Shown here piece by piece: positions 1-64,000 of a DNA stretch of 64,000 nucleotides; the stretch's first letter is position 1, and each line of letters starts with the position of its first letter. Both the position numbers and the translations under genes were made by a program. The notes under the pieces are model-generated. The model saw only the letters and a list, made by a program, of their open reading frames with translations, made no database searches and was not told where the DNA came from. Origin of the DNA: Roseibium limicola (GTDB lineage: Bacteria > Pseudomonadota > Alphaproteobacteria > Rhizobiales > Stappiaceae); the NCBI RefSeq assembly GCF_017313085.1, contig NZ_JAFLNF010000003.1, forward strand, positions 372,001 through 436,000, in the 5' to 3' direction.

Positions 1-573
1 CCAATAGTCCACCAGAGTGCGGGCGTTGGACGCCAGGTTTTCATGGGAAAGCATGGCCCCCTTGGAGCGCCCCGTCGTGCCCGATGTGTAGAGAATGGCA
101 GCAAGGTCGTCTTCTGTCCGCGCCACATCAGCGAACTCAACATCTGCGGCCTGGGCCAGGTCTTTCAAACTGCCTTTTCCATCCGCGCCCAGCGTCTCCA
201 GGCTCGCGCCGACCTTCGATGCGGTCTCCGCTAGCGCATCCCGACGAGACGGGTCACAGACAAAGACTTTCGGTTCAGCATCGGAGATAAAATAGTCGAT
301 CTCGGCAGGTGTGTAGGCCGTGTTCAACGGCAGAAAGACGCCCCCTGCCCGCACAGTTGCGAGATAAAGCATCAAGGCTTCCGGGGTCTTTTCCACCTGC
401 ACCGCAACCCTGTCCCCCGGCGTCACTCCCAGCCCGATCAACGCATTCGCGAAACGAGCCGAAAGCGCAAGCACGTCCTGATAGGTGAGAACCGAACCGT
501 CGGCGGTCTCAAGAAAGGGCTTGTTGCCATCCGGCATGCGGTCACGGATCTGGGAAAACAGGTGATTGGTCAT
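1..573 (-). CDS. matB: Malonyl-CoA synthetase, N-terminal part (cut by window edge)
   Basis: An open frame starts at ATG 573 and runs off the left edge, giving 191 residues of an ANL-superfamily adenylating enzyme. The AMP-binding P-loop motif YTSGTTGRSKG is visible near residue 170, and the N-terminus (MTNHLFSQIRDRMP) matches MatB-type proteins. MatB activates malonate with ATP and CoA to malonyl-CoA in the cytoplasm. The gene lies 27 bp downstream of the malonyl-CoA decarboxylase gene on the same strand and is the last visible gene of a matP-Q-M-A-B operon, which is the main reason for preferring malonate over another acyl substrate. The C-terminal lid with the substrate-specificity residues is outside the window. 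Confidence 0.88.
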   Translation of the reverse strand, partial: MTNHLFSQIRDRMPDGNKPFLETADGSVLTYQDVLALSARFANALIGLGVTPGDRVAVQVEKTPEALMLYLATVRAGGVFLPLNTAYTPAEIDYFISDAEPKVFVCDPSRRDALAETASKVGASLETLGADGKGSLKDLAQAADVEFADVARTEDDLAAILYTSGTTGRSKGAMLSHENLASNARTLVDYW

Positions 574-600
574 GGGATGTCTCATGCAAGGTTTCAGGCT

Positions 601-1959
601 TCAAGCCTCGGATTTTGTCTGCTTTTGCTCGGGCAACTGCCGCAGAAGGCGGGTCACCTGAGCGCTGGCCGCAACGCTCCCGGTCGCGGCGAAATTCTCA
701 TGGTTTCGTTCGATGTCTTTCAGGTCATAAAGGTAGTTCACCATCAAGCTGTGCGCTTGGCGCAGACCGTTTTCAGACAGGTCTGCGTTCCAGTGTACCC
801 GCTCAAGCCGAGCCCCATTGCCAATGTGAAACCGAGCCACGGGGTCCAGCGGGCGGGCGCCCCGGGATTTTTCCTGTGTCAGATAATGTGCACCGAGCGC
901 AGGCATAACTGTTTCCAGGTCCTTGGAAAGTTCCTCATTGTCTTGCCATGTTCTGTCCCGCAGGGCATCCAGTTGCTGACCACTGAGGGCGGCACCGGCC
1001 AGGCCCTTGTCCTCGGCCAGTGACTGGGAGAGCCACTTGGTAAAGCCGGGAACCGGCGATAGCGTGACAAAGGTCTTCAAGTTCGGCAGCTCCCGGCGCA
1101 GCTCTTCAACGACCTGCTTGATCAGGAAGTTGCCGAAGGAAATGCCGCGCAAACCTCTCTGGCAATTGGAAATGGAATAAAACACAGCCGTTGCGGCTTC
1201 GTCTGCCCGGATTTCCGCCCGCTGCTCAGCAAGGATAGGCCCAATCGCTCCAGGGATTTCGCGGGTCAATGCCACTTCCACAAAGATCAGCAAGTCATCG
1301 ACTAGTGCCGGATGGAAGAAGGCATAGAGTCGACGGTCAGCCAGCCCGATACGACGGCGCAGGTCGTCCCAGCCGGTGATCTCATGAACGGCCTCATACT
1401 GGATAATCTTTTCCAGTATGTTGGCAGGCGTCTGCCAATCGATCCGACGCATCACCAGAAAACCCCGGTTGAACCAGGAGGAAAATAGATGCTCGAAATC
1501 CCGGTCGACTTCCTTGAGATCGGGCTCTTCGGCGAGACAATCGAGCAGATCCGAGCGCATCGCGACAAGTGACTTGGTGCCACCCGGCGCCAGGTTGAGA
1601 CGACGGATCAACTCCTGACGGCGCGGTTCAGACGCGGAGTGAAGTCGGCGCTGCAAGACCGGATCATCAGCTTTTTCGGCCAATTCCTTGGCCAGATTCG
1701 CGATTTTTTGCGTGTCAGCACCAAAGTCCTGGTAAAGCGTGCGGAAGAATGTGAGCCGCTCTTCCCGCGACAATTTCCCGTAGTTCAAGAGCACTTCTTC
1801 GGCGATCGCCACCCCGGATGCCTCTCCCCTTCCGGAGAGAAGCTGGTCGCACAGCGACCCAAGTGGGACCTCGCTCAACCGCCCTTTCCGGCCGTCGATA
1901 AGAGAGCGTCCCTGAAGCGTGATGGAGTTCAGAAGTTCGCCGAAGAAGCTGGTGTTCAT
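601..1959 (-). CDS. matA: Malonyl-CoA decarboxylase
   Basis: The 452-residue product decarboxylates malonyl-CoA to acetyl-CoA, the second step of malonate use after MatB. The family core is clear: a helical N-terminal region, then FYSISNCQRGLRGISFGNF and TLSPVPGF, whose serine (about residue 301) is the family's catalytic Ser. The RFHIGNGA segment carries the catalytic His at about 378. An in-frame GTG- or ATG-led extension reaches 2043, but ATG 1959 overlaps the stop of the upstream permease gene as ATGA, so translational coupling supports the shorter form. There is no mitochondrial-type presequence and no sign of damage. Confidence 0.93.
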   Translation of the reverse strand: MNTSFFGELLNSITLQGRSLIDGRKGRLSEVPLGSLCDQLLSGRGEASGVAIAEEVLLNYGKLSREERLTFFRTLYQDFGADTQKIANLAKELAEKADDPVLQRRLHSASEPRRQELIRRLNLAPGGTKSLVAMRSDLLDCLAEEPDLKEVDRDFEHLFSSWFNRGFLVMRRIDWQTPANILEKIIQYEAVHEITGWDDLRRRIGLADRRLYAFFHPALVDDLLIFVEVALTREIPGAIGPILAEQRAEIRADEAATAVFYSISNCQRGLRGISFGNFLIKQVVEELRRELPNLKTFVTLSPVPGFTKWLSQSLAEDKGLAGAALSGQQLDALRDRTWQDNEELSKDLETVMPALGAHYLTQEKSRGARPLDPVARFHIGNGARLERVHWNADLSENGLRQAHSLMVNYLYDLKDIERNHENFAATGSVAASAQVTRLLRQLPEQKQTKSEA

Positions 1960-3272
1960 AATGCCTTGCCCATCAGGAATTCGGGAAGCCAGGTGGCGAT
2001 ACCCGGGAAGAAGCAGAGAAGCAGGATCCCGACCACCATACACAACACATACGGAATGGAGCCGCGCAGGATTTCAGACAAGGTGATCGAGGGCGCAATC
2101 CCATTGATGACATACAGGTTCAACCCCACCGGAGGTGTAATCAGACCGATTTCCATGTTGATCGTCAGAACCACAGCGAACCAGTAGGGATCAAAACCGG
2201 CCTGCAGAATGATTGGCAGCAGGATCGGAGCGGTCATCAGGATGACGGCAACTGGTGGCAAAAAGAAGCCCGCAAACAACAGGAAGAAGTTGATGATCGC
2301 CATCAGCACCCAGCGGTTCACCTCAAGAGCGCCAATCCACTCGGCGATCGACTGGGTGATGAACAGCGATGATAGCGTGAAAGAGAACAATTCAGAGGCC
2401 CCGATGATCATCATGATCATCACGCTTTCCTTCAGCGTGTCGCGGAACATGTTGGTGACTTTTTTGGGGCTCCACATCCGGTAAATGACCACGACCAGCA
2501 CGATGCAGAAAAGCGCACCGACGCCAGCGGCCTCAGAGGGTGTCGCAACCCCCCCATAAAGTACGTAGAGAATGCCGACGATGATTGCCAGGAAAGGCAG
2601 AACACGCGGCAGAGCGGCAAAGCGCTCCTTCATGGTGAAGCTGTTGGAGAGCGTCGTCAGGCCAATGCCGCGGCGGCGGCAATCATAGATCGTCCAGGCC
2701 ATGAACAGAGCTGTCAGCATGAAGCCCGGCGCAAGACCGGCCAGGAACAGCCGACCAATCGAGGTTTCTGTGGCGATACCGTAAACGATCATTGTGACCG
2801 ATGGCGGGATGAGAATGCCCAGTGTACCACCGGCGGCAATCGAGCCGGCCGCAATCTCGTTGGGATAGCCACGCTTGGTCATCTCCGGGATGCCCATCTT
2901 GCCGATGGCGGCACACGTGGCAGGAGAAGAACCGGACAAGGCTGCAAAAATCGAACAGGCGCCGATGTTGGACAGAACCAACCCGCCGGGAACCCTGTTC
3001 AGCCAGCGGTCAAGCGCTTCATAAAGGTCCTTTCCGGCGGGCGACGAAGCAACCGCCGACCCCATCAGAATGAACATCGGGATAGAGACCAAGCCGAAAG
3101 ATGCCAGTCCGCCGAAGAAGGTCTCGCCCAGAATGGCGAGGCTTCCTGAGCCTTCCACAATCATCAACGCGATAATGGAGACAAAGCCCAGCGCGAAGGC
3201 GATGGGGGTGCCAATGCCGAGGAGCGCCAGCAGGCCAAGGAGGATCAAAAGTCCGATGAACAGCGGGCTCAT
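1956..3272 (-). CDS. matM: TRAP transporter large permease, malonate type
   Basis: This 438-residue, very hydrophobic protein is a DctM-type TRAP large subunit, the sodium- or proton-coupled transport channel in the inner membrane. About twelve membrane segments can be read, with typical family stretches such as SGSSPATCAAIGKMGIPEM and GGTLGILIPPSVTMIVYG. It overlaps the small permease gene upstream by 4 bp (ATGA) and the decarboxylase gene downstream by 4 bp, so the three are tightly coupled. The malonate assignment rests on the flanking matA and matB and on the known rhizobial matPQMAB arrangement; dicarboxylates of similar size cannot be excluded. Confidence 0.92.
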   Translation of the reverse strand: MSPLFIGLLILLGLLALLGIGTPIAFALGFVSIIALMIVEGSGSLAILGETFFGGLASFGLVSIPMFILMGSAVASSPAGKDLYEALDRWLNRVPGGLVLSNIGACSIFAALSGSSPATCAAIGKMGIPEMTKRGYPNEIAAGSIAAGGTLGILIPPSVTMIVYGIATETSIGRLFLAGLAPGFMLTALFMAWTIYDCRRRGIGLTTLSNSFTMKERFAALPRVLPFLAIIVGILYVLYGGVATPSEAAGVGALFCIVLVVVIYRMWSPKKVTNMFRDTLKESVMIMMIIGASELFSFTLSSLFITQSIAEWIGALEVNRWVLMAIINFFLLFAGFFLPPVAVILMTAPILLPIILQAGFDPYWFAVVLTINMEIGLITPPVGLNLYVINGIAPSITLSEILRGSIPYVLCMVVGILLLCFFPGIATWLPEFLMGKAL

Positions 3273-3757
3273 GCTTCGTCTCCCTTCCAGATTTTACCCA
3301 GCTCAGCAATGTATTGCAGCGCCATGAGTCCGATGCCCAGAGGCAGCGGCAAAAGCGGGATCCACAGTGGCGGTCCCCAAACCGTATCCGTCGTCCAGCC
3401 ATAGCTCCATGCCTCGGCGAAATATTCCCATCCGGAGAATGCAAGAAGACTGCAGAACACCAACCCGACAAGTCCGGCAGCAGATTTTACCAGCTTCAAC
3501 GGAACGCCTTCGAGTTTCATCCAGAGCAGGTCGACGTTGACGTGACCCTTTTCCATCAGCACATAGGGTGAGGCGAGGAATGTCATCGCCACCAGTGCAT
3601 AGACTACATACTCCGTCTGCCACACGGTGGAGGCATTCAGCACATAGCGAATGACGACCATCTGCGTCACGACCAGAACGGCGGACGCCATCAGGAGAAG
3701 AGAGAACACCGCAGCGAGGCGGGATAGGCTGGAAACCCAGCGGATGTAGGCAGTCAT
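3269..3757 (-). CDS. matQ: TRAP transporter small permease, malonate type
   Basis: The 162-residue product is a DctQ-type small TRAP subunit with four predicted membrane helices and the family segment WQTEYVVYALVAMTFLASPY followed by EKGHVNVDLL. In TRAP systems this protein pairs with the large permease to form the membrane module that accepts substrate from the periplasmic binding protein. It overlaps matM by 4 bp. A 170-bp gap with a strong stem-loop separates it from matP upstream, which probably lets the binding protein be made in excess of the membrane subunits. Confidence 0.9.
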   Translation of the reverse strand: MTAYIRWVSSLSRLAAVFSLLLMASAVLVVTQMVVIRYVLNASTVWQTEYVVYALVAMTFLASPYVLMEKGHVNVDLLWMKLEGVPLKLVKSAAGLVGLVFCSLLAFSGWEYFAEAWSYGWTTDTVWGPPLWIPLLPLPLGIGLMALQYIAELGKIWKGDEA

Positions 3758-3854
3758 ATGCGCAAGTCCGATTTAACGTGCCGGCAGGCGCCAGCTACCC
3801 GGAACGCAATCAAGCGACCCGGCGGCTGGAATGAGTAACTTCTTCAGGGTGGGG

Positions 3855-3889
3855 CTCCGGACGCCATTCAAGTGAACTTGCGCCCGGAG
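3855..3889 (-). other. Intercistronic stem-loop between matP and matQ
   Basis: Arms 3855-3864 and 3880-3889 form a 10-bp stem with one G-U pair when transcribed leftward, around a 15-base loop. No T-run follows, so it is more likely an RNA-processing or mRNA-stabilising hairpin than a terminator. Its place just after the binding-protein gene fits the common scheme in which the matP message outlasts the permease message. Confidence 0.6.
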
Positions 3890-3927
3890 TAGAAGCGATC
3901 ACGAAACCGCCTAGAGATCACCTGCGA

Positions 3928-4947
3928 TTATTCGACCGCAAGCGCTTTCTCGATCAACTCCTGGCCGCCTTCAACCTTTTCGGCGAAGACCTTGTAGGAG
4001 GTTTCCTTGGCGATATCGAGCCAAGCGTTATAGTCGTCACTGGACATTTCAACCACTTCAACGCCAGCGTCGGAATAGACCTGAACGAGCTTGTCATCGA
4101 GGCCTTTGGCTTCACCGGCGAAGTAGTCTTCGGCGACCTTACCGGCTGCCATCAGAGCATCCTGCTGCTCCTTGGAGAGCTCATCCCAGCTGCGCTTGGA
4201 CATGAGGATCGGCTCGTACATGAACCAGAGGGCGTTGGCGCCCGGCTTGGTCAAGCAAGTCGCCTGCTCGTAGATGCGGTAGGAGATGAACGAACCGGAA
4301 GACGTGTTCGCTGCATCCAGAACACCGGTTTGAAGGCCCGTGTAGATTTCCGAAGATGGCATGGAAGCGATCGAAGCGCCGCCACCGACGAGCATCTGCT
4401 CGAATGCCGGACCTGCAGCACGGGTCACCTGACCCTGCATGCTCGCCGGATCGGTGATGCACTGCTTCTTGGAGGCGAAGGCCCCTGCCAGCCAGGCGTC
4501 GGCGAGCACGACAATGCCGCCTTCGTCGATCTCGGCCTTGATGTCATCCATGAACGGCGACTTGTTCAGACGAGCTGCGCGCTCATGATTGCGAACAAGA
4601 CCAGGCATCAGAGTTGCTGAGAACATCGGATGACGACCAGACGCATAATCCAGCGGGAATGCTGAGATATCCAGCACACCCTTGACCATCGCGCCCCACT
4701 GTTCTTTTGCCTTGAACAGGGACTGGCCCGGATACACCTGAATTCGTAGATCTACGCCGGCCTTTTCGACCTCACGCGCCAGGATCTGCACCATCTCATC
4801 GCGGACATCACCCTTGCCACCTGGCCACTGGTGAGATGCCTTGAGGACGGTCTCGGCCTGGACGCCGGTTGCCGCGATTGCGAGCGCCGGGATAGCCAAG
4901 CTAGCGGCGACGCCGAGACGACGAGCCGTTTTAAAAATCGATTGCAT
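3928..4947 (-). CDS. matP: TRAP transporter periplasmic substrate-binding protein, malonate type
   Basis: The 339-residue product is a DctP-type solute receptor. Residues 1-31 form a Sec signal peptide ending near GVQA-ET, followed by the family core (TVLKASHQWPGGKGDVRDEM, then the Trp/Arg ligand region). It captures the substrate in the periplasm for MatQ/MatM. A strong ribosome binding site (GGGAGG) lies 7 bases before ATG 4947. It is first in the operon, next to the divergent regulator and the palindrome at 5057-5066, so it should be the gene most directly controlled by MatR. Malonate is inferred from context; the sequence alone shows only a TRAP dicarboxylate-type receptor. Confidence 0.92.
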   Translation of the reverse strand: MQSIFKTARRLGVAASLAIPALAIAATGVQAETVLKASHQWPGGKGDVRDEMVQILAREVEKAGVDLRIQVYPGQSLFKAKEQWGAMVKGVLDISAFPLDYASGRHPMFSATLMPGLVRNHERAARLNKSPFMDDIKAEIDEGGIVVLADAWLAGAFASKKQCITDPASMQGQVTRAAGPAFEQMLVGGGASIASMPSSEIYTGLQTGVLDAANTSSGSFISYRIYEQATCLTKPGANALWFMYEPILMSKRSWDELSKEQQDALMAAGKVAEDYFAGEAKGLDDKLVQVYSDAGVEVVEMSSDDYNAWLDIAKETSYKVFAEKVEGGQELIEKALAVE

Positions 4948-5056
4948 ATTTTTCCTCCCAAATTCAGAGCAGCCCCTCCCAGAGCCGACTCCGATCGGCG
5001 ACTTTTGGCCACCTCTCGGTCAGGCAACCACGGGCCCACCGCCAAGTCAATCATTT

Positions 5057-5068
5057 TTGTATACAAGA
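5057..5068. promoter_or_regulatory. Probable MatR operator
   Basis: A perfect 10-bp palindrome, TTGTATACAA (5057-5066), sits between divergent matP and matR, 30 bases before the matR start. Read on the minus strand it extends to TCTTGTATACA, which agrees with the MatR site I recall for Rhizobium (TCTTGTATACACGA). Such TTGTATACAA cores are typical of FCD-type GntR regulators. The position suits repression of both directions, relieved by malonate. Confidence 0.7.
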
Positions 5069-5095
5069 ATGATTTTCTCGCATACTTATAAATCC

Positions 5096-5815
5096 ATGAC
5101 AAAAACCGACCGCCCCCTGCGTCGGGCCGATAAACTCCGGCAGGCGCTAGAAGATGACATTGCCACCGGCGCCCTGCCGATTGGCACACGTCTGGATGAG
5201 GTCAAACTGGCGCAACGCTTTGGCGTGTCCCGCACCCCCATTCGGGAGGCTCTGATCGAGCTCGCCACCGCCGGCCTGGTAGAACAAAAACCCCGCCGTG
5301 GAGCGTTCGTCCGAGAGATCGGCATCCCGCGTCTGATCGAAATGTTTGAAGTGATGGCCGATCTGGAGGCCACTTGCGGTCGACTCGCCGCGCGACGGAT
5401 TTCCCTAGCGGAAACACAAATCCTCAAGGCAAGTCACATCGCTTGCGAGGACGCCCTGACCTCTGGCGATCCAGATCGCTACTATCAAGCGAACCAGCAC
5501 TTCCATGAAACGATTTATCAAGCCAGCCACAATGGCTTTCTCGCCGAACAGGCAATCGGACTGCACAGCAGACTCGCCCCCTATCGCCGCCTCCAGCTTC
5601 GGGCACGCAACCGTGTTGCGGTTTCTCTGCATGAGCACGCTGAGATTGTAGCTGCCATCGTCTCTGGACAGGCGGAGGCTGCTGCGGACTGCCTGCGGCA
5701 ACATGTCCTGATCCAGGGAGAGCGCTTCAATGACTTTGTTGCGACCCTCGCGGCCACGTCTACCCAGCAAGAACGAGAGCGATCCTCGCTAAAATCCGCC
5801 TCCGCCGCAGAATGA
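5096..5815 (+). CDS. matR: GntR-family (FadR/FCD type) regulator of malonate genes
   Basis: The 239-residue product has an N-terminal winged helix (residues about 8-75, with KLAQRFGVSRTPIREALI as the recognition region) and a C-terminal FCD helical ligand domain containing the usual His and Asp/Arg metal- or acid-binding positions (NQHFHETIYQAS). The frame is open from 4841, but the start is taken as ATG 5096, after the operator; ATG 5069 would sit inside the operator. It is divergent from matP. In rhizobia the homologous MatR represses malonate genes and responds to malonate, and that role is inferred here. Confidence 0.88.
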   Translation: MTKTDRPLRRADKLRQALEDDIATGALPIGTRLDEVKLAQRFGVSRTPIREALIELATAGLVEQKPRRGAFVREIGIPRLIEMFEVMADLEATCGRLAARRISLAETQILKASHIACEDALTSGDPDRYYQANQHFHETIYQASHNGFLAEQAIGLHSRLAPYRRLQLRARNRVAVSLHEHAEIVAAIVSGQAEAAADCLRQHVLIQGERFNDFVATLAATSTQQERERSSLKSASAAE

Positions 5816-5920
5816 CTTGAGCTTGCAGAAAACTTCAGCATTCCCCAAGGGCACCCCGTTGATCCTTACGCTTAAGTAAGGCACCCTCCCGCATATCAAC
5901 TGCGCATTCAGGAGGACGCC

Positions 5921-6571
5921 TTGCGGATAGAAACACTGGCAGAACGCATCGCCGACGGCACCATACATGCAATCGGCGTCTGTCTTGGTATTGCCGCCTT
6001 CATCACGTTTACGGTCATTCTGTGGAACAATCCTGAGCCGAGCCGGCAAGTTGCCGTGTTCATCTATTCGGCTTGTCTACTGATGATGCTGATCTGCTCG
6101 GGTCTCTACAATGTGTTCGCCAAGCAGAACAAGACCGGGATCCTGAGACGCCTCGATCACGCCGCCATTTTCCTGCTGATTGCCGGAACCTACACGCCCC
6201 TGGCTTCAATGATCATCGGTGGTTGGACTGGCGGAATTCTGCTTGCGGTCATCTGGACCGGTGCAATTGCCGGCGCGGCCCTGAAGATTTTTCATCTGCA
6301 AGGCGTTGACCGCATCACCGTGCCACTCTGCCTGGCGCTTGGCTGGGTCGTTGTTTTCGCACTCAAGCCGCTGCTTGATAATGCGTCAACATTCGGCTTC
6401 TGGATGATTGTCACGGGCGGCCTGCTGTATACGGCGGGAACCGTCTTTTATGCCTGGAAGCGCCTGCCCTTCCAAAACGCGATCTGGCATGCCTTCGTGC
6501 TGGCAGCGGCGATCTGCCACTTTTCTGCAGTCCTGCATGATGTGGCGCTGCAGCCTGGCACATTCAGCTGA
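5921..6571 (+). CDS. Hemolysin III / PAQR-family seven-helix membrane protein
   Basis: The 216-residue integral membrane protein shows the conserved pattern of the hemolysin III/YqfA family: an N-terminal Glu and His (ERIADGTIHAIG), then LRRLDHAAIFLLIAGTYTP, and a closing HAFVLAAAICHF. The Asp and His residues correspond to the zinc-binding site of the related adiponectin-receptor (PAQR) fold. Seven membrane helices can be read. The start is TTG 5921 with GGAGG ending 5 bases upstream. Function in bacteria is poorly settled (membrane homeostasis or a hydrolase-like activity). It stands alone between matR and a convergent transpeptidase gene. Confidence 0.85.
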   Translation: MRIETLAERIADGTIHAIGVCLGIAAFITFTVILWNNPEPSRQVAVFIYSACLLMMLICSGLYNVFAKQNKTGILRRLDHAAIFLLIAGTYTPLASMIIGGWTGGILLAVIWTGAIAGAALKIFHLQGVDRITVPLCLALGWVVVFALKPLLDNASTFGFWMIVTGGLLYTAGTVFYAWKRLPFQNAIWHAFVLAAAICHFSAVLHDVALQPGTFS

Positions 6572-6594
6572 AAGCGTTTGAACACCTGAATGTC

Positions 6595-6616
6595 GGCGAG
6601 GCCCTCAGGCCTCGCC
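6595..6616 (+). terminator. Possible terminator after the hemolysin III gene
   Basis: Arms 6595-6602 (GGCGAGGC) and 6609-6616 (GCCTCGCC) make a perfect 8-bp stem with a 6-base loop, followed by the T-rich TTCCTTC. It overlaps the last codons of the convergent transpeptidase gene. The T-run is weak, so termination may be partial. Confidence 0.5.
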
Positions 6617-7339
6617 TTCCTTCGACAGTACCACGACATTGGTTCGCAAGGGCACACGCTCAAACAAGTCAATCACGTCCTGATGCCACATACGGATGCA
6701 GCCCGAAGACACATTGCGGCCAATGCTTGAGGGATCAGGCGTGCCGTGGATGCGGTAGAGCGTGTCCGTTCTGCCCTGCCAGAGATCCATCGCACGCGCG
6801 CCCAGCGGGTTCTTGAGACCGGCTGGAAAGCCTTCTTCCCAATAACGGCCGAGCGACGGTTTGCGGGCAATCATTTCCTGCGGAGGGCGCCAGATCGGAT
6901 GCATCCGCTTGACCCGGATCTGCGCATCCCCAGACCACGCAAAACCAGCACGACCAACGCCGATGCCGTAGCGCAGGGCTTTGCGGTTGCTCAGAATCCA
7001 GTAAAGGAACCGATTATACGGGTCGACCACCACCGTGCCTGGGCGGGAACCGGACTTATAGTCTACGACTTGTCGCCAGTACTTGCGGTCGACGGATTTG
7101 TAATTGATCGCCGGCCAAGTGTAATCCCCATCCGGAAGAGCCGCGTAGGCCAGTTCGTAGTCGAAATCGTCGCCGGGAAGCGCTGGCTGGCTCGGCAGGC
7201 CGACCGAATAGCAACCTGCCAAGGACAGCGCTGCCATCCCGCCAAGCCCCCATGCGCCGGCCCGGAGGATTTGTCGACGACTGATCTGTCCGTCGGGGCC
7301 TGACGCTGCGATCTCGTCAGAAGACACTGCAAAGTTCAT
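6605..7339 (-). CDS. L,D-transpeptidase (YkuD fold), Tat-exported, possible lipoprotein
   Basis: The 244-residue protein carries a YkuD catalytic domain in its C-terminal half, with the His of RIHGT and the Cys of SSGCIRMW in the family spacing. These enzymes form 3-3 peptidoglycan cross-links or attach proteins to peptidoglycan in the periplasm. The N-terminus has a twin-arginine motif (SRRQIL, residues 20-25), a hydrophobic stretch, and a lipobox-like LSLAGC with Cys 43, so it may be a Tat-exported lipoprotein. ATG 7339 is chosen. ATG 7405 and TTG 7417 also fit the frame but have no better ribosome site, and their extra codons look unlike the rest of the gene. Confidence 0.88.
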   Translation of the reverse strand: MNFAVSSDEIAASGPDGQISRRQILRAGAWGLGGMAALSLAGCYSVGLPSQPALPGDDFDYELAYAALPDGDYTWPAINYKSVDRKYWRQVVDYKSGSRPGTVVVDPYNRFLYWILSNRKALRYGIGVGRAGFAWSGDAQIRVKRMHPIWRPPQEMIARKPSLGRYWEEGFPAGLKNPLGARAMDLWQGRTDTLYRIHGTPDPSSIGRNVSSGCIRMWHQDVIDLFERVPLRTNVVVLSKEGEA

Positions 7340-7648
7340 GGTCGGCTCGTCTGGCAAAACTGACACCTCAATCCTTTGGACGGCACCTGAAAAAAACCGT
7401 CGCATCTTCGCATTCAAGACGCTGAAATGAAGTCATGAGACTTGTTTAAGACAAGTGCAAGGGGGCACATTCACAAATCTGCTTGAGCCGGCGCAAGTCC
7501 GTCGCAGACTATGGCTTTTGCGCACCGGCAAGCTTGCGCAAGCCTGACGAATAAGCCTTAACTGTTCCACTTTCCGCTCCTTTTGCGACCCTTGACGTCA
7601 CTAGGCTCTCAGTCCCCTGAACTCTGGCAAAAGATCGATACGCACCAC

Positions 7649-8728
7649 ATGCCCCACGTCCCCGATATGCCACTCTCCGCCATGCCTGTTGCAATTTTTG
7701 ACGGTCACAACGACACGCTTCTGCAACGGATACTTCGTAGGGGGACGGAACGGGATCAGGACTTCTTCACAGCGACACAAGCCAACCACATCGACTTTCC
7801 GCGCGCCCAAGCCGGTGGGCTGATCGGTGGCTTGTTTGCGATGTTCGTGCCATCTCAGACCAAGCAAGACTTCTCCAAACCGTTCAATCCATCCGATCCG
7901 GCAAATTACGCCAGGGTTGACCAGCAGGAAGCCCTCGCTTTCACGATGGCTATGGCAGCTGAAGCCTTCCGATTGACCCGCGCCTCCAATGGACGGATGA
8001 AGGTCTGCCGCTCGGCTACCGAAATCCGGCAGGCCATGCACGATGAAGTGATGGCCATCTCCCTGCACATTGAAGGCGCGGAGGCAATTGACCCGGATTT
8101 CCACGCACTCGAAGCCCTGCATGAAATGGGCTTACGGTCTCTCGGCCCAGTTTGGAGCCGCGGCAACATTTTCGCAGAAGGCGTGCCCATGCGTTTCAAC
8201 TCCGGGCCGGACATCGGCAACGGCCTGAGCGACACAGGCAAAGCGCTGATCAAAGCCTGTAATGAGCTTAAAATTCTCGTCGACCTCTCACACCTGAACG
8301 AAAAGGGCTTCTGGGACGTCGCAAGTCTAAGCGACGCTCCGCTGGTCGCCAGCCATTCGAATGCCCATGCTATCTGCCCAAACGCGCGCAACCTCACAGA
8401 CAAGCAACTCGGTGCGATCCGGGAAAGCAAAGGACTGGTCGGCGTCAACTTTCACGTGGCGTTTCTCCGTGAAGATGGCGGCTACGCACGTGACACCCCA
8501 CTGGACTTGATCGTGCGCCACACGGCCTATCTGATCGAGGCTTTGGGAGAGGATCACGTTGGCCTAGGCTCAGATTTCGACGGCTGCCTTCTTCCCGCGG
8601 ACATTGGCGATGTCTCCGGATTGCCAAATCTGATCGACGCCTACCGGGCTGCTGGCTTCGGAACTGACCTTATCAATAAGATCGCACACGAAAACTGGCT
8701 CAATGTGCTTGATAAGACTCAGAAATAA
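7649..8728 (+). CDS. Membrane-dipeptidase-type metallopeptidase (family M19)
   Basis: The 359-residue product belongs to the renal dipeptidase family, zinc enzymes that split dipeptides, including D-amino-acid and dehydropeptide substrates. Ligand positions are readable in order: His and Asp in FDGHNDTL, the bridging Glu in LHIEGAEAI, His in LSHLNEKGFW and VASHSNAHAI, and the Asp of GLGSDFDG. There is no signal peptide, so it is probably cytoplasmic. The frame is open from TTG 7583; ATG 7649 is preferred, with ATG 7667 and 7682 as alternatives. The neighbouring genes are not obviously related, though a role in D-amino-acid peptide recycling would fit the adjacent transpeptidase. Confidence 0.88.
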   Translation: MPHVPDMPLSAMPVAIFDGHNDTLLQRILRRGTERDQDFFTATQANHIDFPRAQAGGLIGGLFAMFVPSQTKQDFSKPFNPSDPANYARVDQQEALAFTMAMAAEAFRLTRASNGRMKVCRSATEIRQAMHDEVMAISLHIEGAEAIDPDFHALEALHEMGLRSLGPVWSRGNIFAEGVPMRFNSGPDIGNGLSDTGKALIKACNELKILVDLSHLNEKGFWDVASLSDAPLVASHSNAHAICPNARNLTDKQLGAIRESKGLVGVNFHVAFLREDGGYARDTPLDLIVRHTAYLIEALGEDHVGLGSDFDGCLLPADIGDVSGLPNLIDAYRAAGFGTDLINKIAHENWLNVLDKTQK

Positions 8729-9623
8729 AATTCTAGCCGAACCGTCTAGGGCATGTATTCAAAAGATTACTAATCACCTGATTTAACATTACAAAACAGA
8801 ATGAAGCCTATAAAATTGAGCTCCAACCTGACCGCAATGGTATTTTTTCCTTTGTGAAAGCCCTTACTTTACGTCTTCACTTCATGGCATTAGTTTCACT
8901 GTCAATTCTTCCCTGATGGTTCAGCCCATTTTGGAAGGCCAAGTAAAACTGGAACAGTATATTCCACAAATGGCTTGAGATGACGCCATTGATTGAGTGT
9001 AAAAAAATAAACAATCAATGGTTGCAAAAGGGAACTATGGGGAGACAAGGCTCATCCGTCACATCTGCCAAGAGATGTCGGACCTTTGGATCCCCCGCAA
9101 TGGAGATCAACGGAACCCCATCGAACGAAGGCTCAAGGCCATAGGACTTGCCATCATCAAACTTTAACAACCTCCACGGACAGCGCGCTTGCTCTCAGCA
9201 ACAACGCTGTCACTGAACAAGAGGGCAAAGTTTTATGCTCCGGTCGCTAGGGACTGGAACAAGATGAAAGCAAGTACCGAAGCAGACCCTTTCAGGCATG
9301 CAGTCTCTCCTCCCGTTCGGAGGTAAGACATCCTTTATGGCGACCATAGAGGTGGCGCTCTCAGTCAGAGCTCCCCTTTGGTCAACATGAGACTGCTTAC
9401 CCAAAAGGCCGCCATACTGGAGCGAGATTTGCCGCAGCCGTGGCAATCTCCCGTTATGGCCGTGACCTGTGCATGAGGCTCGGTCGGAGCCCAGTGCCAA
9501 GTGTGATCTTGAACACGGCAAAGCCAGTCAAACGAACCTGGCAGCCGACAAGAGGTTGTAGGTAAAACCCGCTGGCCTCTTGTTAATCTAGAAAGTTGGG
9601 GTCCGCTACGGGGGACAAATGCA
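8729..9623. other. Gene-poor 895-bp stretch with possible gene remnants
   Basis: No convincing intact gene is seen. The first 330 bases are AT-rich, unlike the neighbours. On the minus strand 9015-9194 is open for 60 codons without a start and reads protein-like (for example LLKFDDGKSYGLEPSFDG). Further up, broken frames include a glycine-rich TGDCHGCGKS that resembles a Walker A loop. These may be pieces of a decayed gene. The last 60 bases hold the promoter region of the GntR gene at 9624. Confidence 0.4.
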
Positions 9624-10412
9624 ATGACAACTGGCTCGACCGGTCTCGACACGCCGATTGACGAGTTTCTATTTTCCGAACTTCTGTTTGACGAGACGCC
9701 CGCTCATTACCGGCGCACTCCAAAGAAATCCCGCGTCGTCTATCAAATACTCAAACGCCGTATTCTTCTTGGTGACCTGACCGAAGAAAGCGCCATTACC
9801 GAACAGGCGCTCGCCCAGAGTTTTTCCTGTTCTCAGGGCACCATCCGAGAGGCCCTGCTCACCCTGCAGGAAGATGGATTGGTAGACCGTCGTGGGTATC
9901 AGGGGACTTATGTCACGCTGACCAGTCCACAGGAGGCAGTCTTGCTTGCGCGACTGCGTCTATCTCTGGAGTTTGAGAGCGTCACGGCAGAGGGAATTGC
10001 CAATTGCACACCCCAGCACATGGACCGCCTGCGCAAACTGGCGAATGCCTATATCGAGGCGCGAGCCCGCGAGGATGTCTATGCCTGCAGCGAGATCGAC
10101 CGTGCGCTGCATATGGCACTTTTCAGTCTAAATAACATGCCAGGTCTCGAACCCGTACTCAGTCGTACCTTGCTGCTCTTGCACCGCCACTCCCTTGCCC
10201 GCCTTCGGGGACGAGTCGAGTGGAAATCGCTGCAGAAAGATCCCCACGGCCCGATCCTCGACGCCTTGGAGAACCGCGACCTTGAGCAAGTGCGGCAACG
10301 GCTGATAGAGCACGTCTCACGCGCCATGCTGATGATGATGCCAGACGTCCATGCCATCGCCATTGCCCCGTCGGACGTGAAATTCGGCATGCTGTCCAAG
10401 AGCACGTCCTGA
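9624..10412 (+). CDS. GntR-family (FadR/FCD type) transcriptional regulator
   Basis: The 262-residue protein has a winged helix at about residues 35-105 (ITEQALAQSFSCSQGTIREA) and a C-terminal FCD-like helical ligand domain. The 30-odd residues before the helix-turn-helix are longer than usual. It runs toward the oligopeptide ABC operon and ends only 27 bp from it, so it may be that operon's regulator, but convergent placement is weak evidence and no matching operator was found in the operon promoter. The effector is unknown. Confidence 0.85.
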   Translation: MTTGSTGLDTPIDEFLFSELLFDETPAHYRRTPKKSRVVYQILKRRILLGDLTEESAITEQALAQSFSCSQGTIREALLTLQEDGLVDRRGYQGTYVTLTSPQEAVLLARLRLSLEFESVTAEGIANCTPQHMDRLRKLANAYIEARAREDVYACSEIDRALHMALFSLNNMPGLEPVLSRTLLLLHRHSLARLRGRVEWKSLQKDPHGPILDALENRDLEQVRQRLIEHVSRAMLMMMPDVHAIAIAPSDVKFGMLSKSTS

Positions 10413-10439
10413 CCGGGCACCCGTGCGCGCCGACAAACC

Positions 10440-12080
10440 TCAGCTGGCGCGTGCGGTTGCGGTCATAAAGGCAGCCCGGATCAGCTCCTTCGTGTAATCC
10501 TGCTGGGGCGCCTCAAAAATATGCGAGGTCGCCCCAGCCTCTACAACCTTGCCGTTTCTCATGACCATCACTGTGTCAGCCATGGCACGCACCACGGCGA
10601 GATCATGAGAAATGAACACATAGGTCAGGCCGTGCTCTTCCTGTAGCTTGCGCAAAAGGTCGACGATCTGCTTTTGCACGGTCCGGTCGAGAGCCGACGT
10701 CGGCTCATCCAGCACCACAAGCTTCGGTTTGAGGACCATCGCCCGCGCAATCGCAATTCGTTGACGCTGCCCACCGGAAAACTCATGCGGATATCGATTG
10801 CGCATCACCGGATCAAGCGCCACCTCTTCCAGAGCCTGCGCCGCACGGCGGTCGCGATCCTTACCGGACAGCTCGGTTGCATGCACCTTCAGCCCTTCGG
10901 AGATGATCTGACCGACCGTGAGCCGCGGACTCAAGGATCCAAAAGGATCCTGAAACACCAATTGAAGATCCTTGCGCAGCGGACGCATTTCCTGACGCGA
11001 CAGCCCGACTATCTGGCGACCATTGAGCATCACGCGGCCATCTGAGGGGAGCAAGTTCAGCAGAGCTCTTCCCAACGTCGATTTTCCAGATCCGCTTTCC
11101 CCCACGATACCCAAGGTCTGTCCTGTGCGCAGCGAGAAGGAAACATCATCGACCGCGCGTAGAAGGTGGGGGGCAGAGAAGAACCCGGTGTCGAGTGCAA
11201 ACTCGACCGAGATCTTCTGCGCCTCCAGCAGGATCTGCGCATCAGCCTTCACAGGCAGCTTTGCCCCTTCAGGCTCGGCGTCCAGCAACATCCTCGTGTA
11301 AGGCTGCGATGGGGTGTCGAAGATCTGCGCCGTACCGCCCTCTTCCACCACCTCGCCATTCTTCATGACGTACACCCGATCGGCAATCTGGCGGACAATG
11401 CCGAGATCGTGGGTAATAAAGATAACAGCCATGCCGAGCCGGGTTTGCAGCTCTTTCAACAAAACCAGGATCTGAGCCTGAGTGGTGACGTCCAGCGCCG
11501 TGGTTGGCTCATCCGCAATCAACACGTCCGGATCATTGGCAAGCGCCATAGCGATCATTACACGCTGCCGTTGACCACCGGACATCTCATGCGGGTAGGC
11601 TTTGATCTTGTGCTCCGGCTCGGGAATATTGACCAGTTTCAACAGGTCCAGCGCCTTGGCATGTGCTGCCTTCCAAGACAATCCGCCATGGACAACCATC
11701 GGCTCCGCAAGCTGACGTCCGATGGTGTAGAGAGGATCCAGTGAGGTCATCGGCTCCTGGAAGATCATCGTGATCTTCTTGCCGCGCACCTGATTCAGCT
11801 GGCGGATCGACAACCCCAGCAGATTTCGGTCTTCGTAGATCACGGTTCCGCCGGTGCGACCGTTGGAGGCCAGGAGCCCCATCGCCGCCATCATCGCCTG
11901 GCTTTTGCCGGATCCGCTTTCACCGACGATGGCGACGGTTTCTCCCCGTGCAACATGAATATCGACACCGCGGACCGCATGGACTGGGCCTGTCGGCGTC
12001 TCGAAATCGACCGTCAGGTCCTTGATCTCAAGAACTGTCTCGTTGCTCAGCTGCAGATTTGAAGAGTGTGCTTCAGTCAT
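10440..12080 (-). CDS. Oligopeptide ABC transporter, fused double ATPase subunit
   Basis: The 546-residue product contains two complete ABC ATPase domains in one chain, equivalent to DppD plus DppF. The first has GESGSGKS, MSGGQRQR and LIADEPT; the second has GESGSGKST, FSGGQRQRIAIARA and VLDEPTSALD. Each is followed by the short oligopeptide-family C-terminal extension. It powers import by the two adjacent permeases. The start is uncertain: GTG 12095 overlaps the permease stop as GTGA, but ATG 12080 has the best-spaced ribosome site (GAGGGG, 7 bases) and is used here; ATG 12086 lies between. All motifs are intact. Confidence 0.9.
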   Translation of the reverse strand: MTEAHSSNLQLSNETVLEIKDLTVDFETPTGPVHAVRGVDIHVARGETVAIVGESGSGKSQAMMAAMGLLASNGRTGGTVIYEDRNLLGLSIRQLNQVRGKKITMIFQEPMTSLDPLYTIGRQLAEPMVVHGGLSWKAAHAKALDLLKLVNIPEPEHKIKAYPHEMSGGQRQRVMIAMALANDPDVLIADEPTTALDVTTQAQILVLLKELQTRLGMAVIFITHDLGIVRQIADRVYVMKNGEVVEEGGTAQIFDTPSQPYTRMLLDAEPEGAKLPVKADAQILLEAQKISVEFALDTGFFSAPHLLRAVDDVSFSLRTGQTLGIVGESGSGKSTLGRALLNLLPSDGRVMLNGRQIVGLSRQEMRPLRKDLQLVFQDPFGSLSPRLTVGQIISEGLKVHATELSGKDRDRRAAQALEEVALDPVMRNRYPHEFSGGQRQRIAIARAMVLKPKLVVLDEPTSALDRTVQKQIVDLLRKLQEEHGLTYVFISHDLAVVRAMADTVMVMRNGKVVEAGATSHIFEAPQQDYTKELIRAAFMTATARAS

Positions 12081-12091
12081 TGTCATGCCCC

Positions 12092-13252
12092 TCACCGATC
12101 CTTCGGGTCCAGCGCATCGCGCAGGCCATCACCGATGAAGTTCAAGGCGAACAACGTAGAGGTCAGGAAAATGGAGGGAAAAATCAACATCCAGTAGGCG
12201 CCCTGCAGATTGCGCGCGCCCTCTGAAATGAGAACGCCCCAGCTTGTCATCGGCTCCTGCACTCCAAGTCCAAGGAAGGACAGAAAACTCTCCAACAGGA
12301 TGACCTTGGGCACCAGCAACGTCATGTAGACGACCACTGGTCCCAGCGTATTGGGAATGACATGCCGACGCAGGATGCCGCCATCTGAAACACCCATCGC
12401 TTCGGCTGCCTGAACATATTCCTGGCGTTTGATGGTCAGGGTCTGGCCGCGCACGATGCGCGCCATGTCGAGCCACTCGACGGCGCCGACGGCGATGAAC
12501 ATCAGCACGAAATTTCGTCCGAAGAAGACCACCAACATGATGACGAAGAAGATGAACGGCAGTGAATAGAGAACGTCGACAACACGCATCATCGACTGAT
12601 CGACCCGCCCTCCCAGATAGCCCGAGGTTGCACCATACACCACGCCGATAGCGATCGCGACGATGGTCGCCAGCAGACCGATGGTCAGAGATACCCGACC
12701 GGCAATGAACGTCCGAGTCATCAAATCGCGGCCGTTGCTGTCCGTGCCGAAATAGAAATGCACGAAAGCAATATCAGCCTGCATGACCGCGCTCTTCCCA
12801 TCCTCGGAAAAGTCGCCGAGCGTTGCTCCGGAGAACATGTCGCTGCGGTCGGCATAGCGGACAATACGCGGATCGATCTCCCGCTTAGACGTGACTATAG
12901 CCGTCACGACGTTGCCCGTGCGCTCAAAGCTGTCGATGGAAACGCGCGCGCGCTTCAACAAGCTGCGGAACGCCGGCTCAACCTCGTCTTCGGCAGGATA
13001 AGCCGAGAGGCTAGCGGGAACCTTGACGTAATCGCGGTAGACCTTGTCGAAGGGATGAGGCGACAGCATCGGACCCAGAATCGAAATGATAGTGATCAGA
13101 ACCAGAACGCAGAGGCTAGCCATGGCGGCTCTGTTGGCCAACAGTCGATCACGTGCATCATCCCAAAGGGATCGCCCGCGCACTTCCTGATGTACTGCAG
13201 GATCGCCATGGGGCTGGTCTGGCGGTGTCTGAGGAGAGCTGATGGTACTCAT
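12092..13252 (-). CDS. Oligopeptide ABC transporter permease, DppC/OppC type
   Basis: The 386-residue inner-membrane protein has six helices and the family loop FGTDSNGRDL, with the EAA motif for ATPase contact around QAAEAMGVSDGGILRRHVIPN. About 105 residues separate the first helix (42-62) from FGTDSNGRD (168-176), clearly more than in E. coli DppC or OppC. That extra periplasmic segment is hydrophilic and may contact the binding protein. A strong TAAGGAGG precedes the ATG. It follows the DppB-type gene by 15 bp and touches the ATPase gene downstream. Confidence 0.9.
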   Translation of the reverse strand: MSTISSPQTPPDQPHGDPAVHQEVRGRSLWDDARDRLLANRAAMASLCVLVLITIISILGPMLSPHPFDKVYRDYVKVPASLSAYPAEDEVEPAFRSLLKRARVSIDSFERTGNVVTAIVTSKREIDPRIVRYADRSDMFSGATLGDFSEDGKSAVMQADIAFVHFYFGTDSNGRDLMTRTFIAGRVSLTIGLLATIVAIAIGVVYGATSGYLGGRVDQSMMRVVDVLYSLPFIFFVIMLVVFFGRNFVLMFIAVGAVEWLDMARIVRGQTLTIKRQEYVQAAEAMGVSDGGILRRHVIPNTLGPVVVYMTLLVPKVILLESFLSFLGLGVQEPMTSWGVLISEGARNLQGAYWMLIFPSIFLTSTLFALNFIGDGLRDALDPKDR

Positions 13253-13267
13253 ATCAAGTTCTCCTCC

Positions 13268-14191
13268 TTAATCGTAGCGGACACGGGGATCGAGCAACGC
13301 ATAGATCAGATCCACCATGAGATTGAAGAGAATGACGAAGCAGGCCACGACCACGACAGTGCCCATGACAAGCGTGTAATCGCGGTTGAGAGCGCCTTGC
13401 ACAAAATAGCGACCTATGCCGGGAATACCGAAGATCGTCTCCACCACCACAGATCCGGTCAGCAGGGCAGCGGCAGCCGGGCCAAGATAGGAGACCACCG
13501 GCAGGATCGCACCGCGCAAGGCATGCACGACAATGACCAGCCATGTGGTCAGACCATACGCTCGGGCGGTTCGCACATGATTGGAGCGCAGGGCCTCGAT
13601 CATCGAGCCTCGCGTCAGGCGTGCAACGACCGCCACCTGCGGCAAAGCCAGAGTGATCACCGGCAGGATCGCATTGACGAATTTTCCGCCGTTCCAGCCA
13701 CCGACAGGTAACCACCCGAGCCAGCCCCCCAGTGTCAGCGTCAAAATGGGAGCGATCACGAAATTCGGGACTGTCACACCAAGGGTAGCAGCCGTCATGA
13801 CGGAATAATCCGTCATCCTGTTCTGGCGCAGCGCGGCAATGACACCGAGAGTCCCCCCGACCACGAAGGCGAGGCACAAAGCGCTCAAGCCCAGCTGGAT
13901 GGAGATCGGCAGGCTCTCGGCAAACAATTCGTTGATCGAGAAATCGCGGAAATAGAAACTCGGCCCGAAGTCGAGAACCGCGATGCTTTTCAGATAGATC
14001 AGGTATTGGTTCCAGAGCGGCTCATCCAGATGATAGATCCGGTTGAGGTTCTCCATCACCTTGGCTTCCAGAGGGCGTTCCAGATCGAACGGGCCACCGG
14101 GCGCAATGCGTATGAGAAAGAAGGAGATCGTGACAATCAGGAACAGGGTCGGGATTGCTCCCAAAAGCCGTCCCAGCACATAGCGGTGCAT
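13268..14191 (-). CDS. Oligopeptide ABC transporter permease, DppB/OppB type
   Basis: The 307-residue membrane protein begins MHRYVLGRLLGAIPTLFLIV, the usual start of DppB-type permeases. The frame continues upstream to 14245 with a basic stretch that does not look native, so ATG 14191 is used. Six helices and the RTARAYGL-type EAA region are visible. With the DppC-type partner it forms the membrane channel. A stem-loop at 14316-14347 separates it from the binding-protein gene upstream. Confidence 0.9.
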   Translation of the reverse strand: MHRYVLGRLLGAIPTLFLIVTISFFLIRIAPGGPFDLERPLEAKVMENLNRIYHLDEPLWNQYLIYLKSIAVLDFGPSFYFRDFSINELFAESLPISIQLGLSALCLAFVVGGTLGVIAALRQNRMTDYSVMTAATLGVTVPNFVIAPILTLTLGGWLGWLPVGGWNGGKFVNAILPVITLALPQVAVVARLTRGSMIEALRSNHVRTARAYGLTTWLVIVVHALRGAILPVVSYLGPAAAALLTGSVVVETIFGIPGIGRYFVQGALNRDYTLVMGTVVVVACFVILFNLMVDLIYALLDPRVRYD

Positions 14192-14315
14192 GGCTGTCTT
14201 GCCCTTTGTTTTTATGCGCGCGGTCTTCTGCCGCGTTCTCGTCATGTGTGGATGAGGCGCGTGCTCTGCGCCGTCAGGCGGAACAAGAGAGTTCCGGCCT
14301 GTGCAAGAAAAAGGA

Positions 14316-14347
14316 CAGGACCGGCGAAGCTGCCCTCACCGGTCCTG
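14316..14347 (-). other. Stem-loop (attenuator-like) between binding-protein and permease genes
   Basis: A perfect 9-bp stem, CAGGACCGG (14316-14324) with CCGGTCCTG (14339-14347), is followed on the minus strand by TCCTTTTTC. It is positioned 10 bases after the binding-protein stop. It could act as a partial terminator and as a 3' stabiliser, giving more binding protein than permease. Confidence 0.65.
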
Positions 14348-14356
14348 ACACCATAT

Positions 14357-15943
14357 TTACTCGGAAACGCTCATCCAACGGCTCAGGTGGACATTGAGAA
14401 GATTGTCCTCGAAGCCCTGCAGTTTGTCAGAGACCAGGTTCATTGAGCTGTAGTACAGCAGCGGAATGAAGGGCAGATCGCGCATGAAGATGGCTTCCGC
14501 CTGTTTCAGGATCGCAGCACGCTTCTCCAGATCGACCGTCGTTGCTGCTTCATCCATCAGAGCGTCATACTCTTCATTGCTGTAGCGGGCGTAATTGAAC
14601 CCGTCGTTATCGCTTTCGACCATGAACAGGAAGTTCTGCGGATCGGAATAATCACCGATCCAGCCAGCACGGGCGACATCAAAGTCTCCTCGGTCGCGCA
14701 GCATGGCGTAGTGGGTCTTGGTGTCGGTGTTGATCAGCTCCACATCGACGCCCAGCGGCTTCCACATGTCGGCAATTGCAACTGCCGTGTTCTTGTGATT
14801 TTCCGATGTATTGTAGTTAATCCTCAGATGCAGCGGATTGCTTTCATCGTAGCCGGCGGCTTCCAAGAGCTCACGAGCCTTGTCCTCGCGGTCGATGATC
14901 GACATGTCCTTGTAGTCGGCGTAGGCGGGCTCGCCATAATTGCCGATCCCTGGTGGAACAAACGAATATCCCGCCACCATGGTGCCACCCCAGATCTCAT
15001 CTGCGAGGAACTCGCGATCAATCGCCATCGACAGCGCCTGACGGACTTCTGGTTTATCGAGGCCTTCGGACTCATGGTTCAACGCGTAATAATAGGTGCC
15101 CAGGTACGGCGCCACGCGGAACTGATCGCCGAGCTCCTTTTTCATGAAGTCGACCTGTTCGGTCGGGGCATCATTGTTGGAGTCCAGCTCACCAGCCTGA
15201 AAACGACGCAATGCAGCACCACGGTCTTCCGTTGGATAGAAGTAGACTGTGTCGATCTTCACGTCGGCCGCATGATGGAAATTCGGGTTCTTGGTGACTT
15301 TCACATGCGCGTTCGGAATAAATTCCGCCAGCGTGAACGGGCCGTTGGTGACGATGTTCTCTGCCTTGACGAAATCCGAGCCGAATTCTTCCACTGTGGC
15401 CGGATGAACCGGCAGGCCCGTCTGGTGGCCAAGAAGGTCGATGAAATACGGCGTTGCGGAGGCCAGCTTGATTTCAAGCGTATGATCGTCGATCGCCTTG
15501 ACCGCCAATTCCTCGACCGGCTTCTCGCCCTTGTTCACGGCCTCTGCATTCAGGATCGGATACAGAACACTGGCGTATTTTGCGCCTGTCTCCGGAGTCA
15601 TGATGCGACGCAGAGAGTACTCGAAATCGCCTGCGACGACCGGGTCGCCATTCGACCATTTTGCATCTTCACGCAGATTGAAGGTGTAGGTGGTGCCGTC
15701 TTCGGAGACCGTCCAGTCCTTGGCAACACCCGGAATGATCTTGCCTTCTGCGCTGTAGGACACCAGGCCCTCGTACATGTCGCGCAGGATATGGGATTCA
15801 TAAACGGTCGATGTCTTGTGCTGATCCAGCGTTTCCGGATCGGCGGCGTTGCCGCGATGATAGACCATCTCGGCAGACGCGCCGAGGCTGGTCGCAGTCA
15901 GGAGCGCAGCTGCCAGCGCCGTGACCCTCAAGGAATTCAACAT
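14357..15943 (-). CDS. Oligopeptide ABC transporter periplasmic binding protein, OppA type
   Basis: The 528-residue product has a signal peptide (residues 1-24, ending LGASA) and the family-5 solute-binding fold seen in OppA and MppA, with opening motif GNAADPETLDQHKTSTVYES and the central segment LREDAKWSNGDPVVAGDFEY. No lipobox Cys is present, so it should be a soluble periplasmic receptor. It is first in a five-component operon of receptor, two permeases and a double ATPase. The ribosome site GAGGGGAG precedes the ATG. Oligopeptides, including murein peptides, are the most likely ligands. Confidence 0.92.
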   Translation of the reverse strand: MLNSLRVTALAAALLTATSLGASAEMVYHRGNAADPETLDQHKTSTVYESHILRDMYEGLVSYSAEGKIIPGVAKDWTVSEDGTTYTFNLREDAKWSNGDPVVAGDFEYSLRRIMTPETGAKYASVLYPILNAEAVNKGEKPVEELAVKAIDDHTLEIKLASATPYFIDLLGHQTGLPVHPATVEEFGSDFVKAENIVTNGPFTLAEFIPNAHVKVTKNPNFHHAADVKIDTVYFYPTEDRGAALRRFQAGELDSNNDAPTEQVDFMKKELGDQFRVAPYLGTYYYALNHESEGLDKPEVRQALSMAIDREFLADEIWGGTMVAGYSFVPPGIGNYGEPAYADYKDMSIIDREDKARELLEAAGYDESNPLHLRINYNTSENHKNTAVAIADMWKPLGVDVELINTDTKTHYAMLRDRGDFDVARAGWIGDYSDPQNFLFMVESDNDGFNYARYSNEEYDALMDEAATTVDLEKRAAILKQAEAIFMRDLPFIPLLYYSSMNLVSDKLQGFEDNLLNVHLSRWMSVSE

Positions 15944-16184
15944 GTCGGTCTCCCCTCTTGATTATCGAGTACCAAAACAATGGCAGCACGATTTCACGAG
16001 GCAATCACGCATGCAAGAGCGATAGAGGAGCACAACCCCAAATAAGCATAGGTTCTTTCGAGACCTGCCGCAAACGCTTGATCTCTTGACGACTTTTTTC
16101 CCAAAAGAGAGCTCGGGAAGAAAAATATTCCTCAGACTTTCAAGCTCTTTGTAGCCGTTGTTCCATAAGACGACACCACGTGCC

Positions 16185-16637
16185 CTAACGACACCGGCGA
16201 ACTTTGCCACCATAAGTTACATAAGTGCCGGTTCGCGGGTTGAAGGACCGATACTTGCGAGCGCAATAGGCAATCCATTCGGGCGTGCCAGGTGCAGCAC
16301 GATAATGAACCCGTGGTGGGGCATAATAAACTGGAGGTGGGGCCATATAGCGTACGCGCGGCGGGGCGTAATAAATCGGTCCATTATACCGTGGCCCTCG
16401 ATAGGGCTCGTAATAGCGTGGCCCAGCCATCGCAGACCCGGCAATGGCACCAGCTGCAAAGCCTATGATCCCGGCTGCTGCGGCGGCCCCGCCATTGCGG
16501 TGCCAGCGCTTGCCGGCTTCCGCATTCGTCGTAGTGCCCAAGGTCGTCCCAGCCAGCATCAGCAACGCCAGTCCAAGCTTCACTGCGCTTCCGATATGCC
16601 AATGCCACTTCAATTTAGCGATCCCACGTTCCAACAT
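16185..16637 (-). CDS. BA14K-family exported protein
   Basis: The 150-residue product has a signal-like hydrophobic segment (about residues 16-38), a glycine/alanine-rich second hydrophobic stretch, a Tyr/Pro-rich repeat region (YYAPPRV twice) and a C-terminal BA14K domain ending YCARKYRSFNPRTGTYVTY plus a closing Arg-Cys motif. BA14K proteins of Hyphomicrobiales are small surface or periplasmic proteins, described in Brucella as lectin-like and immunoreactive. ATG 16637 follows GGAGGAGAGG, so the longer frame to 16676 is rejected. It stands alone, divergent from the ABC-F gene. Confidence 0.85.
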   Translation of the reverse strand: MLERGIAKLKWHWHIGSAVKLGLALLMLAGTTLGTTTNAEAGKRWHRNGGAAAAAGIIGFAAGAIAGSAMAGPRYYEPYRGPRYNGPIYYAPPRVRYMAPPPVYYAPPRVHYRAAPGTPEWIAYCARKYRSFNPRTGTYVTYGGKVRRCR

Positions 16638-16949
16638 GTCCTCTCCTCCGTTTCGATGCGCTGCCTCACTGCCCATACGTTAACTTTACCACAATCGCTC
16701 GATTTTCGGGACCAGCGAAACATTACAAAAAGGCTGTTGCCTCCGATTACGACTTTCGCCGTTTTGTCAGCGCAATAGCGATCTGTCTGGCCTTTCTGCC
16801 TGAAGGGCGTGGGAATTTGTATGCTGCCCCCACCACCCACACAGGAAGGGGCTTGTATTTTGTCGCTAGCCTCGTATTCCTCTGCTGCTAAACGGGCTGC
16901 CGATCGCTTGAAGCAGGCGCTGCCCTTCGACCACATGCACAAGGTTTTC
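16638..16949. other. Divergent intergenic region between BA14K and ABC-F genes
   Basis: These 312 bases lie between two divergent genes and should hold both promoters. The half near 16680-16740 is relatively AT-rich. A frame continuous with the ABC-F gene reaches back to 16809, but its product is not conserved-looking. No RNA gene or repeat was recognised. Confidence 0.5.
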
Positions 16950-18770
16950 ATGGCTCTTCCTCCGCTGCTCACCCTTCGCGACATTCACCTGACCTTTGGC
17001 GGCACACCTCTGCTGACAGGAACAGAGCTTTCCGTTTCAGAAGGCGAGCGCCTGTGCCTTGTCGGGCGAAACGGGTCAGGCAAGTCGACCCTCCTGAAAA
17101 TTGCGGCCGGCATGGTCGAAATGGACAAGGGCGAGCGCTTCTTCCAGCCGGGTAGGACGCTGCGCTACCTGCCGCAGGAACCTGACCTTTCCGCCTATTC
17201 ATCGACGCTTGAATACGTCAACGAAGGACTGTCCCCGGGTGATGATCCTTATCGCGGGCAGTACCTGCTTGGTGTTCTGGGGCTGACAGGCTCGGAAAAT
17301 CCAAATGACCTTTCCGGCGGCGAAGCACGCCGTGCCGCGCTTGCCCGAACGCTTGCTCCGGAGCCCGACATCTTGTTGCTCGACGAGCCGACCAACCACC
17401 TGGATCTGCCGGCCATCGAGTGGCTGGAAGGCGAGCTGAAGTCGCTCAAGTCAGCCATCGTGTTGATTTCGCACGATCGGCGCTTCATGGAAAATCTGTC
17501 GCGCGCAACCCTGTGGATCGAACGGGGCACCACACGGCGCATGGACAAGGGCTTTGCTCATTTTGAAGCCTGGCGCGACGAAGTCTTCGAACAGGAAGAG
17601 ATCGACCAGCAGAAGTTGGCGCAGAAGATCAAGCGCGAAGAGCATTGGATGACCTACGGGGTCACCGCAAGGCGCAAGCGCAACATGCGCCGCGTGCGTG
17701 AGCTTGCCGACCTGCGCCAAGAGAAGAAGGACCACCGCGGTCCGCAAGGCACGGCCAAGCTGTCCTCCACCGACGCGGAAGTCTCCGGCAAGCTGGTGAT
17801 CGAAGCAAAGAGCATCTCCAAGGCCTTCGGCGACCGGACAATCGTCAAGGACTTTTCCAGCCGCATCCAACGTGGTGACCGGGTTGGTCTGGTGGGGGCC
17901 AATGGTGCTGGCAAGACGACCTTGCTGAAAATGCTCACCGGTGAATTGAACCCGGACGAAGGGAAAGTGCGTCTAGGCACCAACCTGGAAGTGGTGACAC
18001 TCGATCAGAAGCGCGAGAACCTAGACCCGAACGACACCCTGTCCAGCGCCCTGACCGGCGGACGTGGTGACACTGTCGTCATCGGTGATGAAACCAAGCA
18101 CGTGATGTCCTACATGAAGGACTTCCTGTTCTCTCCCGAACAGGCGCGCACCCCTGTCGGCGTTCTGTCGGGCGGAGAACGCGCCCGTGTGATGTTGGCC
18201 CGCGCGCTTGCCAACAAGTCCAACCTGATGGTGCTCGATGAGCCGACCAACGATCTGGACCTGGAAACTCTTGATCTGCTGCAAGAGCTTCTGGCGGATT
18301 ATCCCGGTACCGCGCTGATCGTCAGCCACGATCGTGACTTCCTCGACCGGGTGTGCACATCCGTCATCATGTCGGAAGAAAACGGCCTGTGGCAGGAATA
18401 TGCCGGCGGCTATTCGGACATGTTGGCGCAGCGCGGCGAAGGCGTCTCGGCCCGGAAGTCTGAAAAGAAAGCCAGCAGCAAAGGCAAGACTGGTCAGGTT
18501 AAGGCAGCGGCAAGCGAAAAGAAGCCATCCAAGGCCAAGCTGTCCTTCACGCAACAGCACCTTCTCAAGACGTTACCGACCAGAATTACTGAAATCGAAA
18601 AAGAACTGCTGACGGTTCAGAAAGATATGGCCGACCCGGCGCTTTACTCCAAAAACCCGGACAAATTCGCCAAGCTGACAGCAAGGATCACCGACCTGAC
18701 GACGGAAAAAAGTCAGGCAGAAGAGCAATGGCTCGAACTGGAAATGCTGAAGGAAGAAATGGAAGGCTGA
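16950..18770 (+). CDS. uup: ABC-F family ATPase, Uup-like
   Basis: The 606-residue soluble protein carries two ABC ATPase domains (Walker A GRNGSGKST and GANGAGKTT; signatures LSGGEARR and LSGGERAR; Walker B LLLDEPTNHLD and MVLDEPTNDLD) joined by a charged linker. It ends in a Lys-rich stretch and a coiled coil (about residues 540-606). That C-terminal coiled coil is typical of Uup, which binds branched DNA and ribosomes. The frame is open from 16809, but ATG 16950 with AAGG five bases upstream gives the normal family start (MALPPLLTLRDIHLTFGG). Confidence 0.88.
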   Translation: MALPPLLTLRDIHLTFGGTPLLTGTELSVSEGERLCLVGRNGSGKSTLLKIAAGMVEMDKGERFFQPGRTLRYLPQEPDLSAYSSTLEYVNEGLSPGDDPYRGQYLLGVLGLTGSENPNDLSGGEARRAALARTLAPEPDILLLDEPTNHLDLPAIEWLEGELKSLKSAIVLISHDRRFMENLSRATLWIERGTTRRMDKGFAHFEAWRDEVFEQEEIDQQKLAQKIKREEHWMTYGVTARRKRNMRRVRELADLRQEKKDHRGPQGTAKLSSTDAEVSGKLVIEAKSISKAFGDRTIVKDFSSRIQRGDRVGLVGANGAGKTTLLKMLTGELNPDEGKVRLGTNLEVVTLDQKRENLDPNDTLSSALTGGRGDTVVIGDETKHVMSYMKDFLFSPEQARTPVGVLSGGERARVMLARALANKSNLMVLDEPTNDLDLETLDLLQELLADYPGTALIVSHDRDFLDRVCTSVIMSEENGLWQEYAGGYSDMLAQRGEGVSARKSEKKASSKGKTGQVKAAASEKKPSKAKLSFTQQHLLKTLPTRITEIEKELLTVQKDMADPALYSKNPDKFAKLTARITDLTTEKSQAEEQWLELEMLKEEMEG

Positions 18771-18828
18771 AGATTGCCTACCTGACGGGCCAAATGACAA
18801 ACTCCACCTCTGAAGTCTTAATACGACT

Positions 18829-19436
18829 TCCCTCCACCATCATGCCATTGCTCGACCATGGCATCCATGCCGCTGCCTCGCCACCCTGTACGGCTACCGC
18901 GTTTGTCGAGAGGTCACGGCATGGATTGCAGGATCAAGCCCTGCAATGACGGAGATGCAGGAGTAGGAGGCGGCAAGGAGCCGCGCCATCGCATTGGTCC
19001 CATGATCGGTCATTCACGATGTTCGACGCATTCGCGGCAACAACTCGTTGGCTCCTTACCTCTCCCCTCCACCGTCATGCCATGGCTCGACCATGGCATC
19101 CATGCCGTTGCCTCGCCACCCTGCTCAGCTACCGTGTATGCTGAGAGGTCACAGAATGTATTTCAGGATCAAGTTCTGCAATGACGGAGGTGCAGGAGAA
19201 GGAGGCGGCAAGGAGCCGCGCCATCGCATTGGTCCCATGATCGGTCATTCACGATGTTCGACGCATTCGCGGCAACAACTCGTTGGCTCCTTACCTCTCC
19301 CCTCCACCGTCATGCCATGGCTCGACCATGGCATCCATGCCGTTGCCTCGCCACCCTGCTCAGTTACCGTGTATGCTGAGAGGTCACAGAATGTATTTCA
19401 GGATCAAGTCCTGCAATGACGGAGATGCAGGAGAAG
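18829..19436. repeat. Tandem 235-bp palindromic intergenic repeat, 2.6 copies
   Basis: Three units repeat with an exact 235-bp period: about 18829-19065, 19066-19300 and a truncated third at 19301-19436. Units two and three are nearly identical and unit one is more diverged. Each begins with a hairpin, GCCATGGCTCGACCATGGC in units two and three (19079-19097 in unit two; one mismatch in unit one). Unit one also has an intact second stem, TTGCAGG (18926-18932) with CCTGCAA (18940-18946), which is decayed in the others. The first hairpin has the same layout as the element at 40974-41047. Short frames through it are by-products of the repeat. Confidence 0.9.
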
Positions 19437-19522
19437 AACCCCACCTCTGTCTGTTTGCGCAATTGGAACTTCCCCCCTGCCCTCTCCGTTAGCTCTGTTG
19501 AAACAAGACAACGGAGATTTCC

Positions 19523-20185
19523 ATGCAGAAGACCACCCTGCTTTCTGTCGAAGCCGTGACTCACGATGTAAGACGCTTCAAGTTTCGTCGACCTGGCGGC
19601 TTTGGATATCAGCCCGGCGACGCGACCGAACTGGCGCTCGACATAGAAAACTGGCGTGATGAGAAGCGTCCGTTCACGATGACGTCGCTGCCTGATGATG
19701 AAGAGATCGAGTTCACTATCAAGGGCTACCCAGAGCATGATGGCGTGACCACCCGTCTGCATGCGCTGCAGCCAGGAGATACTGTTCTGATCGACGAGCC
19801 ATTTGAAACGTTCCGCTACAAGGGTAAGGGCGTTTTCATTGCTGGCGGCGCCGGTCTCACTCCTTTTCTGGCTATCTTGCGCGACTTGCGCGCCAAGGGT
19901 GAGCTGCAGGGCAATCAGTTGATCTTTGCCAACAAGGAAGAGAAAGACATCATCTGCGCCGATGAACTGGCCGCGATGGAAGGTCTGGATCTGGAGCATG
20001 TCTTGTCAGAAGAAGACAAGGGCGGATACCGCCACGGCCAAATTGATGTTGCCCTGTTGAAAGATCTGGTGCCAGACTTCGACCGCCGGTTCTATCTTTG
20101 CGGGCCGCCACCCATGCAGAAGGCCATTCAGGAAGATCTTCAGGAACTCGGCGTCGATGCCGATAGCGTTTCCTTGAGCGATTAG
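19523..20185 (+). CDS. FNR-type flavin reductase (NAD(P)H oxidoreductase without ferredoxin domain)
   Basis: The 220-residue product has the ferredoxin-NADP reductase fold: an FAD barrel with the flavin motif RPFTMTS (about residues 49-55), then the nucleotide-binding AGGAGLTPF near 112 and the closing YLCGPPPMQ. It lacks a 2Fe-2S domain and any signal peptide, so it should act in the cytoplasm, passing electrons from NAD(P)H to a partner flavodoxin, ferredoxin or other acceptor. The ATG follows ACGGAGAT. It stands alone, with tandem repeats upstream and a strong terminator downstream. Confidence 0.86.
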   Translation: MQKTTLLSVEAVTHDVRRFKFRRPGGFGYQPGDATELALDIENWRDEKRPFTMTSLPDDEEIEFTIKGYPEHDGVTTRLHALQPGDTVLIDEPFETFRYKGKGVFIAGGAGLTPFLAILRDLRAKGELQGNQLIFANKEEKDIICADELAAMEGLDLEHVLSEEDKGGYRHGQIDVALLKDLVPDFDRRFYLCGPPPMQKAIQEDLQELGVDADSVSLSD

Positions 20186-20217
20186 AGCTGTCCGCCGTAT
20201 CCCAGCTGCAGATAAAC

Positions 20218-20247
20218 AAAAACCCCGGCAGCAGGTCCGGGGTTTTT
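20218..20247 (+). terminator. Rho-independent terminator
   Basis: AAACCCCGG (20220-20228) pairs with the inverted copy CCGGGGTTT (from 20237), followed by further T residues. The A-run on the left arm lets it work in both directions, serving the flavin reductase gene and the convergent pseudouridine synthase gene. Confidence 0.88.
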
Positions 20248-20273
20248 GCATTTCTTCTTAAATCTCAGGACTT

Positions 20274-20972
20274 TCAGTCGAATATACGAGCCTTGGCAGC
20301 CTCATCCAGCAGGCGCCACTCGCCTTCTGCCACGCCTTCCAGGCCGAGTGCGCCGACATGAGTACGCGACAATTCGTTGACGTGGTTTCCAGCTGCTGCG
20401 AACATTCGGCGCACCTGATGATAGCGCCCCTCATGCAGCGTCAGGCGGACGCGCTTCTCGTCGAGAACTTCCAACTCTGCCGGCTTCAAGGGCTTGGTTT
20501 CTCCCTCCAGCAGCATCTCGCCGGAAGCAAAGAGCGTTGCTTCGTCGCCTTTCAAAGGACGATCAAGCACGGCCTCATAGATTTTCGGGACTTCCGACTT
20601 TGGTGAAATCACCTGATGGAGGAAGGTGCCATCATCGGTAAACAAAAGCGCACCGGATGTTTCCTTGTCGAGGCGTCCGATGGTGGACAGGACAGGCTTT
20701 CTGACCCGGAACCGATCTGGCAGAAGATCATAGACCAACCGGCCCGTGTCTTTGATCGAACAAGTGTATCCGACAGGCTTGTTGAGCAGCAATACCATGC
20801 CTGGTGCCGGGTCCAACGGCTCGTCGTCGAATAGAATGTCTTCATGCGGGGTCTTGGCGTCAGCTTTAAGCTTGTTGCCTTCCCGATCAGTGATCCAGCC
20901 GTGCCTGAGGGCCTGACTGACTTCCTTGCGCGAGCCATAGCCCAGGTTGGCGATAAGTTTGACCAGTCGCAT
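20274..20972 (-). CDS. rRNA pseudouridine synthase, RsuA/RluE family
   Basis: The 232-residue product has an N-terminal S4 RNA-binding domain (MRLVKLIANLGYGSRKEV) and the RsuA-family catalytic motif GRLDKETSG, whose Asp attacks uridine. The closing HEGRYHQVRRMFAAAGNHV is also typical. It makes pseudouridine in rRNA; the target site (16S as in RsuA or 23S as in RluE) cannot be told from sequence alone. The frame reaches 21056 inside the neighbouring gene, but ATG 20972 starts the conserved S4 domain and follows the upstream stop by 4 bases, implying co-transcription with the methyltransferase gene. Confidence 0.88.
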   Translation of the reverse strand: MRLVKLIANLGYGSRKEVSQALRHGWITDREGNKLKADAKTPHEDILFDDEPLDPAPGMVLLLNKPVGYTCSIKDTGRLVYDLLPDRFRVRKPVLSTIGRLDKETSGALLFTDDGTFLHQVISPKSEVPKIYEAVLDRPLKGDEATLFASGEMLLEGETKPLKPAELEVLDEKRVRLTLHEGRYHQVRRMFAAAGNHVNELSRTHVGALGLEGVAEGEWRLLDEAAKARIFD

Positions 20973-20976
20973 AGAC

Positions 20977-22056
20977 TTACTTTCCCGCCGTCTTGCTGAG
21001 AACTTGCCCGGTGATCTTGCCTGTCGCCTTGATGGCACGGATGACCTTGTAACCACCTTCGTCAGCGAGCATTTCCACGACCTTGAAAGTCTCTCTCAAT
21101 GTCTGCTCGTAGGGCAGATGCCGATTGGCCACCAGGAAGAGCTGCCCGCCCCCACGCAGGCCCGAGGAGGCAGCCCGAATAAAGCCTTGCCCCACATCAG
21201 TCCGGTCCGCCTTTCCCGATTGATGGAACGGCGGGTTCATGATGATGAAGTCATAAGGGCCGTCGACGCCCTTGGTCACGTCGGACCAAATTCCCACCAG
21301 TGGCTTTTTGCCTTTCCAGGAGGCGAGATTTTCCTCGGCCAGGTCAAGAGCACGCCGTTCCGCCTCATACAGGTCAAGAGAGGCGATCTTCGGCGCTTTT
21401 TCAAGGGCAGCCCGGCTCAGCACGCCGAAACCACAACCGAGATCGGCACCGCGCCCAGCAAGGGTATTCGGCATGTGTTCGATGAGGAGCGCAGACGCTG
21501 GATCAACCCGGTCCCAAGCGAAGACGCCGGGGCGAGAGACGAAAGCGCCATCCAGAACTTCGCGCTTTTCATCCAGAGCTGCCCACGCCGTCAGCAGATC
21601 CTGATTAATGCTGTCGGCGAGCTTTGGCGCCCAGATGGCCCTGCACTTGTTCTTGATCAACGTATCAACCGGCCCCAGCAGGGCTTTGAGGTCGGCCTCG
21701 ACGGTTTTTGCGCCTTCGGAATTGGCCGCACAGGCAACCACAATGCCACCTTCTCGCGTTGCCAGGACGGCGCGCGCTAGCTCTGCCCGGGTTTCCTGCC
21801 GCTGACGGGTGGGCATGACAAGCACGCGATCAAAGGTTTCGCGGACAGGGATTTCTGCGTCAACGGTATAGCCCATGGCAACGAGGCGATCACGCTCAGG
21901 CGCAAAGCTCTGCTCGCAGATCAGGCTCTTGCAGTTCATCTGTGCCAGGGCCCGGTCTGCACGCGCCCGAAAGAAGGCGACCGTGTGATCTTCGCCTGGC
22001 GCCACGGCTTCCAGTTCAAGAGCCAACATAAGTGTGTCCAGAGCCGGATCGTGCAT
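20977..22056 (-). CDS. RsmC/RlmG-like rRNA guanine-N2 methyltransferase
   Basis: The 359-residue protein has a divergent N-terminal domain and a C-terminal class I methyltransferase domain with the SAM motif GADLGCGFGVLS and the catalytic NPPF motif in IIMNPPFHQ, which marks N-methylation of a base amino group. Length and two-domain layout match RsmC (16S m2G1207) or RlmG (23S). It lies 4 bp upstream of a pseudouridine synthase gene, so the pair probably forms a ribosomal RNA modification operon. Confidence 0.83.
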   Translation of the reverse strand: MHDPALDTLMLALELEAVAPGEDHTVAFFRARADRALAQMNCKSLICEQSFAPERDRLVAMGYTVDAEIPVRETFDRVLVMPTRQRQETRAELARAVLATREGGIVVACAANSEGAKTVEADLKALLGPVDTLIKNKCRAIWAPKLADSINQDLLTAWAALDEKREVLDGAFVSRPGVFAWDRVDPASALLIEHMPNTLAGRGADLGCGFGVLSRAALEKAPKIASLDLYEAERRALDLAEENLASWKGKKPLVGIWSDVTKGVDGPYDFIIMNPPFHQSGKADRTDVGQGFIRAASSGLRGGGQLFLVANRHLPYEQTLRETFKVVEMLADEGGYKVIRAIKATGKITGQVLSKTAGK

Positions 22057-22248
22057 GATGTGTCCTGTTCAAGGGGCGAGACCGGTTCGGCCGCCCGAAA
22101 AGCTTTGGCGGCTGCTATAGGCTCCATCACGGCTCAGGTCAAAGGGAGAAGCCAATCAGCGCTGAAACCTCTAGCTTTCGGCAGGCACTGCGCCAGCCTG
22201 GGGCACCCCACGTACATTCAATAGCCAAGTATATTACACCATGGCCCA

Positions 22249-23442
22249 TCAGGAGCGGGCTCTGCGACCCAGAACCATTGGCATGGCAAACAGTACTGCG
22301 CCGGTGGCGACCATCACCATTGTCAGGGCGAAAATCACCGCACTGGCATCTTCGCCAACGGCGTAGAGGGTTACCAACAAGCCGGCCAGTGGCTGGCTGA
22401 GGTTATTGAAGCAAACGATCAGCCCAGTGGTCTTGCCGAAATCCTCCAGTGGGATAAGCGTTTTGCGCAGGGTCCGGACATAGACGTTGAACATCTTGTC
22501 GAAGCCAGTCACCAGCAAGAAGCCGATGGTATAAACCACAGGCAGCTCACCAAACGAGGTGAGATATGCGCCTCCGGCAACCAGGCAATAAGACGCGACG
22601 CCCATGCGCTGATAGGGCCAGCCGACATGAGCCGTCACCAGCAATATAGCCACAGTCGCAAGCGCACCGCCTGTCTGCAGCAAAGCATAGGCGCCCTCTC
22701 CCAAGCCCTGAACCCCGGTCACCATGGCAGCAGATGTCGCAAGCGTTACACCGATGATCAAATTGACGGCCGCCGCCAGCAGGATTGGCCGCATCAGCCC
22801 GGGTAGCGTTATTATCCGATCGAGGCCTGTCGCCAGCGAACGAATCCAAGGCTCGCTCACCTTCGGCATGTGTGTCAGAGACGGATCGGTTCTGGCAGGC
22901 CAGAGTGCGCTGGCTAGATCGGCCAAGAGGAAAAGCCCGGCGGCAAGAACCACGACGGCCTGCCAGGGTAGAACCGCCATCAGGCTGGCGGCGATCAACG
23001 GCCCGAGTACCGTTCCCAACTGATCCGCCAACTGGGTGTAGCTGGCGACTTTTTCAAAACGCTCGGTGGCGAAAACCCTGGGCAAAATCGCCTCACGTGC
23101 CATCAACCCTTGTGTCGTCAACACGCCGCTCAGCGCAGACAAGACAATCAACCACCACACCCCGCCGACGGAAAGTTCCCCTGCGATGCCGATAATGCAC
23201 ACCACCGCCCGCATCGCCTGACTGAGACGCAGCAGCCGGTACGGCGGGTGTCGATCGCAAAGGATCCCCGCAATCGGAAAGGCAACATAACGTGGCAAGG
23301 TTTCGGCAAAGAATGCTAGTCCGGACCAACTGACGCTGCCAGTGATCTGAAAAACCACCAGGGGCACGAGAAACAGCAGTATCTGATCAGCCAGCCGTGT
23401 CAGAAACAGCGAGACGAAAAAGGCCTTGTGCCGGGCAAGCAT
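22249..23442 (-). CDS. MFS transporter
   Basis: The 397-residue integral membrane protein has about twelve helices and a loop between helices 2 and 3 (GILCDRHPPYRLLRLSQ) that matches the MFS motif A region in outline. The pattern is that of an efflux-type MFS_1 or enterobactin-exporter-like family. The C-terminus is short and basic (LGRRARS). No regulator or enzyme gene is linked to it, so no substrate is proposed. The gap of 192 bases to the rRNA methyltransferase gene shows no other feature. Confidence 0.82.
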   Translation of the reverse strand: MLARHKAFFVSLFLTRLADQILLFLVPLVVFQITGSVSWSGLAFFAETLPRYVAFPIAGILCDRHPPYRLLRLSQAMRAVVCIIGIAGELSVGGVWWLIVLSALSGVLTTQGLMAREAILPRVFATERFEKVASYTQLADQLGTVLGPLIAASLMAVLPWQAVVVLAAGLFLLADLASALWPARTDPSLTHMPKVSEPWIRSLATGLDRIITLPGLMRPILLAAAVNLIIGVTLATSAAMVTGVQGLGEGAYALLQTGGALATVAILLVTAHVGWPYQRMGVASYCLVAGGAYLTSFGELPVVYTIGFLLVTGFDKMFNVYVRTLRKTLIPLEDFGKTTGLIVCFNNLSQPLAGLLVTLYAVGEDASAVIFALTMVMVATGAVLFAMPMVLGRRARS

Positions 23443-23567
23443 GGAGAGCTTTCAAGCGGAGGGAATGCAAAAACCGTCAGCACTTTAGCATGAGCGAAAG
23501 CCGTATGAACAGATGCAGCCACGGTCTCCGGACCAATCGCTGACTTGGACACAACGACCGCGGTTGG

Positions 23568-24476
23568 CTACTGAGCGAACATCCAATTCAATACCAGGCG
23601 CCAATCGGTCATGCGGATCGGGGTACCGTGCGAGCCGGTGTTGAACAGATGAAACTTGATCGGGTATCCCGGAGTCGTACTCTTGATCCGCTTGAAGAAA
23701 TTCGCTTGATCTTCCCAGTTGTAGACACTGTCTTTCGACCCCTGCCCCATGAAAACCGGGACTTTTCGGGAAAGAGCACCGGAAGACAGAAATCCAGGAT
23801 CACGGGGAGAGCCCAAAAGCATGATACCGGCGAGCTGGCTGGCAGTTCCGGCATTTTTAACCAGGTTCCAACAGATGATGCCGCCCATGGATCCGCAGGC
23901 GACCACGATCTCGGCACGGGGGGACAGCTGCTTCTGATAGGCGACGAGGGCGGCAATATCCTGAGTGCCAGCGGCTCCGAAATCGGTGAACTCAGTCGAC
24001 AGATAAGCACCGCCATTGCGTACCATCAGGTTTTTGATGCGATTAAAGTTACCGCCGAAGCTGTCGTCGTTCATCCCCTGGAAACGGTTGCCGCCTTGCC
24101 CGTGAATGTAGATCACGACGGCCTTGGCGCCGCCCTTGGCTTTGCCGACACCGACATATTTGATCGACCGCCCATTGGCTTTCAGCTCGTAGCTCGATTG
24201 AGACCGGCGCGGTTTATAAGAGACGTAATGCCCGAACACCTTGCGCTCATCGATTTCGTCCCGATCGCGCAGATCGCGCTGCTTGGAGTAGTCGACCACT
24301 AGAAAGTCGCCACCAAAACCGCTGTCTGTGACCGAACGATAGGAAAAGAGGTTTTCCTTGTATGGCTTGAGTTCGACCGCCCCAGCCCCAGCGATCCCCG
24401 CAAGGCTCAAAGTTGCCGCCAGGAAGACTGCCTTGGCCTTTTGGCGCAAGGCGCATGGGAAAATGTACTGCGACAT
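23568..24476 (-). CDS. Exported alpha/beta hydrolase-like protein
   Basis: The 302-residue product begins with a signal peptide (about residues 1-32, ending GAGAVEL). The mature part has alpha/beta-hydrolase landmarks: an oxyanion-type IHGQGGNRFQG, a nucleophile elbow read as ACGSMGGIICW, then GQGSKDSVYNW and a late His in NTGSHGTPIRM. The elbow has Cys-Gly-Ser-Met-Gly, lacking the usual first Gly of G-X-S-X-G, so the call is by overall pattern. ATG 24476 has GGAG seven bases upstream; a longer frame to 24503 lacks support. Substrate unknown; periplasmic location is inferred. Confidence 0.72.
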   Translation of the reverse strand: MSQYIFPCALRQKAKAVFLAATLSLAGIAGAGAVELKPYKENLFSYRSVTDSGFGGDFLVVDYSKQRDLRDRDEIDERKVFGHYVSYKPRRSQSSYELKANGRSIKYVGVGKAKGGAKAVVIYIHGQGGNRFQGMNDDSFGGNFNRIKNLMVRNGGAYLSTEFTDFGAAGTQDIAALVAYQKQLSPRAEIVVACGSMGGIICWNLVKNAGTASQLAGIMLLGSPRDPGFLSSGALSRKVPVFMGQGSKDSVYNWEDQANFFKRIKSTTPGYPIKFHLFNTGSHGTPIRMTDWRLVLNWMFAQ

Positions 24477-24875
24477 GAGGCAACTCCATCCGGGCCAAGG
24501 CAACCGACACTTCTCGGCGCAAGCCTATCCACCCCGCAACGGCCGATGCAAGCGAAGCCGACACTTGCGACGCCCCCCTCCACAGGCAGCTGCAGTTCCC
24601 AACACGGGAATGCTGCTCACAATGTGACAGGACCAGTCGCCGCAAAGACAGCAATGTAACGCCAAGAGGCTGCCGTAAAGTCCCATTTCAACTTTAACGC
24701 GGAACCATCGTCATTTTTAGCTAATCTACGTGGATATATTCGTGGATCCACATAAGTATATGAACCTAAAAAGGTTTTCCGAAATCGCTTAAGACTTTAG
24801 TAACCATGTTTTATCGAAAATAGCCGCAGGAAATCTGGAAGCAGAAGCTTTCCGGGTTCAGTCAGGAGAACAACG
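24477..24875. promoter_or_regulatory. Divergent intergenic region with palindrome before parA
   Basis: This 399-base region separates the hydrolase and ParA genes. Its right half is AT-rich. It holds a perfect palindrome GTGGATCCAC (24742-24751), preceded 15 bases earlier by a half copy CGTGGAT (24729-24735), the same word that opens the palindrome (24741-24747). Such a site could bind a regulator or the neighbouring ParA partner. No ParB gene or iteron array was found. Confidence 0.5.
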
Positions 24876-25580
24876 ATGCCAGTCATTTCCTTCGCGAATG
24901 CAAAGGGCGGTGCCGGTAAGACCACAGCAGCCTTGTTGCTCGCGACAGAAGTCGCGGAACGTGGGAAGAGTGTCACGATTTTCGATGCGGATCCGCAAAA
25001 GTGGATTTCGACATGGGCCGATCTGCCGGGGCGTCCCGGCAACATTCAGGTGATCAGCCAGATCATCCCGGCTTCAATCACCGAACAGATCATGGATGCG
25101 GCGGCTCAGACCGACTATGTGATTATTGATCTGGAAGGCACGGAAAATCTGATCGTCGCAAATGCGCTGTCTGTTTCCGATCTGGTTGTGATTCCAATCC
25201 AAGGCTCGTCGATGGACGCACGCGGCGGTGCGAAAATCCTGACGTTGATCAAGAAACTGGAAAAAATCGTTCGTCACGACATCAAACACTGCGTTGTGCT
25301 GACGCGCACCAATGCTGCCGTGACCACTCGCGCCTTGAAGGCCGTGCAGGAGTTTCTCGCCGTCAATGGCATCGATGTTCTGCTGACGCCGATTGTCGAG
25401 CGTGCAGCCTACCGGGACCTGTTTGAATTCGGTGGCGGCCTGAGGGCTCAGAACCCGAAAACAGTCACCAACCTGGGCAAGGCAAAGGAAAACGCTGTGA
25501 TGTTCTCCGCCGAGGTCCTGGAACGCGCGCAGGTCACACCGCGTCGCCGCTGGTACGACGTGTTCAAAAGAGCATCCTGA
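24876..25580 (+). CDS. Orphan ParA/MinD-family ATPase
   Basis: The 234-residue protein has the deviant Walker A KGGAGKTTAA near its start, a Walker A' region with FDADPQKW, and DYVIIDLEGTENL as Walker B. It resembles the short ParA and VirC1-like proteins. Such ATPases position DNA or protein cargo on the nucleoid or membrane. No N-terminal DNA-binding domain is present. A good ribosome site (AGGAG) precedes ATG 24876 and a strong terminator follows, so it is transcribed alone. No parB, repA or mobile-element gene is nearby, so it may be a chromosomal cargo-positioning ParA or a relic of a plasmid locus. Confidence 0.85.
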   Translation: MPVISFANAKGGAGKTTAALLLATEVAERGKSVTIFDADPQKWISTWADLPGRPGNIQVISQIIPASITEQIMDAAAQTDYVIIDLEGTENLIVANALSVSDLVVIPIQGSSMDARGGAKILTLIKKLEKIVRHDIKHCVVLTRTNAAVTTRALKAVQEFLAVNGIDVLLTPIVERAAYRDLFEFGGGLRAQNPKTVTNLGKAKENAVMFSAEVLERAQVTPRRRWYDVFKRAS

Positions 25581-25617
25581 GCCGACCTGCGGCTTCGTCC
25601 AAGGTCACAGACCCTCC

Positions 25618-25653
25618 AAAACGCCCCACTCATCAGCCGTCGGGGCGTTTTTT
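25618..25653 (+). terminator. Rho-independent terminator after parA
   Basis: AAACGCCCC (25618-25626) and its inverted copy GGGGCGTTT (from 25642) form the stem, followed by a run of T. The loop is about 15 bases. Confidence 0.85.
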
Positions 25654-25902
25654 CGTGTCTTAACAGATACTCTCTCCAGCAAAAGAGCGACCATTCACTG
25701 CACAGCGTATGCCGCCTCAGGCGTGTGAAGGCACCGCTTGCCGAAGGTGGCTGTTATTAAGAGCCTTTGTCAGGCGGCAGTCAATCGTCGGAGACAAGGC
25801 ACGCGGCAAGTAAATAAGACACGCCTTGCTTCATGCACTGGGCCAGGACAGGCAAACACTGCTGTTGCAGCGACGCCACCAGCTGCTCACGTTGATACTG
25901 CT
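25654..25902. other. Intergenic region between convergent parA and GGDEF-EAL genes
   Basis: After the parA terminator there are about 250 bases up to the stop of the minus-strand signalling gene. No gene, RNA or repeat was recognised here. Confidence 0.5.
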
Positions 25903-28038
25903 CTATTTTCTTGAAACATCAACCAGGGAGATACCCTGTTTTCCCAGACGCTCGGCCACGGGGGACAGAAGCGATGAAGGCTCCCGGCCTCCTGCATGAG
26001 CAACCTTGAGATTTTGAGTTTGCGGGCCCTCGGCGTCACTGCAGGGCAACGGATGCCCAAACAAATAGCCCTGACCTTCGGTGCAGTTCTCGCGGCGCAA
26101 AAGTTCCATTTGGTCGGTCGTCTCGATGCCTTCGGCCAGAACCGGAATGCCAAGGCTCTCGCCAAGTGTAAGTACTGCGCGGAAGATGGCCTTGGACTGT
26201 CGGTCATGACCAATACGGTCAACAAAAGCCTTGTCCAGCTTGATCCGATCGAACGGAAATGTCTGCAGTGTCTCCAAGGAAAAGAATCCGCTGCCAAAGT
26301 GGTCAAGGGCGACGCCGATTCCCAACAGCTTGATCTGACGCATAATCTGAAGTGATCGCGTGGGATTATGGATGATGGCCGCCTCAGTCAGCTCAAGCTC
26401 AAGACGCTCAGGCGCCAGACCGGTATCCAGAAGCACCTCATGCAGCAACCGCGGCAAGTTTCCGTCCATGAATTGGACCGGCGACACGTTGACTGCGACA
26501 CGATGCGGCGTATCCCAGGCAGCAGCGTCGGCGCAAGCCCGCCGGAACACCCATTCTCCCAGCGGACCGATCAGCCCGTTCTGCTCAGCCACCGGAACAA
26601 ATACCGCTGGCGAAACGACACCCAGACGCGGATGGGTCCAACGCAGCAGCGCTTCGCAACCGTTGATCGTGCCTGAAGGTTTCTCCAGCGTCATCTGAAC
26701 CTGGTAGTAAAGCTCAAGCTCATTCTCTTCCAACGCTGTCTTCAGGGCGTCTGCCATCTGGCGGCGTTCTCTGACCTCAAGTGCAATCTCTGCATCGTAA
26801 AAACAAATGGATTCCGGACTGGTATGCTTAGCGTGGTACATTGCGAGGTCGGCGTTCTCCAGCAATTCCTCTGGAATGCTGGCATCATCCGGCCACACAG
26901 CAATCCCGAGACTGGCACCAACGGACGTATTCACGGTCCCGATCTTCATCGGCAGACTGAACAGGCTGCACAGCCGATGTGCGAACTGATGCACTTCGTC
27001 GTGGTCAGCATAGGGCAGGATTGCTGCAAACTCATCGCCACCAATGCGCGCAACAAATTCGTCGTCCCGCAGCGTTTGCTTCAAACGATGTGCGAGTGTC
27101 TTCAGAACCTCATCGCCAGCGGCGTGGCCCAGCGTATCATTCACTTCCTTGAAGCGATCCAAATCGATGGCGATGACGGAAAACCTGGTTTTCGCCCTGA
27201 TCGACTGAACATGGACCTGATCCAGGTAATCCAGGCAACTTGACCTGTTGGGAAGGCCGGTCAGAGGGTCATGGGCTGCCATATGGTAGAATTGCGCCTT
27301 GGTGTCGGCGCGAACCCTCGTGTCGATCAGGTAGCTGGCAAAGCCAGTGCCGACGACAATGAAGGCGACGACCGCTATGCCCAGTGCGAGGGCTGTCACT
27401 GCCTGGGGATCAAGGTTCGGCACCACACCAGCCATCGGAGTTACCCGGAAAGCAGTCATGCCCGTGAAGTGCAGGCCAACGATCGCAATGACCATGGCTG
27501 CGACACCGCCCCAAAAATAAGAGGCGCGGCGACTATACCAAAGCAGCCCGAATGCCAGGGCGGAGAAGACAGCCGCCACCAGCACAGAACTCACGATGTA
27601 TTCGAACCGCCACTCGACGAGGCCAACGACTCGATAGGCAAACATTCCAGTGTAGTGCATCGCGGCAAAGGAAAGGCCGCAGAATGCGCCTGAAATGGCT
27701 GGAGCGATACGGCTGGTCTTGGTGCCACTTATCAGCAGACTGGCGAACAGGCCAAGCATGGCAACAACAAGGGACAAGACAGTCAGTATAGGGTCGAAAA
27801 CGACAGGAACCTGAGGTTCAAATGCCAACATCGCCACGAAATGGGTCGCCCAGACGCCACCACCACCAGCAACGGCCGCGAGAAAATGCCATCCAACCTT
27901 CTGGGAGCCGTGAGAGTTTGTCCCTCGTTGAACCAATCGAAGGAAAACAACCGAGCCGAAGAGACATACGAGAGCAGCCAAAACGACCAAAGCAGGATTG
28001 TTCTCGTATATTATGCACCCAATTACAGCAAACATCAT
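25903..28038 (-). CDS. MHYT-GGDEF-EAL cyclic-di-GMP protein with altered EAL site
   Basis: The 711-residue protein has an N-terminal MHYT membrane sensor (seven helices; motifs THFVAML, MHYTGM and LHFTGM), then a GGDEF domain with intact RIGGDEF (about 333-337), then an EAL domain with EALLRW (about 462). MHYT domains are proposed copper/gas sensors. The EAL motif that should read DDFGTG is DHFGSG: the second metal-binding Asp is His (codon at 26299-26301). Phosphodiesterase activity is therefore doubtful, while diguanylate cyclase residues are intact; the RxxD inhibitory site reads RDDE. The frame extends to TTG 28065, but ATG 28038 or 28035 aligns with the paralogue's start. Confidence 0.9.
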   Translation of the reverse strand: MMFAVIGCIIYENNPALVVLAALVCLFGSVVFLRLVQRGTNSHGSQKVGWHFLAAVAGGGGVWATHFVAMLAFEPQVPVVFDPILTVLSLVVAMLGLFASLLISGTKTSRIAPAISGAFCGLSFAAMHYTGMFAYRVVGLVEWRFEYIVSSVLVAAVFSALAFGLLWYSRRASYFWGGVAAMVIAIVGLHFTGMTAFRVTPMAGVVPNLDPQAVTALALGIAVVAFIVVGTGFASYLIDTRVRADTKAQFYHMAAHDPLTGLPNRSSCLDYLDQVHVQSIRAKTRFSVIAIDLDRFKEVNDTLGHAAGDEVLKTLAHRLKQTLRDDEFVARIGGDEFAAILPYADHDEVHQFAHRLCSLFSLPMKIGTVNTSVGASLGIAVWPDDASIPEELLENADLAMYHAKHTSPESICFYDAEIALEVRERRQMADALKTALEENELELYYQVQMTLEKPSGTINGCEALLRWTHPRLGVVSPAVFVPVAEQNGLIGPLGEWVFRRACADAAAWDTPHRVAVNVSPVQFMDGNLPRLLHEVLLDTGLAPERLELELTEAAIIHNPTRSLQIMRQIKLLGIGVALDHFGSGFFSLETLQTFPFDRIKLDKAFVDRIGHDRQSKAIFRAVLTLGESLGIPVLAEGIETTDQMELLRRENCTEGQGYLFGHPLPCSDAEGPQTQNLKVAHAGGREPSSLLSPVAERLGKQGISLVDVSRK

Positions 28039-28335
28039 CACAACCCAGAGTACGAAATAGTACAAAAAGGATTATGCCCAACTCATTACCGCTTTCTTTC
28101 CTCAGAGTTAGAATCTAATTTTTACATGTAAAATAACTTAAAAATAAATACTATTGTAAAATTTGAGTAATAGTCAATTTTATCTATGCATTGATAAAAA
28201 TAAGCTCAATTCAGGCTCTTCTGTAGGGATCATCCGCCAGGACAATCAAGCGCGTCTTTTCCGATCAAGCGCCCCCCCAAAAAGGCCCTGACGCGACATT
28301 GCAAGGGTCGCATCACTCGGGAGGTACACGTTGGG

Positions 28336-28992
28336 TCAGAGCACCTGACAAAGCGTCAGGATGATCTTGATCTCTTCGCCGAAATCCGCGTTGCCCGGCA
28401 AGTAACTTTGCGGCGCACTTTTATCGAGCAGCTTCCACAGTCGCTGATCTGCCACGGCGCCAATTACCCTATCGAAGTCGTGCTGCTCCCAGCGATCAAC
28501 TCTCTGGGTAAAGGCGATCACACCACCGGAGCGGACACATCGGCACAGGTCATGAAAAAGCGGCCCGGCATCTTCGACATAAGTCAAAACGCCAACACAG
28601 ACGGCCGCATCGTAGGCATTGGAGGTCAAAGGAAGCGGAGGTTTTTGAAGATCATGACAAAACAGACGTTCGTAGGCGCCGCGCTTTTCAGCCTGCTTGA
28701 GCGATTGCGACGAGATATCTATGCCATGCAGGCGCCGCTCGCCTCTCCCGGCATTGAGTGCCTGTGAAACCAGGCCAGTGCCGCATCCCACATCAAGGAT
28801 CAGAGCATCATCCTTCAAATGCGATGCAACTAACCTAGCGATATCGTTTGGCGCTTCGTACTCCCAGCCGGCCAGAGTCTCATCATATGTGCTGGCCCAG
28901 CCATCGTAATACACGGCAATTGCTTCAGTGTCGGTCGAGCCCGCCTTGAGAGAGGAAAAACCTCGCGGCGCGGACGTGTTGGCATTTTTCAT
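28336..28992 (-). CDS. Class I SAM-dependent methyltransferase
   Basis: The 218-residue product has the glycine-rich SAM motif LILDVGCGTGLVSQAL near residue 60 and a Methyltransf_11/25-type core continuing through YDAAVCVGVLTYVED. The N-terminus (AVYYDGWASTYDETL) is the usual lead-in of this family. Substrate is not evident. ATG 28992 has AGGG upstream and is preferred over TTG 29013. It lies alone between two paralogous GGDEF-EAL genes on the same strand, with gaps of over 200 bases on each side, so a functional link is not shown. Confidence 0.83.
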   Translation of the reverse strand: MKNANTSAPRGFSSLKAGSTDTEAIAVYYDGWASTYDETLAGWEYEAPNDIARLVASHLKDDALILDVGCGTGLVSQALNAGRGERRLHGIDISSQSLKQAEKRGAYERLFCHDLQKPPLPLTSNAYDAAVCVGVLTYVEDAGPLFHDLCRCVRSGGVIAFTQRVDRWEQHDFDRVIGAVADQRLWKLLDKSAPQSYLPGNADFGEEIKIILTLCQVL

Positions 28993-29239
28993 CGTCAGAA
29001 GCCCTTTGCACAACTCGTCAACCGATCGTGAAAGCGCCTGAGACTTTGAAATGCGTCAGAACCGACCGCGCCTCGGAAAATCGGAATATGTCCCAAATTT
29101 CGAGGGCCGCCGGCGACCAAGCCTGAGACCCAGCCGCTCAATGAGCGAAACAGACGCCACAGCAATTTCCCCCGATTGAGAGCACAAAACTTAACAAGCT
29201 CTCCGCCCCCATACAAGGCAGGCCGGAAGCATGGCGCCT

Positions 29240-31285
29240 TTAGGCTGCTTCCTCATTCTTGCGTTGCTTTGGACCGCCCTGGCCTGCCAAAGCACTGTTT
29301 GGCGAGGGGCGTCCCAGAAGAAAGCCCTGCCCTTCATCACAGCCTTCCGCACGCAATAGTTCCATCTGCTCTGAAGTCTCGATGCCTTCGGCCAAGACCG
29401 GAATATCAAGACTTTTGCCAAGCGCCAAAATAGCGCGGATGATGGCCTTCGACTGACGGTCCTGGCCCACGTCGTCGATGAAGGACTTGTCGAGTTTGAT
29501 CTTGTCGAAGGGGAAGGTGCGCAGAGTCCCCAGAGACGAATAGCCGGTGCCAAAGTCATCCAGCGCAATACCCACCCCAAGCGCCTTGATCTGGCGCATA
29601 ATGTGTAACGAGCGGGCCTGATCCTTGATCAGGGCGGTCTCAGTCAACTCCAGCTCAAGGCGATCCGGCGAGAGACCTGTCTCCAGGAGCACCTCCTGAA
29701 CCAGGTTCGGCAAATTGGCATCCATAAACTGCACCGCCGAGACATTGACCGCGACCCGATACGGCGGCAACCAATGCGAAGCATCGCGACATGAACGGCG
29801 CAGCACCCAGGCCCCCACCGGACCGATCAGTCCATTCTCTTCAGCAATCGGAATAAAGACAGCAGGAGAAATTGAGCCCTTTTCCGGGTGGTGCCAGCGC
29901 AGCAGCGCTTCGTAGCCATGGATGTGCTCGCCGTCGAGAGCCATCTGAACCTGGTAGTGTACTTCCAGTTCGTCATTTTCCAGCGCCAGGCGGAGATCCT
30001 CAGCAAGCTGGCGACGTTCCCGCACTTCGGACGCGATGTCCGCATCATAGAAGCACAGGGTTTCCAGCAGGCCGTGCTTGGCGTGGTACATGGCAAGGTC
30101 GGCATTGTTGAGTAGTTCATCGGGCTCGGCAGCATCGGTCGGCCAGACAGCGGCCCCCATGCTCGCGCCAACCGCTGTCGTCATGCCGACAACTTTCATT
30201 GGAAGGCTAAAGAGGCTGGCCAATTTATCGCCAAAGGCCGTCATCTCTTCCTTGTCGACGAAGGTACGAACAGCAGCAAATTCATCACCACCAAGACGCG
30301 CGATAAACTCCCCCTGCTCCAAAGATTGATCGAGCCGTTGAGCCAGGGTCTTCAGCACCTCATCGCCGGCCGCATGGCCAAGTGTGTCGTTGACTTCCTT
30401 GAAACGATTGAGGTCAATTGCAATGACACCGACTTGGCTGCCATCCCCTTCAGCCACATCAAGAACGTTCTCCAGATAGTCGCGGAAGCAGGCACGGTTC
30501 GGCAGACCTGTCAGCGGGTCATGGGCTGCCATATGATGCAGTTGCGCTTTGGACTCCTCACGGACCTTCGTGTCGATGAGATAGCTTGCAGCCCCCATGC
30601 CGACAATGATCATCGCAACCACGGCAATCGCCAAAGCCAACGCCATGATGGCCTGTGAATCTACTCGCGGAAAGACACCTGTCATCGGCGTCACCCTGAA
30701 AGCAGTCATTCCGGTGAAGTGCAAGCCGATGATCGCCAGAACAAGCAAGCCAACAGCAGCGAAGAAGGGCTTGGGCTTTCTCACCTTCCAGGACAAAGCC
30801 CTGGCTGCGGCTGTGAAAACCACCGTCAGTAGAATGGAGGCGACCACATAATCCATGCGCCATTCCACCAGACCAACAACGCGATAGGCGAACATGCCCA
30901 GATAGTGCATGCCGGCAAAGGAAAGACCGCAGAAGGCCCCTGCGACCGCGGCGTGTACACGTCCTCTGCGCAAATTTCCGATGATCAGACTGACGAACAG
31001 CCCCACCATGGCGACAACCAGAGACAGAACCGTAATGACCGGATCAAAGGACACCGGCGCTTGTGGTTCAAAGGCCAGCATGCCGACGAAATGCGTCGCC
31101 CATACACTGCCTCCTCCCGCAACGGCGGCGAGAAATTGCCAGCCGATACGGTGCACGCCACCTGTATTTTCTGTCCTCTGAACCAGCCGGAGGAAGACGG
31201 TAGAACCAAGCAAACAAATGATCGCTGCGAGAAAAACGAGATAAAGATTGTTCTCGTAAACGATACAGCCGAGGACAGATAGCAT
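29240..31285 (-). CDS. MHYT-GGDEF-EAL cyclic-di-GMP cyclase/phosphodiesterase
   Basis: This 681-residue protein is a close paralogue of the gene at 25903. It has the same seven-helix MHYT sensor (THFVGML, MHYLGM, LHFTGM), GGDEF with RLGGDEF, and an EAL domain with EALLRW, LDDFGTGYSSL, KLDKSF and AEGIE all intact, so both cyclase and phosphodiesterase residues are present. No RxxD product-inhibition site precedes GGDEF. The second MHYT motif reads MHYL rather than MHYT. In-frame codons upstream of ATG 31285 would encode a hydrophobic lead similar to the paralogue, but no start codon is available there. Length difference comes mainly from the paralogue's longer C-terminal tail. Confidence 0.92.
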   Translation of the reverse strand: MLSVLGCIVYENNLYLVFLAAIICLLGSTVFLRLVQRTENTGGVHRIGWQFLAAVAGGGSVWATHFVGMLAFEPQAPVSFDPVITVLSLVVAMVGLFVSLIIGNLRRGRVHAAVAGAFCGLSFAGMHYLGMFAYRVVGLVEWRMDYVVASILLTVVFTAAARALSWKVRKPKPFFAAVGLLVLAIIGLHFTGMTAFRVTPMTGVFPRVDSQAIMALALAIAVVAMIIVGMGAASYLIDTKVREESKAQLHHMAAHDPLTGLPNRACFRDYLENVLDVAEGDGSQVGVIAIDLNRFKEVNDTLGHAAGDEVLKTLAQRLDQSLEQGEFIARLGGDEFAAVRTFVDKEEMTAFGDKLASLFSLPMKVVGMTTAVGASMGAAVWPTDAAEPDELLNNADLAMYHAKHGLLETLCFYDADIASEVRERRQLAEDLRLALENDELEVHYQVQMALDGEHIHGYEALLRWHHPEKGSISPAVFIPIAEENGLIGPVGAWVLRRSCRDASHWLPPYRVAVNVSAVQFMDANLPNLVQEVLLETGLSPDRLELELTETALIKDQARSLHIMRQIKALGVGIALDDFGTGYSSLGTLRTFPFDKIKLDKSFIDDVGQDRQSKAIIRAILALGKSLDIPVLAEGIETSEQMELLRAEGCDEGQGFLLGRPSPNSALAGQGGPKQRKNEEAA

Positions 31286-31537
31286 CAGGAAAAATCCGTA
31301 AAAATACGATAAGTGTTTTTAGTGATACCCGCCTAAGCGTTATGATTTGGTTGCGCTGCCTCTCACAAATTTATTCGAGATCGAGTTACGGACGCCGCGT
31401 TTCCTGCGCCCTATGCAAACTCCAGCCGGGAACGAGGATCTCTGCATACACATACCGGCCCACGGCAAAGCCGCTCGCAGTCGACTGGCCGCAAGCAGGT
31501 TCATTTATTCGGACCTTTCCAGCAGGCGCTGAGTTTC

Positions 31538-33133
31538 TCAGGCGTCGTAGACGATCTCGCGGGTTTCGCGGAATTTTACGTCGGGGTACTTTTCACCGAC
31601 GTAGCCGACTTCCCAGGCATTCTTGAACAGAAACACCGGGCGGTCATCACGATCGTTGGCAATCGACATACGATGGTTCTCGATCATCTTGGCGAGGGTC
31701 GCATTGTCGGTCTCGATCCAGCGAGCCGTGGAATAATTGACCGGCTCGAAGCTGATCTCCGTGCCGTATTCCTGGCGGATACGCTCGATCACCACATCCA
31801 GCTGAAGAATGCCGACCACGCCGACAATCCAGTTCGATCCAATATCCGGCTTGAAGATCTGAACGAGACCTTCCTCCGCCAGGTCCTGAAGACCCTGGCG
31901 CATCTGCTTCACCTTCATCGTGTCACCAAGACGGACGCGACGCAGGATCTCCGGCGCGAATGCCGGCAGCCCGGTGACGTGAATGTCCTCGCCCTCGGTC
32001 AAGGTATCCCCCACCCGCAGCTGACCATGGTTGGGGATGCCAATGACATCGCCAGGGAAGGCCTCTTCGGCAATTTCGCGTTCTTCGGCGAAGAACAAGA
32101 TAGGCGCGGTCACGGCAATCTGCTTGCCGGTGCGCACATGCTTCAGCTTCATGCCGCGCTTGAACGTGCCTGAGCACAGGCGGAAGAAGGCAATGCGATC
32201 GCGGTGCTTGGGATCCATGTTGGCCTGCACCTTGAAAACGAAGCCGGTTACCTTGCCTTCATCCGGCGTGATCGTGCGCCCGCCTGTGGCGGATTGGGAA
32301 TGCGGAGGCGGCGCGCAGCGGGCGATGAAATCAAGCAACTCTTCGATGCCATAGTCACGCAAGGCCGAGCCGAAGAACACCGGGGTCAGGTGGCCATCGA
32401 GAAAGCTTTCGAGATCAAAATTGGCGTAGCCTTCGGCACCAAGCTCAACGTTTTCCTCAAGCTCATCCATGATCCGGTCGAATGCAAACTCCGTCAGGAT
32501 CGGATCTTCGAGACCCGAGACGTCCTTTGTCTGGGTATAAGCGCCGCCGCGTTCGCCGTCAGAGGTATGGAATTTCTTGGCCTGCCAATCATAGACGCCG
32601 AAGAAATCCGAGCCCATGCCGACGGGCCAGGTCTGTGGCGACACGTCCAGAGCAAGAGCTTCTTGAACCTCGTCGAGGATCTCGAGTGCGTGACGACCTT
32701 CCCGGTCGATTTTGTTCACGAAGGTGATGATCGGGATGTCGCGCAAACGGCAGACTTCGAAGAGCTTGCGGGTCTGGGTTTCGATACCCTTGGCGGCATC
32801 GATAACCATGATAGCCGCATCAACGGCCGTCAGTGTACGATAGGTATCCTCCGAGAAATCTTCGTGGCCCGGTGTATCCAGCAAATTGTAGATAATGCCG
32901 TTACGCTCGAACGTCATGACCGAGGACGAAACGGAAATCCCACGCTCCTGCTCGATCTTCATCCAGTCAGACCGGGCACGACGCCGTTCACCACGGGCAC
33001 GCACCTGCCCCGCCGCCCGGATCGCACCACCTGACAGAAGCAGTTTTTCCGTCAGGGTCGTCTTACCGGCATCCGGGTGGGAAATAATCGCGAAGGTGCG
33101 TCGGTTCTTGTAGGAAGCGCCGTTGGCGGACAT
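31538..33133 (-). CDS. prfC: Peptide chain release factor 3
   Basis: The 531-residue GTPase has the translational GTPase signature in order: SHPDAGKTTLTEKL (G1), a G2 region around QERGISVSSSVM, DTPGHEDFSEDTYRTL (G3) and NKIDREGR (G4), followed by the RF3 domain II and III stretch. The length equals that of E. coli RF3 (529). RF3 recycles RF1/RF2 from the ribosome after termination. ATG 33133 is the only sensible start. It stands alone; the 250 bases downstream hold no visible gene or clear terminator. Confidence 0.96.
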   Translation of the reverse strand: MSANGASYKNRRTFAIISHPDAGKTTLTEKLLLSGGAIRAAGQVRARGERRRARSDWMKIEQERGISVSSSVMTFERNGIIYNLLDTPGHEDFSEDTYRTLTAVDAAIMVIDAAKGIETQTRKLFEVCRLRDIPIITFVNKIDREGRHALEILDEVQEALALDVSPQTWPVGMGSDFFGVYDWQAKKFHTSDGERGGAYTQTKDVSGLEDPILTEFAFDRIMDELEENVELGAEGYANFDLESFLDGHLTPVFFGSALRDYGIEELLDFIARCAPPPHSQSATGGRTITPDEGKVTGFVFKVQANMDPKHRDRIAFFRLCSGTFKRGMKLKHVRTGKQIAVTAPILFFAEEREIAEEAFPGDVIGIPNHGQLRVGDTLTEGEDIHVTGLPAFAPEILRRVRLGDTMKVKQMRQGLQDLAEEGLVQIFKPDIGSNWIVGVVGILQLDVVIERIRQEYGTEISFEPVNYSTARWIETDNATLAKMIENHRMSIANDRDDRPVFLFKNAWEVGYVGEKYPDVKFRETREIVYDA

Positions 33134-33466
33134 GTCTTTTCAGGCTCCTGAAGGGCGGCCGCATCCGGCTCTCAAGCCCCCACATGCTCCAAGGTCTGCA
33201 AAGGCAGCCTGAGCAGGACGTCAGGGGTCCGGCACGGATCATCGGGTTATGGTTCGTTGGCGCCGGTTCTAGAAGGTGCGGAGAGAAATTTCCAGTGAAA
33301 AGCTTTCATGACGAGAGGAACGCACGCCGTTGGAACACAACGGCTTTGTTCCACAATCTCTCATCCAGCCAACCTTTCTGGTTGACCGAGCAGAAAGTCT
33401 CCCGGAAAGTCCGTCGCTTACCAGTCACACACTGCGTTTTGAGCCGCCTTTACAAATGAGGGTTTC
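33134..33466. other. Divergent intergenic region between prfC and DUF2585 gene
   Basis: These 333 bases hold both promoters. A small hairpin, GCCGTTG (33326-33332) with CAACGGC (33338-33344), lies 120 bases before the DUF2585 start and is followed by TTTGTT; its role is unclear. Nothing else was recognised. Confidence 0.45.
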
Positions 33467-34021
33467 ATGTCCCGACGCTTAACATGGGCCCTTGGTTTCG
33501 GCCTTCTGGTCCTCACTGCCGTGATCCTGCTTAGCATGGGACGCATTCCGATCTGCGCCTGCGGCACGATCAAGCTCTGGACGCCTGTTTGGGACGAGGC
33601 GGGCAATTCCCAGCACATTGCCGACTGGTACACCCTCTCCCACATCATCCATGGTTTTCTGTTCTATGGATTGTTCTGGCTGCTTTTGCGCAACAGACCG
33701 GTCGGTGAACGTGCGTTGACTGCCATCATTGTAGAAGCTGCATGGGAGATCCTGGAAAACAGTCCGATCATCATCGACCGCTACCGGGAGGCGACCATTG
33801 CTGTCGGATATACCGGAGACAGCGTGTTGAACTCGATGTCCGACATTGTCTTCATGCTGGTCGGGTTCTGGTTCGCCTGGAAAATGCCGCTGTGGGTCAC
33901 TGTAGTGCTCGGAATTCTATTTGAGCTGCTGGCGCTTTATGTCATCCGAGACAATCTGACCTTGAATGTGCTGATGCTTGTCTATCCAGTCGACGCGGTC
34001 AGGCAGTGGCAGGGAGGCTAA
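33467..34021 (+). CDS. DUF2585 (UPF0314) family membrane protein
   Basis: The 184-residue membrane protein has the family hallmarks: an N-terminal helix followed by [10 protein letters not shown], then [40 protein letters not shown] and [13 protein letters not shown]. Four or five helices can be read. The conserved His, Asp, Glu and Arg residues suggest an enzyme or ion-binding site in the membrane, but the family has no assigned function. It is common in Hyphomicrobiales and here stands divergent from prfC and convergent with minE. Confidence 0.86.
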
Positions 34022-34065
34022 CGCGCCCGGTCACCCACGCGACCAGATACGGCCTCACCCCGCGC

Positions 34066-34100
34066 AAAAAAACACCCCGGCCTGCGGACAGATCGGGGTG
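34066..34100 (-). terminator. Rho-independent terminator of the min operon
   Basis: Read on the minus strand, CACCCCG (34100-34094) pairs with CGGGGTG (34079-34073) and is followed by seven T residues (34072-34066). It lies 35 bases after the minE stop. The opposite direction lacks a T-run, so it serves the min genes. Confidence 0.88.
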
Positions 34101-34134
34101 CAAATGTTGTTCAGATCAAAACCAGACCGATAGG

Positions 34135-34392
34135 TCAGTTCTTGGTCTGGGGGAGTTCGATATCAATGCCGAGAGTTGTGATATCACCGGAACGGTCCAT
34201 CTCCAGGCGCACGGCGTCCGGGTCAATGTTCATTCTCTTGCGCACCACTTCCAGGATATCCTCGCGAAGCTCGGAGATCAGCTTGGCATCAGACCCGTCA
34301 CCCATTCTTTCGTGGGCAAGCAGGATCTGCAGACGATTCTTGGCTACCGATGCGCTCTCTCCGCGCCGGGCGAAGAAGCTCATGAAGTTCAT
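34135..34392 (-). CDS. minE: Cell division topological specificity factor MinE
   Basis: The 85-residue product has the MinE layout: an N-terminal membrane-binding and MinD-stimulating segment (MNFMSFFARRGESASVAKNR) and a C-terminal dimerisation domain (ELREDILEVVRKRMN, then VRLEMDRSGDITTLGIDIEL). MinE drives MinD ATP hydrolysis and pole-to-pole movement so that the Z-ring forms at midcell. Its start overlaps the minD stop by 4 bp (ATGA). Confidence 0.95.
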   Translation of the reverse strand: MNFMSFFARRGESASVAKNRLQILLAHERMGDGSDAKLISELREDILEVVRKRMNIDPDAVRLEMDRSGDITTLGIDIELPQTKN

Positions 34393-35210
34393 GCAGCCCT
34401 CCCCTTGAAGAGCTTGCCGAACAAACCCTTCTTCTCGGACGGTATAGTCACGGGAATTTCCTCGCCCAACAGGCGACGAACCGCTTCCACATACGCCTTA
34501 GAGGCTGGAGAGGCTTCATCAGACACGGTCACCGGCATCCCGACGTTGGAGGCCTTCAACACGTCCCGACTTTCCGGCACGACACCAATCAGCGGTACGG
34601 AGAGGATCTCCACGACGTCGTCGACAGAAAGCATATCACCAGTTTTCGCCCGTTCCAGATCAAAGCGGGTGATCAACAGATGCTTTGGCATCCGTCCGCC
34701 TTCTTCGGCGACAACCGTCTTGGCATCGAGCAAGCCGATGATCCGGTCACAGTCGCGTACGGAAGAGACTTCCGGATTTGACACGATGATCGCTTCATCC
34801 GCATAGCGCATGGCCAGCGTTGCACCGCGTTCGATCCCGGCCGGGCTGTCACAGACAATCCAGTCGAAATACATCCGCAGTTCGTTGATGACGGAGGCCA
34901 CGCCCTCGTCGGTCAGCGCGTCCTTGTCACGGGTCTGGGAGGCGGGAAGCAAATACAGATTGTTCAGCTTCTTGTCGCGCACCAGCGCCTGTTTGATCGA
35001 GGCTTCGCCGCGAACGACGTTGACCAAATCAAAGACGACACGGCGCTCAGCGCCCATAATCAGATCGAGGTTTCGCAGGCCGACGTCAAAATCGACCGCA
35101 CAAACCTTGTAGCCTTCCTTGGCAAGGGCCGAGGCAATGGCTGCGGTAGAGGTGGTTTTCCCCACACCGCCCTTGCCCGAGGTCACCACGACAACTGTGG
35201 CTTTGCTCAT
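34389..35210 (-). CDS. minD: Septum site-determining ATPase MinD
   Basis: The 273-residue ParA-superfamily ATPase has the deviant Walker A SGKGGVGKTTSTAAI at residues 11-25, VDFDVGLRNLDL, and the Walker B-type DWIVCDSPAGIE. The C-terminus ends in the amphipathic membrane-targeting helix KKGLFGKLFKGRAA. MinD binds the inner membrane as an ATP dimer and recruits MinC. It follows minC by 51 bases and is translationally coupled to minE. Confidence 0.96.
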   Translation of the reverse strand: MSKATVVVVTSGKGGVGKTTSTAAIASALAKEGYKVCAVDFDVGLRNLDLIMGAERRVVFDLVNVVRGEASIKQALVRDKKLNNLYLLPASQTRDKDALTDEGVASVINELRMYFDWIVCDSPAGIERGATLAMRYADEAIIVSNPEVSSVRDCDRIIGLLDAKTVVAEEGGRMPKHLLITRFDLERAKTGDMLSVDDVVEILSVPLIGVVPESRDVLKASNVGMPVTVSDEASPASKAYVEAVRRLLGEEIPVTIPSEKKGLFGKLFKGRAA

Positions 35211-35261
35211 GTTCCTATTTCCTGTCGTTGCAAGACAAACCCGATGGCCGAGGAAGGCGCA

Positions 35262-36029
35262 TCAGCCCAGTCGTTCAAACACCAGAGTTTCATTTTCAAA
35301 GCGGATCTGAGCCGAGGCATTCAGAACCTCTTTCCCGAAATCATCCGCGATTTGATAGAGCCCGTTGATGGACACCAGTTCCGCATCCAGCTTGGTGCAG
35401 AAAATGCGGGCATCCTCATTACCGGAAACTCCGGCCAGCGCCCGCCCGCGCAGGGCGCCATAAACATGGATTGATCCGCCGGCGATCACTTCAGCACCGG
35501 AAGACACCGACCCGATGATGGTGACATCGCCCGTGGGATGTACCACGGACTGGCCGGAACGCACCGGCTCAGTGATCACGATAGAAGTCTGATCGTTTGC
35601 CGGATCATCATCCAGGTCAACCGTTGCATCAGAATCTGCGTCAGCGTCTTCGCCCTTAGACGCCTTTTCCGTGACCTCCACGGCAGAGACGCCCACGCCT
35701 GCGGGGCCCGGAACATCGACTTCAGCCGCCAGACGACCACCACCGAAGCTTGGCGGCATGCCAGGCTTCAGGCGTGTGCCGGCAATGCCATCAATGCCCA
35801 TCACGCGGATCGACCGCTGGCTCAAACCTTCCAGAACACCTTCCAGATCGTCAATCGGCATTTTCGTGCCGCGCGCATCGAGAATGATCGGCCGATCAAT
35901 GAAGAACCCCGGCGAGCGGGTCATGATCCGGTCGATTTCCGCAAACCACGCATCAGACGGAATTTGCGGGGTCAGCACGATGGCAATAAAGGACTTACCC
36001 TTGAATTTCATAGGGGGCTCAGCACTCAC
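35262..36029 (-). CDS. minC: Septum site-determining protein MinC
   Basis: The 255-residue inhibitor of FtsZ polymerisation has an N-terminal FtsZ-binding domain (about 8-100) and a C-terminal beta-helix domain with the conserved VRSGQSVVHPTGDVTIIG and GSIHVYGALRGRALAG that binds MinD. A Pro/Ala/Asp-rich linker (about 110-155) joins them and is longer than in E. coli. The frame starts with GTG 36029; ATG 36011 (seventh codon) is an equally possible start. It is first in the minCDE operon. Confidence 0.94.
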   Translation of the reverse strand: MSAEPPMKFKGKSFIAIVLTPQIPSDAWFAEIDRIMTRSPGFFIDRPIILDARGTKMPIDDLEGVLEGLSQRSIRVMGIDGIAGTRLKPGMPPSFGGGRLAAEVDVPGPAGVGVSAVEVTEKASKGEDADADSDATVDLDDDPANDQTSIVITEPVRSGQSVVHPTGDVTIIGSVSSGAEVIAGGSIHVYGALRGRALAGVSGNEDARIFCTKLDAELVSINGLYQIADDFGKEVLNASAQIRFENETLVFERLG

Positions 36030-36048
36030 GATCTATTGACGATTCAAA

Positions 36049-36072
36049 CCACGATAAGAGCTATCATTGTGG
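36049..36072. promoter_or_regulatory. Inverted repeat upstream of minC
   Basis: A 24-base interrupted palindrome with outer arms CCAC and GTGG and inner arms GATA and TATC lies 20 bases before minC, in the 236-bp gap to the divergent IclR gene. It may be a regulator site for either side, but with no second copy the support is thin. Confidence 0.35.
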
Positions 36073-36265
36073 CTGTTTCACAATAAGGCGCACCCTTGTT
36101 TTCCACTGAATTCCTTTAACCATTTGGCAACCACTGGCCACCTCGCCCCATATAAACAGGCAGGGAAAAGCTGTCGGCTCAATACCCTGCGGAAGTTCCT
36201 GCGAGCAAAATGTGACGCTGGCTTTCTGATCTGCGATTTGGCAAGTTTGCCGCCAGGAGTGCCGA

Positions 36266-37090
36266 ATGAACGACGAGACCGAGACAAAAGCCAAGCTGCA
36301 AAACAGGTCCCTGGACCGGGGAATCGATGTGCTCGAAGCCCTCGCCCGGCATGGAGCCTGCTCGCTGGCAGACTTGAACCGACACACAGGGCTGGCAAAG
36401 TCGACCCTGAGGCGCCTGATCGGCACCCTTCTGGAGCGCCACATCATTCGCCAGTCCCTGACCGACAAGCTCTACCGCTCCAATGTCATCTTCCCGCCCG
36501 GCAGCGACGCCCCGCAAGCTCTTGAGCTAACGATGCTGGTGGACCGCGCAATGCCGCATCTGGTCGCACTGACACGAAAGGTCGGCTGGCCTTCCGACAT
36601 CCACATCGTCGAAGGATCAAAGATGCGGATCGTCGACAGCACTCGCCCCTTGAGCCCATACAGGCTCAACCATGGATTTGTGAATCGGGTGATCAACATC
36701 TTCGGATCTGCGTCAGGATCAGCCTGCCTTGCCGCCATGCCTGACGCCATCGTGGCCGAACACGCCAAGCAGACTGCCGGTGACCCCGTATGGGGGTTGC
36801 GCCGGTTTGACATGTCGCTGGATACCTACTTGGAACGTCTCGAAACTGTCCGAACTCAGGGATTTGGCCTGCGCCTGTCGAACTATCTCGGCGAAACCGT
36901 GCTTGACGACGGACTGGCCGCGATGGCGGTGCCGATTTTTGTAAACGACTGGCCATCAGGCGCGGTAACCCTCGTCTGGCCACGTACATTCAAAAGCCCG
37001 GAGGAATTCTCCGAGAGTTTTCTGCCGGATCTAAAGAAAGCAGCGCAAACCATTTCCAATGCGATTGCCGGCAAGCAGTCAGCCGCCTGA
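36266..37090 (+). CDS. IclR-family transcriptional regulator
   Basis: The 274-residue protein has an N-terminal winged helix (residues 13-75, with SLADLNRHTGLAKSTLRRLI) and a C-terminal IclR effector domain including FGSASGSACLAAMPD and the late TVLDDGLAAMAVPIF. AGGAG lies 6 bases before ATG 36266. IclR regulators usually control aromatic or small-acid catabolism. No catabolic gene is next to it: the min operon lies upstream and an ArsR gene is convergent downstream, so its target is unknown. Confidence 0.9.
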   Translation: MNDETETKAKLQNRSLDRGIDVLEALARHGACSLADLNRHTGLAKSTLRRLIGTLLERHIIRQSLTDKLYRSNVIFPPGSDAPQALELTMLVDRAMPHLVALTRKVGWPSDIHIVEGSKMRIVDSTRPLSPYRLNHGFVNRVINIFGSASGSACLAAMPDAIVAEHAKQTAGDPVWGLRRFDMSLDTYLERLETVRTQGFGLRLSNYLGETVLDDGLAAMAVPIFVNDWPSGAVTLVWPRTFKSPEEFSESFLPDLKKAAQTISNAIAGKQSAA

Positions 37091-37135
37091 AGCGTGGCCA
37101 TGGTTCTCCAGCGGACCATTGCGACGCGGCGGCCT

Positions 37136-37450
37136 TCACTCAGCTGCCAGCACTGACTGCAAGAGCCCGGGAAAACGGGCATCGATATCGTCCTGACGCA
37201 AACTTAGCAGGCGGTTTCGGCCCTTGGCCTCGTTACGGATCACCCCCGCCTCACGCAGAACCTTCATCAGATGCGATTTAGTCGACTTGGGCATGTTGGG
37301 GTCTATCGCGCAGCAATTGGCCATTTCCTGTGGACCTGCAGCGAGATGACGGACGATGGCCAGTCGCGCCGGATCACTCAGCGCAAACAACACCTGTGTC
37401 AGTTTCAGATCGGCCCGTGAGGGGTGTGGCAGCTCGGATGGATCCTTCAT
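37136..37450 (-). CDS. ArsR-family transcriptional regulator
   Basis: The 104-residue protein is a winged-helix regulator of the ArsR/SmtB type (LTQVLFALSDPARLAIVRHL, then NMPKSTKSHLMKVLREAGVI). It has a CC pair before the recognition helix (MANCCAIDP), but the classic ELCVCDL metal site is absent, so metal sensing is not supported. The frame extends to 37480 but would then run across the operator at 37451-37470; ATG 37450 is therefore chosen. It is divergent from an MFS gene, and two matching palindromes lie between, which indicates autoregulation and control of the exporter. Confidence 0.88.
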   Translation of the reverse strand: MKDPSELPHPSRADLKLTQVLFALSDPARLAIVRHLAAGPQEMANCCAIDPNMPKSTKSHLMKVLREAGVIRNEAKGRNRLLSLRQDDIDARFPGLLQSVLAAE

Positions 37451-37470
37451 GGTTCGAATATAGTTGAACC
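37451..37470. promoter_or_regulatory. ArsR-type operator 1
   Basis: GGTTC, ten bases, GAACC: an inverted repeat directly before the ArsR start codon. The same 5-10-5 pattern recurs 44 bases away at 37495-37514. Confidence 0.72.
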
Positions 37471-37494
37471 ATCGAGGCATGTGTACTAGGTAAA

Positions 37495-37514
37495 GGTTCC
37501 AAAATTATCGAACC
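37495..37514. promoter_or_regulatory. ArsR-type operator 2
   Basis: A second GGTTC, ten bases, GAACC repeat, 29 bases before the MFS start. Arms are identical to operator 1 while the centre differs, as expected for two sites of one dimeric regulator. Confidence 0.72.
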
Positions 37515-37543
37515 ATAACTCCGACCCCCAAGGCATACTCTCC

Positions 37544-38740
37544 ATGAGCCTATTTGTCAGCCGCAGCAGCGGATCATCTTTGGCCGGTTTCGGGCTGATC
37601 CTTGCGGGCATGGGCGCCATGCTAGCCGGTGCCAGCGCCCCTTCTCCATTTTACCCGATCCTGCAGCAGGAAATGGGCTTCTCGGCGGCGATGATGACCG
37701 GCATCTTTGCCGTTTACGCGATTTTCCTGCTGGCGACCTTGTTGATGACAGGATCCCTGTCCGATCATGTCGGTCGACGTCCGGTTCTCTCGGCTGGCTT
37801 CACCATTTTGGCAGTCTCCATTGTCCTGTTCTGGCAGGCAGGCAGCCCCGAGACACTCCTCGTCGCCAGGGCGATACAGGGGATAGCAAGCGGATTGCTG
37901 CTTTCAACACTGTCAGCCACGGCCGTGGATCTGGAACCGAAATCGCGACCAGGCTCAGCCGCCATCTGGAACTCGGTCATTCCGCTCGCGGGTCTCGCCA
38001 TAGGGGCACTGGTTGCCGGCATCGCGCTGGACTTCAGCCCAACACCGAAAACAGATGTCTTTGGTGGATTAACGCTGCTTTACCTGGTGCTGGCCGGGTT
38101 GATCTGGACGCTGCCGGAAACCTCATCCCGGCTCCCCAATGTTCTTTCGTGCCTGCGCCCGCAGATCGGCCTGCCGAAATCGACCCGAGCTGCCTTTTTG
38201 CGCAGCTCTCCGGCCGTTGTCGCTGGCTGGGCCACAGGTGGCCTCTATCTCTCTCTCGGCACACCGATTGTCGATCATGTGTTCGATGTTCATGATACCG
38301 GGCTTCAGGCGCTGGTGGTGACCCTTCTGGCGGGGTCCGGAGCGCTGGCCTGTTTCGCAGCCCAAAACCGCAGCGCCCGCCAGATCACTCTGTTTGGCAC
38401 CTATTCGTTGGCACTCGGCACATCACTGACCCTGATCGGATTATACGCCCAGCACCTGCCGATTTACCTGATTGGCGTGGCCATCGCCGGCGCAGGGTTC
38501 GGAACATGCTTTTTCGGCATTCTTCGCTCCATCATTCCGCTGGCGGCACCAGCCGAACGATCCGAGCTTTTCGCTTCGCTCTTCACCCTGAGCTATGCCG
38601 CATTCGGACTTCCGGTGGTCGTGGCGGGCGTCGCAATGCCCCACCTTGGACTGGTCCTGACCACCGGTATCTACGGCGGCATTATCGCGCTGTTTTCAGG
38701 TGTCGCAGGCCTGCTGCGCCAATTCGGAACCTCAGACTAA
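37544..38740 (+). CDS. MFS transporter, probably drug efflux type
   Basis: The 398-residue membrane protein has about twelve helices and a clear motif A loop, GSLSDHVGRRPVLS, between helices 2 and 3, plus the ASAPSPFYPILQQEMGFS opening found in sugar/drug efflux members. It is divergent from a small ArsR regulator, with two operator-like palindromes between, so it is probably induced when that regulator binds its ligand. The substrate is not predictable. Confidence 0.87.
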   Translation: MSLFVSRSSGSSLAGFGLILAGMGAMLAGASAPSPFYPILQQEMGFSAAMMTGIFAVYAIFLLATLLMTGSLSDHVGRRPVLSAGFTILAVSIVLFWQAGSPETLLVARAIQGIASGLLLSTLSATAVDLEPKSRPGSAAIWNSVIPLAGLAIGALVAGIALDFSPTPKTDVFGGLTLLYLVLAGLIWTLPETSSRLPNVLSCLRPQIGLPKSTRAAFLRSSPAVVAGWATGGLYLSLGTPIVDHVFDVHDTGLQALVVTLLAGSGALACFAAQNRSARQITLFGTYSLALGTSLTLIGLYAQHLPIYLIGVAIAGAGFGTCFFGILRSIIPLAAPAERSELFASLFTLSYAAFGLPVVVAGVAMPHLGLVLTTGIYGGIIALFSGVAGLLRQFGTSD

Positions 38741-38753
38741 GGCAGCAGGCTTC

Positions 38754-39506
38754 TTAGCGGGAGAACAGCATCGAATAGGTGATCGTCGCGTGGGAATGCT
38801 CCCGCATCATGGCTTCCGCCCGGGCCGCATCACCCTTGGCAATCGCGTCATAGACAATCAGATGCTGACCATAACCAATCGTCAGACGCTGGACTTCCGT
38901 GTCGTAGGAGTCGTGATTGAAAACCAGCACCCCAAGCTTCAGCAGCGGCACCGTTTCTAGGCGCGTATAGGTGAAGGGTACAAAGGAGTTGCCGCACTCA
39001 CGCATGATCGTCTCGTGAAACAGCGTGTTGGCCTCCTGATAGAGGTCCATGCCGCTGTCTTTTTTATCGCGCAGATGGTCGAGGGCATCACGCGTCATTT
39101 CGAGCGACCGACGCAGGATACCGTCAACCTCCTCAGACATGCCGTTTTCGGCAAGGCAGCGCGCAGCCAGACCTTCCAGCACACCGCGCACCTGATAGGC
39201 ATTTGATGTGTCATCAAAATCAAAGTCGACCACGGTGTAGCCGCGCCCTGACCGCTTCTTGATCAGTCCTTCGACTTCAAGCGCACGCAGTGCAAGCCGT
39301 ACGGGCGTCCGCGAGACCTCAAGCAGACCGGCAAGCCCAACCTCCGTGATCTTTTCGCCTGACGGGATTGAACCGTCCATGATGTGGCGCCGCAGAGTGA
39401 TCAGAACCCGCTCGTCTGAAGAGGCGCGCCCCCCCGTATCTTCTTGTAGCAGCTCGAGACCGCCATACGCCTCTGGGGGCGCGCCATTTAAATCATAACT
39501 TTTCAT
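38754..39506 (-). CDS. GntR-family (FCD type) regulator, divergent from ABC/ALDH operon
   Basis: The 250-residue protein has a winged helix (about residues 25-90, ITEVGLAGLLEVSRTPVRLA) and an FCD ligand domain with the acid/metal-binding pattern EANTLFHETIMRE. ATG 39506 is preferred; the longer frame to 39563 runs into the probable operator at 39521-39533. It is divergent from a branched-chain-type ABC operon ending in an aldehyde dehydrogenase gene, so it is the likely local repressor, responding to the imported compound or a breakdown product. Confidence 0.87.
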   Translation of the reverse strand: MKSYDLNGAPPEAYGGLELLQEDTGGRASSDERVLITLRRHIMDGSIPSGEKITEVGLAGLLEVSRTPVRLALRALEVEGLIKKRSGRGYTVVDFDFDDTSNAYQVRGVLEGLAARCLAENGMSEEVDGILRRSLEMTRDALDHLRDKKDSGMDLYQEANTLFHETIMRECGNSFVPFTYTRLETVPLLKLGVLVFNHDSYDTEVQRLTIGYGQHLIVYDAIAKGDAARAEAMMREHSHATITYSMLFSR

Positions 39507-39520
39507 GCCCGGACTATGAC

Positions 39521-39533
39521 TTTGTATCCATAA
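39521..39533. promoter_or_regulatory. Candidate GntR operator, site 1
   Basis: TTTGTATCCATAA, just upstream of the GntR gene. The reverse complement of a near-identical 13-mer occurs at 39617-39629. The core TTGTATCCA resembles FCD-type GntR operators. Confidence 0.5.
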
Positions 39534-39616
39534 AACGTCAATTGACGATCCAGACAACCGCACAACTCGGTCATTTTATCAAAAATGTACCCACTCATCC
39601 GGAATCTATCTTGTCA

Positions 39617-39629
39617 TTATGGATCCAAA
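39617..39629. promoter_or_regulatory. Candidate GntR operator, site 2
   Basis: TTATGGATCCAAA, which read on the other strand is TTTGGATCCATAA, differing from site 1 at one position. It lies 71 bases before the binding-protein start, where it could block the operon promoter. Confidence 0.5.
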
Positions 39630-39699
39630 GTGCCTATCCTGAATTCAGGTGCCGAAAGTGAGGAGAACTTTCGGCAACCACCACTCAGGGAGGAGTGAC

Positions 39700-40911
39700 A
39701 TGAATAAACGCAAATTCCTGGCTCGCGCCACAGCGGGTCTCACAACCCTTGCCGCCGCCAGCCTTCTCAGCTTCACGGCCCTTGCTGCCGACACCATCAA
39801 AATTGGAACTGTCGCACCGAAAACCGGCCCCCTTGCCGGCGGATCGCTGGTCAGCCAGTGGCCGAACGTGGACCTTTGGGTGCACGAAGTGAACGAGCGC
39901 GGCGGGCTCAAGATGAAGGAAGGTCAGAAGAAAATCGAGCTGATCGCCTATGACGACAAGACCAACCCGACCGAGCACATCAAGGCCGTGCAGCGCCTGG
40001 CGACCCAGGACAAAGTGGACTTTATCATCGCGCCCTATGGCACCGGCTTCAACATTGCCGCAGCGCCGATCTACTCAAAATACGGTTATCCGCAGATCGC
40101 CGTAACTTCAGTGACTGACCAGATCGGTGAACTTACCGAGCGCTTCCCGTCTCTGTTCTTCACCCTTGGCGACACCACTTCTTTCGTTGCTGGCTTGAAG
40201 GACGTACTGGTCAAGCTGAAAGATTCAGGCGAGATCAACAACAAGATCGCCATGGTAAATGTGGCTGACGCCTTCGGCATTGAGCTGGCAGACGTTGCGC
40301 GCCCGCTTCTCCAAGAAGCCGGGTTCGAGCTGGTCTATGACAAGTCCTACCCGCTTGGCACACCTGATCTTTCGCCGATCATAAAGGGCGCCAAGGCGAC
40401 TGAAGCAGATAGCTTCATCGCCTGGTCCTACCCACCGGACACCTTCGGCCTGACCGAACAAGCAGTCATCGAAAATTATGACGTGAAGGTATTCTACACA
40501 GCCGTCGCGACAGCTTTCCCGGCGTATGCGGGCAAGTTTGGATCCAAAATCGAGAATGTCCTGGGTGCAGGTGGCGTCAATCCGGACACGGATGAGATGA
40601 AGGCCTATCGCGCGCGTCATGAAGAAGTGACCGGCAAGGCGCCCGACTACTGGGCCTCGGCCAACACCTATGCCAGCTTGCAGATCCTGGAAGCAGCCAT
40701 TGAAGGCGTTGGCGAAGTCGATCGCGAAGCGGTGACAAATTACATCAAGTCCAACACATTCGACACGATCATGGGCCCGATCAACTTCGACGATCAGAAC
40801 TCCAACCGGTTCTGGACTGTTGGCCAGTGGCAGGAGGGCGTCTTCCGTGGCGTTGTTTCCTCCAACATCGAAGGCGCTGTCGATGTGAAGCTGAAAGACG
40901 GCTGGAACTAA
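39700..40911 (+). CDS. Branched-chain amino acid-type ABC transporter binding protein
   Basis: The 403-residue product has a signal peptide (residues 1-29, ending FTALA-AD) and the Peripla_BP_6 fold of LivK-type receptors (IKIGTVAPKTGPLAGGSLV, then IELIAYDDKTNPTEHIKAVQ and DKVDFIIAPYGTGF). This family binds amino acids, amides, urea or aromatic acids. AGGGAGGAG sits 6 bases before ATG 39700. It opens an operon of receptor, two permeases, two ATPases and an aldehyde dehydrogenase, though a palindromic repeat element interrupts the gap to the permease gene. Confidence 0.9.
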   Translation: MNKRKFLARATAGLTTLAAASLLSFTALAADTIKIGTVAPKTGPLAGGSLVSQWPNVDLWVHEVNERGGLKMKEGQKKIELIAYDDKTNPTEHIKAVQRLATQDKVDFIIAPYGTGFNIAAAPIYSKYGYPQIAVTSVTDQIGELTERFPSLFFTLGDTTSFVAGLKDVLVKLKDSGEINNKIAMVNVADAFGIELADVARPLLQEAGFELVYDKSYPLGTPDLSPIIKGAKATEADSFIAWSYPPDTFGLTEQAVIENYDVKVFYTAVATAFPAYAGKFGSKIENVLGAGGVNPDTDEMKAYRARHEEVTGKAPDYWASANTYASLQILEAAIEGVGEVDREAVTNYIKSNTFDTIMGPINFDDQNSNRFWTVGQWQEGVFRGVVSSNIEGAVDVKLKDGWN

Positions 40912-40973
40912 GAGGCGAAAGTTTGGAGAGCCCAACCCCGCCACTTGGGGTCCAAGCCCTCTGCCTGCACTTC

Positions 40974-41047
40974 GTCATGCCCGGGGTCGTCCCGGGCATC
41001 CAGCCTCTTGCCCGAAATTGGATCCTCGGGACACGCCCGAGGATGAC
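40974..41047. repeat. Alphaproteobacterial palindromic intergenic element
   Basis: Two perfect hairpins lie back to back: GCCCGGGGTCGTCCCGGGC (40979-40997, 7-bp stem) and ATCCTCGGG (41022-41030) with CCCGAGGAT (41036-41044). The outer ends, GTCATGCC and GGATGAC, are also roughly inverted. This is the layout of the REP-like elements common in Hyphomicrobiales intergenic regions. The first hairpin matches that of the repeat at 18829-19436 with paired changes in the stem. It lies in the 211-bp gap between binding-protein and permease genes. Confidence 0.85.
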
Positions 41048-41122
41048 AGCGGTGACGTCTTTGTCGCTTTCATAATCCGACTTCATTCGGACTGACCCAG
41101 CAACAACCCAAGAAACGACCCC

Positions 41123-41986
41123 ATGGATATTCTGATTTCCGGCCTTCTGCTCGGGGGCACATATGCCCTTGTGGCGATGGGGCTGAACCTGCAGTATGGC
41201 GTTGCCCGCATCATGAATCTCGCCAACGGCGAGACTTTGGTGCTGGGCGCTCTGGCCGCCTTCCTTGCGTTTACCGCCATTTCCCTCAGCCCTCTTGTCA
41301 CCTTGGTCATCGTGGCGCCATTGGCCTTTGCAGCCAACTGGCTGGTCTATCAGTTCCTGCTACGCCCATTGGTGAAGCGCGCCAAGACATCCGGCCAGTT
41401 GGAAGTGGATTCCATCCTGGCGACCTTCGGCATGAGCTTTGCGCTGGTCGGCATCATGGTGTCGATCCACGGCGAATATTACACCTATTCGTTTCTGGCG
41501 CGCCCGTTCGAAATCCTCGGCACCACCGTGGCCCAGAACCGTCTGGTCGCCTTTTTCGCCGCAGTCATCATCGGCGGCGGCCTGGTCGCCTGGCTGAACT
41601 ACACCAGGACAGGCACGGCTGTGCGCGCGGTCTCCGTCGACACCGAGGCCGCCCGACTGGTAGGCATCAACGTGCCACGAGTCTCAGCCCTTGCCTTCGC
41701 GCTTGGCGGTGCCGTCACGGCCGTCGGCGGCACATTGATCTCCACATTCATCACTCTGGATGGTTCGATCGGCGTCATCTTCACCATGAAAGCCCTGATC
41801 ATCGTCATCATGGGCGGTGTGGGTGATCTGCGCGGCTCGATCATTGCAGCAGTGGTGCTCGGACTGGTCGAGACCGCTGTCGCCAGCCTGATCGATCCAG
41901 GCCTGACGCTTGTCGCAGCCTATGTGATCTTTCTCGGCATTCTTCTGTTCCGCCCGCAAGGGCTCTTCGGAAAGCGAAACGCATGA
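41123..41986 (+). CDS. Branched-chain amino acid-type ABC permease, LivH family
   Basis: The 287-residue membrane protein opens ILISGLLLGGTYALVAMGLN and contains the EAA-type segment AARLVGINVPRVSALAFALG, both typical of LivH permeases. Eight or so helices are predicted. It forms the translocation pathway with the LivM partner, whose gene starts within its stop codon (4-bp ATGA overlap). The start is 211 bases after the receptor gene. Confidence 0.93.
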   Translation: MDILISGLLLGGTYALVAMGLNLQYGVARIMNLANGETLVLGALAAFLAFTAISLSPLVTLVIVAPLAFAANWLVYQFLLRPLVKRAKTSGQLEVDSILATFGMSFALVGIMVSIHGEYYTYSFLARPFEILGTTVAQNRLVAFFAAVIIGGGLVAWLNYTRTGTAVRAVSVDTEAARLVGINVPRVSALAFALGGAVTAVGGTLISTFITLDGSIGVIFTMKALIIVIMGGVGDLRGSIIAAVVLGLVETAVASLIDPGLTLVAAYVIFLGILLFRPQGLFGKRNA

Positions 41987-42912
41987 CCGGACAAGGTTTC
42001 AAGAGCCTCACCCTCATCGGCGTTCTGGTGATCGCCGCTGCCTTTGTGCCATTCGTCACCAATGGCTACTGGCTCTCAATCGCCGTCACGGCCATGATGT
42101 ACATTGCCCTGGCCACCGCCTGGACGCTGTTTTCCGGCCCGACCCATTACATCTCGCTGGCAACTGGCGCCTTTTTCGGTATCGGCGGCTATCTGGTCGC
42201 CACCGGCATGAGTGACTTCGACATCTCGTTCTGGGTGATGGCGGCCATCGCACCGATCGTCGCCGTGGTGCTGGCAGCACTGATCGGGGCGGCCACGCTG
42301 CGTCTGTCTGGAATCTACTTCGTCATCTTCACGCTTGGCCTGGCGGAAATGATCCGCGGGCTGGTGTCCTGGGTGCAGAACAACTTCCTCGGATCGCGCG
42401 GCCTGTATGTGCTCACCGACTTCACCGAAGAGCACATCTACTGGATGCTTCTGGGGATCGCCGCCACCGTCTATGTCATCGGCTGGCTGATTGATCGGTC
42501 AAAGCTCGGCTTTGCCATGAAAATTATCGGCAATGACGAGGGCGTCGCCAAGCATCTGGGCATCAACACCGCCCGCGCAAAGGTGATCCTCTTCATGATC
42601 ACCGGTTTTTTCTCCGCGCTTGTCGGTGTCATCGTCGCTCCACGCTACTCCTACATTGAGCCGAACCTGGTGTTTTCGCCAGAAATCAGCTTCATGGTCG
42701 TCATCATGGCGCTTCTGGGCGGCACACAAAGGCTGTGGGGACCGATTATCGGTGTGATCCCGTTCATTTTGATCTGGGAAACGATCACGGTCTCCTTTCC
42801 CAATGCCACGACGCTTTATCTTGGCCTGTCGTTTCTTGCCATCGTCTACTTCCTGCCCAACGGCGTGGTCGGACTGATCGAAAGCCTCACCAAACGAGGG
42901 CGCGCCTCATGA
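41983..42912 (+). CDS. Branched-chain amino acid-type ABC permease, LivM family
   Basis: The 309-residue membrane protein has the LivM pattern, including THYISLATGAFFGIGGYLVA, LRLSGIYFVIFTLGLAEMIR and the ATPase-contact region KIIGNDEGVAKHLGINTARAK. It partners the LivH-type permease. ATGA overlaps join it to the genes on both sides (41983-41986 and 42909-42912). Confidence 0.93.
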   Translation: MTGQGFKSLTLIGVLVIAAAFVPFVTNGYWLSIAVTAMMYIALATAWTLFSGPTHYISLATGAFFGIGGYLVATGMSDFDISFWVMAAIAPIVAVVLAALIGAATLRLSGIYFVIFTLGLAEMIRGLVSWVQNNFLGSRGLYVLTDFTEEHIYWMLLGIAATVYVIGWLIDRSKLGFAMKIIGNDEGVAKHLGINTARAKVILFMITGFFSALVGVIVAPRYSYIEPNLVFSPEISFMVVIMALLGGTQRLWGPIIGVIPFILIWETITVSFPNATTLYLGLSFLAIVYFLPNGVVGLIESLTKRGRAS

Positions 42913-43640
42913 CACCACCCCGCACACTGCTCAAGGTCGAAAACCTGACCAAACGCTTCGGTGGCCTGGTTGCGGTCAACGATATGACCTTTGACGTGAA
43001 GGAACATGAAGTTATGGGACTGATCGGGCCAAATGGCTCCGGCAAAACCACAACGATGAACCTGATCTCCGGTGCCTTCGGACCAAGCACCGGCACCATC
43101 AGCATGAACAACCGGGTGCTGTCCGGCTTACCAGCCCATGAAATCACCCGCGCCGGAATTTCGCGAACCTTTCAGCTTGTGAAAGTACTGCCCGGCTTGT
43201 CGCTGACAGAAAACGTCATTGCCGGCGCAGCCTTCGGCCACAAGAAGCGCTGGGGAGCGGAAGCCGTCGACATGGCACACCAGCTGCTCATTCGTGTCGG
43301 CCTCGAGACCCAGATCGATCTGCCGGTAACCTCTCTGACCTACATCGATCAGAAGCGTCTGGAGTTGGCCCGCGCGCTGGCCGGAGAGCCAGAGGTTTTG
43401 CTGCTAGACGAATGGCTGGCCGGGCTGAACCCGACGGAACTACAGGACGGCATCGCGCTGATTTCCGACCTGCGCAAGGAAGGTCGCACGATCATTCTGG
43501 TGGAACATGTGATGGATGCCATTCGCTCCCTTTGCGACCGCTGCGTGGTGATGAATTCCGGTACCAAGATAGCCGAGGGCACGCCGCAGGACGTCCTATC
43601 CGATCCGGAAGTCATTCGAGCCTACCTGGGAGACGAATAA
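42909..43640 (+). CDS. Branched-chain amino acid-type ABC ATPase, LivG family
   Basis: The 243-residue ATPase has Walker A GPNGSGKTTT, the LivG-type signature region SLTYIDQKRLELARALAG (in place of a strict LSGGQ), Walker B LLLDEWLAGLNP and the switch His in LVEHVMDAI. The DEW where DEP or DEV is usual is a minor variation. ATG 42909 overlaps the permease stop as ATGA, so the longer frame from 42735 is rejected. The last base of its TAA is the first base of the next gene's ATG. Confidence 0.93.
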   Translation: MTPPRTLLKVENLTKRFGGLVAVNDMTFDVKEHEVMGLIGPNGSGKTTTMNLISGAFGPSTGTISMNNRVLSGLPAHEITRAGISRTFQLVKVLPGLSLTENVIAGAAFGHKKRWGAEAVDMAHQLLIRVGLETQIDLPVTSLTYIDQKRLELARALAGEPEVLLLDEWLAGLNPTELQDGIALISDLRKEGRTIILVEHVMDAIRSLCDRCVVMNSGTKIAEGTPQDVLSDPEVIRAYLGDE

Positions 43641-44368
43641 TGCTGACTGTCTCTTCCCTGAAAGCCGCTTACGGGATGCACCGGGCCCTTGGCGGAATCG
43701 ACATCACCGTTGGCGCCGGTGAGATCGTCGTCATTCTCGGAGCCAATGGCGCCGGCAAAAGCACCTTGCTGCGGGCGATTGCCGGCATGTGCGAAGGTCA
43801 GACCTCCGGCGAGGTTAATCTGGACGGAAAATCGATTTTCGGCATGCCGGCAGAGGACATTGTCGAGGCCGGAATAGCTTTCGTCCCCGAAGGCCGTGGC
43901 ATCTTCGGCGATCTGAGTGTCACTGAGAACCTGCAATTGGGTGCCTACTGCCGGCACGCTCGCACAAACAGCGTTGCAAATCTGGAGCAGGTCTACGACC
44001 TCTTTCCCAAGCTGAAGGAACGCGGTCGCCAGATTGCACGCACCATGTCAGGGGGCGAGCAGCAGATGGTGGCCATCGGCCGCGCCATGATGGCAGATCC
44101 GAAAATCCTGATGCTCGACGAGCCGTCCCTTGGCTTGTCACCGCTGCTCTCCAAGGAGCTCTTCCACAATCTGTCGCGGATCTCCGCGACCGGCATGGGA
44201 GTTCTTCTGGTGGAACAGAACGCAAAACTCAGCCTCGGCATCTCGGACCGTGGCTATCTGATCGAAAACGGCGCAATCACCGGTGAAAACCGGGCCGATG
44301 CGCTGCTGAATGACCCGGCGGTGCAAGCCGCCTATCTGGGAGGCGCTGTCGCGCCTTCGGGTTCCTGA
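43640..44368 (+). CDS. Branched-chain amino acid-type ABC ATPase, LivF family
   Basis: The 242-residue ATPase has Walker A GANGAGKST, the LivF segment FVPEGRGIFGDLSVTENL, signature MSGGEQQMVAIGRA, Walker B LMLDEPSLGLSP and LLVEQNAKL. It pairs with the LivG-type subunit to power the transporter. ATG 43640 overlaps the preceding stop by one base (TAATG); a longer frame from 43412 lies inside the neighbour and is not used. Confidence 0.93.
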   Translation: MLTVSSLKAAYGMHRALGGIDITVGAGEIVVILGANGAGKSTLLRAIAGMCEGQTSGEVNLDGKSIFGMPAEDIVEAGIAFVPEGRGIFGDLSVTENLQLGAYCRHARTNSVANLEQVYDLFPKLKERGRQIARTMSGGEQQMVAIGRAMMADPKILMLDEPSLGLSPLLSKELFHNLSRISATGMGVLLVEQNAKLSLGISDRGYLIENGAITGENRADALLNDPAVQAAYLGGAVAPSGS

Positions 44369-44488
44369 CCAACAGGTGCGGCGCCTTCCGGCCCGTAGCA
44401 GAAGACAACCGGGGCAAAATAGCCCCAAATCACACGCCCGTCGGCAGACCCGCTGCGGGAGGAAACGCGAACCCCATGGAGTGTTCAC

Positions 44489-45949
44489 ATGGCCCGTGCA
44501 ATCGATGGCTTTTACGCAGGCGGTAGCTGGAAAAAGGCTGCCAAGACTTTCCAGGACTTCAATCCGGCAAACGACGAGCTTTACGCGGAAGTGGCCGACG
44601 CCACTGTAGAAGATGTGCGTGACGCAATCGCCTCCGCACATGGTGCATTTGCCAGCTGGTCCGAACTGCCCTTTACCGAACGCGCTGCCTTCATGCTGAA
44701 GATCGCCGACGAGATCGAAAAGCGCCAAGACATCCTGTGCAGCGCCATTCAGGCGGAAGCCGGCAGCTGGTTCGGCAAGGGTATGTTTGAATCCGGTTAT
44801 ATTCCTGGTGTCTTCCGCGCGGCTGCGGCCCTGTCCTATGCGCCGATCGGTGAAGTTCTGCCCTCCGAGCACAACAAGGTCTCCCTGGCCGTGCGCCGGG
44901 CAATGGGCGTCGTCACGGTCATCTCCCCATGGAATTTCCCTGCTTTGCTGACCGCTCGCGGTTTTGCCTTTGCAATGGTCGCCGGCAACACCATCGTCTT
45001 GAAGCCATCTGAAGAAACGCCCTACTCTGGCGGACTTTTCTTTGCTGAAGTGATGGAAGCTGTCGGCCTGCCGGCTGGCGTCTTCAATGTTGTGACCTGC
45101 TCACGCGACAACATCGCCGAGATCGGCGACGAACTGATTATCAACAAGCATGTAAAGGGCATCTCCTTCACCGGCTCCACGCCTGTGGGCCGGATGATTG
45201 CTTCCAAGGCCGGCCAGCACCTGAAGAAGTGCTGTGTCGAATTGGGAGGCAAGGACAGCCTGATCATTTGCGACGATGCCGATCTGGAAAAATCTGCACA
45301 GACCGCCAACTTCGGCGCCTTCATGCATCAGGGCCAGATCTGCATGAGTGTGGAGAAGGTTCTCGTTCACGAGAGCATCTACGACACTTTCGTGCCGAAG
45401 TTCGTGGAACGCGCCGCCAAGCTGAAAGTCGGCGACCCGACCACCGACAAGTCGAACATCATCGGTCCACTAATCAATGACAAGCAGGTTGCCCAGGTCA
45501 AGGCACAGCTGGAAGACGCCATTGCAAAGGGAGCTAAAGTGCTGGTCGGTGGCAAGATCGAAGGTCGCTTCGTCGAGCCGACCATCCTCGAAGGCGTCAC
45601 GCCCGACATGCTGATCTATCAGAATGAGACCTTCGGCCCTGTCGTGCCGGTGATCAAGTTCTCGACCGACGCAGAAGCCGTGCAGATCGCCAATGACACC
45701 GAATACGGCCTGTCCTCCGGCGTGATGACCGAGAACGAGAAACGCGGCCTGGAGATCGCCTCCATGCTGGAAACCGGCATCAGCCACGTCAACTGCTCGT
45801 CCGTCAACGACGAACCGCATATTCCCTTCGGTGGCTCCAAGGCATCCGGAGTTGGCCGACACGGCGGCCGCTGGTCGATGGAAACCTTTACCGAAACCCG
45901 CTGGATCACGCTGGAGCGCGGTGGGCGTCACTTCCCGCCGATGTTCTAA
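44489..45949 (+). CDS. NAD(P)-dependent aldehyde dehydrogenase
   Basis: The 486-residue enzyme is a complete ALDH-superfamily member: PWNFP with the transition-state Asn 149, KPSEETP for the cofactor, FTGSTPVG, the general base Glu 251 in VELGGKD, and the catalytic Cys 285 in GQICMS. It oxidises an aldehyde to an acid in the cytoplasm. The pattern is closest in my memory to vanillin, benzaldehyde and salicylaldehyde dehydrogenases. GGAG lies 7 bases before the ATG. As the last gene after an ABC importer it suggests uptake of an aromatic or amine-type compound that yields an aldehyde, but the substrate is not determined by sequence. Confidence 0.92.
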   Translation: MARAIDGFYAGGSWKKAAKTFQDFNPANDELYAEVADATVEDVRDAIASAHGAFASWSELPFTERAAFMLKIADEIEKRQDILCSAIQAEAGSWFGKGMFESGYIPGVFRAAAALSYAPIGEVLPSEHNKVSLAVRRAMGVVTVISPWNFPALLTARGFAFAMVAGNTIVLKPSEETPYSGGLFFAEVMEAVGLPAGVFNVVTCSRDNIAEIGDELIINKHVKGISFTGSTPVGRMIASKAGQHLKKCCVELGGKDSLIICDDADLEKSAQTANFGAFMHQGQICMSVEKVLVHESIYDTFVPKFVERAAKLKVGDPTTDKSNIIGPLINDKQVAQVKAQLEDAIAKGAKVLVGGKIEGRFVEPTILEGVTPDMLIYQNETFGPVVPVIKFSTDAEAVQIANDTEYGLSSGVMTENEKRGLEIASMLETGISHVNCSSVNDEPHIPFGGSKASGVGRHGGRWSMETFTETRWITLERGGRHFPPMF

Positions 45950-46103
45950 GCTAACGGAATCAAAAGCTTAGTGGCGCGGCGGATCTTTTCTCATTCTCTG
46001 CGCCCGTTATTCCCAAGCCCGCACGTTTAAAGACTACAGGTTTGAGAGATGGGATATGCACATCCCCACTTGGCATGGCGAATTCATTCGCCATGCCTTT
46101 TTT
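45950..46103 (+). ncRNA. Candidate small RNA or structured 3' UTR ending in a strong terminator
   Basis: After the aldehyde dehydrogenase stop, 120 bases of non-coding sequence lead into a small hairpin (GGGAT with ATCCC at 46051-46066). Then comes a terminator stem, GGCATGGCGAAT (46072-46083) with its exact inverted copy (46086-46097), followed by six T. The distance from the stop codon and the extra hairpin suggest either a long structured 3' UTR or an independent small RNA. No promoter was identified with confidence and no known RNA family was recognised. Confidence 0.4.
46072..46103 (+). terminator. Strong Rho-independent terminator
   Basis: A 12-bp perfect inverted repeat (effective stem about 10 bp) followed by TTTTTT. 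It ends the ABC/ALDH operon or a small RNA within its 3' region. Confidence 0.92.
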
Positions 46104-46289
46104 CTTTCCACGCATCCCTTCCGAGTAGAAAGGTGCAGCGACGGGCGACCTCCGAGACCTCAAGGCAGTTTGCCGGGGAACCTTTTTACCCTGTTGGTGT
46201 TCTCCTATCGACATTTCGCCATATTGCAGTGCAAAATGAAAATGTCGAAACCTGAAAAGGGTTTTCGACCACAATGGAGCCCGCAAAAA
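46104..46289. other. Upstream region of the small helix-turn-helix-like gene
   Basis: No gene was recognised between the terminator and the start at 46290. The coding frame is open back to 46056 but that part crosses the terminator and is not believed. Confidence 0.45.
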
Positions 46290-46640
46290 ATGAGCAACTT
46301 CAAGGCGATTATGGACCTTTTCGGCCTAAGCCCCGAAGATGCAGCCACATATCTAAAGGTGGATGCAGCCGATGTTGTTCGCTGGTGCGAGATGCACGAG
46401 AGCCCACCAATCGACGTCTGGCAAAAAATGGTACAGTTGTTCGACACGATCCGCTTTGCTGCAGAAGACGCAGCAAAGGCGGCCGATCTGGACAAGCTGC
46501 AAGCAACCGACTTGAACGGCCTCTCCTACCGCCAGGATGGCGTGCAGACAACGCCTGCCTCGCCGCTTGATGCTCTTGCTGGCCCACAGCGCATGATCGC
46601 CGCCATGGCAACAGCCAGCCTGGCCCGCGTTTTCGTCTAG
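46290..46640 (+). CDS. Small helix-turn-helix-like protein of unknown function
   Basis: The 116-residue product starts MSNFKAIMDLFGLSPEDAATYLKV and continues DAADVVRWCEMHESPPIDVW, which reads like the helix-turn-helix of YdaS/Cro-type proteins (LSPEDAATYLKVDAADVVRW). The second half is Ala-rich and low in complexity. ATG 46290 has GGAG 11 bases upstream; ATG 46236 or 46242 are alternatives. DNA binding is a guess from that pattern. It is not next to any phage or toxin gene. Confidence 0.6.
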   Translation: MSNFKAIMDLFGLSPEDAATYLKVDAADVVRWCEMHESPPIDVWQKMVQLFDTIRFAAEDAAKAADLDKLQATDLNGLSYRQDGVQTTPASPLDALAGPQRMIAAMATASLARVFV

Positions 46641-46865
46641 GGCCGGAACTCGGACGCCTTGAGATGCTGTTGCCTAGCAAGCGTCCCTGCCCCCTCTTTC
46701 TGTCAAGGCTGATCCGCCCGCCCAGCTTTAGGCCCAAGCAGCATTACAACCCTCTCCTGTCGTTTCATGCCTTTCCCGACATGACTCCTATGGATAGTGT
46801 CGGTTGAAATTCAGGAACCGTGCGCTGAGCGAGCAGCTGTGGCGCGACAAGCGATAGAGGTTGCC

Positions 46866-47492
46866 ATGACGATCGAACTTTGGGCTTTTGATACACCGAA
46901 TGGTCGCAAGATCAGTATCGCGCTGGAAGAGATGGAGCTGCCCTACACGGTAAAGGTGGTCGACATCCGAGCCGGCGAACAGCACGCACCAGAGTTTCTT
47001 CGTATCAGCCCGAACAATCGAATTCCGGCGATTGTCGATCCGAACGGGCCGAATGGCCAACCGATCAGTGTCTTTGAATCCGGTGCTATACTGCTCTATT
47101 TGGCGCAGAAAACCGGGCGCTTTCTGCCGTCAGACCTGCGAATGCAAGTTCCTGTGCTGGAGTGGCTCATGTGGCAGATGGGTGGGTTTGGTCCGATGCC
47201 CGGCCAGGTTCATCATTTCCTCGGCGTATCTGACCAGACCGACCAACGCTATGGTCTGGCACGCTACAGCGCAGAGACCCGCCGTCTCTATGGGGTCGCC
47301 GATCGCAGGCTTGCAGAGGTCGAATATTTCGCCGGTGAGCTGTCGATTGCAGATTTTGCGATTCTTGGCTGGGCCTGGCGGCACGAGAGGCACAAGGTCG
47401 ATCTCGCCGATTTCCCAAATGTCAGACGCTGGTATGATGCGATGATGGCCAGACCCGCTATCCAGCGTGGCTTTGCGGTTCCGCTTTCCTGA
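46866..47492 (+). CDS. Glutathione S-transferase, YfcG/YghU-like (Nu class)
   Basis: The 208-residue protein has an N-terminal thioredoxin-fold domain (TPNGRKISIALEEMELPY, RISPNNRIPAIVDPNG, then FESGAILLYLAQK, where Glu-Ser binds the glutathione gamma-glutamyl group) and a helical C-terminal domain with SIADFAILGWAWR. The TPNG.K.SI opening is characteristic of the Nu-class disulfide-bond oxidoreductases YfcG and YghU. AGAGG precedes ATG 46866, so the upstream part of the frame is excluded. It stands alone. Confidence 0.87.
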   Translation: MTIELWAFDTPNGRKISIALEEMELPYTVKVVDIRAGEQHAPEFLRISPNNRIPAIVDPNGPNGQPISVFESGAILLYLAQKTGRFLPSDLRMQVPVLEWLMWQMGGFGPMPGQVHHFLGVSDQTDQRYGLARYSAETRRLYGVADRRLAEVEYFAGELSIADFAILGWAWRHERHKVDLADFPNVRRWYDAMMARPAIQRGFAVPLS

Positions 47493-47648
47493 CTTTAAGC
47501 AGATCGGGTGACCGGATGGAAAGGCGTTGAAAGACGTAATTCCATCTCGCCGCGATTTCTGCGCCGCAGCAGAACACACTTCCGCTGTCCGCACGCAAAA
47601 GCACACTGACAACAACGAGCAAAATATCAAAATGTTAGGGAAGAAGAT

Positions 47649-47724
47649 GGTGCCCGGAGACGGATTTGAACCGCCGACACGCGGATTTTCAATCCGCTGC
47701 TCTACCAACTGAGCTATCCGGGCA
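47649..47724 (-). tRNA. tRNA-Phe (GAA)
   Basis: The 76-base minus-strand sequence folds as a tRNA: acceptor GCCCGGA with TCCGGGC, D-arm AGCTCAGTTGGTAGAGC, anticodon loop TTGAAAA giving anticodon GAA, and T-arm GGTTCGAATCC. Discriminator A and an encoded CCA end at 47649. It is close to E. coli tRNA-Phe. No integrase or duplicated tRNA end was seen beside it. Confidence 0.96.
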
Positions 47725-48042
47725 TACTTGGCGCTGCGAGAAGGCTCTCTGTGCGCCGGAAGTGGGGGTCTTATAGAAGCAGAATTCGGGCTTGTCCAGC
47801 GCCCCGACGAAGTTTTTCAACAACGTTGGATTTGACCGTTACCCCTGTGGGAAACTCAAAATCCAGATTGGTTTTCCGGCGTTTTTTCAGAGGCTTAAGT
47901 TTTGGACCTTTCCAAGCTCCAAATGTCAGGTAGAGGCGGCCCTGGGCCCTCGAAGTCCATCGCCGCGCCTCTACAGTGACGACTGCTTCTGATGCCTTCA
48001 ACGGATCAAGAACCAGGGGTATTGTTGGTAGCCTGGGCGCGT
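47725..48042. other. Intergenic region between tRNA-Phe and the FecR-domain gene
   Basis: Nothing convincing is seen in these roughly 320 bases. A minus-strand frame at 47771-48001 would encode 76 Lys/Arg-rich residues, but no family was recognised and no ribosome site supports it. The promoter of tRNA-Phe must lie at the left end of this stretch. Confidence 0.45.
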
Positions 48043-48065
48043 AAAAAAGCAGCCGCTGCCGCGGC
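48043..48065 (-). terminator. Probable terminator of the barrel/FecR unit
   Basis: On the minus strand GCCGC, four bases, GCGGC (48065-48052) is followed after three bases by six T (48048-48043), 28 bases after the FecR-domain gene stop. The stem is short but GC-only. Confidence 0.6.
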
Positions 48066-48092
48066 CATACCGGTAGAAACGCACGAAATCAG

Positions 48093-51000
48093 CTACTGGT
48101 TGGCGCCTGTTTGCAGTTCACCAGCGATGATGCCTGTTGCCTGCCAGTCGGCATCACGTGCATTGAAGTCGCCAATCACACCCTGGACACTGCTGGTTGG
48201 ACCGCGGACAACGGAGGTATGCATGGTCCCGATATGATTTGCTGCCTGGTTGGAAATCGCACCGTAAAACTTGTTTGTATTCCCTCCGGCAAAATTATTC
48301 AGATCGGCGGAGAGAGAGCGTCCATCGAAATTGCTGATTGTCGCTGAGCCACTCCGGCTGGCGAAATCGACGCTCATAGAAAAGTCACCTGCCGCGAGAT
48401 ATTGATTGGCGGCGTTTCCACTGCCGCGAATGACACTACCTACGGCATGGCCGGCATAGCTCGCACTACCTGTGGCTGGCAGCTCACTCTCGGACAGGAC
48501 GTCGCCCGCTACCCATGTGCCCATGTGTGTTCGAGCAACCTGTGTGCCATCGGGCAGTGTCGCGCTCTGTGAGCCATCCAGCTCCAGCTCACCGCCCCAG
48601 TATCCCCACTCGAGGAAGGCGCAGGTGCATTCCGTCTTGCCGATGAACAAGGCGTCATCCCCGGTGCCGGCCACCGTGCTCGGAATGAAATAGTTGTGAG
48701 AATTTTCATCCGTCAGCTGCGTCAAGATTTCTTCACTATCGAGCACAGCATATGAATCGGTGTGTTGCTGAGGATCCCGTGCAGCGTAGGTATCAGCATC
48801 GACAAAAATGCCCCGCTGGGTGCCAGTGCCATCAATGCTTGATCCGAATTGAAAGTGCAGCATTTCAAGGTAGTTGTCGGCTTGAACTTCAGCTGCTGCG
48901 GCAGACTGATAGAATGTGGCATCGGAGACGATCATGGAAACCTGAACGGTACTTGCATCGGCATCCAGCTTAAGGCTTAGATCGCTTGGGGCGCGGCTGC
49001 TGAAAATCACGGCACCAAGCCCAGAACCATAGTTCATGCTGGTTTCAACCGCTCCGGTTGCATAGCCCAAATACGTAGCTGTTTCCCGTTCAAGGTCTGC
49101 CTTTGCTACCTTCCCAGCCAATGATGCAACCTGAAACGAGCCACTGAAGCGTTGGGCCGCGTCGACAGATAGAAAGGCTGGCGTCAAAAGATAGCTATCG
49201 CTGTAGGGGTCATTTTGATCCAGGTTAAGTCCGAGAACCATGTAATCGGCATCGGGACCAAAGATGTAACCTCCGTCAGCTGCCATCTGCAGGCTGCCAC
49301 GCCCGCCGAAGCGACCTGCGGTTTGATCGGCTTTAACCCGTTGGCTGCCACGGCGTTCCCACGTTGCGGAGACGTTGCCTGCTTCGTTTGCAAAGAAGTC
49401 GTCGACCAGCAGGGAAACAAAGGACCTTTGGGCCGCGCCTGCTCCGGAAATCAAAAAGGAGCTGGCCAACTTCTTAGCGCCCTCAAACGAGCCTGACGAC
49501 TGTTCAAGCACATACAGTGGCGTAGTCTGAATACCTTCAACAAAATCGGAACCAAACTGTTTGGCGACCAAGGGGTTCAGCATAAGGGCAGCACTCTCCA
49601 GCGGCAGGTAGCCACCATCGGCGAGTTCAGAGCCCAAACTGAACGACAGTGTAGGATCCGGGGTCAGTGCATAGCTGCGAACCTGCGGCTCTGCTGGCAC
49701 AACACCACTGAAATCCGTCTTGATCGCGCGCATGCCAAGAGCGACATCCCCCACTTTATAGGCTGGCTCAGCACCGTTACTAAAGAAATGGGCAAAAGCC
49801 AGAAAGTTGTTGTCATAGTCAAAGTATTGAACGCCGCGCGCATAGCCGGTCACAGGACCGCGCAGGAGTTCATCCAGCATTGGCGCATCAGGGACCACGC
49901 TGCCATCGCTGCTCTGGGCGACATAATCCGTCGAAGTCAGAGCCTGTTGATAGTAATGACTCCCCTTGCCCTTGAAAACGAATTGATAGAGAGGGTTGCC
50001 TGCAACCTGAGCATAGGCCAACTCGGTCGCGTTCCCTTCCTCGACATATCCAAAGTCTGCGGCAACAGTCTGGGCATGGCCGTCTCCAAGGCCGATCAAC
50101 CCTTGCGATCCTGGATCCGAAATAACTGCCGTCTCGCTGTCTGGATGAACAAACGTTTCTGCAGGAGTGAGAATGCGCACATCGACCGTGATCACAGGGT
50201 CTATGGGCGTCTCAGGGTCAGTGGGTGTTACCGGCACTTCTGGATCGACCGGCGTCTCCGGCTCAGGTGTCTTCACCGGCCGCTTGTTGATCGTATGGGC
50301 CACATGCTCCTGATTGGCGACCTGTGGTGGGGCAAGTGCGTGCTCTGCCTGCTTTGGCTCAGTCGAGCGCACGACATTTGGTTTGCGCGGAGGCGCCGTA
50401 AAATTCGCCGGAAGTCGCGAGTTTGCGTTCGGGAAACCGGAATTTACGACTGAGCGTGGCGTCGGCGGATTTCTTGTGCCCCCACGCTGCCCAGCGCGCC
50501 CGGCAAGCGCGGATTGCACCTGTCCGATGTCATTGCTCGTCGTGCGCCTCACCGCGCTACCACGGCCGCCACTGGCGGTCTGTATCGTATAGCCAGGCTC
50601 AAAAACACGACGCGAGATCCCTTGCGGGTCAGTAAAAATCAGTTCGTCACCAAATATGAGCGAAAAAGTCGACGAGTTCGCGTCATCTACCTTCAGGTTG
50701 GCGATGGCGCCGCGGATCCCGATCGTGCCGACCGGTGTCTTGACGCTGACAGCCCCCTCGTTTTTGGAAAGCTTGCCACCAACAAACCGTGCTGCCCCCT
50801 TGCTCAGAGTTGCGATCAGAGTTCCGGTGCCGGAATTTGGGTCATAGACGAATTCATCGATGATCAGATCGGACCCCGGCCCGACGGTAAAGGTAGAGCC
50901 ATCATTCAGCAGGATTTGGGCCAATCCCTCGTCGCTCGTCTCGATCCGGTGGCGGTAAATTACGTTGTCCCCGAGCACCATCACCTGACGGGCCGCTCCT

Positions 51001-51200
51001 GGAGCCGTGCCATAAGTTGTCTTGTTGACAGCTGCTGTCACCCCGACCGGAGCGGCCTCAACGGAAAGAGCGTGCAAGGACAATGTCATAACGACAGCAA
51101 CTGCGAGCACCACGGCGGGGCGAACGCCCTTTAAACGCGCAGACTTTTGCGCTGCTGAAGACATCATCAGAGAGCATTGGCGGCTTTGCTTCTTGCGCAT
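48093..51200 (-). CDS. Large exported FecR-domain protein, probable Slam/T11SS-like cargo
   Basis: The 1035-residue protein has a signal peptide (hydrophobic stretch about 26-45, ending SVEA-AP) without a lipobox Cys. A FecR domain follows at about 70-175 (ILLNDGSTFTVGPGSDLIID, then VSVKTPVGTIGIRGAI). Next comes a basic linker to 300, a Pro/Asp-rich spacer (about 310-336) and a long beta-rich region. The C-terminal 150 residues (SASYAGHAVGSV, then FSMSVDFASRSGSATISNFDG) resemble the TbpB-like barrel found in Slam-dependent cargo. FecR domains normally sit in periplasmic sigma regulators, but no TonB receptor or sigma factor is present. ATG 51200 has GAGGGAG upstream. The preceding gene encodes the probable outer-membrane translocator. 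Confidence 0.8.
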   Translation of the reverse strand: MRKKQSRQCSLMMSSAAQKSARLKGVRPAVVLAVAVVMTLSLHALSVEAAPVGVTAAVNKTTYGTAPGAARQVMVLGDNVIYRHRIETSDEGLAQILLNDGSTFTVGPGSDLIIDEFVYDPNSGTGTLIATLSKGAARFVGGKLSKNEGAVSVKTPVGTIGIRGAIANLKVDDANSSTFSLIFGDELIFTDPQGISRRVFEPGYTIQTASGGRGSAVRRTTSNDIGQVQSALAGRAGQRGGTRNPPTPRSVVNSGFPNANSRLPANFTAPPRKPNVVRSTEPKQAEHALAPPQVANQEHVAHTINKRPVKTPEPETPVDPEVPVTPTDPETPIDPVITVDVRILTPAETFVHPDSETAVISDPGSQGLIGLGDGHAQTVAADFGYVEEGNATELAYAQVAGNPLYQFVFKGKGSHYYQQALTSTDYVAQSSDGSVVPDAPMLDELLRGPVTGYARGVQYFDYDNNFLAFAHFFSNGAEPAYKVGDVALGMRAIKTDFSGVVPAEPQVRSYALTPDPTLSFSLGSELADGGYLPLESAALMLNPLVAKQFGSDFVEGIQTTPLYVLEQSSGSFEGAKKLASSFLISGAGAAQRSFVSLLVDDFFANEAGNVSATWERRGSQRVKADQTAGRFGGRGSLQMAADGGYIFGPDADYMVLGLNLDQNDPYSDSYLLTPAFLSVDAAQRFSGSFQVASLAGKVAKADLERETATYLGYATGAVETSMNYGSGLGAVIFSSRAPSDLSLKLDADASTVQVSMIVSDATFYQSAAAAEVQADNYLEMLHFQFGSSIDGTGTQRGIFVDADTYAARDPQQHTDSYAVLDSEEILTQLTDENSHNYFIPSTVAGTGDDALFIGKTECTCAFLEWGYWGGELELDGSQSATLPDGTQVARTHMGTWVAGDVLSESELPATGSASYAGHAVGSVIRGSGNAANQYLAAGDFSMSVDFASRSGSATISNFDGRSLSADLNNFAGGNTNKFYGAISNQAANHIGTMHTSVVRGPTSSVQGVIGDFNARDADWQATGIIAGELQTGANQ

Positions 51201-51226
51201 CGCGCGCTCCCTCGTGTAGCTCACGG

Positions 51227-52630
51227 TCAAAAGGTCTTGATCAACGCAACGGAGGCTGCGACGTCGCTGTATGTGCTCAAGTCATAGTTGGAGAACAGTC
51301 TCCGATATTCGCCCGTCACACTCACAGCAAAATCGCTGCGTAGCGGTACTGTCAGAGTTGCACGCACGAATCCCTCATCGTCCTCCTGTGCTTCCGTCGC
51401 GCTGACGACTGGATCCGCGCCCTGAAAAGTTCGATGCAGGTAGCCTACATCCAGAGACGCGGACCAACTATGAGGTAGTGTTGGCAGCAATGAAGCAAAC
51501 TGAACGGTCGCACCAGCGCTACCGCCAATTTCCCAACTCTGTCGCCAAACGCTCTTGGCTTCTTCAAAATCTCCAAGAACTGTCACACGAGCAGAAAGGG
51601 CACCCGTGAGTTGATGGGTGAGTGTCAGATTGCCCTTCAGCTGATATCCGGCACGGTCTGACAACGTCGGATTGGTGGCCGTGTCGTTATACCAGCGACG
51701 GCGAAACTCAAGCTTTCCGGAAAGCTCCGTCTTATCTGCTGGCCTTAGTGCGATCCGAGTGCCACCGCCCAAAGCAGCACTATAATTTGCATAATCCAGA
51801 TGGACACCGCTAACGATACCATAAAGACCCAAGCGGCCACTGCCGATGCCAAACCTTGCGAGGTTTAGAGAAGGACCGAAGGTGACCTCCGACAACACGG
51901 TGTCGAGTCGACTGACATCGCGATAGTGGGATCCGTAGGCAAGGAAGTCTGCCTCCAGTGCGTCACCCTGCGTTCCCAGATCGTATCCCAGATGACCGGT
52001 AGAAACACCGTAAAGGTTGACATCGGCGCGGCCCGTCGAGGTCTCATCAAGTAAAAAGGTGCTGCCATTCAGGGAAATCGCTCGGCTACCCGGGGCTGCA
52101 TTGGCGTTGCTCTGCACCCGAACACCCGCCAACAGCATGGCCTGAAAGTTCGTCGTTTCCTCCGAGGCGTCGATGGCGGTTAGGAACGACCGAACCCGAG
52201 ATTCGACTTCTTCTGGAACCTCAGGCCCGCTAATGGCAGCAGTGAAATACTGCCGGGCCATTTCAGATGCCCCAATTCGGTAATACAACACACCGAGTTC
52301 AAGCTGAACGCGTGCCAGTCCCGGCGCAAAGATCAGCATTCTTTCAAATGTGCTGACTGCAGCTTCAAAATCGCCCAGCTGCGCAGAGACGCTGGCGTAT
52401 TCGAAGGCAATATCCAGATTATCTGGCTGTACCAGCATTGCGCTCAAAAGCTGCTGCTGACGTGCCGGGAGAGTGGCCGTTCCCCCTTCCACCGTCTGGG
52501 CAGATGCAGGCACGATCAAGCTTGAGAGACCTAAGTAAAACAATAAGCATACACGACTAATCCAAGCGACAAAAGAATGCCATGTCAGACAACGTGCATA
52601 TATCCCTGTTCTGCGTACAAATGCCTTCAT
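51227..52630 (-). CDS. TPR/beta-barrel outer-membrane protein, Slam-like (DUF560-type)
   Basis: The 467-residue product has a signal peptide (ending near VPASA-QT), a TPR-type helical region (about 60-165: LAFEYASVSAQLGDFEAAVSTF read as repeats of the tetratricopeptide pattern, then LARVQLELGVLYYRIGA) and a C-terminal part of about 280 residues of alternating polar/hydrophobic strands. It ends in VALIKTF, a terminal Phe as in outer-membrane barrels. TPR plus DUF560 barrel is the layout of Slam proteins, which move cargo to the cell surface. The frame extends to GTG 52717, but that would run through the terminator at 52707-52738; ATG 52630 is used. It is directly upstream of the FecR-domain gene. 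Confidence 0.8.
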   Translation of the reverse strand: MKAFVRRTGIYARCLTWHSFVAWISRVCLLFYLGLSSLIVPASAQTVEGGTATLPARQQQLLSAMLVQPDNLDIAFEYASVSAQLGDFEAAVSTFERMLIFAPGLARVQLELGVLYYRIGASEMARQYFTAAISGPEVPEEVESRVRSFLTAIDASEETTNFQAMLLAGVRVQSNANAAPGSRAISLNGSTFLLDETSTGRADVNLYGVSTGHLGYDLGTQGDALEADFLAYGSHYRDVSRLDTVLSEVTFGPSLNLARFGIGSGRLGLYGIVSGVHLDYANYSAALGGGTRIALRPADKTELSGKLEFRRRWYNDTATNPTLSDRAGYQLKGNLTLTHQLTGALSARVTVLGDFEEAKSVWRQSWEIGGSAGATVQFASLLPTLPHSWSASLDVGYLHRTFQGADPVVSATEAQEDDEGFVRATLTVPLRSDFAVSVTGEYRRLFSNYDLSTYSDVAASVALIKTF

Positions 52631-52706
52631 GCGGAAAACTAAGATCTTAAATTGAAAAGAATAGAAATTAAGGAATACACAGAGAAGCACTGCATTCAAG
52701 ATAAAA

Positions 52707-52738
52707 TAAGGGCGCACCGAAATGAACTGGCGCGCCCT
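52707..52738 (-). terminator. Terminator of the 5'-nucleotidase gene
   Basis: GGGCGC (52710-52715) pairs with GCGCCC (52732-52737); on the minus strand the stem is followed by the T-rich TTATTTTA. It isolates the nucleotidase gene from the barrel/FecR unit. Confidence 0.8.
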
Positions 52739-52786
52739 GAAAATTTCGATATTAAGTAAAAGCGATATTCCTAATGATACCCCGAC

Positions 52787-54385
52787 TTACTTGATTACAA
52801 TACGACCATCCGTGAAAGGCTTGTAACCGTTTGACTTGGCGATAAATTCGGCAACGACCTTTTCCAGGTTCGGGCCGTAGTCATAGGCTTCCTCGCCCTT
52901 TTCATCAAAGACAGAGTATCCGTCACCGCCGCCGCGCATGTAATTGTTGGAAACAACACCGTACACTTTTGCAGGATCAATCGGTGCCCAGGAATCGCCA
53001 GAACCAACCATCACATCGCCGATTCGTTCACCTGCAGGCTTGGAAGCGTCAACGCTGAACTTGAGGCCCGCAACCTGCGGGAAACGACCAGCGCCCTCTT
53101 CGATCTGCGAGACACCATTCTCCAAGGCTTCCACCACACCGGAGCCCGGCAGCAGGAAAGTCGCCAGGGTATTCTGGAATGGCAGCACCGTCAGAACTTC
53201 GCCCATGGTAATGTCGCCACTGTCGATGGAGGAGCGCAGTCCGCCACCGTTTTGAATGGCAATCTGAACGCCCTGCGCTTTCACACGGTCAAGCATGGCT
53301 TCGGCCACCAGATTGCCCATTGAGCATTCCATCGCACGACAGACGTCGCGAGAGCCTTCAATTGCCTCGGAGGTATGACCGATGACTTCCTGACGGATCT
53401 CATCCAACGGTTCGGCAAGCTGTTTGATGCGGTCCTTCAACTCGGCGTTTTCGACGATCTGCCCATCAACGACGATCGGCTCTCCAACGGCTTCGGTCAC
53501 AACGCCCGCATCATCAAAGGTGACATTCAATTCGCCCAAGAACTTGCCGTAGGCATAGGCCTGCACGATGGCTGTCTTGCCGCCCTCCGGCGTATCGACC
53601 CAGGTCGGATAGGCACCCTTGGCCTTATCCGAGGTGTTCGACAGGTAGGTGTTCGAGTGCCCACCGACGATCACGTCAATTCCGGAAACACCGGCCGCCA
53701 GGGCCTTGTCGACTTCATAGCCAGAGTGGCTGAGCACAACGATCTTGTTGATGCCTTCAGCGCTGAACTTTTCGATTTCGGCCTTAACCGCTGCAATCGG
53801 ATCCGAAAAGCTGACGTTGGGACCCGGGCTGGACAACTCATGTGTGTCTGCGGGTGTCAGGCCGATGAGACCGATCTTCTCGCCGTTCTTTTCGATCACG
53901 GTCGACGGCTTCAACACGTCTGCGAGCTGCGGCTCCTTGGAGACATCTGCGTTGGACAGCAGGATCGGGAAACCGACCGCGTCCATAAAGCCGCGCAGAA
54001 CTTCAGGGCCATCGTCGAATTCGTGGTTGCCCACGGTCATCGCATCATAGCCGAGCGTGTTCATCATCTCGGCGGCGACTTTACCCTTATAGTAGGTGTA
54101 GAAGAGCGACCCCTGAAACTGGTCACCACCGTCCACCAGCAGGGAATTGTCGAGCGCCCCACGACGCTCCTTGATCAAAGTCTCAAGGCGTGCAGAACCA
54201 CCAAAGCACTTGCCCTCGGCATCGTCTTCCTCACTGCAGCCGCTGTCATACTTGTTGATCGGCTCGATCCGGCTGTGGAAGTCGTTGGTGTGCAAGATGG
54301 TAATCTTGTAGTCGGCCAAGGCCGCTGAAGACAGAAGTGTGCCGGCTGCCAGAGCGGCCACCCCCCATTTGATAGACATACCCAT
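52787..54385 (-). CDS. 5'-nucleotidase / UshA-type metallophosphatase, periplasmic
   Basis: The 532-residue product has a signal peptide (residues 1-24, ending SSAALA-DY), a calcineurin-like metal domain with all ligands in order (HTNDFHSR, DGGDQFQGS, TVGNHEFDDG, LSHSGYEVD, VGGHSNTYL) and a C-terminal 5-nucleotidase domain (NGGGLRSSIDSGDITMGEVL, then NNYMRGGGDGY). It releases phosphate from extracellular nucleotides or related esters. Two Cys near residues 50 and 59 may pair. ATG 54385 has GAGG 8 bases upstream and is preferred over GTG 54394. Monocistronic, with its own terminator. Confidence 0.92.
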   Translation of the reverse strand: MGMSIKWGVAALAAGTLLSSAALADYKITILHTNDFHSRIEPINKYDSGCSEEDDAEGKCFGGSARLETLIKERRGALDNSLLVDGGDQFQGSLFYTYYKGKVAAEMMNTLGYDAMTVGNHEFDDGPEVLRGFMDAVGFPILLSNADVSKEPQLADVLKPSTVIEKNGEKIGLIGLTPADTHELSSPGPNVSFSDPIAAVKAEIEKFSAEGINKIVVLSHSGYEVDKALAAGVSGIDVIVGGHSNTYLSNTSDKAKGAYPTWVDTPEGGKTAIVQAYAYGKFLGELNVTFDDAGVVTEAVGEPIVVDGQIVENAELKDRIKQLAEPLDEIRQEVIGHTSEAIEGSRDVCRAMECSMGNLVAEAMLDRVKAQGVQIAIQNGGGLRSSIDSGDITMGEVLTVLPFQNTLATFLLPGSGVVEALENGVSQIEEGAGRFPQVAGLKFSVDASKPAGERIGDVMVGSGDSWAPIDPAKVYGVVSNNYMRGGGDGYSVFDEKGEEAYDYGPNLEKVVAEFIAKSNGYKPFTDGRIVIK

Positions 54386-54709
54386 TTCAATCACCTCATC
54401 TTTCAGGCTCGCTCGCCCTGAACGCGCAGGGTCTGCTGCCCCCCTTGACGCATCATGCTACCATGCAGTTACAACGATTTTTCGTCGCACCTGCACCGGA
54501 GAAAACACAGCCAGACCCGTCAGCTGCTCGCCGGCAAAGACGCATGCACTAAGGGCGCAGGTCAGCCGCTTTTTTACTCGAACAGTATGGAGGTGATTAT
54601 TTTTTCACGACAAGACGTTTTTTTCACCGCCCAGTCCAAAATTATGCCAATTTCTATTAAGTATATGAAATATAATAATATTAAATGTTAGCCGAATAAT
54701 CTCTCTAAT
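54386..54709. other. Intergenic region between yacG and the 5'-nucleotidase gene
   Basis: These 324 bases hold the nucleotidase promoter. The left two thirds are of average composition; 54600-54709 is strongly AT-rich with a run at 54650-54690 (for example ATATAATAATATT). No clear PHO box, gene or RNA was recognised. Confidence 0.45.
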
Positions 54710-54907
54710 TCACAGCCCACCTTGATCATCGTCATCAAGATCGTCCGTTTCCACCACTGGCACAGTATAGCTCTCGGTAAACCAGCGATTGAGATCGACC
54801 TTGCGACAGCGCTCTGAGCAAAAAGGAAAGTCCTCCTGGGTCGATAGCTTAGAGCAGATCGGGCAAGGGCGCATGGTCCGCGAAGGCTTGTTTTCAGCGT
54901 CACTCAT
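54710..54907 (-). CDS. yacG: DNA gyrase inhibitor / zinc-binding protein YacG
   Basis: The 65-residue protein has the four-Cys zinc site of YacG (CPICSK and FCSERC) followed by RKVDLNRWFTESY and an acidic tail. In E. coli YacG binds GyrB and blocks gyrase. TAAGGA precedes ATG 54907; a TTG at 54916 is rejected. It is the last gene of the conserved hisD-UPF0262-phosphatase-infA-maf-yacG run. Confidence 0.93.
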   Translation of the reverse strand: MSDAENKPSRTMRPCPICSKLSTQEDFPFCSERCRKVDLNRWFTESYTVPVVETDDLDDDDQGGL

Positions 54908-54990
54908 GGTCCGCAATCCTTACAGAAGTTGTTTGAAGCCACCTGAGGCTACACGACTGCAGGCAGCGACTTGAGGCAGAGTATCAACAC

Positions 54991-55617
54991 TCAACTGGCG
55001 GATGTCACCCAGTTCCGGTGGACCGGGTAGCCGGCCCCAGACAGCAGATTTACGGTTTCAATCAGAGGCAGACCGACCACGCTCGGATAAGAGCCCGTCA
55101 GCTTGACGACGAAGCTGCCTGCAAGTCCCTGGATCGCATAGCCGCCAGCTTTGCCACGCCATTCGCCGGAAGCAATGTAGTCGTCCATATCCTGACGCGA
55201 CAGGCGCTTGAAGCGAACACGTGTTTCGACCAATTTGGTGCGCACCCGTCCATCAACGTCAATGACGCAGACACCGGTAAACACCCGATGACCGCGCCCC
55301 GACAGTAGTGAAAGACAGGCGAGTGCCTGATCACTGTATTCGGCTTTGGGCAGAATTCTACGGCCTACACCGACCACCGTATCGGCGGCCAGCACGATGG
55401 AATGGCGCAACTCGTCGGACCGTTCCGCGATGGCATGCACCGCCTTGGCCTTTTCTCTGGCGAGACGCAAGGCAAGCGCGCGCGGCGCTTCCAGCTTCTT
55501 TGGAGTTTCATCGACATCGGCCGGCATCAGGACATCCGGCTCAAGGCCGATCTGCTGCAAAAGCGCAAGCCGTCGTGGCGATGCGCTCGCCAAAATCAGC
55601 GAGGGGACCTTGATCAT
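54991..55617 (-). CDS. maf: Maf-family nucleoside triphosphate pyrophosphatase
   Basis: The 208-residue protein opens [19 protein letters not shown], with the SxSPRR nucleotide-binding motif, followed by EKA, the catalytic Asp in [11 protein letters not shown], and KAGGYAIQG. Maf enzymes hydrolyse dTTP, UTP or modified pyrimidine triphosphates to prevent misincorporation. It lies 51 bases after infA and 83 before yacG on the same strand. Confidence 0.94.
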
Positions 55618-55668
55618 GTCTGTCCGTTGCTATTCTGGTGCCTATCCGGTCGGTGAAACCTGCCGGAC

Positions 55669-55887
55669 TTACTTGAAGCGGTAGGTGATCCGACCCTTGG
55701 TCAGATCGTAAGGGGTCATTTCGACAAGAACCTTATCACCCGCGAGAACGCGAATACGGTTCTTGCGCATACGACCAGCTGTATGAGCAATGATTTCATG
55801 TTCATTTTCGAGTTTCACGCGAAAAGTCGCGTTGGGCAGCAGTTCCGTGACGACGCCCGGAAACTCCAGTGCTTCTTCTTTTGCCAT
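55669..55887 (-). CDS. infA: Translation initiation factor IF-1
   Basis: The 72-residue product is an almost canonical IF-1 ([20 protein letters not shown], then [20 protein letters not shown]), a single OB-fold protein that binds the 30S A site. The length equals E. coli IF-1. It lies within the conserved Hyphomicrobiales block, 165 bases downstream of the phosphatase gene, so it may also have its own promoter. Confidence 0.98.
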
Positions 55888-56052
55888 TTGGTATCCTGGT
55901 TAAGGCGATCAATTGAGCGGCGAACCTAGCGGATCACTTCAACAAAGTGAACCGTTCATTTCCGCGTCTGTGAGGGGCATATACAAGGGTTTTGGGATCA
56001 GGTCCAGTTTGCCTTGGGACAAACCGGTTTGCAGCGCTCCAAGGGGCCCACT

Positions 56053-56520
56053 TCACCCGCTCGGTGGTGGTGTCCAGTCCAGCCGTTTCTTGATCCGCGC
56101 CATCAGTTGAGTGCGAATACCGCGATAGGCATCCAGGATCTGCGACCGGCTGCCCGTGGCAAGCGTCGGGTCCATCGTCGGCCAATACTCAACGTCCACC
56201 GCATCCGTACGGGTCATCTCAAGTGCCGCATGGTGGGCTTCAGGAGCCAGGGTGATGACCAGATCAAAACCGGATTCAGCCAGGTCCTCAAGTGTCTTGG
56301 GCTTGTGCTGGCTGGTGTCCATGCCAACTTCCGCCATCACACTGTCGACAAAAGGATCCGACACCCCCTGCCGCACGCCGGCCGAACGGACATAGATCTG
56401 CGAGGGGAAGAGCGCACGGGCTATCGCGGCTGCCATCGGCGAACGCACTGCATTCATGCCACAGACGAACAGCACCGAGGTTGGACGCCTCTTGATGGGT
56501 TCACCGCTATCGGGCGACAC
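56053..56520 (-). CDS. Low-molecular-weight protein tyrosine phosphatase family protein
   Basis: The 155-residue protein has the P-loop VCGMNAVRSP with catalytic Cys 20 and Arg 26 (C-x5-R-S) and a downstream DP (MDPTLA) as general acid. The family includes tyrosine phosphatases and thioredoxin-type arsenate reductases; no ars gene is nearby, so a phosphatase role is more likely. The start is GTG 56520, since no ATG lies before the P-loop. The gap to the UPF0262 gene is 6 bases, showing co-transcription. Confidence 0.87.
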   Translation of the reverse strand: MSPDSGEPIKRRPTSVLFVCGMNAVRSPMAAAIARALFPSQIYVRSAGVRQGVSDPFVDSVMAEVGMDTSQHKPKTLEDLAESGFDLVITLAPEAHHAALEMTRTDAVDVEYWPTMDPTLATGSRSQILDAYRGIRTQLMARIKKRLDWTPPPSG

Positions 56521-56526
56521 GAGGCT

Positions 56527-57021
56527 CTAGCCCTTCCAATGCAAGGCGTAGACAAGGGTAAACAGGCGTCGGGCCGTGCGGACGTCGATTTCAACCTTAC
56601 CTTCCAGACGTTCCTGAAGAATGCTCGCGCCCTCGTTGTGCACACCACGGCGCCCCATATCGATGGCTTCGATCTGGCTTGGTGTCGAGCGGCGGATCGC
56701 GTCGTAGTAGCTCTCACAGATCATCTGGTAGTCCTTGACGATCCGGCGCAATGGCGACAGCGACAGAACATGAGTGACCACCTCTTCGCCGCTGGCACTC
56801 TGGATCTGGAAAATCAATTTCTTCTCAATGACCGAGATGCATAGAACGTATGCGCCAGCGGGAAAGCCCACCGGCTGAAAGGTATTGTCCTCAATCAGAT
56901 CATAGATAGCGACGGCTCGATCATGCTCCACATCCGCTGTGGAACGGGCAATGGAGGCAGTGTCGAGCACCACATCGATCAGATGAGCACCTCTGTCTTC
57001 GCTTACTTCCGCCTCGCTCAT
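56527..57021 (-). CDS. UPF0262 family protein
   Basis: The 164-residue protein contains the UPF0262 pattern ([61 protein letters not shown]). The family is restricted to alphaproteobacteria and has no known function. AAGGAG lies 5 bases before ATG 57021, so the longer frame is rejected. It sits between hisD and the phosphatase gene, as in other Hyphomicrobiales. Confidence 0.92.
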
Positions 57022-57099
57022 CGCAACTCCTTGTCCCAATGTGCGACTGCCTCCACAGTCTATATCCGGACGCAAAACCGCTCCGGCTCACCCACCCTG

Positions 57100-58395
57100 C
57101 TAGAGGTTGAGCCGGATGGCAACAGATCTCGCATGACCAGAAAGACCTTCCGCTTCACCCAACACCACGGCCGACGGGCCGATCTGGCGCAGATTATCCG
57201 CAGTGCACTTCAAGATGGACGTGCGCTTGACGAAATCGAGAACAGACAGTCCAGAGGAGAACCGCGCAGAGCGGGCCGTCGGGAGAACGTGGTTGGAACC
57301 GCCGACATAGTCGCCTATTGCCTCCGGCGTATGGGCGCCGATAAACACCGCGCCTGCATTGCGAACCTTCTTCAGCAGCACTTCTGAATCGGCCACCGCC
57401 AACTCCAGATGCTCAGGCGCAATACGGTTGGACAGAGGCATTGCCGCCTCGATGTCGTCAACAACGATAATCGCACCGAAGTCGCGCCAGCTTGCTCCAG
57501 CAATATCAGCTTTTGGAAGGGTCTTGAGCTGACCTTCCACGGCCACTTCAACAGCATTTGCAAGGTCTGCGCTGTCGGTGATCAGGATGGACTGCGCGAC
57601 CTCGTCGTGCTCGGCCTGGGCCAGCAGATCAGCGGCGATCCATTCCGGATTTGCGCTGCTGTCGGCAATCACCAGAACTTCCGACGGACCGGCGATCATG
57701 TCGATGCCAACGGTGCCGAATACACGGCGCTTCGCAGCTGCCACAAAAGCGTTGCCAGGACCGACAATCTTGGACACTGGTGCGATGGTTTGCGTGCCAT
57801 AGGCAAGTGCGGCCACAGCCTGCGCGCCCCCAACACGGTAAATCTCCGTCACACCGGCAATATGCGCTGCGGCCAGAACCTGCGGGTTGAGAACGCCGTC
57901 GGGGCTTGGAACCACCATTGCGATGCGCTCAACGCCAGCAACCTTGGCCGGCACGGCATTCATCAGAACCGAACTGGGATAGGAGGCAAGACCGCCGGGA
58001 ACATACAAGCCAACGGCCTCAACCGCCGTCCAGATGGAGCCGAGCTCAACCCCAATCGGATCGGTATACCGATCGTCCTTGGGCATTTGGCGGGCATGGT
58101 GAGCATGAATGCGCTCCCGCGCCAGTTCCAGAGCATCAATTGTGGCCTGTGGCACCTGCTGGAGCGCAGCGGCAATCTCTTCTTCGGAAACCCGCAATTC
58201 CTCCATGGAAGAGACAGTCAATCGATCAAACTTCGCCGTATACTCCAGAACGGCCGCATCGCCACGCTTGCGAACATCCTCCAGGATGTCCCGCACGATG
58301 TGATCCACGTCCTCAGACACTTCCCGTTTGGAAGAAAGAAGCTCTGTGAAACGAGCTTCGAAGTCCGGAGCCTGCGCGGAAAGGCGTTGCGCCAT
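57100..58395 (-). CDS. hisD: Histidinol dehydrogenase
   Basis: The 431-residue enzyme carries out the last two oxidations of histidine biosynthesis with NAD and zinc. Characteristic stretches include VPGGLASYPSSVLMNAVPA, IVGPGNAFVAAAKRRVFG, IDMIAGPSEVLVIAD, and NRIAPEHLEL with its metal-binding His. Length matches the family. It is in the conserved block after DUF2948 and before UPF0262. Confidence 0.97.
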   Translation of the reverse strand: MAQRLSAQAPDFEARFTELLSSKREVSEDVDHIVRDILEDVRKRGDAAVLEYTAKFDRLTVSSMEELRVSEEEIAAALQQVPQATIDALELARERIHAHHARQMPKDDRYTDPIGVELGSIWTAVEAVGLYVPGGLASYPSSVLMNAVPAKVAGVERIAMVVPSPDGVLNPQVLAAAHIAGVTEIYRVGGAQAVAALAYGTQTIAPVSKIVGPGNAFVAAAKRRVFGTVGIDMIAGPSEVLVIADSSANPEWIAADLLAQAEHDEVAQSILITDSADLANAVEVAVEGQLKTLPKADIAGASWRDFGAIIVVDDIEAAMPLSNRIAPEHLELAVADSEVLLKKVRNAGAVFIGAHTPEAIGDYVGGSNHVLPTARSARFSSGLSVLDFVKRTSILKCTADNLRQIGPSAVVLGEAEGLSGHARSVAIRLNL

Positions 58396-58502
58396 CGTGT
58401 CATGTCCTTGTGTGTCGGCCCTGCCACGTCGGGGCCTGTCGTGTCATATGGTGAGAGAATACATCGCGCGGCGCCGCACTTCGCAGTGCCAAGAGCTGAT
58501 AG

Positions 58503-58940
58503 TTATCCCAGAAAATGCGTCGGTTTGTTATTCGTGCCCCAGGCAGCGCCAAGATCGGCAAGCTGGACCTCGATGCACTCCACGTCCAGGGCCATCACAC
58601 CACCACCGGCGAATGTCAGGGTAAGCGTTCCCGCAGGGTCTTCGCCTGTATCAAAGGTGACAGCCAGCAACTCCAGCACTTGGGCCTTGTCGCTCTGCTC
58701 GATGTTGCTGGAGCGCATAGATTGCACCCTATGAACAGACAGAGCCGCGCGACGGCGCTCATATTGACCGGTACGTTTGTCTTTGCCTGATGTCCAGACG
58801 AAGCGGTTCATGACCAGAACTGCCGTTTTTTCGCGCGGCAAAAAGCGGATATCGCCAACGCTCAGAACAGCATCCTGCACGTGAGCAGAGACAACAGCGA
58901 GATCTTCAAGGTCGAGGGCGGCGAGTTTCAGCTGTTCCAT
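58503..58940 (-). CDS. DUF2948 family protein
   Basis: The 145-residue protein begins MEQLKLAALDLEDLAVVSAH and has the family core VGDIRFLPREKTAVLVMNRF and FAGGGVMALDVECIEVQLAD. DUF2948 is an alphaproteobacterial family without known function, commonly between murA and hisD. ATG 58940 is chosen; the longer frame to 59201 would cross the murA terminator. It probably starts the transcript that continues through hisD. Confidence 0.9.
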   Translation of the reverse strand: MEQLKLAALDLEDLAVVSAHVQDAVLSVGDIRFLPREKTAVLVMNRFVWTSGKDKRTGQYERRRAALSVHRVQSMRSSNIEQSDKAQVLELLAVTFDTGEDPAGTLTLTFAGGGVMALDVECIEVQLADLGAAWGTNNKPTHFLG

Positions 58941-59094
58941 GACGATTCTATTGGCAATCCGGGCTTGGGGGACGGGGCGGACGAACGGCAACAAGAGGCT
59001 TGCCAGCCAGCTCATCACCCTGCTTGATGACCTACAAGCAATAGGCCGGTTTGACAATCCGCCAGTTGGGCGCACGCCCTCAGCAGTGCTCGTG

Positions 59095-59127
59095 AAAAAG
59101 CCCAGCCCTCCGCAAGGAAGACTGGGC
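59095..59127 (-). terminator. Rho-independent terminator of murA
   Basis: GCCCAG (59100-59105) and CTGGGC (59122-59127) form the stem; on the minus strand it is followed by TTTTT (59099-59095). It lies 45 bases after the murA stop. Confidence 0.82.
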
Positions 59128-59172
59128 CTGACATTCATCAAAACGACAAGGCCAGATTGGCGGCACCCTGGA

Positions 59173-60462
59173 TCAGCCGGAAATACGCTCGATCTGTGCA
59201 CCGCATCGGGTCAGCTTGTCTTCTAGACGCTCAAAACCGCGATCCAGATGATAGACGCGGCTCACCGACGTTTCACCTTCCGCTGCCAGCCCCGCGATCA
59301 CCAACGACACCGATGCGCGCAGATCAGTTGCCATGACAGGCGCTCCCCGCAGGGTCCCGACACCGTCAACGAAGGCCGACCGGCCCTCGATATGGATCTG
59401 TGCGCCCAGGCGAGCCAATTCCTGCACATGCATGAAGCGATTTTCGAAAATCGTCTCCGTGATGCAAGAGCGGCCTTCCGCCTTGGTCATCAGTGCCATG
59501 AACTGGGCCTGAAGATCCGTCGGGAAGCCCGGGAAAGGCTCCGTCGTGATATCGACAGCCTGAATGCCGTTGCCATTGCGGCGAACGCGCAGGCCATTGG
59601 CCTCCTCGGTGATTTCCGCCCCGGCTTGGCGCAGAGTATGGAGTGCACTTTCCAGCAGGTCGCCTCTGGCCCCCTGCAGCAGAACGTTGCCACCAGTCAT
59701 GGCGACTGCCATGGCGTAAGTCCCCGTTTCGATCCGGTCTGCCACGACGGCGTGATGTGCACCATGCAGGCGCGGCTTGCCCTGAATGCGGATGGTCGGG
59801 GTCCCCGCCCCTTCAATCTCCGCGCCCATCGCCTTCAGGCAATTCGCAAGATCGACAACTTCCGGCTCACAGGCCGCATTGACGATCTCCGTTTCGCCCG
59901 AAGCCAGTGTAGCGGCCATCATGATGGTGTGGGTGGCGCCAACCGAAACCTTCGGAAAGACAACCTGCGCGCCCTTCAGGCCATTCGGTGCCTTGACGAC
60001 GACATAACCGGCCTCAATTTCGATGTCGGCGCCCAGCGCGGCCAGACCGTCAATGAAGAAATCGACTGGACGCGTGCCGATCGCACAGCCGCCAGGCAGG
60101 GACACCCGGGCTTCGCGGCAGCGCGCCAGAAGCGGACCGACCACCCAGAAGCTGGCACGCATCTTGGAAACAAGTTCATAGGGTGCAGTGGTATCGACAA
60201 TTTCGCGGGCTGTCAGATGAACAGTCTGGCCTTCCAGCTCGTCCTGCCCATTGCGCTTGCCGTTGACGGAATAATCAACGCCATGGTTTTGCAAGATCTG
60301 AGTCAACTGAGCCACATCGCGCAAACGCGGCACATTGCTCAGGGTCAGTGTCTCGTCAGTCAAAAGCGAAGCGATCATCAGCGGCAGCGCTGCGTTCTTG
60401 GCGCCAGAGATCGGAATGATGCCGTTGAGCTCTGCGCCCCCAACAACCTTGATGCTGTCCAT
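59173..60462 (-). CDS. murA: UDP-N-acetylglucosamine 1-carboxyvinyltransferase
   Basis: The 429-residue EPSP-synthase-fold enzyme makes the first committed step of peptidoglycan synthesis, adding enolpyruvate to UDP-GlcNAc. The N-terminal SGAKNAALP carries the conserved Lys 22, and the fosfomycin-target Cys is present at 126 in [11 protein letters not shown]. Other hallmarks are [13 protein letters not shown] and [14 protein letters not shown] 60462 begins [20 protein letters not shown], the true family start; the frame extends to 60615 without support. Confidence 0.97.
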
Positions 60463-60690
60463 AAACCCATCCCAAAGGTTAAATGCCGCGCCAGACTTTA
60501 TCCTCAAAGAGACATCCGTCGCGTTACTTGGTTGACTAAACCCCGCCTCTACACGCTCCGTGTGGCCCACGCAAGGCGAAGCCATGGCGAGATCAAGAGC
60601 TGCCCAGGCCCCCACGATGACGGCAGCCAGTTGAGTCTCGCTTGAGCTCTAAGGCCAGCACTCGAGATCTGAGCCTCGATCCCGAACGTC

Positions 60691-60978
60691 TTACGCCTCA
60701 TCCCGTCGCGACTTGGCTGCCGCCTTGCGCCGCCGCAGGTTGACCCTCAACGCCTCCGCCAGCCGCTCATCGCGACTTTGCCTCGACTTCGTGCCTGACT
60801 TTTCGCTCACTGTCTTCGACTGTCTCTTGACCTGAGTTTGAGCCACAGATTGCTTCGGGACTTGCGCTGCCATCTGAAAAAGCGCCTCAACATCTTGCGG
60901 TGCGGAGCCGCCGCCCCCCGTCGCGTCGCTTGAAGAGATCTTCTTTACAGCTTCAGAGTTGTTTCGATCGTCTGTCAT
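60691..60978 (-). CDS. Small basic hypothetical protein upstream of murA
   Basis: The 95-residue product starts MTDDRNNSEAVKKI, has a Gly/Ala/Gln-rich middle, and ends in a strongly basic tail (ERLAEALRVNLRRRKAAAKS) that I recall as a shared feature of small proteins coded beside murA in Hyphomicrobiales. No domain of known function is visible; nucleic-acid or ribosome binding is a guess from charge. ATG 60978 is preferred to the longer frame from 61101. Confidence 0.65.
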   Translation of the reverse strand: MTDDRNNSEAVKKISSSDATGGGGSAPQDVEALFQMAAQVPKQSVAQTQVKRQSKTVSEKSGTKSRQSRDERLAEALRVNLRRRKAAAKSRRDEA

Positions 60979-61470
60979 ATTCAGCCGCTGAGTGTTGCCA
61001 ATTTCCTGAGCTTTCATTTCATGAAACGCCCTTCGATCGCAAGCCATCTGGCCAGATGGGATACGACACCGGGCTCGTTCGTTATTTCCCCTCTCCCGCA
61101 CGTTGGCCCAAACATTTGAGAACGAGAAAACCCAGGACCCAGCGTATCGGTTCGAGTTTTATACAGGTTCAATTCCTTATACCCGCTTATCCACAAACCG
61201 GATTTCCCGCCAAATTCTGCGCTTTGATATCACCTCCGGACGTTTCCCAAGGCGTGTCGAAATTTGTTTCCCAGACAAAAATGCAAAAACAACAAAGAGC
61301 GCTTGCACGGCTTCGGGACTTATGGCAAAAGCCCCTCATTCCGGACGGCATCGCCGCCGGGGCACAGCACTGACTGGCCTTCAAGGTCTTCTGTTTCAGG
61401 CACTTAACCAAAGTCCTCATAACAGAATATAGCAGCTCTCAAGAGCTACAAGAAGTCAGACAGCATCGAT
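60979..61470. other. Intergenic region before tRNA-Thr, with a single DnaA-box match
   Basis: No gene was recognised in these 492 bases. They include a perfect match to the DnaA box, TTATCCACA (61187-61195), but only one. The bases just before 61471 should contain the tRNA-Thr promoter. Confidence 0.45.
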
Positions 61471-61545
<75 letters not shown>

Positions 61546-61753
61546 TTTATTTCAAAATGAAATCAATATCTTTTGCGAAGCAGCTGGTTTTTCCTTGCGA
61601 TTTGCCTGGCATGAACAAGCTGTCACAGCGTCTCTCTCAACACGCCCGACCAGCCCCGAGTTTACTGCCGTCTCCGAGCTGCGACAGCGCGCCAACGCAG
61701 TTTCGGCGCAGCACGGATCGCCGCTTGAGAGCGTGGGGTTGTGTGGGACCTGC

Positions 61754-62665
61754 TTAAACCACGCGCAAGTCGGGGGACATGGCCCGTCCCGCCAAGGCAG
61801 AATGCTGGGTCTCGGCTTTTTCCAGAAGTCCCGAGAGGTGCTCACCAAGATAGTCGACAATCGGCGACTGCTTTTTGGCCTGAGTGTAGATTGCCAGGCG
61901 GGTCGCCGGCAGTGGCGGAAACCCATCCTGTTCTTTCAGAACCTTGAAGCCATCGAGGATCGCACCAGCAGGAAGCGGACAGATACCGGCCCCCGACTGC
62001 ACTGCGACCTGGGCTGCGGCGACACTGGACGTCGTGATCCGCTCATACCAATGACGGCCTGCTCGAGAGAGAGCCTTGAAGGTCATCTCCCTGAAGGGGC
62101 ATGGCTCTGGAAACAAGATCAGCGGAAGCGGATCGACAAGCGGACAGATGTCACTCACCGCCCAATGCAATGGCTCCTCAACGACGCGGTTCGGTTCTGC
62201 CTTCGACGGATTGACCAGGGCGAGCGCGAGGTTGATCTCATTACTTGATAGCCGGTCATGCAAGGTGGCGCTGTCGGCAACAGTCATCTGCAACTTAACG
62301 TTTGGATGCGCGCGCACGAAATTGCAGAAAATCGATTGCAACTGCCCGGTCGCGTACCACTCCGGTAGGCCCACATGAACGGTGCCGGTCAATTCCGGCG
62401 CAGAGAGACGCATGCGCGCCTCTTCGTGCGTCTTCAGGATTTCGGTGGCATGCTGGTACAGGATCCGCCCGGCGGGGGTCAGGTTCATCGTTCTGGCCGT
62501 CCGCTCGATCAGCGGTTTGCCGACACGATCCTCCAACCGCCTGAGCTGAGTACTGACACACGGTTGGGTTCGGTTCAATTTGCTCCCAGCATGAGTGACA
62601 TTTCCGCTTTCCGCGACCGCCACAAATGCTTCCAGCAATTCGATATTGAAACGTCCGATAGTCAT
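61754..62665 (-). CDS. LysR-family transcriptional regulator
   Basis: The 303-residue protein has the N-terminal LysR helix-turn-helix (LEAFVAVAESGNVTHAGSKL, with QPCVSTQLRRLEDRVGKPL) and a C-terminal substrate-binding domain. ATG 62665 starts the conserved part; the longer frame to 62719 is not needed. It is divergent, at a 201-bp gap, from an EgtD-like methyltransferase gene, so by LysR custom it is the likely activator of that gene and of the MFS gene that follows. Confidence 0.92.
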   Translation of the reverse strand: MTIGRFNIELLEAFVAVAESGNVTHAGSKLNRTQPCVSTQLRRLEDRVGKPLIERTARTMNLTPAGRILYQHATEILKTHEEARMRLSAPELTGTVHVGLPEWYATGQLQSIFCNFVRAHPNVKLQMTVADSATLHDRLSSNEINLALALVNPSKAEPNRVVEEPLHWAVSDICPLVDPLPLILFPEPCPFREMTFKALSRAGRHWYERITTSSVAAAQVAVQSGAGICPLPAGAILDGFKVLKEQDGFPPLPATRLAIYTQAKKQSPIVDYLGEHLSGLLEKAETQHSALAGRAMSPDLRVV

Positions 62666-62866
62666 CCTGCGCAGCCTCCGCACTTCTGGCCCAGACCCTA
62701 CGTCCAAGGCACCATTCACGCCTGTTCAGAGGTACCTGGCGCAAGGCTCACCCGTGATTTGCAAGCATAACGTTTCATTATGGGTCGATTCAATTAAAAA
62801 TTTAGAGGGCCGGTCAAAAGCTCGTATTCCGGGAGCATAGTTTCTTTTCTCAAGGTGGGTATTGCC

Positions 62867-63901
62867 ATGTCCGTTGCGCATACAATGAGCTTAATCGACA
62901 TCATCGAGACGCCAGAGCGACCAATCACGTTGCAGCAAAAAGTCCAAAAGACCATTGCATCCCATACAGAATTTTCGCTGAACCGGATCGTGACCCAGGA
63001 CAACCGGGTCAAATATGCCCGACCCGACGGGGAGGATACTCCCCACGACCATCTGAATGAAGTGTTTCAGCTGATGCGTCAGTTGAATGAGGTCGGCGTG
63101 AGCTCTCACTCCCTTGGGCGCACACGCGCAGGTGGCATGTCTTTTCGCAAGGCGCTGGAACAGGCCTGCGCCCAAATTGCTGCCGATCTGAACGGACGCG
63201 CGCTGGTTTATGTGGAACTTGGACCAGAACCGGTGAAGACGGGATTTGTCCTGAAGACCCTGGCACAGCTCGGTGTCAGCATCGACCGCTATATTGCCGT
63301 CGACATCAATCCCAAGTCGGCAGCACCGATGCGGGCCAATCTTGAAAAGATCATCCCCGGCACCCCAATGCAGTTCGTCACGGCTGCCTTCGAGACCATT
63401 CGGCTGGAAACATTGCTGGAGCCTGAAGCCCCGCCTGCGCTTATCACAATGCTCGGTTTTCAGGAAGGCAATGATGACCCCTTCACTGTCAATGGATGGC
63501 TGCGTGACATCGCCCGGCAAGGTGATCTGCTCCTGTCGGAGAGCCAACTTTATCGCCGCAATGAGGTCTCCAAGATCCCGGCCTTTTATGGCCACGCCGC
63601 CATGCAACGGTTTTCCCGCATAGCATTCGAGCAAGCCATAGACCGCACGGCACCGACCTTGAACCGCTTTTTCCTGCTCCCTGTCACCTTTCAGGACGGA
63701 GAAAGTGCCCAGGTCGCCATTCTTGGCGAGGAGTTTACTCACTCAACCTATGGGCGCTCCTTGCACGTTTCCAACTTCTGCCTGAAACTAACCGCCGATC
63801 AGTATCGTCATTACCGGCAGCACGGCAGCTATTTCGAAATCATCGGCGAGAGTTTTACAGATGACGAGACCCTTCACTTCCAGCTCTCCCGCCGGACTTG
63901 A
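62867..63901 (+). CDS. EgtD-like SAM-dependent methyltransferase (Methyltransf_33 type)
   Basis: The 344-residue protein has the fold pattern of the histidine-specific methyltransferase family: VYVELGPEPVKTGFVLKTL as the SAM loop near residue 115, YIAVDINPKSAAPMRANLE as the next SAM-contact strand, and ITMLGFQEGNDDPFTVNGWL. The family includes EgtD (histidine betaine, ergothioneine pathway) and fungal amine methyltransferases. No egtB lies in the window and the C-terminal substrate-site Glu/Ser pattern of EgtD is not evident, so the substrate is open. ATG 62867 follows GGTGGG. It overlaps the MFS gene downstream and is divergent from a LysR gene. Confidence 0.7.
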   Translation: MSVAHTMSLIDIIETPERPITLQQKVQKTIASHTEFSLNRIVTQDNRVKYARPDGEDTPHDHLNEVFQLMRQLNEVGVSSHSLGRTRAGGMSFRKALEQACAQIAADLNGRALVYVELGPEPVKTGFVLKTLAQLGVSIDRYIAVDINPKSAAPMRANLEKIIPGTPMQFVTAAFETIRLETLLEPEAPPALITMLGFQEGNDDPFTVNGWLRDIARQGDLLLSESQLYRRNEVSKIPAFYGHAAMQRFSRIAFEQAIDRTAPTLNRFFLLPVTFQDGESAQVAILGEEFTHSTYGRSLHVSNFCLKLTADQYRHYRQHGSYFEIIGESFTDDETLHFQLSRRT

Positions 63902-64000
63902 GCCACCACTGCTGAAAGCTCGCGGCCTGACGGCCGCGGGCCTTGCCATTGTGGCGGCAACCTACGGGCTGGCGCGCTATTGCTTCGGGCTCTTTCTGCC
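63861..64000 (+). CDS. MFS transporter, N-terminal part (cut by window edge)
   Basis: From ATG 63861 an open frame runs off the right edge (46 residues), overlapping the methyltransferase gene by 41 bases. After a Pro-rich lead (residues 1-21) it continues GLTAAGLAIVAATYGLARYC, which matches the first helix of YbfB/YjiJ-type MFS transporters. The overlap implies translational coupling, and export or import of the methyltransferase product is a reasonable guess. Too little is visible to say more. Confidence 0.6.
   Translation, partial: MTRPFTSSSPAGLEPPLLKARGLTAAGLAIVAATYGLARYCFGLFL

Follow-up and report, generated by a model that had tools for sequence, protein, structure and literature searches.

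A Slam/DUF560-like outer membrane protein and its FecR-bearing partner in Roseibium limicola: a candidate trans-envelope signaling pair

The window analyzed here is a 64,000-nucleotide stretch of Roseibium limicola DNA (contig NZ_JAFLNF010000003.1, positions 372,001 to 436,000). On its reverse strand lie two adjacent genes (Table 1), which code for an outer membrane protein (OMP) and, after a spacing of 26 bp, for a large FecR-bearing protein that we call the cargo. An earlier note on this DNA had placed both genes here, and the open reading frames (ORFs) bear this out. The likely start of the OMP gene is the ATG at 52630, inside an ORF spanning 51227-52717, and the ATG at 51200, in an ORF spanning 48093-51230, gives the cargo the 1035 residues previously assigned to it.

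Table 1. Features of the OMP-cargo locus, in window coordinates
Feature	Position	Strand	Remarks
UshA-like 5'-nucleotidase gene	52787..54394	-	upstream neighbor of OMP gene
Terminator-like hairpin between 5'-nucleotidase and OMP genes	about 52709-52738	-	followed by TTATTTT
OMP gene (TPR + 14-strand outer membrane barrel, Slam/DUF560-like)	51227..52630	-	467 aa, C-terminal Phe
OMP N-terminal TPR-like domain	52163..52474	-	residues 53-156, six helices (model and Pfam)
OMP 14-strand beta-barrel	51233..52153	-	residues 160-466 (model; profile-profile match to SlipAM proteins)
Cargo/sensor gene, FecR-bearing	48093..51200	-	1035 residues (ATG 51200; Pfam, model)
FecR domain region	50541..51053	-	residues 50-220 (Pfam 85-176; model; Foldseek PupR match)
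Conserved stretch right behind FecR	50415..50537	-	residues about 222-262
Disordered Pro-rich linker	50196..50495	-	residues 236-335, low pLDDT
Beta-rich middle region	48621..50192	-	residues 337-860, mostly confidently folded (model)
Invariant Cys-X-Cys, ahead of FLEWGYWG	48621..48629	-	residues 858-860
C-terminal TbpB/fHbp-type region	48114..48611	-	residues 864-1029, with eight strands from 912 onward
Terminator-like hairpin and T-run behind cargo gene	48048..48067	-	terminator scan; weak by folding

The pair had been described as bounded by terminators. Upstream, the hairpin folded more stably than all 200 shuffled sequences (z -4.4), but it went unlisted by a simple terminator scan. Downstream, that scan picked up a hairpin with a T-run, whose fold was no more stable than shuffles (z 0.39). 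The strong upstream hairpin separates the OMP gene from the UshA-like gene, which is probably its own transcription unit.

Slam proteins have an N-terminal TPR domain followed by a barrel of 14 strands. The AlphaFold2 model of the window OMP (pLDDT 91) likewise has a six-helix TPR part and 14 long strands, in agreement with the earlier description of a TPR plus barrel protein ending in Phe. Over the whole protein, twelve Pfam TPR-type models matched weakly, all under their cut-offs. The barrel had also been assigned to the type XI secretion (Slam/DUF560) family PF04575, or SlipAM. Judged by Pfam, this assignment falls short, as the window OMP had no match to SlipAM at E 1 and hence lies below the cut-off. 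In an alignment of the window OMP with 60 of the 80 others (A4, 61 rows, picked for spread and completeness), 17 proteins matched SlipAM with E values no higher than 0.1, the lowest being 1.9e-6. One relative, G014, reached 23.5 bits summed over frame pieces, and 21.3 alone, against a cut-off of 22. The barrel profile built from the 61 rows matched ten same-order SlipAM proteins, all above the Pfam cut-off, at 99.6% (E 6.6e-24, 281 columns), versus 3.6% for the reversed control, 7.8% for Porin_2, and 91.5% (E 8.8e-7) for BBP2_2, a control set that contains one short wrong row (L237). As judged by this profile comparison, the window OMP is related to Slam/DUF560 proteins, distantly but clearly, and its score below the SlipAM cut-off therefore marks it as a diverged relative.

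Generic barrel families also matched some OMP relatives (OMP_b-brl_3 in 10/61, best 3.7e-5), and NCBIfam gave weak matches of the window OMP to EpsL and TIGR03016. Foldseek searches of the PDB returned generic barrels (BcsC, PelB, CymA, OmpG, and others), with Slam absent among the 50 best matches listed. We rejected the OMP as a porin or polysaccharide exporter, since SlipAM beat Porin_2 strongly and BBP2_2 by many orders in the profile comparison.

The N-terminal FecR domain previously recognized in the cargo was found by Pfam above its cut-off (E 6.4e-9). The stretch right behind it reads VRRT..D...Q..L.G.PG..GG....PTD..V..S....NS and is present too in the short FecR partners of loci L106, L147, and L148. 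For comparison among relatives, we aligned the window cargo with 57 of 72 others (A3) and, separately, 33 C termini (A5), again picked for spread and completeness. The linker after FecR exceeded the rest of the protein in proline in 58/58 aligned rows and had low pLDDT, as expected from the Pro-rich spacer noted earlier. The middle region matched no Pfam family at E 1, and the cysteine pair is CxC or CxxC across relatives. No convincing lipobox was found, again as the note had it: none occurs in the first 70 residues of the window cargo, and a loose pattern hit 2/58 aligned rows.

At the C terminus, FHBP_C scored 25.8 bits on the whole cargo, under its cut-off of 28.1, and 28.7, just above it, on the last 200 residues alone; TbpB_B_D stayed below its cut-off on both. 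The slam_lipo model matched 23 of the 33 C termini at E 0.01 or better, with the window cargo at 31.8 bits, where the cut-off of the model is 80. An hhalign comparison with the three same-order lipoprotein-type cargos gave no more than 21%, too weak to lend support. With the AlphaFold2 model (pLDDT 85), 49 of the 50 best PDB matches listed by Foldseek were TbpB, LbpB, fHbp (some chimeras), NHBA, or the PupR signaling domain, and the NHBA C-terminal domain gave a TM score of 0.71-0.75 by target length. The TbpB-like C terminus proposed earlier is thus upheld by the eight-strand model, the fold matches, and FHBP_C. The window cargo shares with type XI cargo of the TbpB/fHbp/NHBA kind an adjacent OMP gene and this barrel, and is unlike it in being non-lipidated and about 1000 residues long and in carrying a FecR domain at its N terminus as well as an invariant Cys pair. 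We rejected a phage origin, as a viral-contig scan found no relative and the only PHROG match, over the FecR region, was one of unknown function.

The FecR domain and its fold match to the PupR signaling domain are shared with cell-surface signaling of the FecI-FecR-FecA type, so the locus could in principle be such a system with missing parts. However, neither a sigma factor nor a TonB receptor was found among the eight neighboring window proteins (Pfam, E 1e-5), as the earlier note had stated, or on visual inspection among the 22 neighbor families shared most widely across 95 loci. In addition, the cargo model has no folded segment ahead of FecR that might serve as a cytoplasmic anti-sigma part. 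On these grounds we rejected this explanation, which we regard as highly improbable. The lack of a TonB receptor among these neighbors, along with an OMP score below the Pfam cut-off, also sets the window system apart from known type XI systems.

Pairing was followed in 80 named loci, the best 80 of 225. In the locus DNA examined, a FecR gene accompanies the OMP gene in 79 of the 80 and directly follows it in 75 (74 by script, plus L140), and it codes for a FecR protein with a cargo barrel in 70. Conservation of the gene pair is therefore near universal. None of the three outcomes set out beforehand against the reading of the note (a C terminus unlike TbpB, a barrel outside DUF560, an unconserved pairing) occurred. 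Some related OMPs pair with short FecR proteins that lack the cargo barrel, and the FecR module is therefore the more constant OMP partner. This also implies that translocation need not be the only or the ancestral job of the OMP. In L140, the FecR gene is hidden by the longest frame. A separate set of 31 regions partly overlaps the 80 (e.g., L066/L131 and L068/L145), and its numbers were kept apart.

The earlier note had described the FecR domain as being without a sigma factor or TonB receptor. It had missed another candidate partner: a CHASE2-domain adenylate/guanylate cyclase gene is in the row of 38 of the 80 named loci, usually directly downstream. Thirty-two of these genes follow the FecR gene in the same orientation, and 31 of the 32 overlap it or lie within 100 bases; four are divergent before the OMP gene, and two are placed otherwise. 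Pfam confirmed CHASE2 in 38/38 and the cyclase domain in 37/38, and on Shinella p1 the OMP-FecR-cyclase row is in the deposited annotation, confirmed by Pfam. In a sample of the order, CHASE2 was present in 25/26 genomes with the OMP-FecR pair versus 80/124 others (p 7e-4, kinship ignored). The probable FecR signaling partner in many relatives is a CHASE2-domain cyclase, a linkage that type XI systems are not known to share. The remaining 42 loci, some of which outside the UshA layout are cut by contig ends, have no CHASE2 gene in the locus DNA examined. They include all 24 loci in which the UshA-like gene adjoins the OMP gene, as in the window; judging from their names, these presumably belong to the window's family.

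In plain type XI secretion, the OMP would secrete or display the entire chain with its FecR domain, which would act as an adhesin or binder, and the cyclase would share the operon in some relatives purely to be co-regulated. A DUF560-like OMP with a TbpB/fHbp-type cargo fits this, as do the loci without a cyclase, window-like layouts among them, and soluble type XI cargo is described in the available text of PMC8406197. Nevertheless, FecR persists in partners that lack the cargo barrel, and the cyclase stands in the row of nearly half of the named loci. FecR-CHASE2 neighbors also recur without this OMP, both in L198, L204, L205, and L209 and, as far as the available text goes, in PMC5192318 and PMC9239204. 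We consider plain secretion unlikely, although credible. The type XI reading of the earlier note keeps its OMP homology and cargo fold, while in our judgment the barrel-less FecR partners and the cyclase linkage make signaling, rather than plain secretion, the more likely role of the pair.

Known systems join FecR to CHASE2 in other ways. The Burkholderia BiofilmReg operon pairs a LysM-FecR protein with a CHASE2 histidine kinase; unlike the window system, it has histidine kinase output and a LysM domain, and no OMP gene is named in the available text (PMC5192318). A Campylobacterota cluster, from another phylum, combines a CHASE2 cyclase, a phosphodiesterase, a FecR-domain outer membrane protein, and a TPR protein, and the available text describes no Slam-type OMP or TbpB-fold cargo (PMC9239204). 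A further likeness is on Sinorhizobium meliloti pSymB, where a 1219-aa ORF with fused FecR and TPR domains (Pfam) is the immediate upstream neighbor of the only CHASE2 cyclase gene on the plasmid. We take these to be the NsrA-CyaK receptor pair, NsrA being, in the available text of PMC7529298, an outer membrane receptor with a barrel at 600-1200 and CyaK its cyclase. NsrA is one fused chain, as opposed to two proteins in the window, and Pfam found no TbpB/fHbp-type domain in the pSymB ORF.

This likeness raises a reading without secretion, in which the OMP would sense a ligand and signal to a periplasmic FecR, with the TbpB-like body as a periplasmic plug, binder, or adaptor. The fused pSymB protein beside its cyclase argues for it, as do the short FecR partners found with OMP and cyclase (L080, L081, L083-L087, and L147). 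Against it, the TbpB/fHbp-type barrel, which in the available text of PMC12282271 is the domain uniting known and predicted type XI cargo, is kept in most named loci, and the cargo gene lies right beside that of the OMP. We judge this reading improbable as well.

We hypothesize instead that the OMP and cargo form the outer half of a trans-envelope signaling system with a FecR relay to a CHASE2 cyclase, a proposal on which we are evenly divided. In this proposal, the OMP would recognize the C-terminal cargo barrel and pass the TbpB/fHbp-like body to the cell surface. The folded FecR domain of the lipid-free cargo would remain periplasmic, anchoring the protein and relaying the signal, and the Pro-rich linker would run through or beside the OMP. 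According to the available text of PMC12282271, type XI cargo reaches the outside in full; a FecR domain kept behind would deviate from this. Ligand binding by the surface body may then alter how FecR touches the CHASE2 domain that the inner membrane cyclase exposes to the periplasm and, with it, cyclic-nucleotide output, e.g., cAMP. This suggests that an export machine was reused to bring outside signals into the cell. More tentatively, we suggest that a type XI-like translocon thereby became a trans-envelope receptor, in which one polypeptide is partly outside, as a TbpB-like sensor, and partly in the periplasm, as FecR.

If true, type XI secretion would be tied to second-messenger signaling, widely among Hyphomicrobiales and also in some Rhodobacteraceae. 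Its scope, so far the display of binders and hemophores, would extend to signal transduction in bacteria from soil, the sea, and plants. CHASE2 is common among sensory domains, and the conserved OMP-cargo-cyclase row offers a concrete, testable route by which an outside signal could cross the outer membrane to reach it. In the open-licence literature searched, no paper joined Slam, DUF560, or TbpB terms with "FecR domain" or CHASE2.

Unlike CyaK, the one CHASE2 adenylate/guanylate-type cyclase of the window genome (99.84% complete), G000:C16, is unlinked to the pair; it would be the partner in this organism. Counted against the signaling reading were the loci without CHASE2, the separate clade of window-family cyclases, the generic-barrel matches, and the BBP2_2 control. 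That clade comprises stand-alone cyclases from five genomes of the window's family (support 99, quick tree method). In this tree, which has several long branches, they are not nested among cyclases linked to barrel cargo, and descent from an operon-linked cyclase is not supported. They group with three cyclases linked to an OMP and short FecR protein, and with others.

The OMP, a protein with TPRs and a barrel, and its FecR-bearing partner, here termed the cargo, are encoded on the same strand with 26 bp between the genes. Folding placed a strong hairpin 5' of the pair, and a terminator scan placed one 3' of it that is weaker by folding.

Features of the window and of the cargo protein model
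Feature	Position	Strand	Remarks
UshA-like 5'-nucleotidase gene	52787-54394	minus	just before OMP gene
OMP gene	51227-52630	minus	467 residues, TPR matches (Pfam)
Cargo gene	48093-51200	minus	1035 residues
FecR-domain region of cargo	residues 50-220		model
Disordered stretch of cargo	residues about 236-335		model
Beta-rich body of cargo	residues 337-860		model
C-terminal region of cargo	residues 864-1029		model; eight strands starting at residue 912

The AlphaFold2 model of the OMP (mean pLDDT 91) begins with an N-terminal helix, continues through six TPR-like helices, and closes with 14 long beta-strands; the last residue of the protein is Phe. A Pfam scan of the window OMP itself gave no SlipAM match, and by Pfam's own cut-off it is not assignable to PF04575. 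Among 61 aligned OMPs (including the window's), SlipAM was matched by 17 at E up to 0.1 (best 1.9e-6), TPR_Slam by 16 at the same limit, and the generic OMP_b-brl_3 by 10. One relative (genome G014), 37% identical to the window OMP across the aligned part, passed the SlipAM cut-off only when pieces of its frame were summed (23.5 versus 22 bits). We then compared barrel profiles by hhalign, using as the SlipAM set ten proteins of the same order, all above the SlipAM cut-off. The OMP barrel matched this set at 99.6% (E 6.6e-24), compared with 3.6% for reversed SlipAM proteins, 7.8% for Porin_2, and 91.5% (E 8.8e-7) for BBP2_2. OMPs found with short FecR proteins, which lack the cargo barrel, reached 98.8% (E 4e-17). 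By these profiles, the window OMP is a diverged DUF560 relative and resembles that family more closely than it does Porin_2 or BBP2_2. Because of this homology, we propose that the OMP would export the TbpB-like body of the cargo across the outer membrane.

The cargo was modeled with a mean pLDDT of 85 (AlphaFold2). A Foldseek search of the PDB returned TbpB on top, followed by the PupR signaling domain, fHbp, LbpB, and NHBA C-terminal domains, and 49 of the 50 matches listed were of these kinds. TM scores against the NHBA C-terminal domain were 0.71 to 0.75 when normalized by target length; by query length the TM scores of all matches were low (≤0.14), each match being to one part of a multidomain model, and the TbpB superpositions had high rmsd. 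FHBP_C was marginally above the Pfam cut-off for the last 200 residues alone and below it for the whole protein. Across 33 cargo C termini, 21 matched FHBP_C and 17 matched TbpB_B_D at E up to 0.1, while 23 matched slam_lipo at E 0.01 or better. In a 58-row alignment, two cysteines at the start of the C-terminal region were invariant, spaced CxC in the window cargo and CxC or CxxC in relatives; a lipobox-like pattern occurred in 2 rows, and the linker after FecR was richer in Pro than the rest of the protein in all 58. A conserved stretch between FecR and linker was present also in short FecR partners (L106, L147, and L148).

The pairing was assessed in the best 80 of 225 loci from one OMP-profile scan of genome contigs, which we take from their titles to be alphaproteobacterial. 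A FecR gene was within the locus DNA in 79 of these 80; the exception, L154, stops about 190 bases past the OMP gene. FecR directly followed the OMP in 75. A script identified 74 of these; in the other, L140, the longest FecR frame begins ahead of the OMP, yet has an ATG just after it. A FecR gene with the cargo barrel was present in 70, and two more loci (L116 and L165) had the FecR and barrel halves in separate frames. These split cargo frames, and the split OMP frame of L165, resemble decay or sequencing error. No barrel cargo was seen within the locus DNA of three Stappia loci (L120, L121, and L129) and one from Hongsoonwoonella (L128); each of these four has a short FecR gene some 2 kb ahead of the OMP, on its upstream side. 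In the 150-genome order sample, nine regions paired more distant OMP relatives with short FecR proteins of 257 to 458 residues and no barrel.

Several other arrangements were seen. SlipAM-type OMPs of L078, L082, and L089 were paired by eye with a lipoprotein-like cargo encoded just upstream (TbpB_B_D match in L089, E 1e-12); these look like ordinary type XI pairs of the same order, with no FecR within the retrieved stretch. In L160, L162, L171 (Hyphomicrobiaceae bacterium UBA7697 and Methyloceanibacter), and L071 to L073, one OMP gene is followed by two FecR-barrel cargo genes, possibly an array of alternative sensors; in L171, the frames of the second cargo gene are split. All of these loci except L171 have an additional short FecR gene after the two cargo genes (in broken frames in L073). 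Very long frames elsewhere in the order also contain FecR domains, e.g., G079:C33 (6904 residues) and G006:C9 (3770), and may represent giant adhesins whose N-terminal module is periplasmic.

A gene for a CHASE2-domain protein stood in the row in 38 of the best 80 loci. In 32 of them it lies downstream of FecR in the same orientation, in 4 it is divergent before the OMP, and in 2 it is placed otherwise. Of the 32, 31 overlap FecR or start within 100 bases of it, some overlaps appearing larger than real because ORF starts were set by the longest frame. Pfam found CHASE2 in all 38 proteins and an adenylate/guanylate cyclase domain in 37; the remaining one may be L144, which runs into a contig end. 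The order sample had CHASE2 genes in 12 of 31 regions, including 8 of the 9 with short FecR (about 6.5 kb off in L076). On Shinella sp. H4-D48 plasmid p1, the deposited annotation lists a hypothetical protein, a FecR domain protein, and an adenylate/guanylate cyclase in a row, the last with CHASE2 and Guanylate_cyc by Pfam. Of the 150 genomes, 26 have an OMP-FecR pair, and CHASE2 was present in 25 of these; the single exception, G123, is 56% complete. Among the remaining 124 genomes, 80 have CHASE2 (Fisher P = 7e-4, uncorrected for kinship).

On pSymB of Sinorhizobium meliloti 1021, the only CHASE2 match directly follows a 1219-residue ORF with FecR (2e-15) and TPRs by Pfam. From its size, position, and partner, we infer that this ORF is NsrA, presuming an nsrA-cyaK gene order on pSymB. 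PMC7529298 describes NsrA as an outer-membrane receptor with its barrel at residues 600 to 1200 and CyaK as its cyclase. A relative that fuses FecR with TPRs and, according to that paper, an outer-membrane barrel, and that is encoded beside a CHASE2 cyclase, supports placing both window proteins in one system with such a cyclase. On this relative and on gene association we base the proposal that the FecR domain would be kept in the periplasm and would signal to the CHASE2 cyclase. A rival reading, a receptor barrel without secretion, is in our estimate unlikely.

Some loci are at odds with the cyclase link. No CHASE2 gene was found in the locus DNA of 42 of the best 80, including all 24 loci that share the window layout of an UshA-like gene just before the OMP. 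Several Stappia loci have a short FecR gene ahead of the UshA-like gene. The window genome encodes a single CHASE2 cyclase (G000:C16, at about 82 to 84 kb) and a single CHASE2-GGDEF-EAL protein, both unlinked to the OMP-cargo pair. A cyclase tree was built by a quick method and rooted at the midpoint; several of its branches are long. In it, the window's family is represented by five stand-alone cyclases, which formed one clade (support 99). This clade fell outside the cyclases linked to barrel cargo, in a wider group that also took in three linked to an OMP and short FecR. Plain secretion by the OMP would suit such loci; we regard it as unlikely. The preferred reading remains export coupled to FecR signaling.

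FecR-CHASE2 pairings are already in print for Burkholderia (PMC5192318) and Campylobacterota (PMC9239204), and the main text of neither PMC12282271 nor PMC8406197 contains "FecR". In a literature mostly without subscription papers, we found no paper that brings "FecR domain" or CHASE2 together with any of Slam, DUF560, TbpB, or type 11 secretion. FecR genes also adjoin CHASE2 genes without this OMP (L198, L204, L205, and L209). Genes annotated as NHLP bacteriocin export directly follow the cyclase gene on Shinella p1 (L187, 12746-16654) and the FecR gene on an Ensifer plasmid (L188, 6612-10021). One gene family is common to 17 of 95 loci; its example (L158, 16131-18404, minus strand) looks by eye like a SulP-type transporter. 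The annotations of both L187 and L188 include SulP genes close to the OMP-FecR pair.
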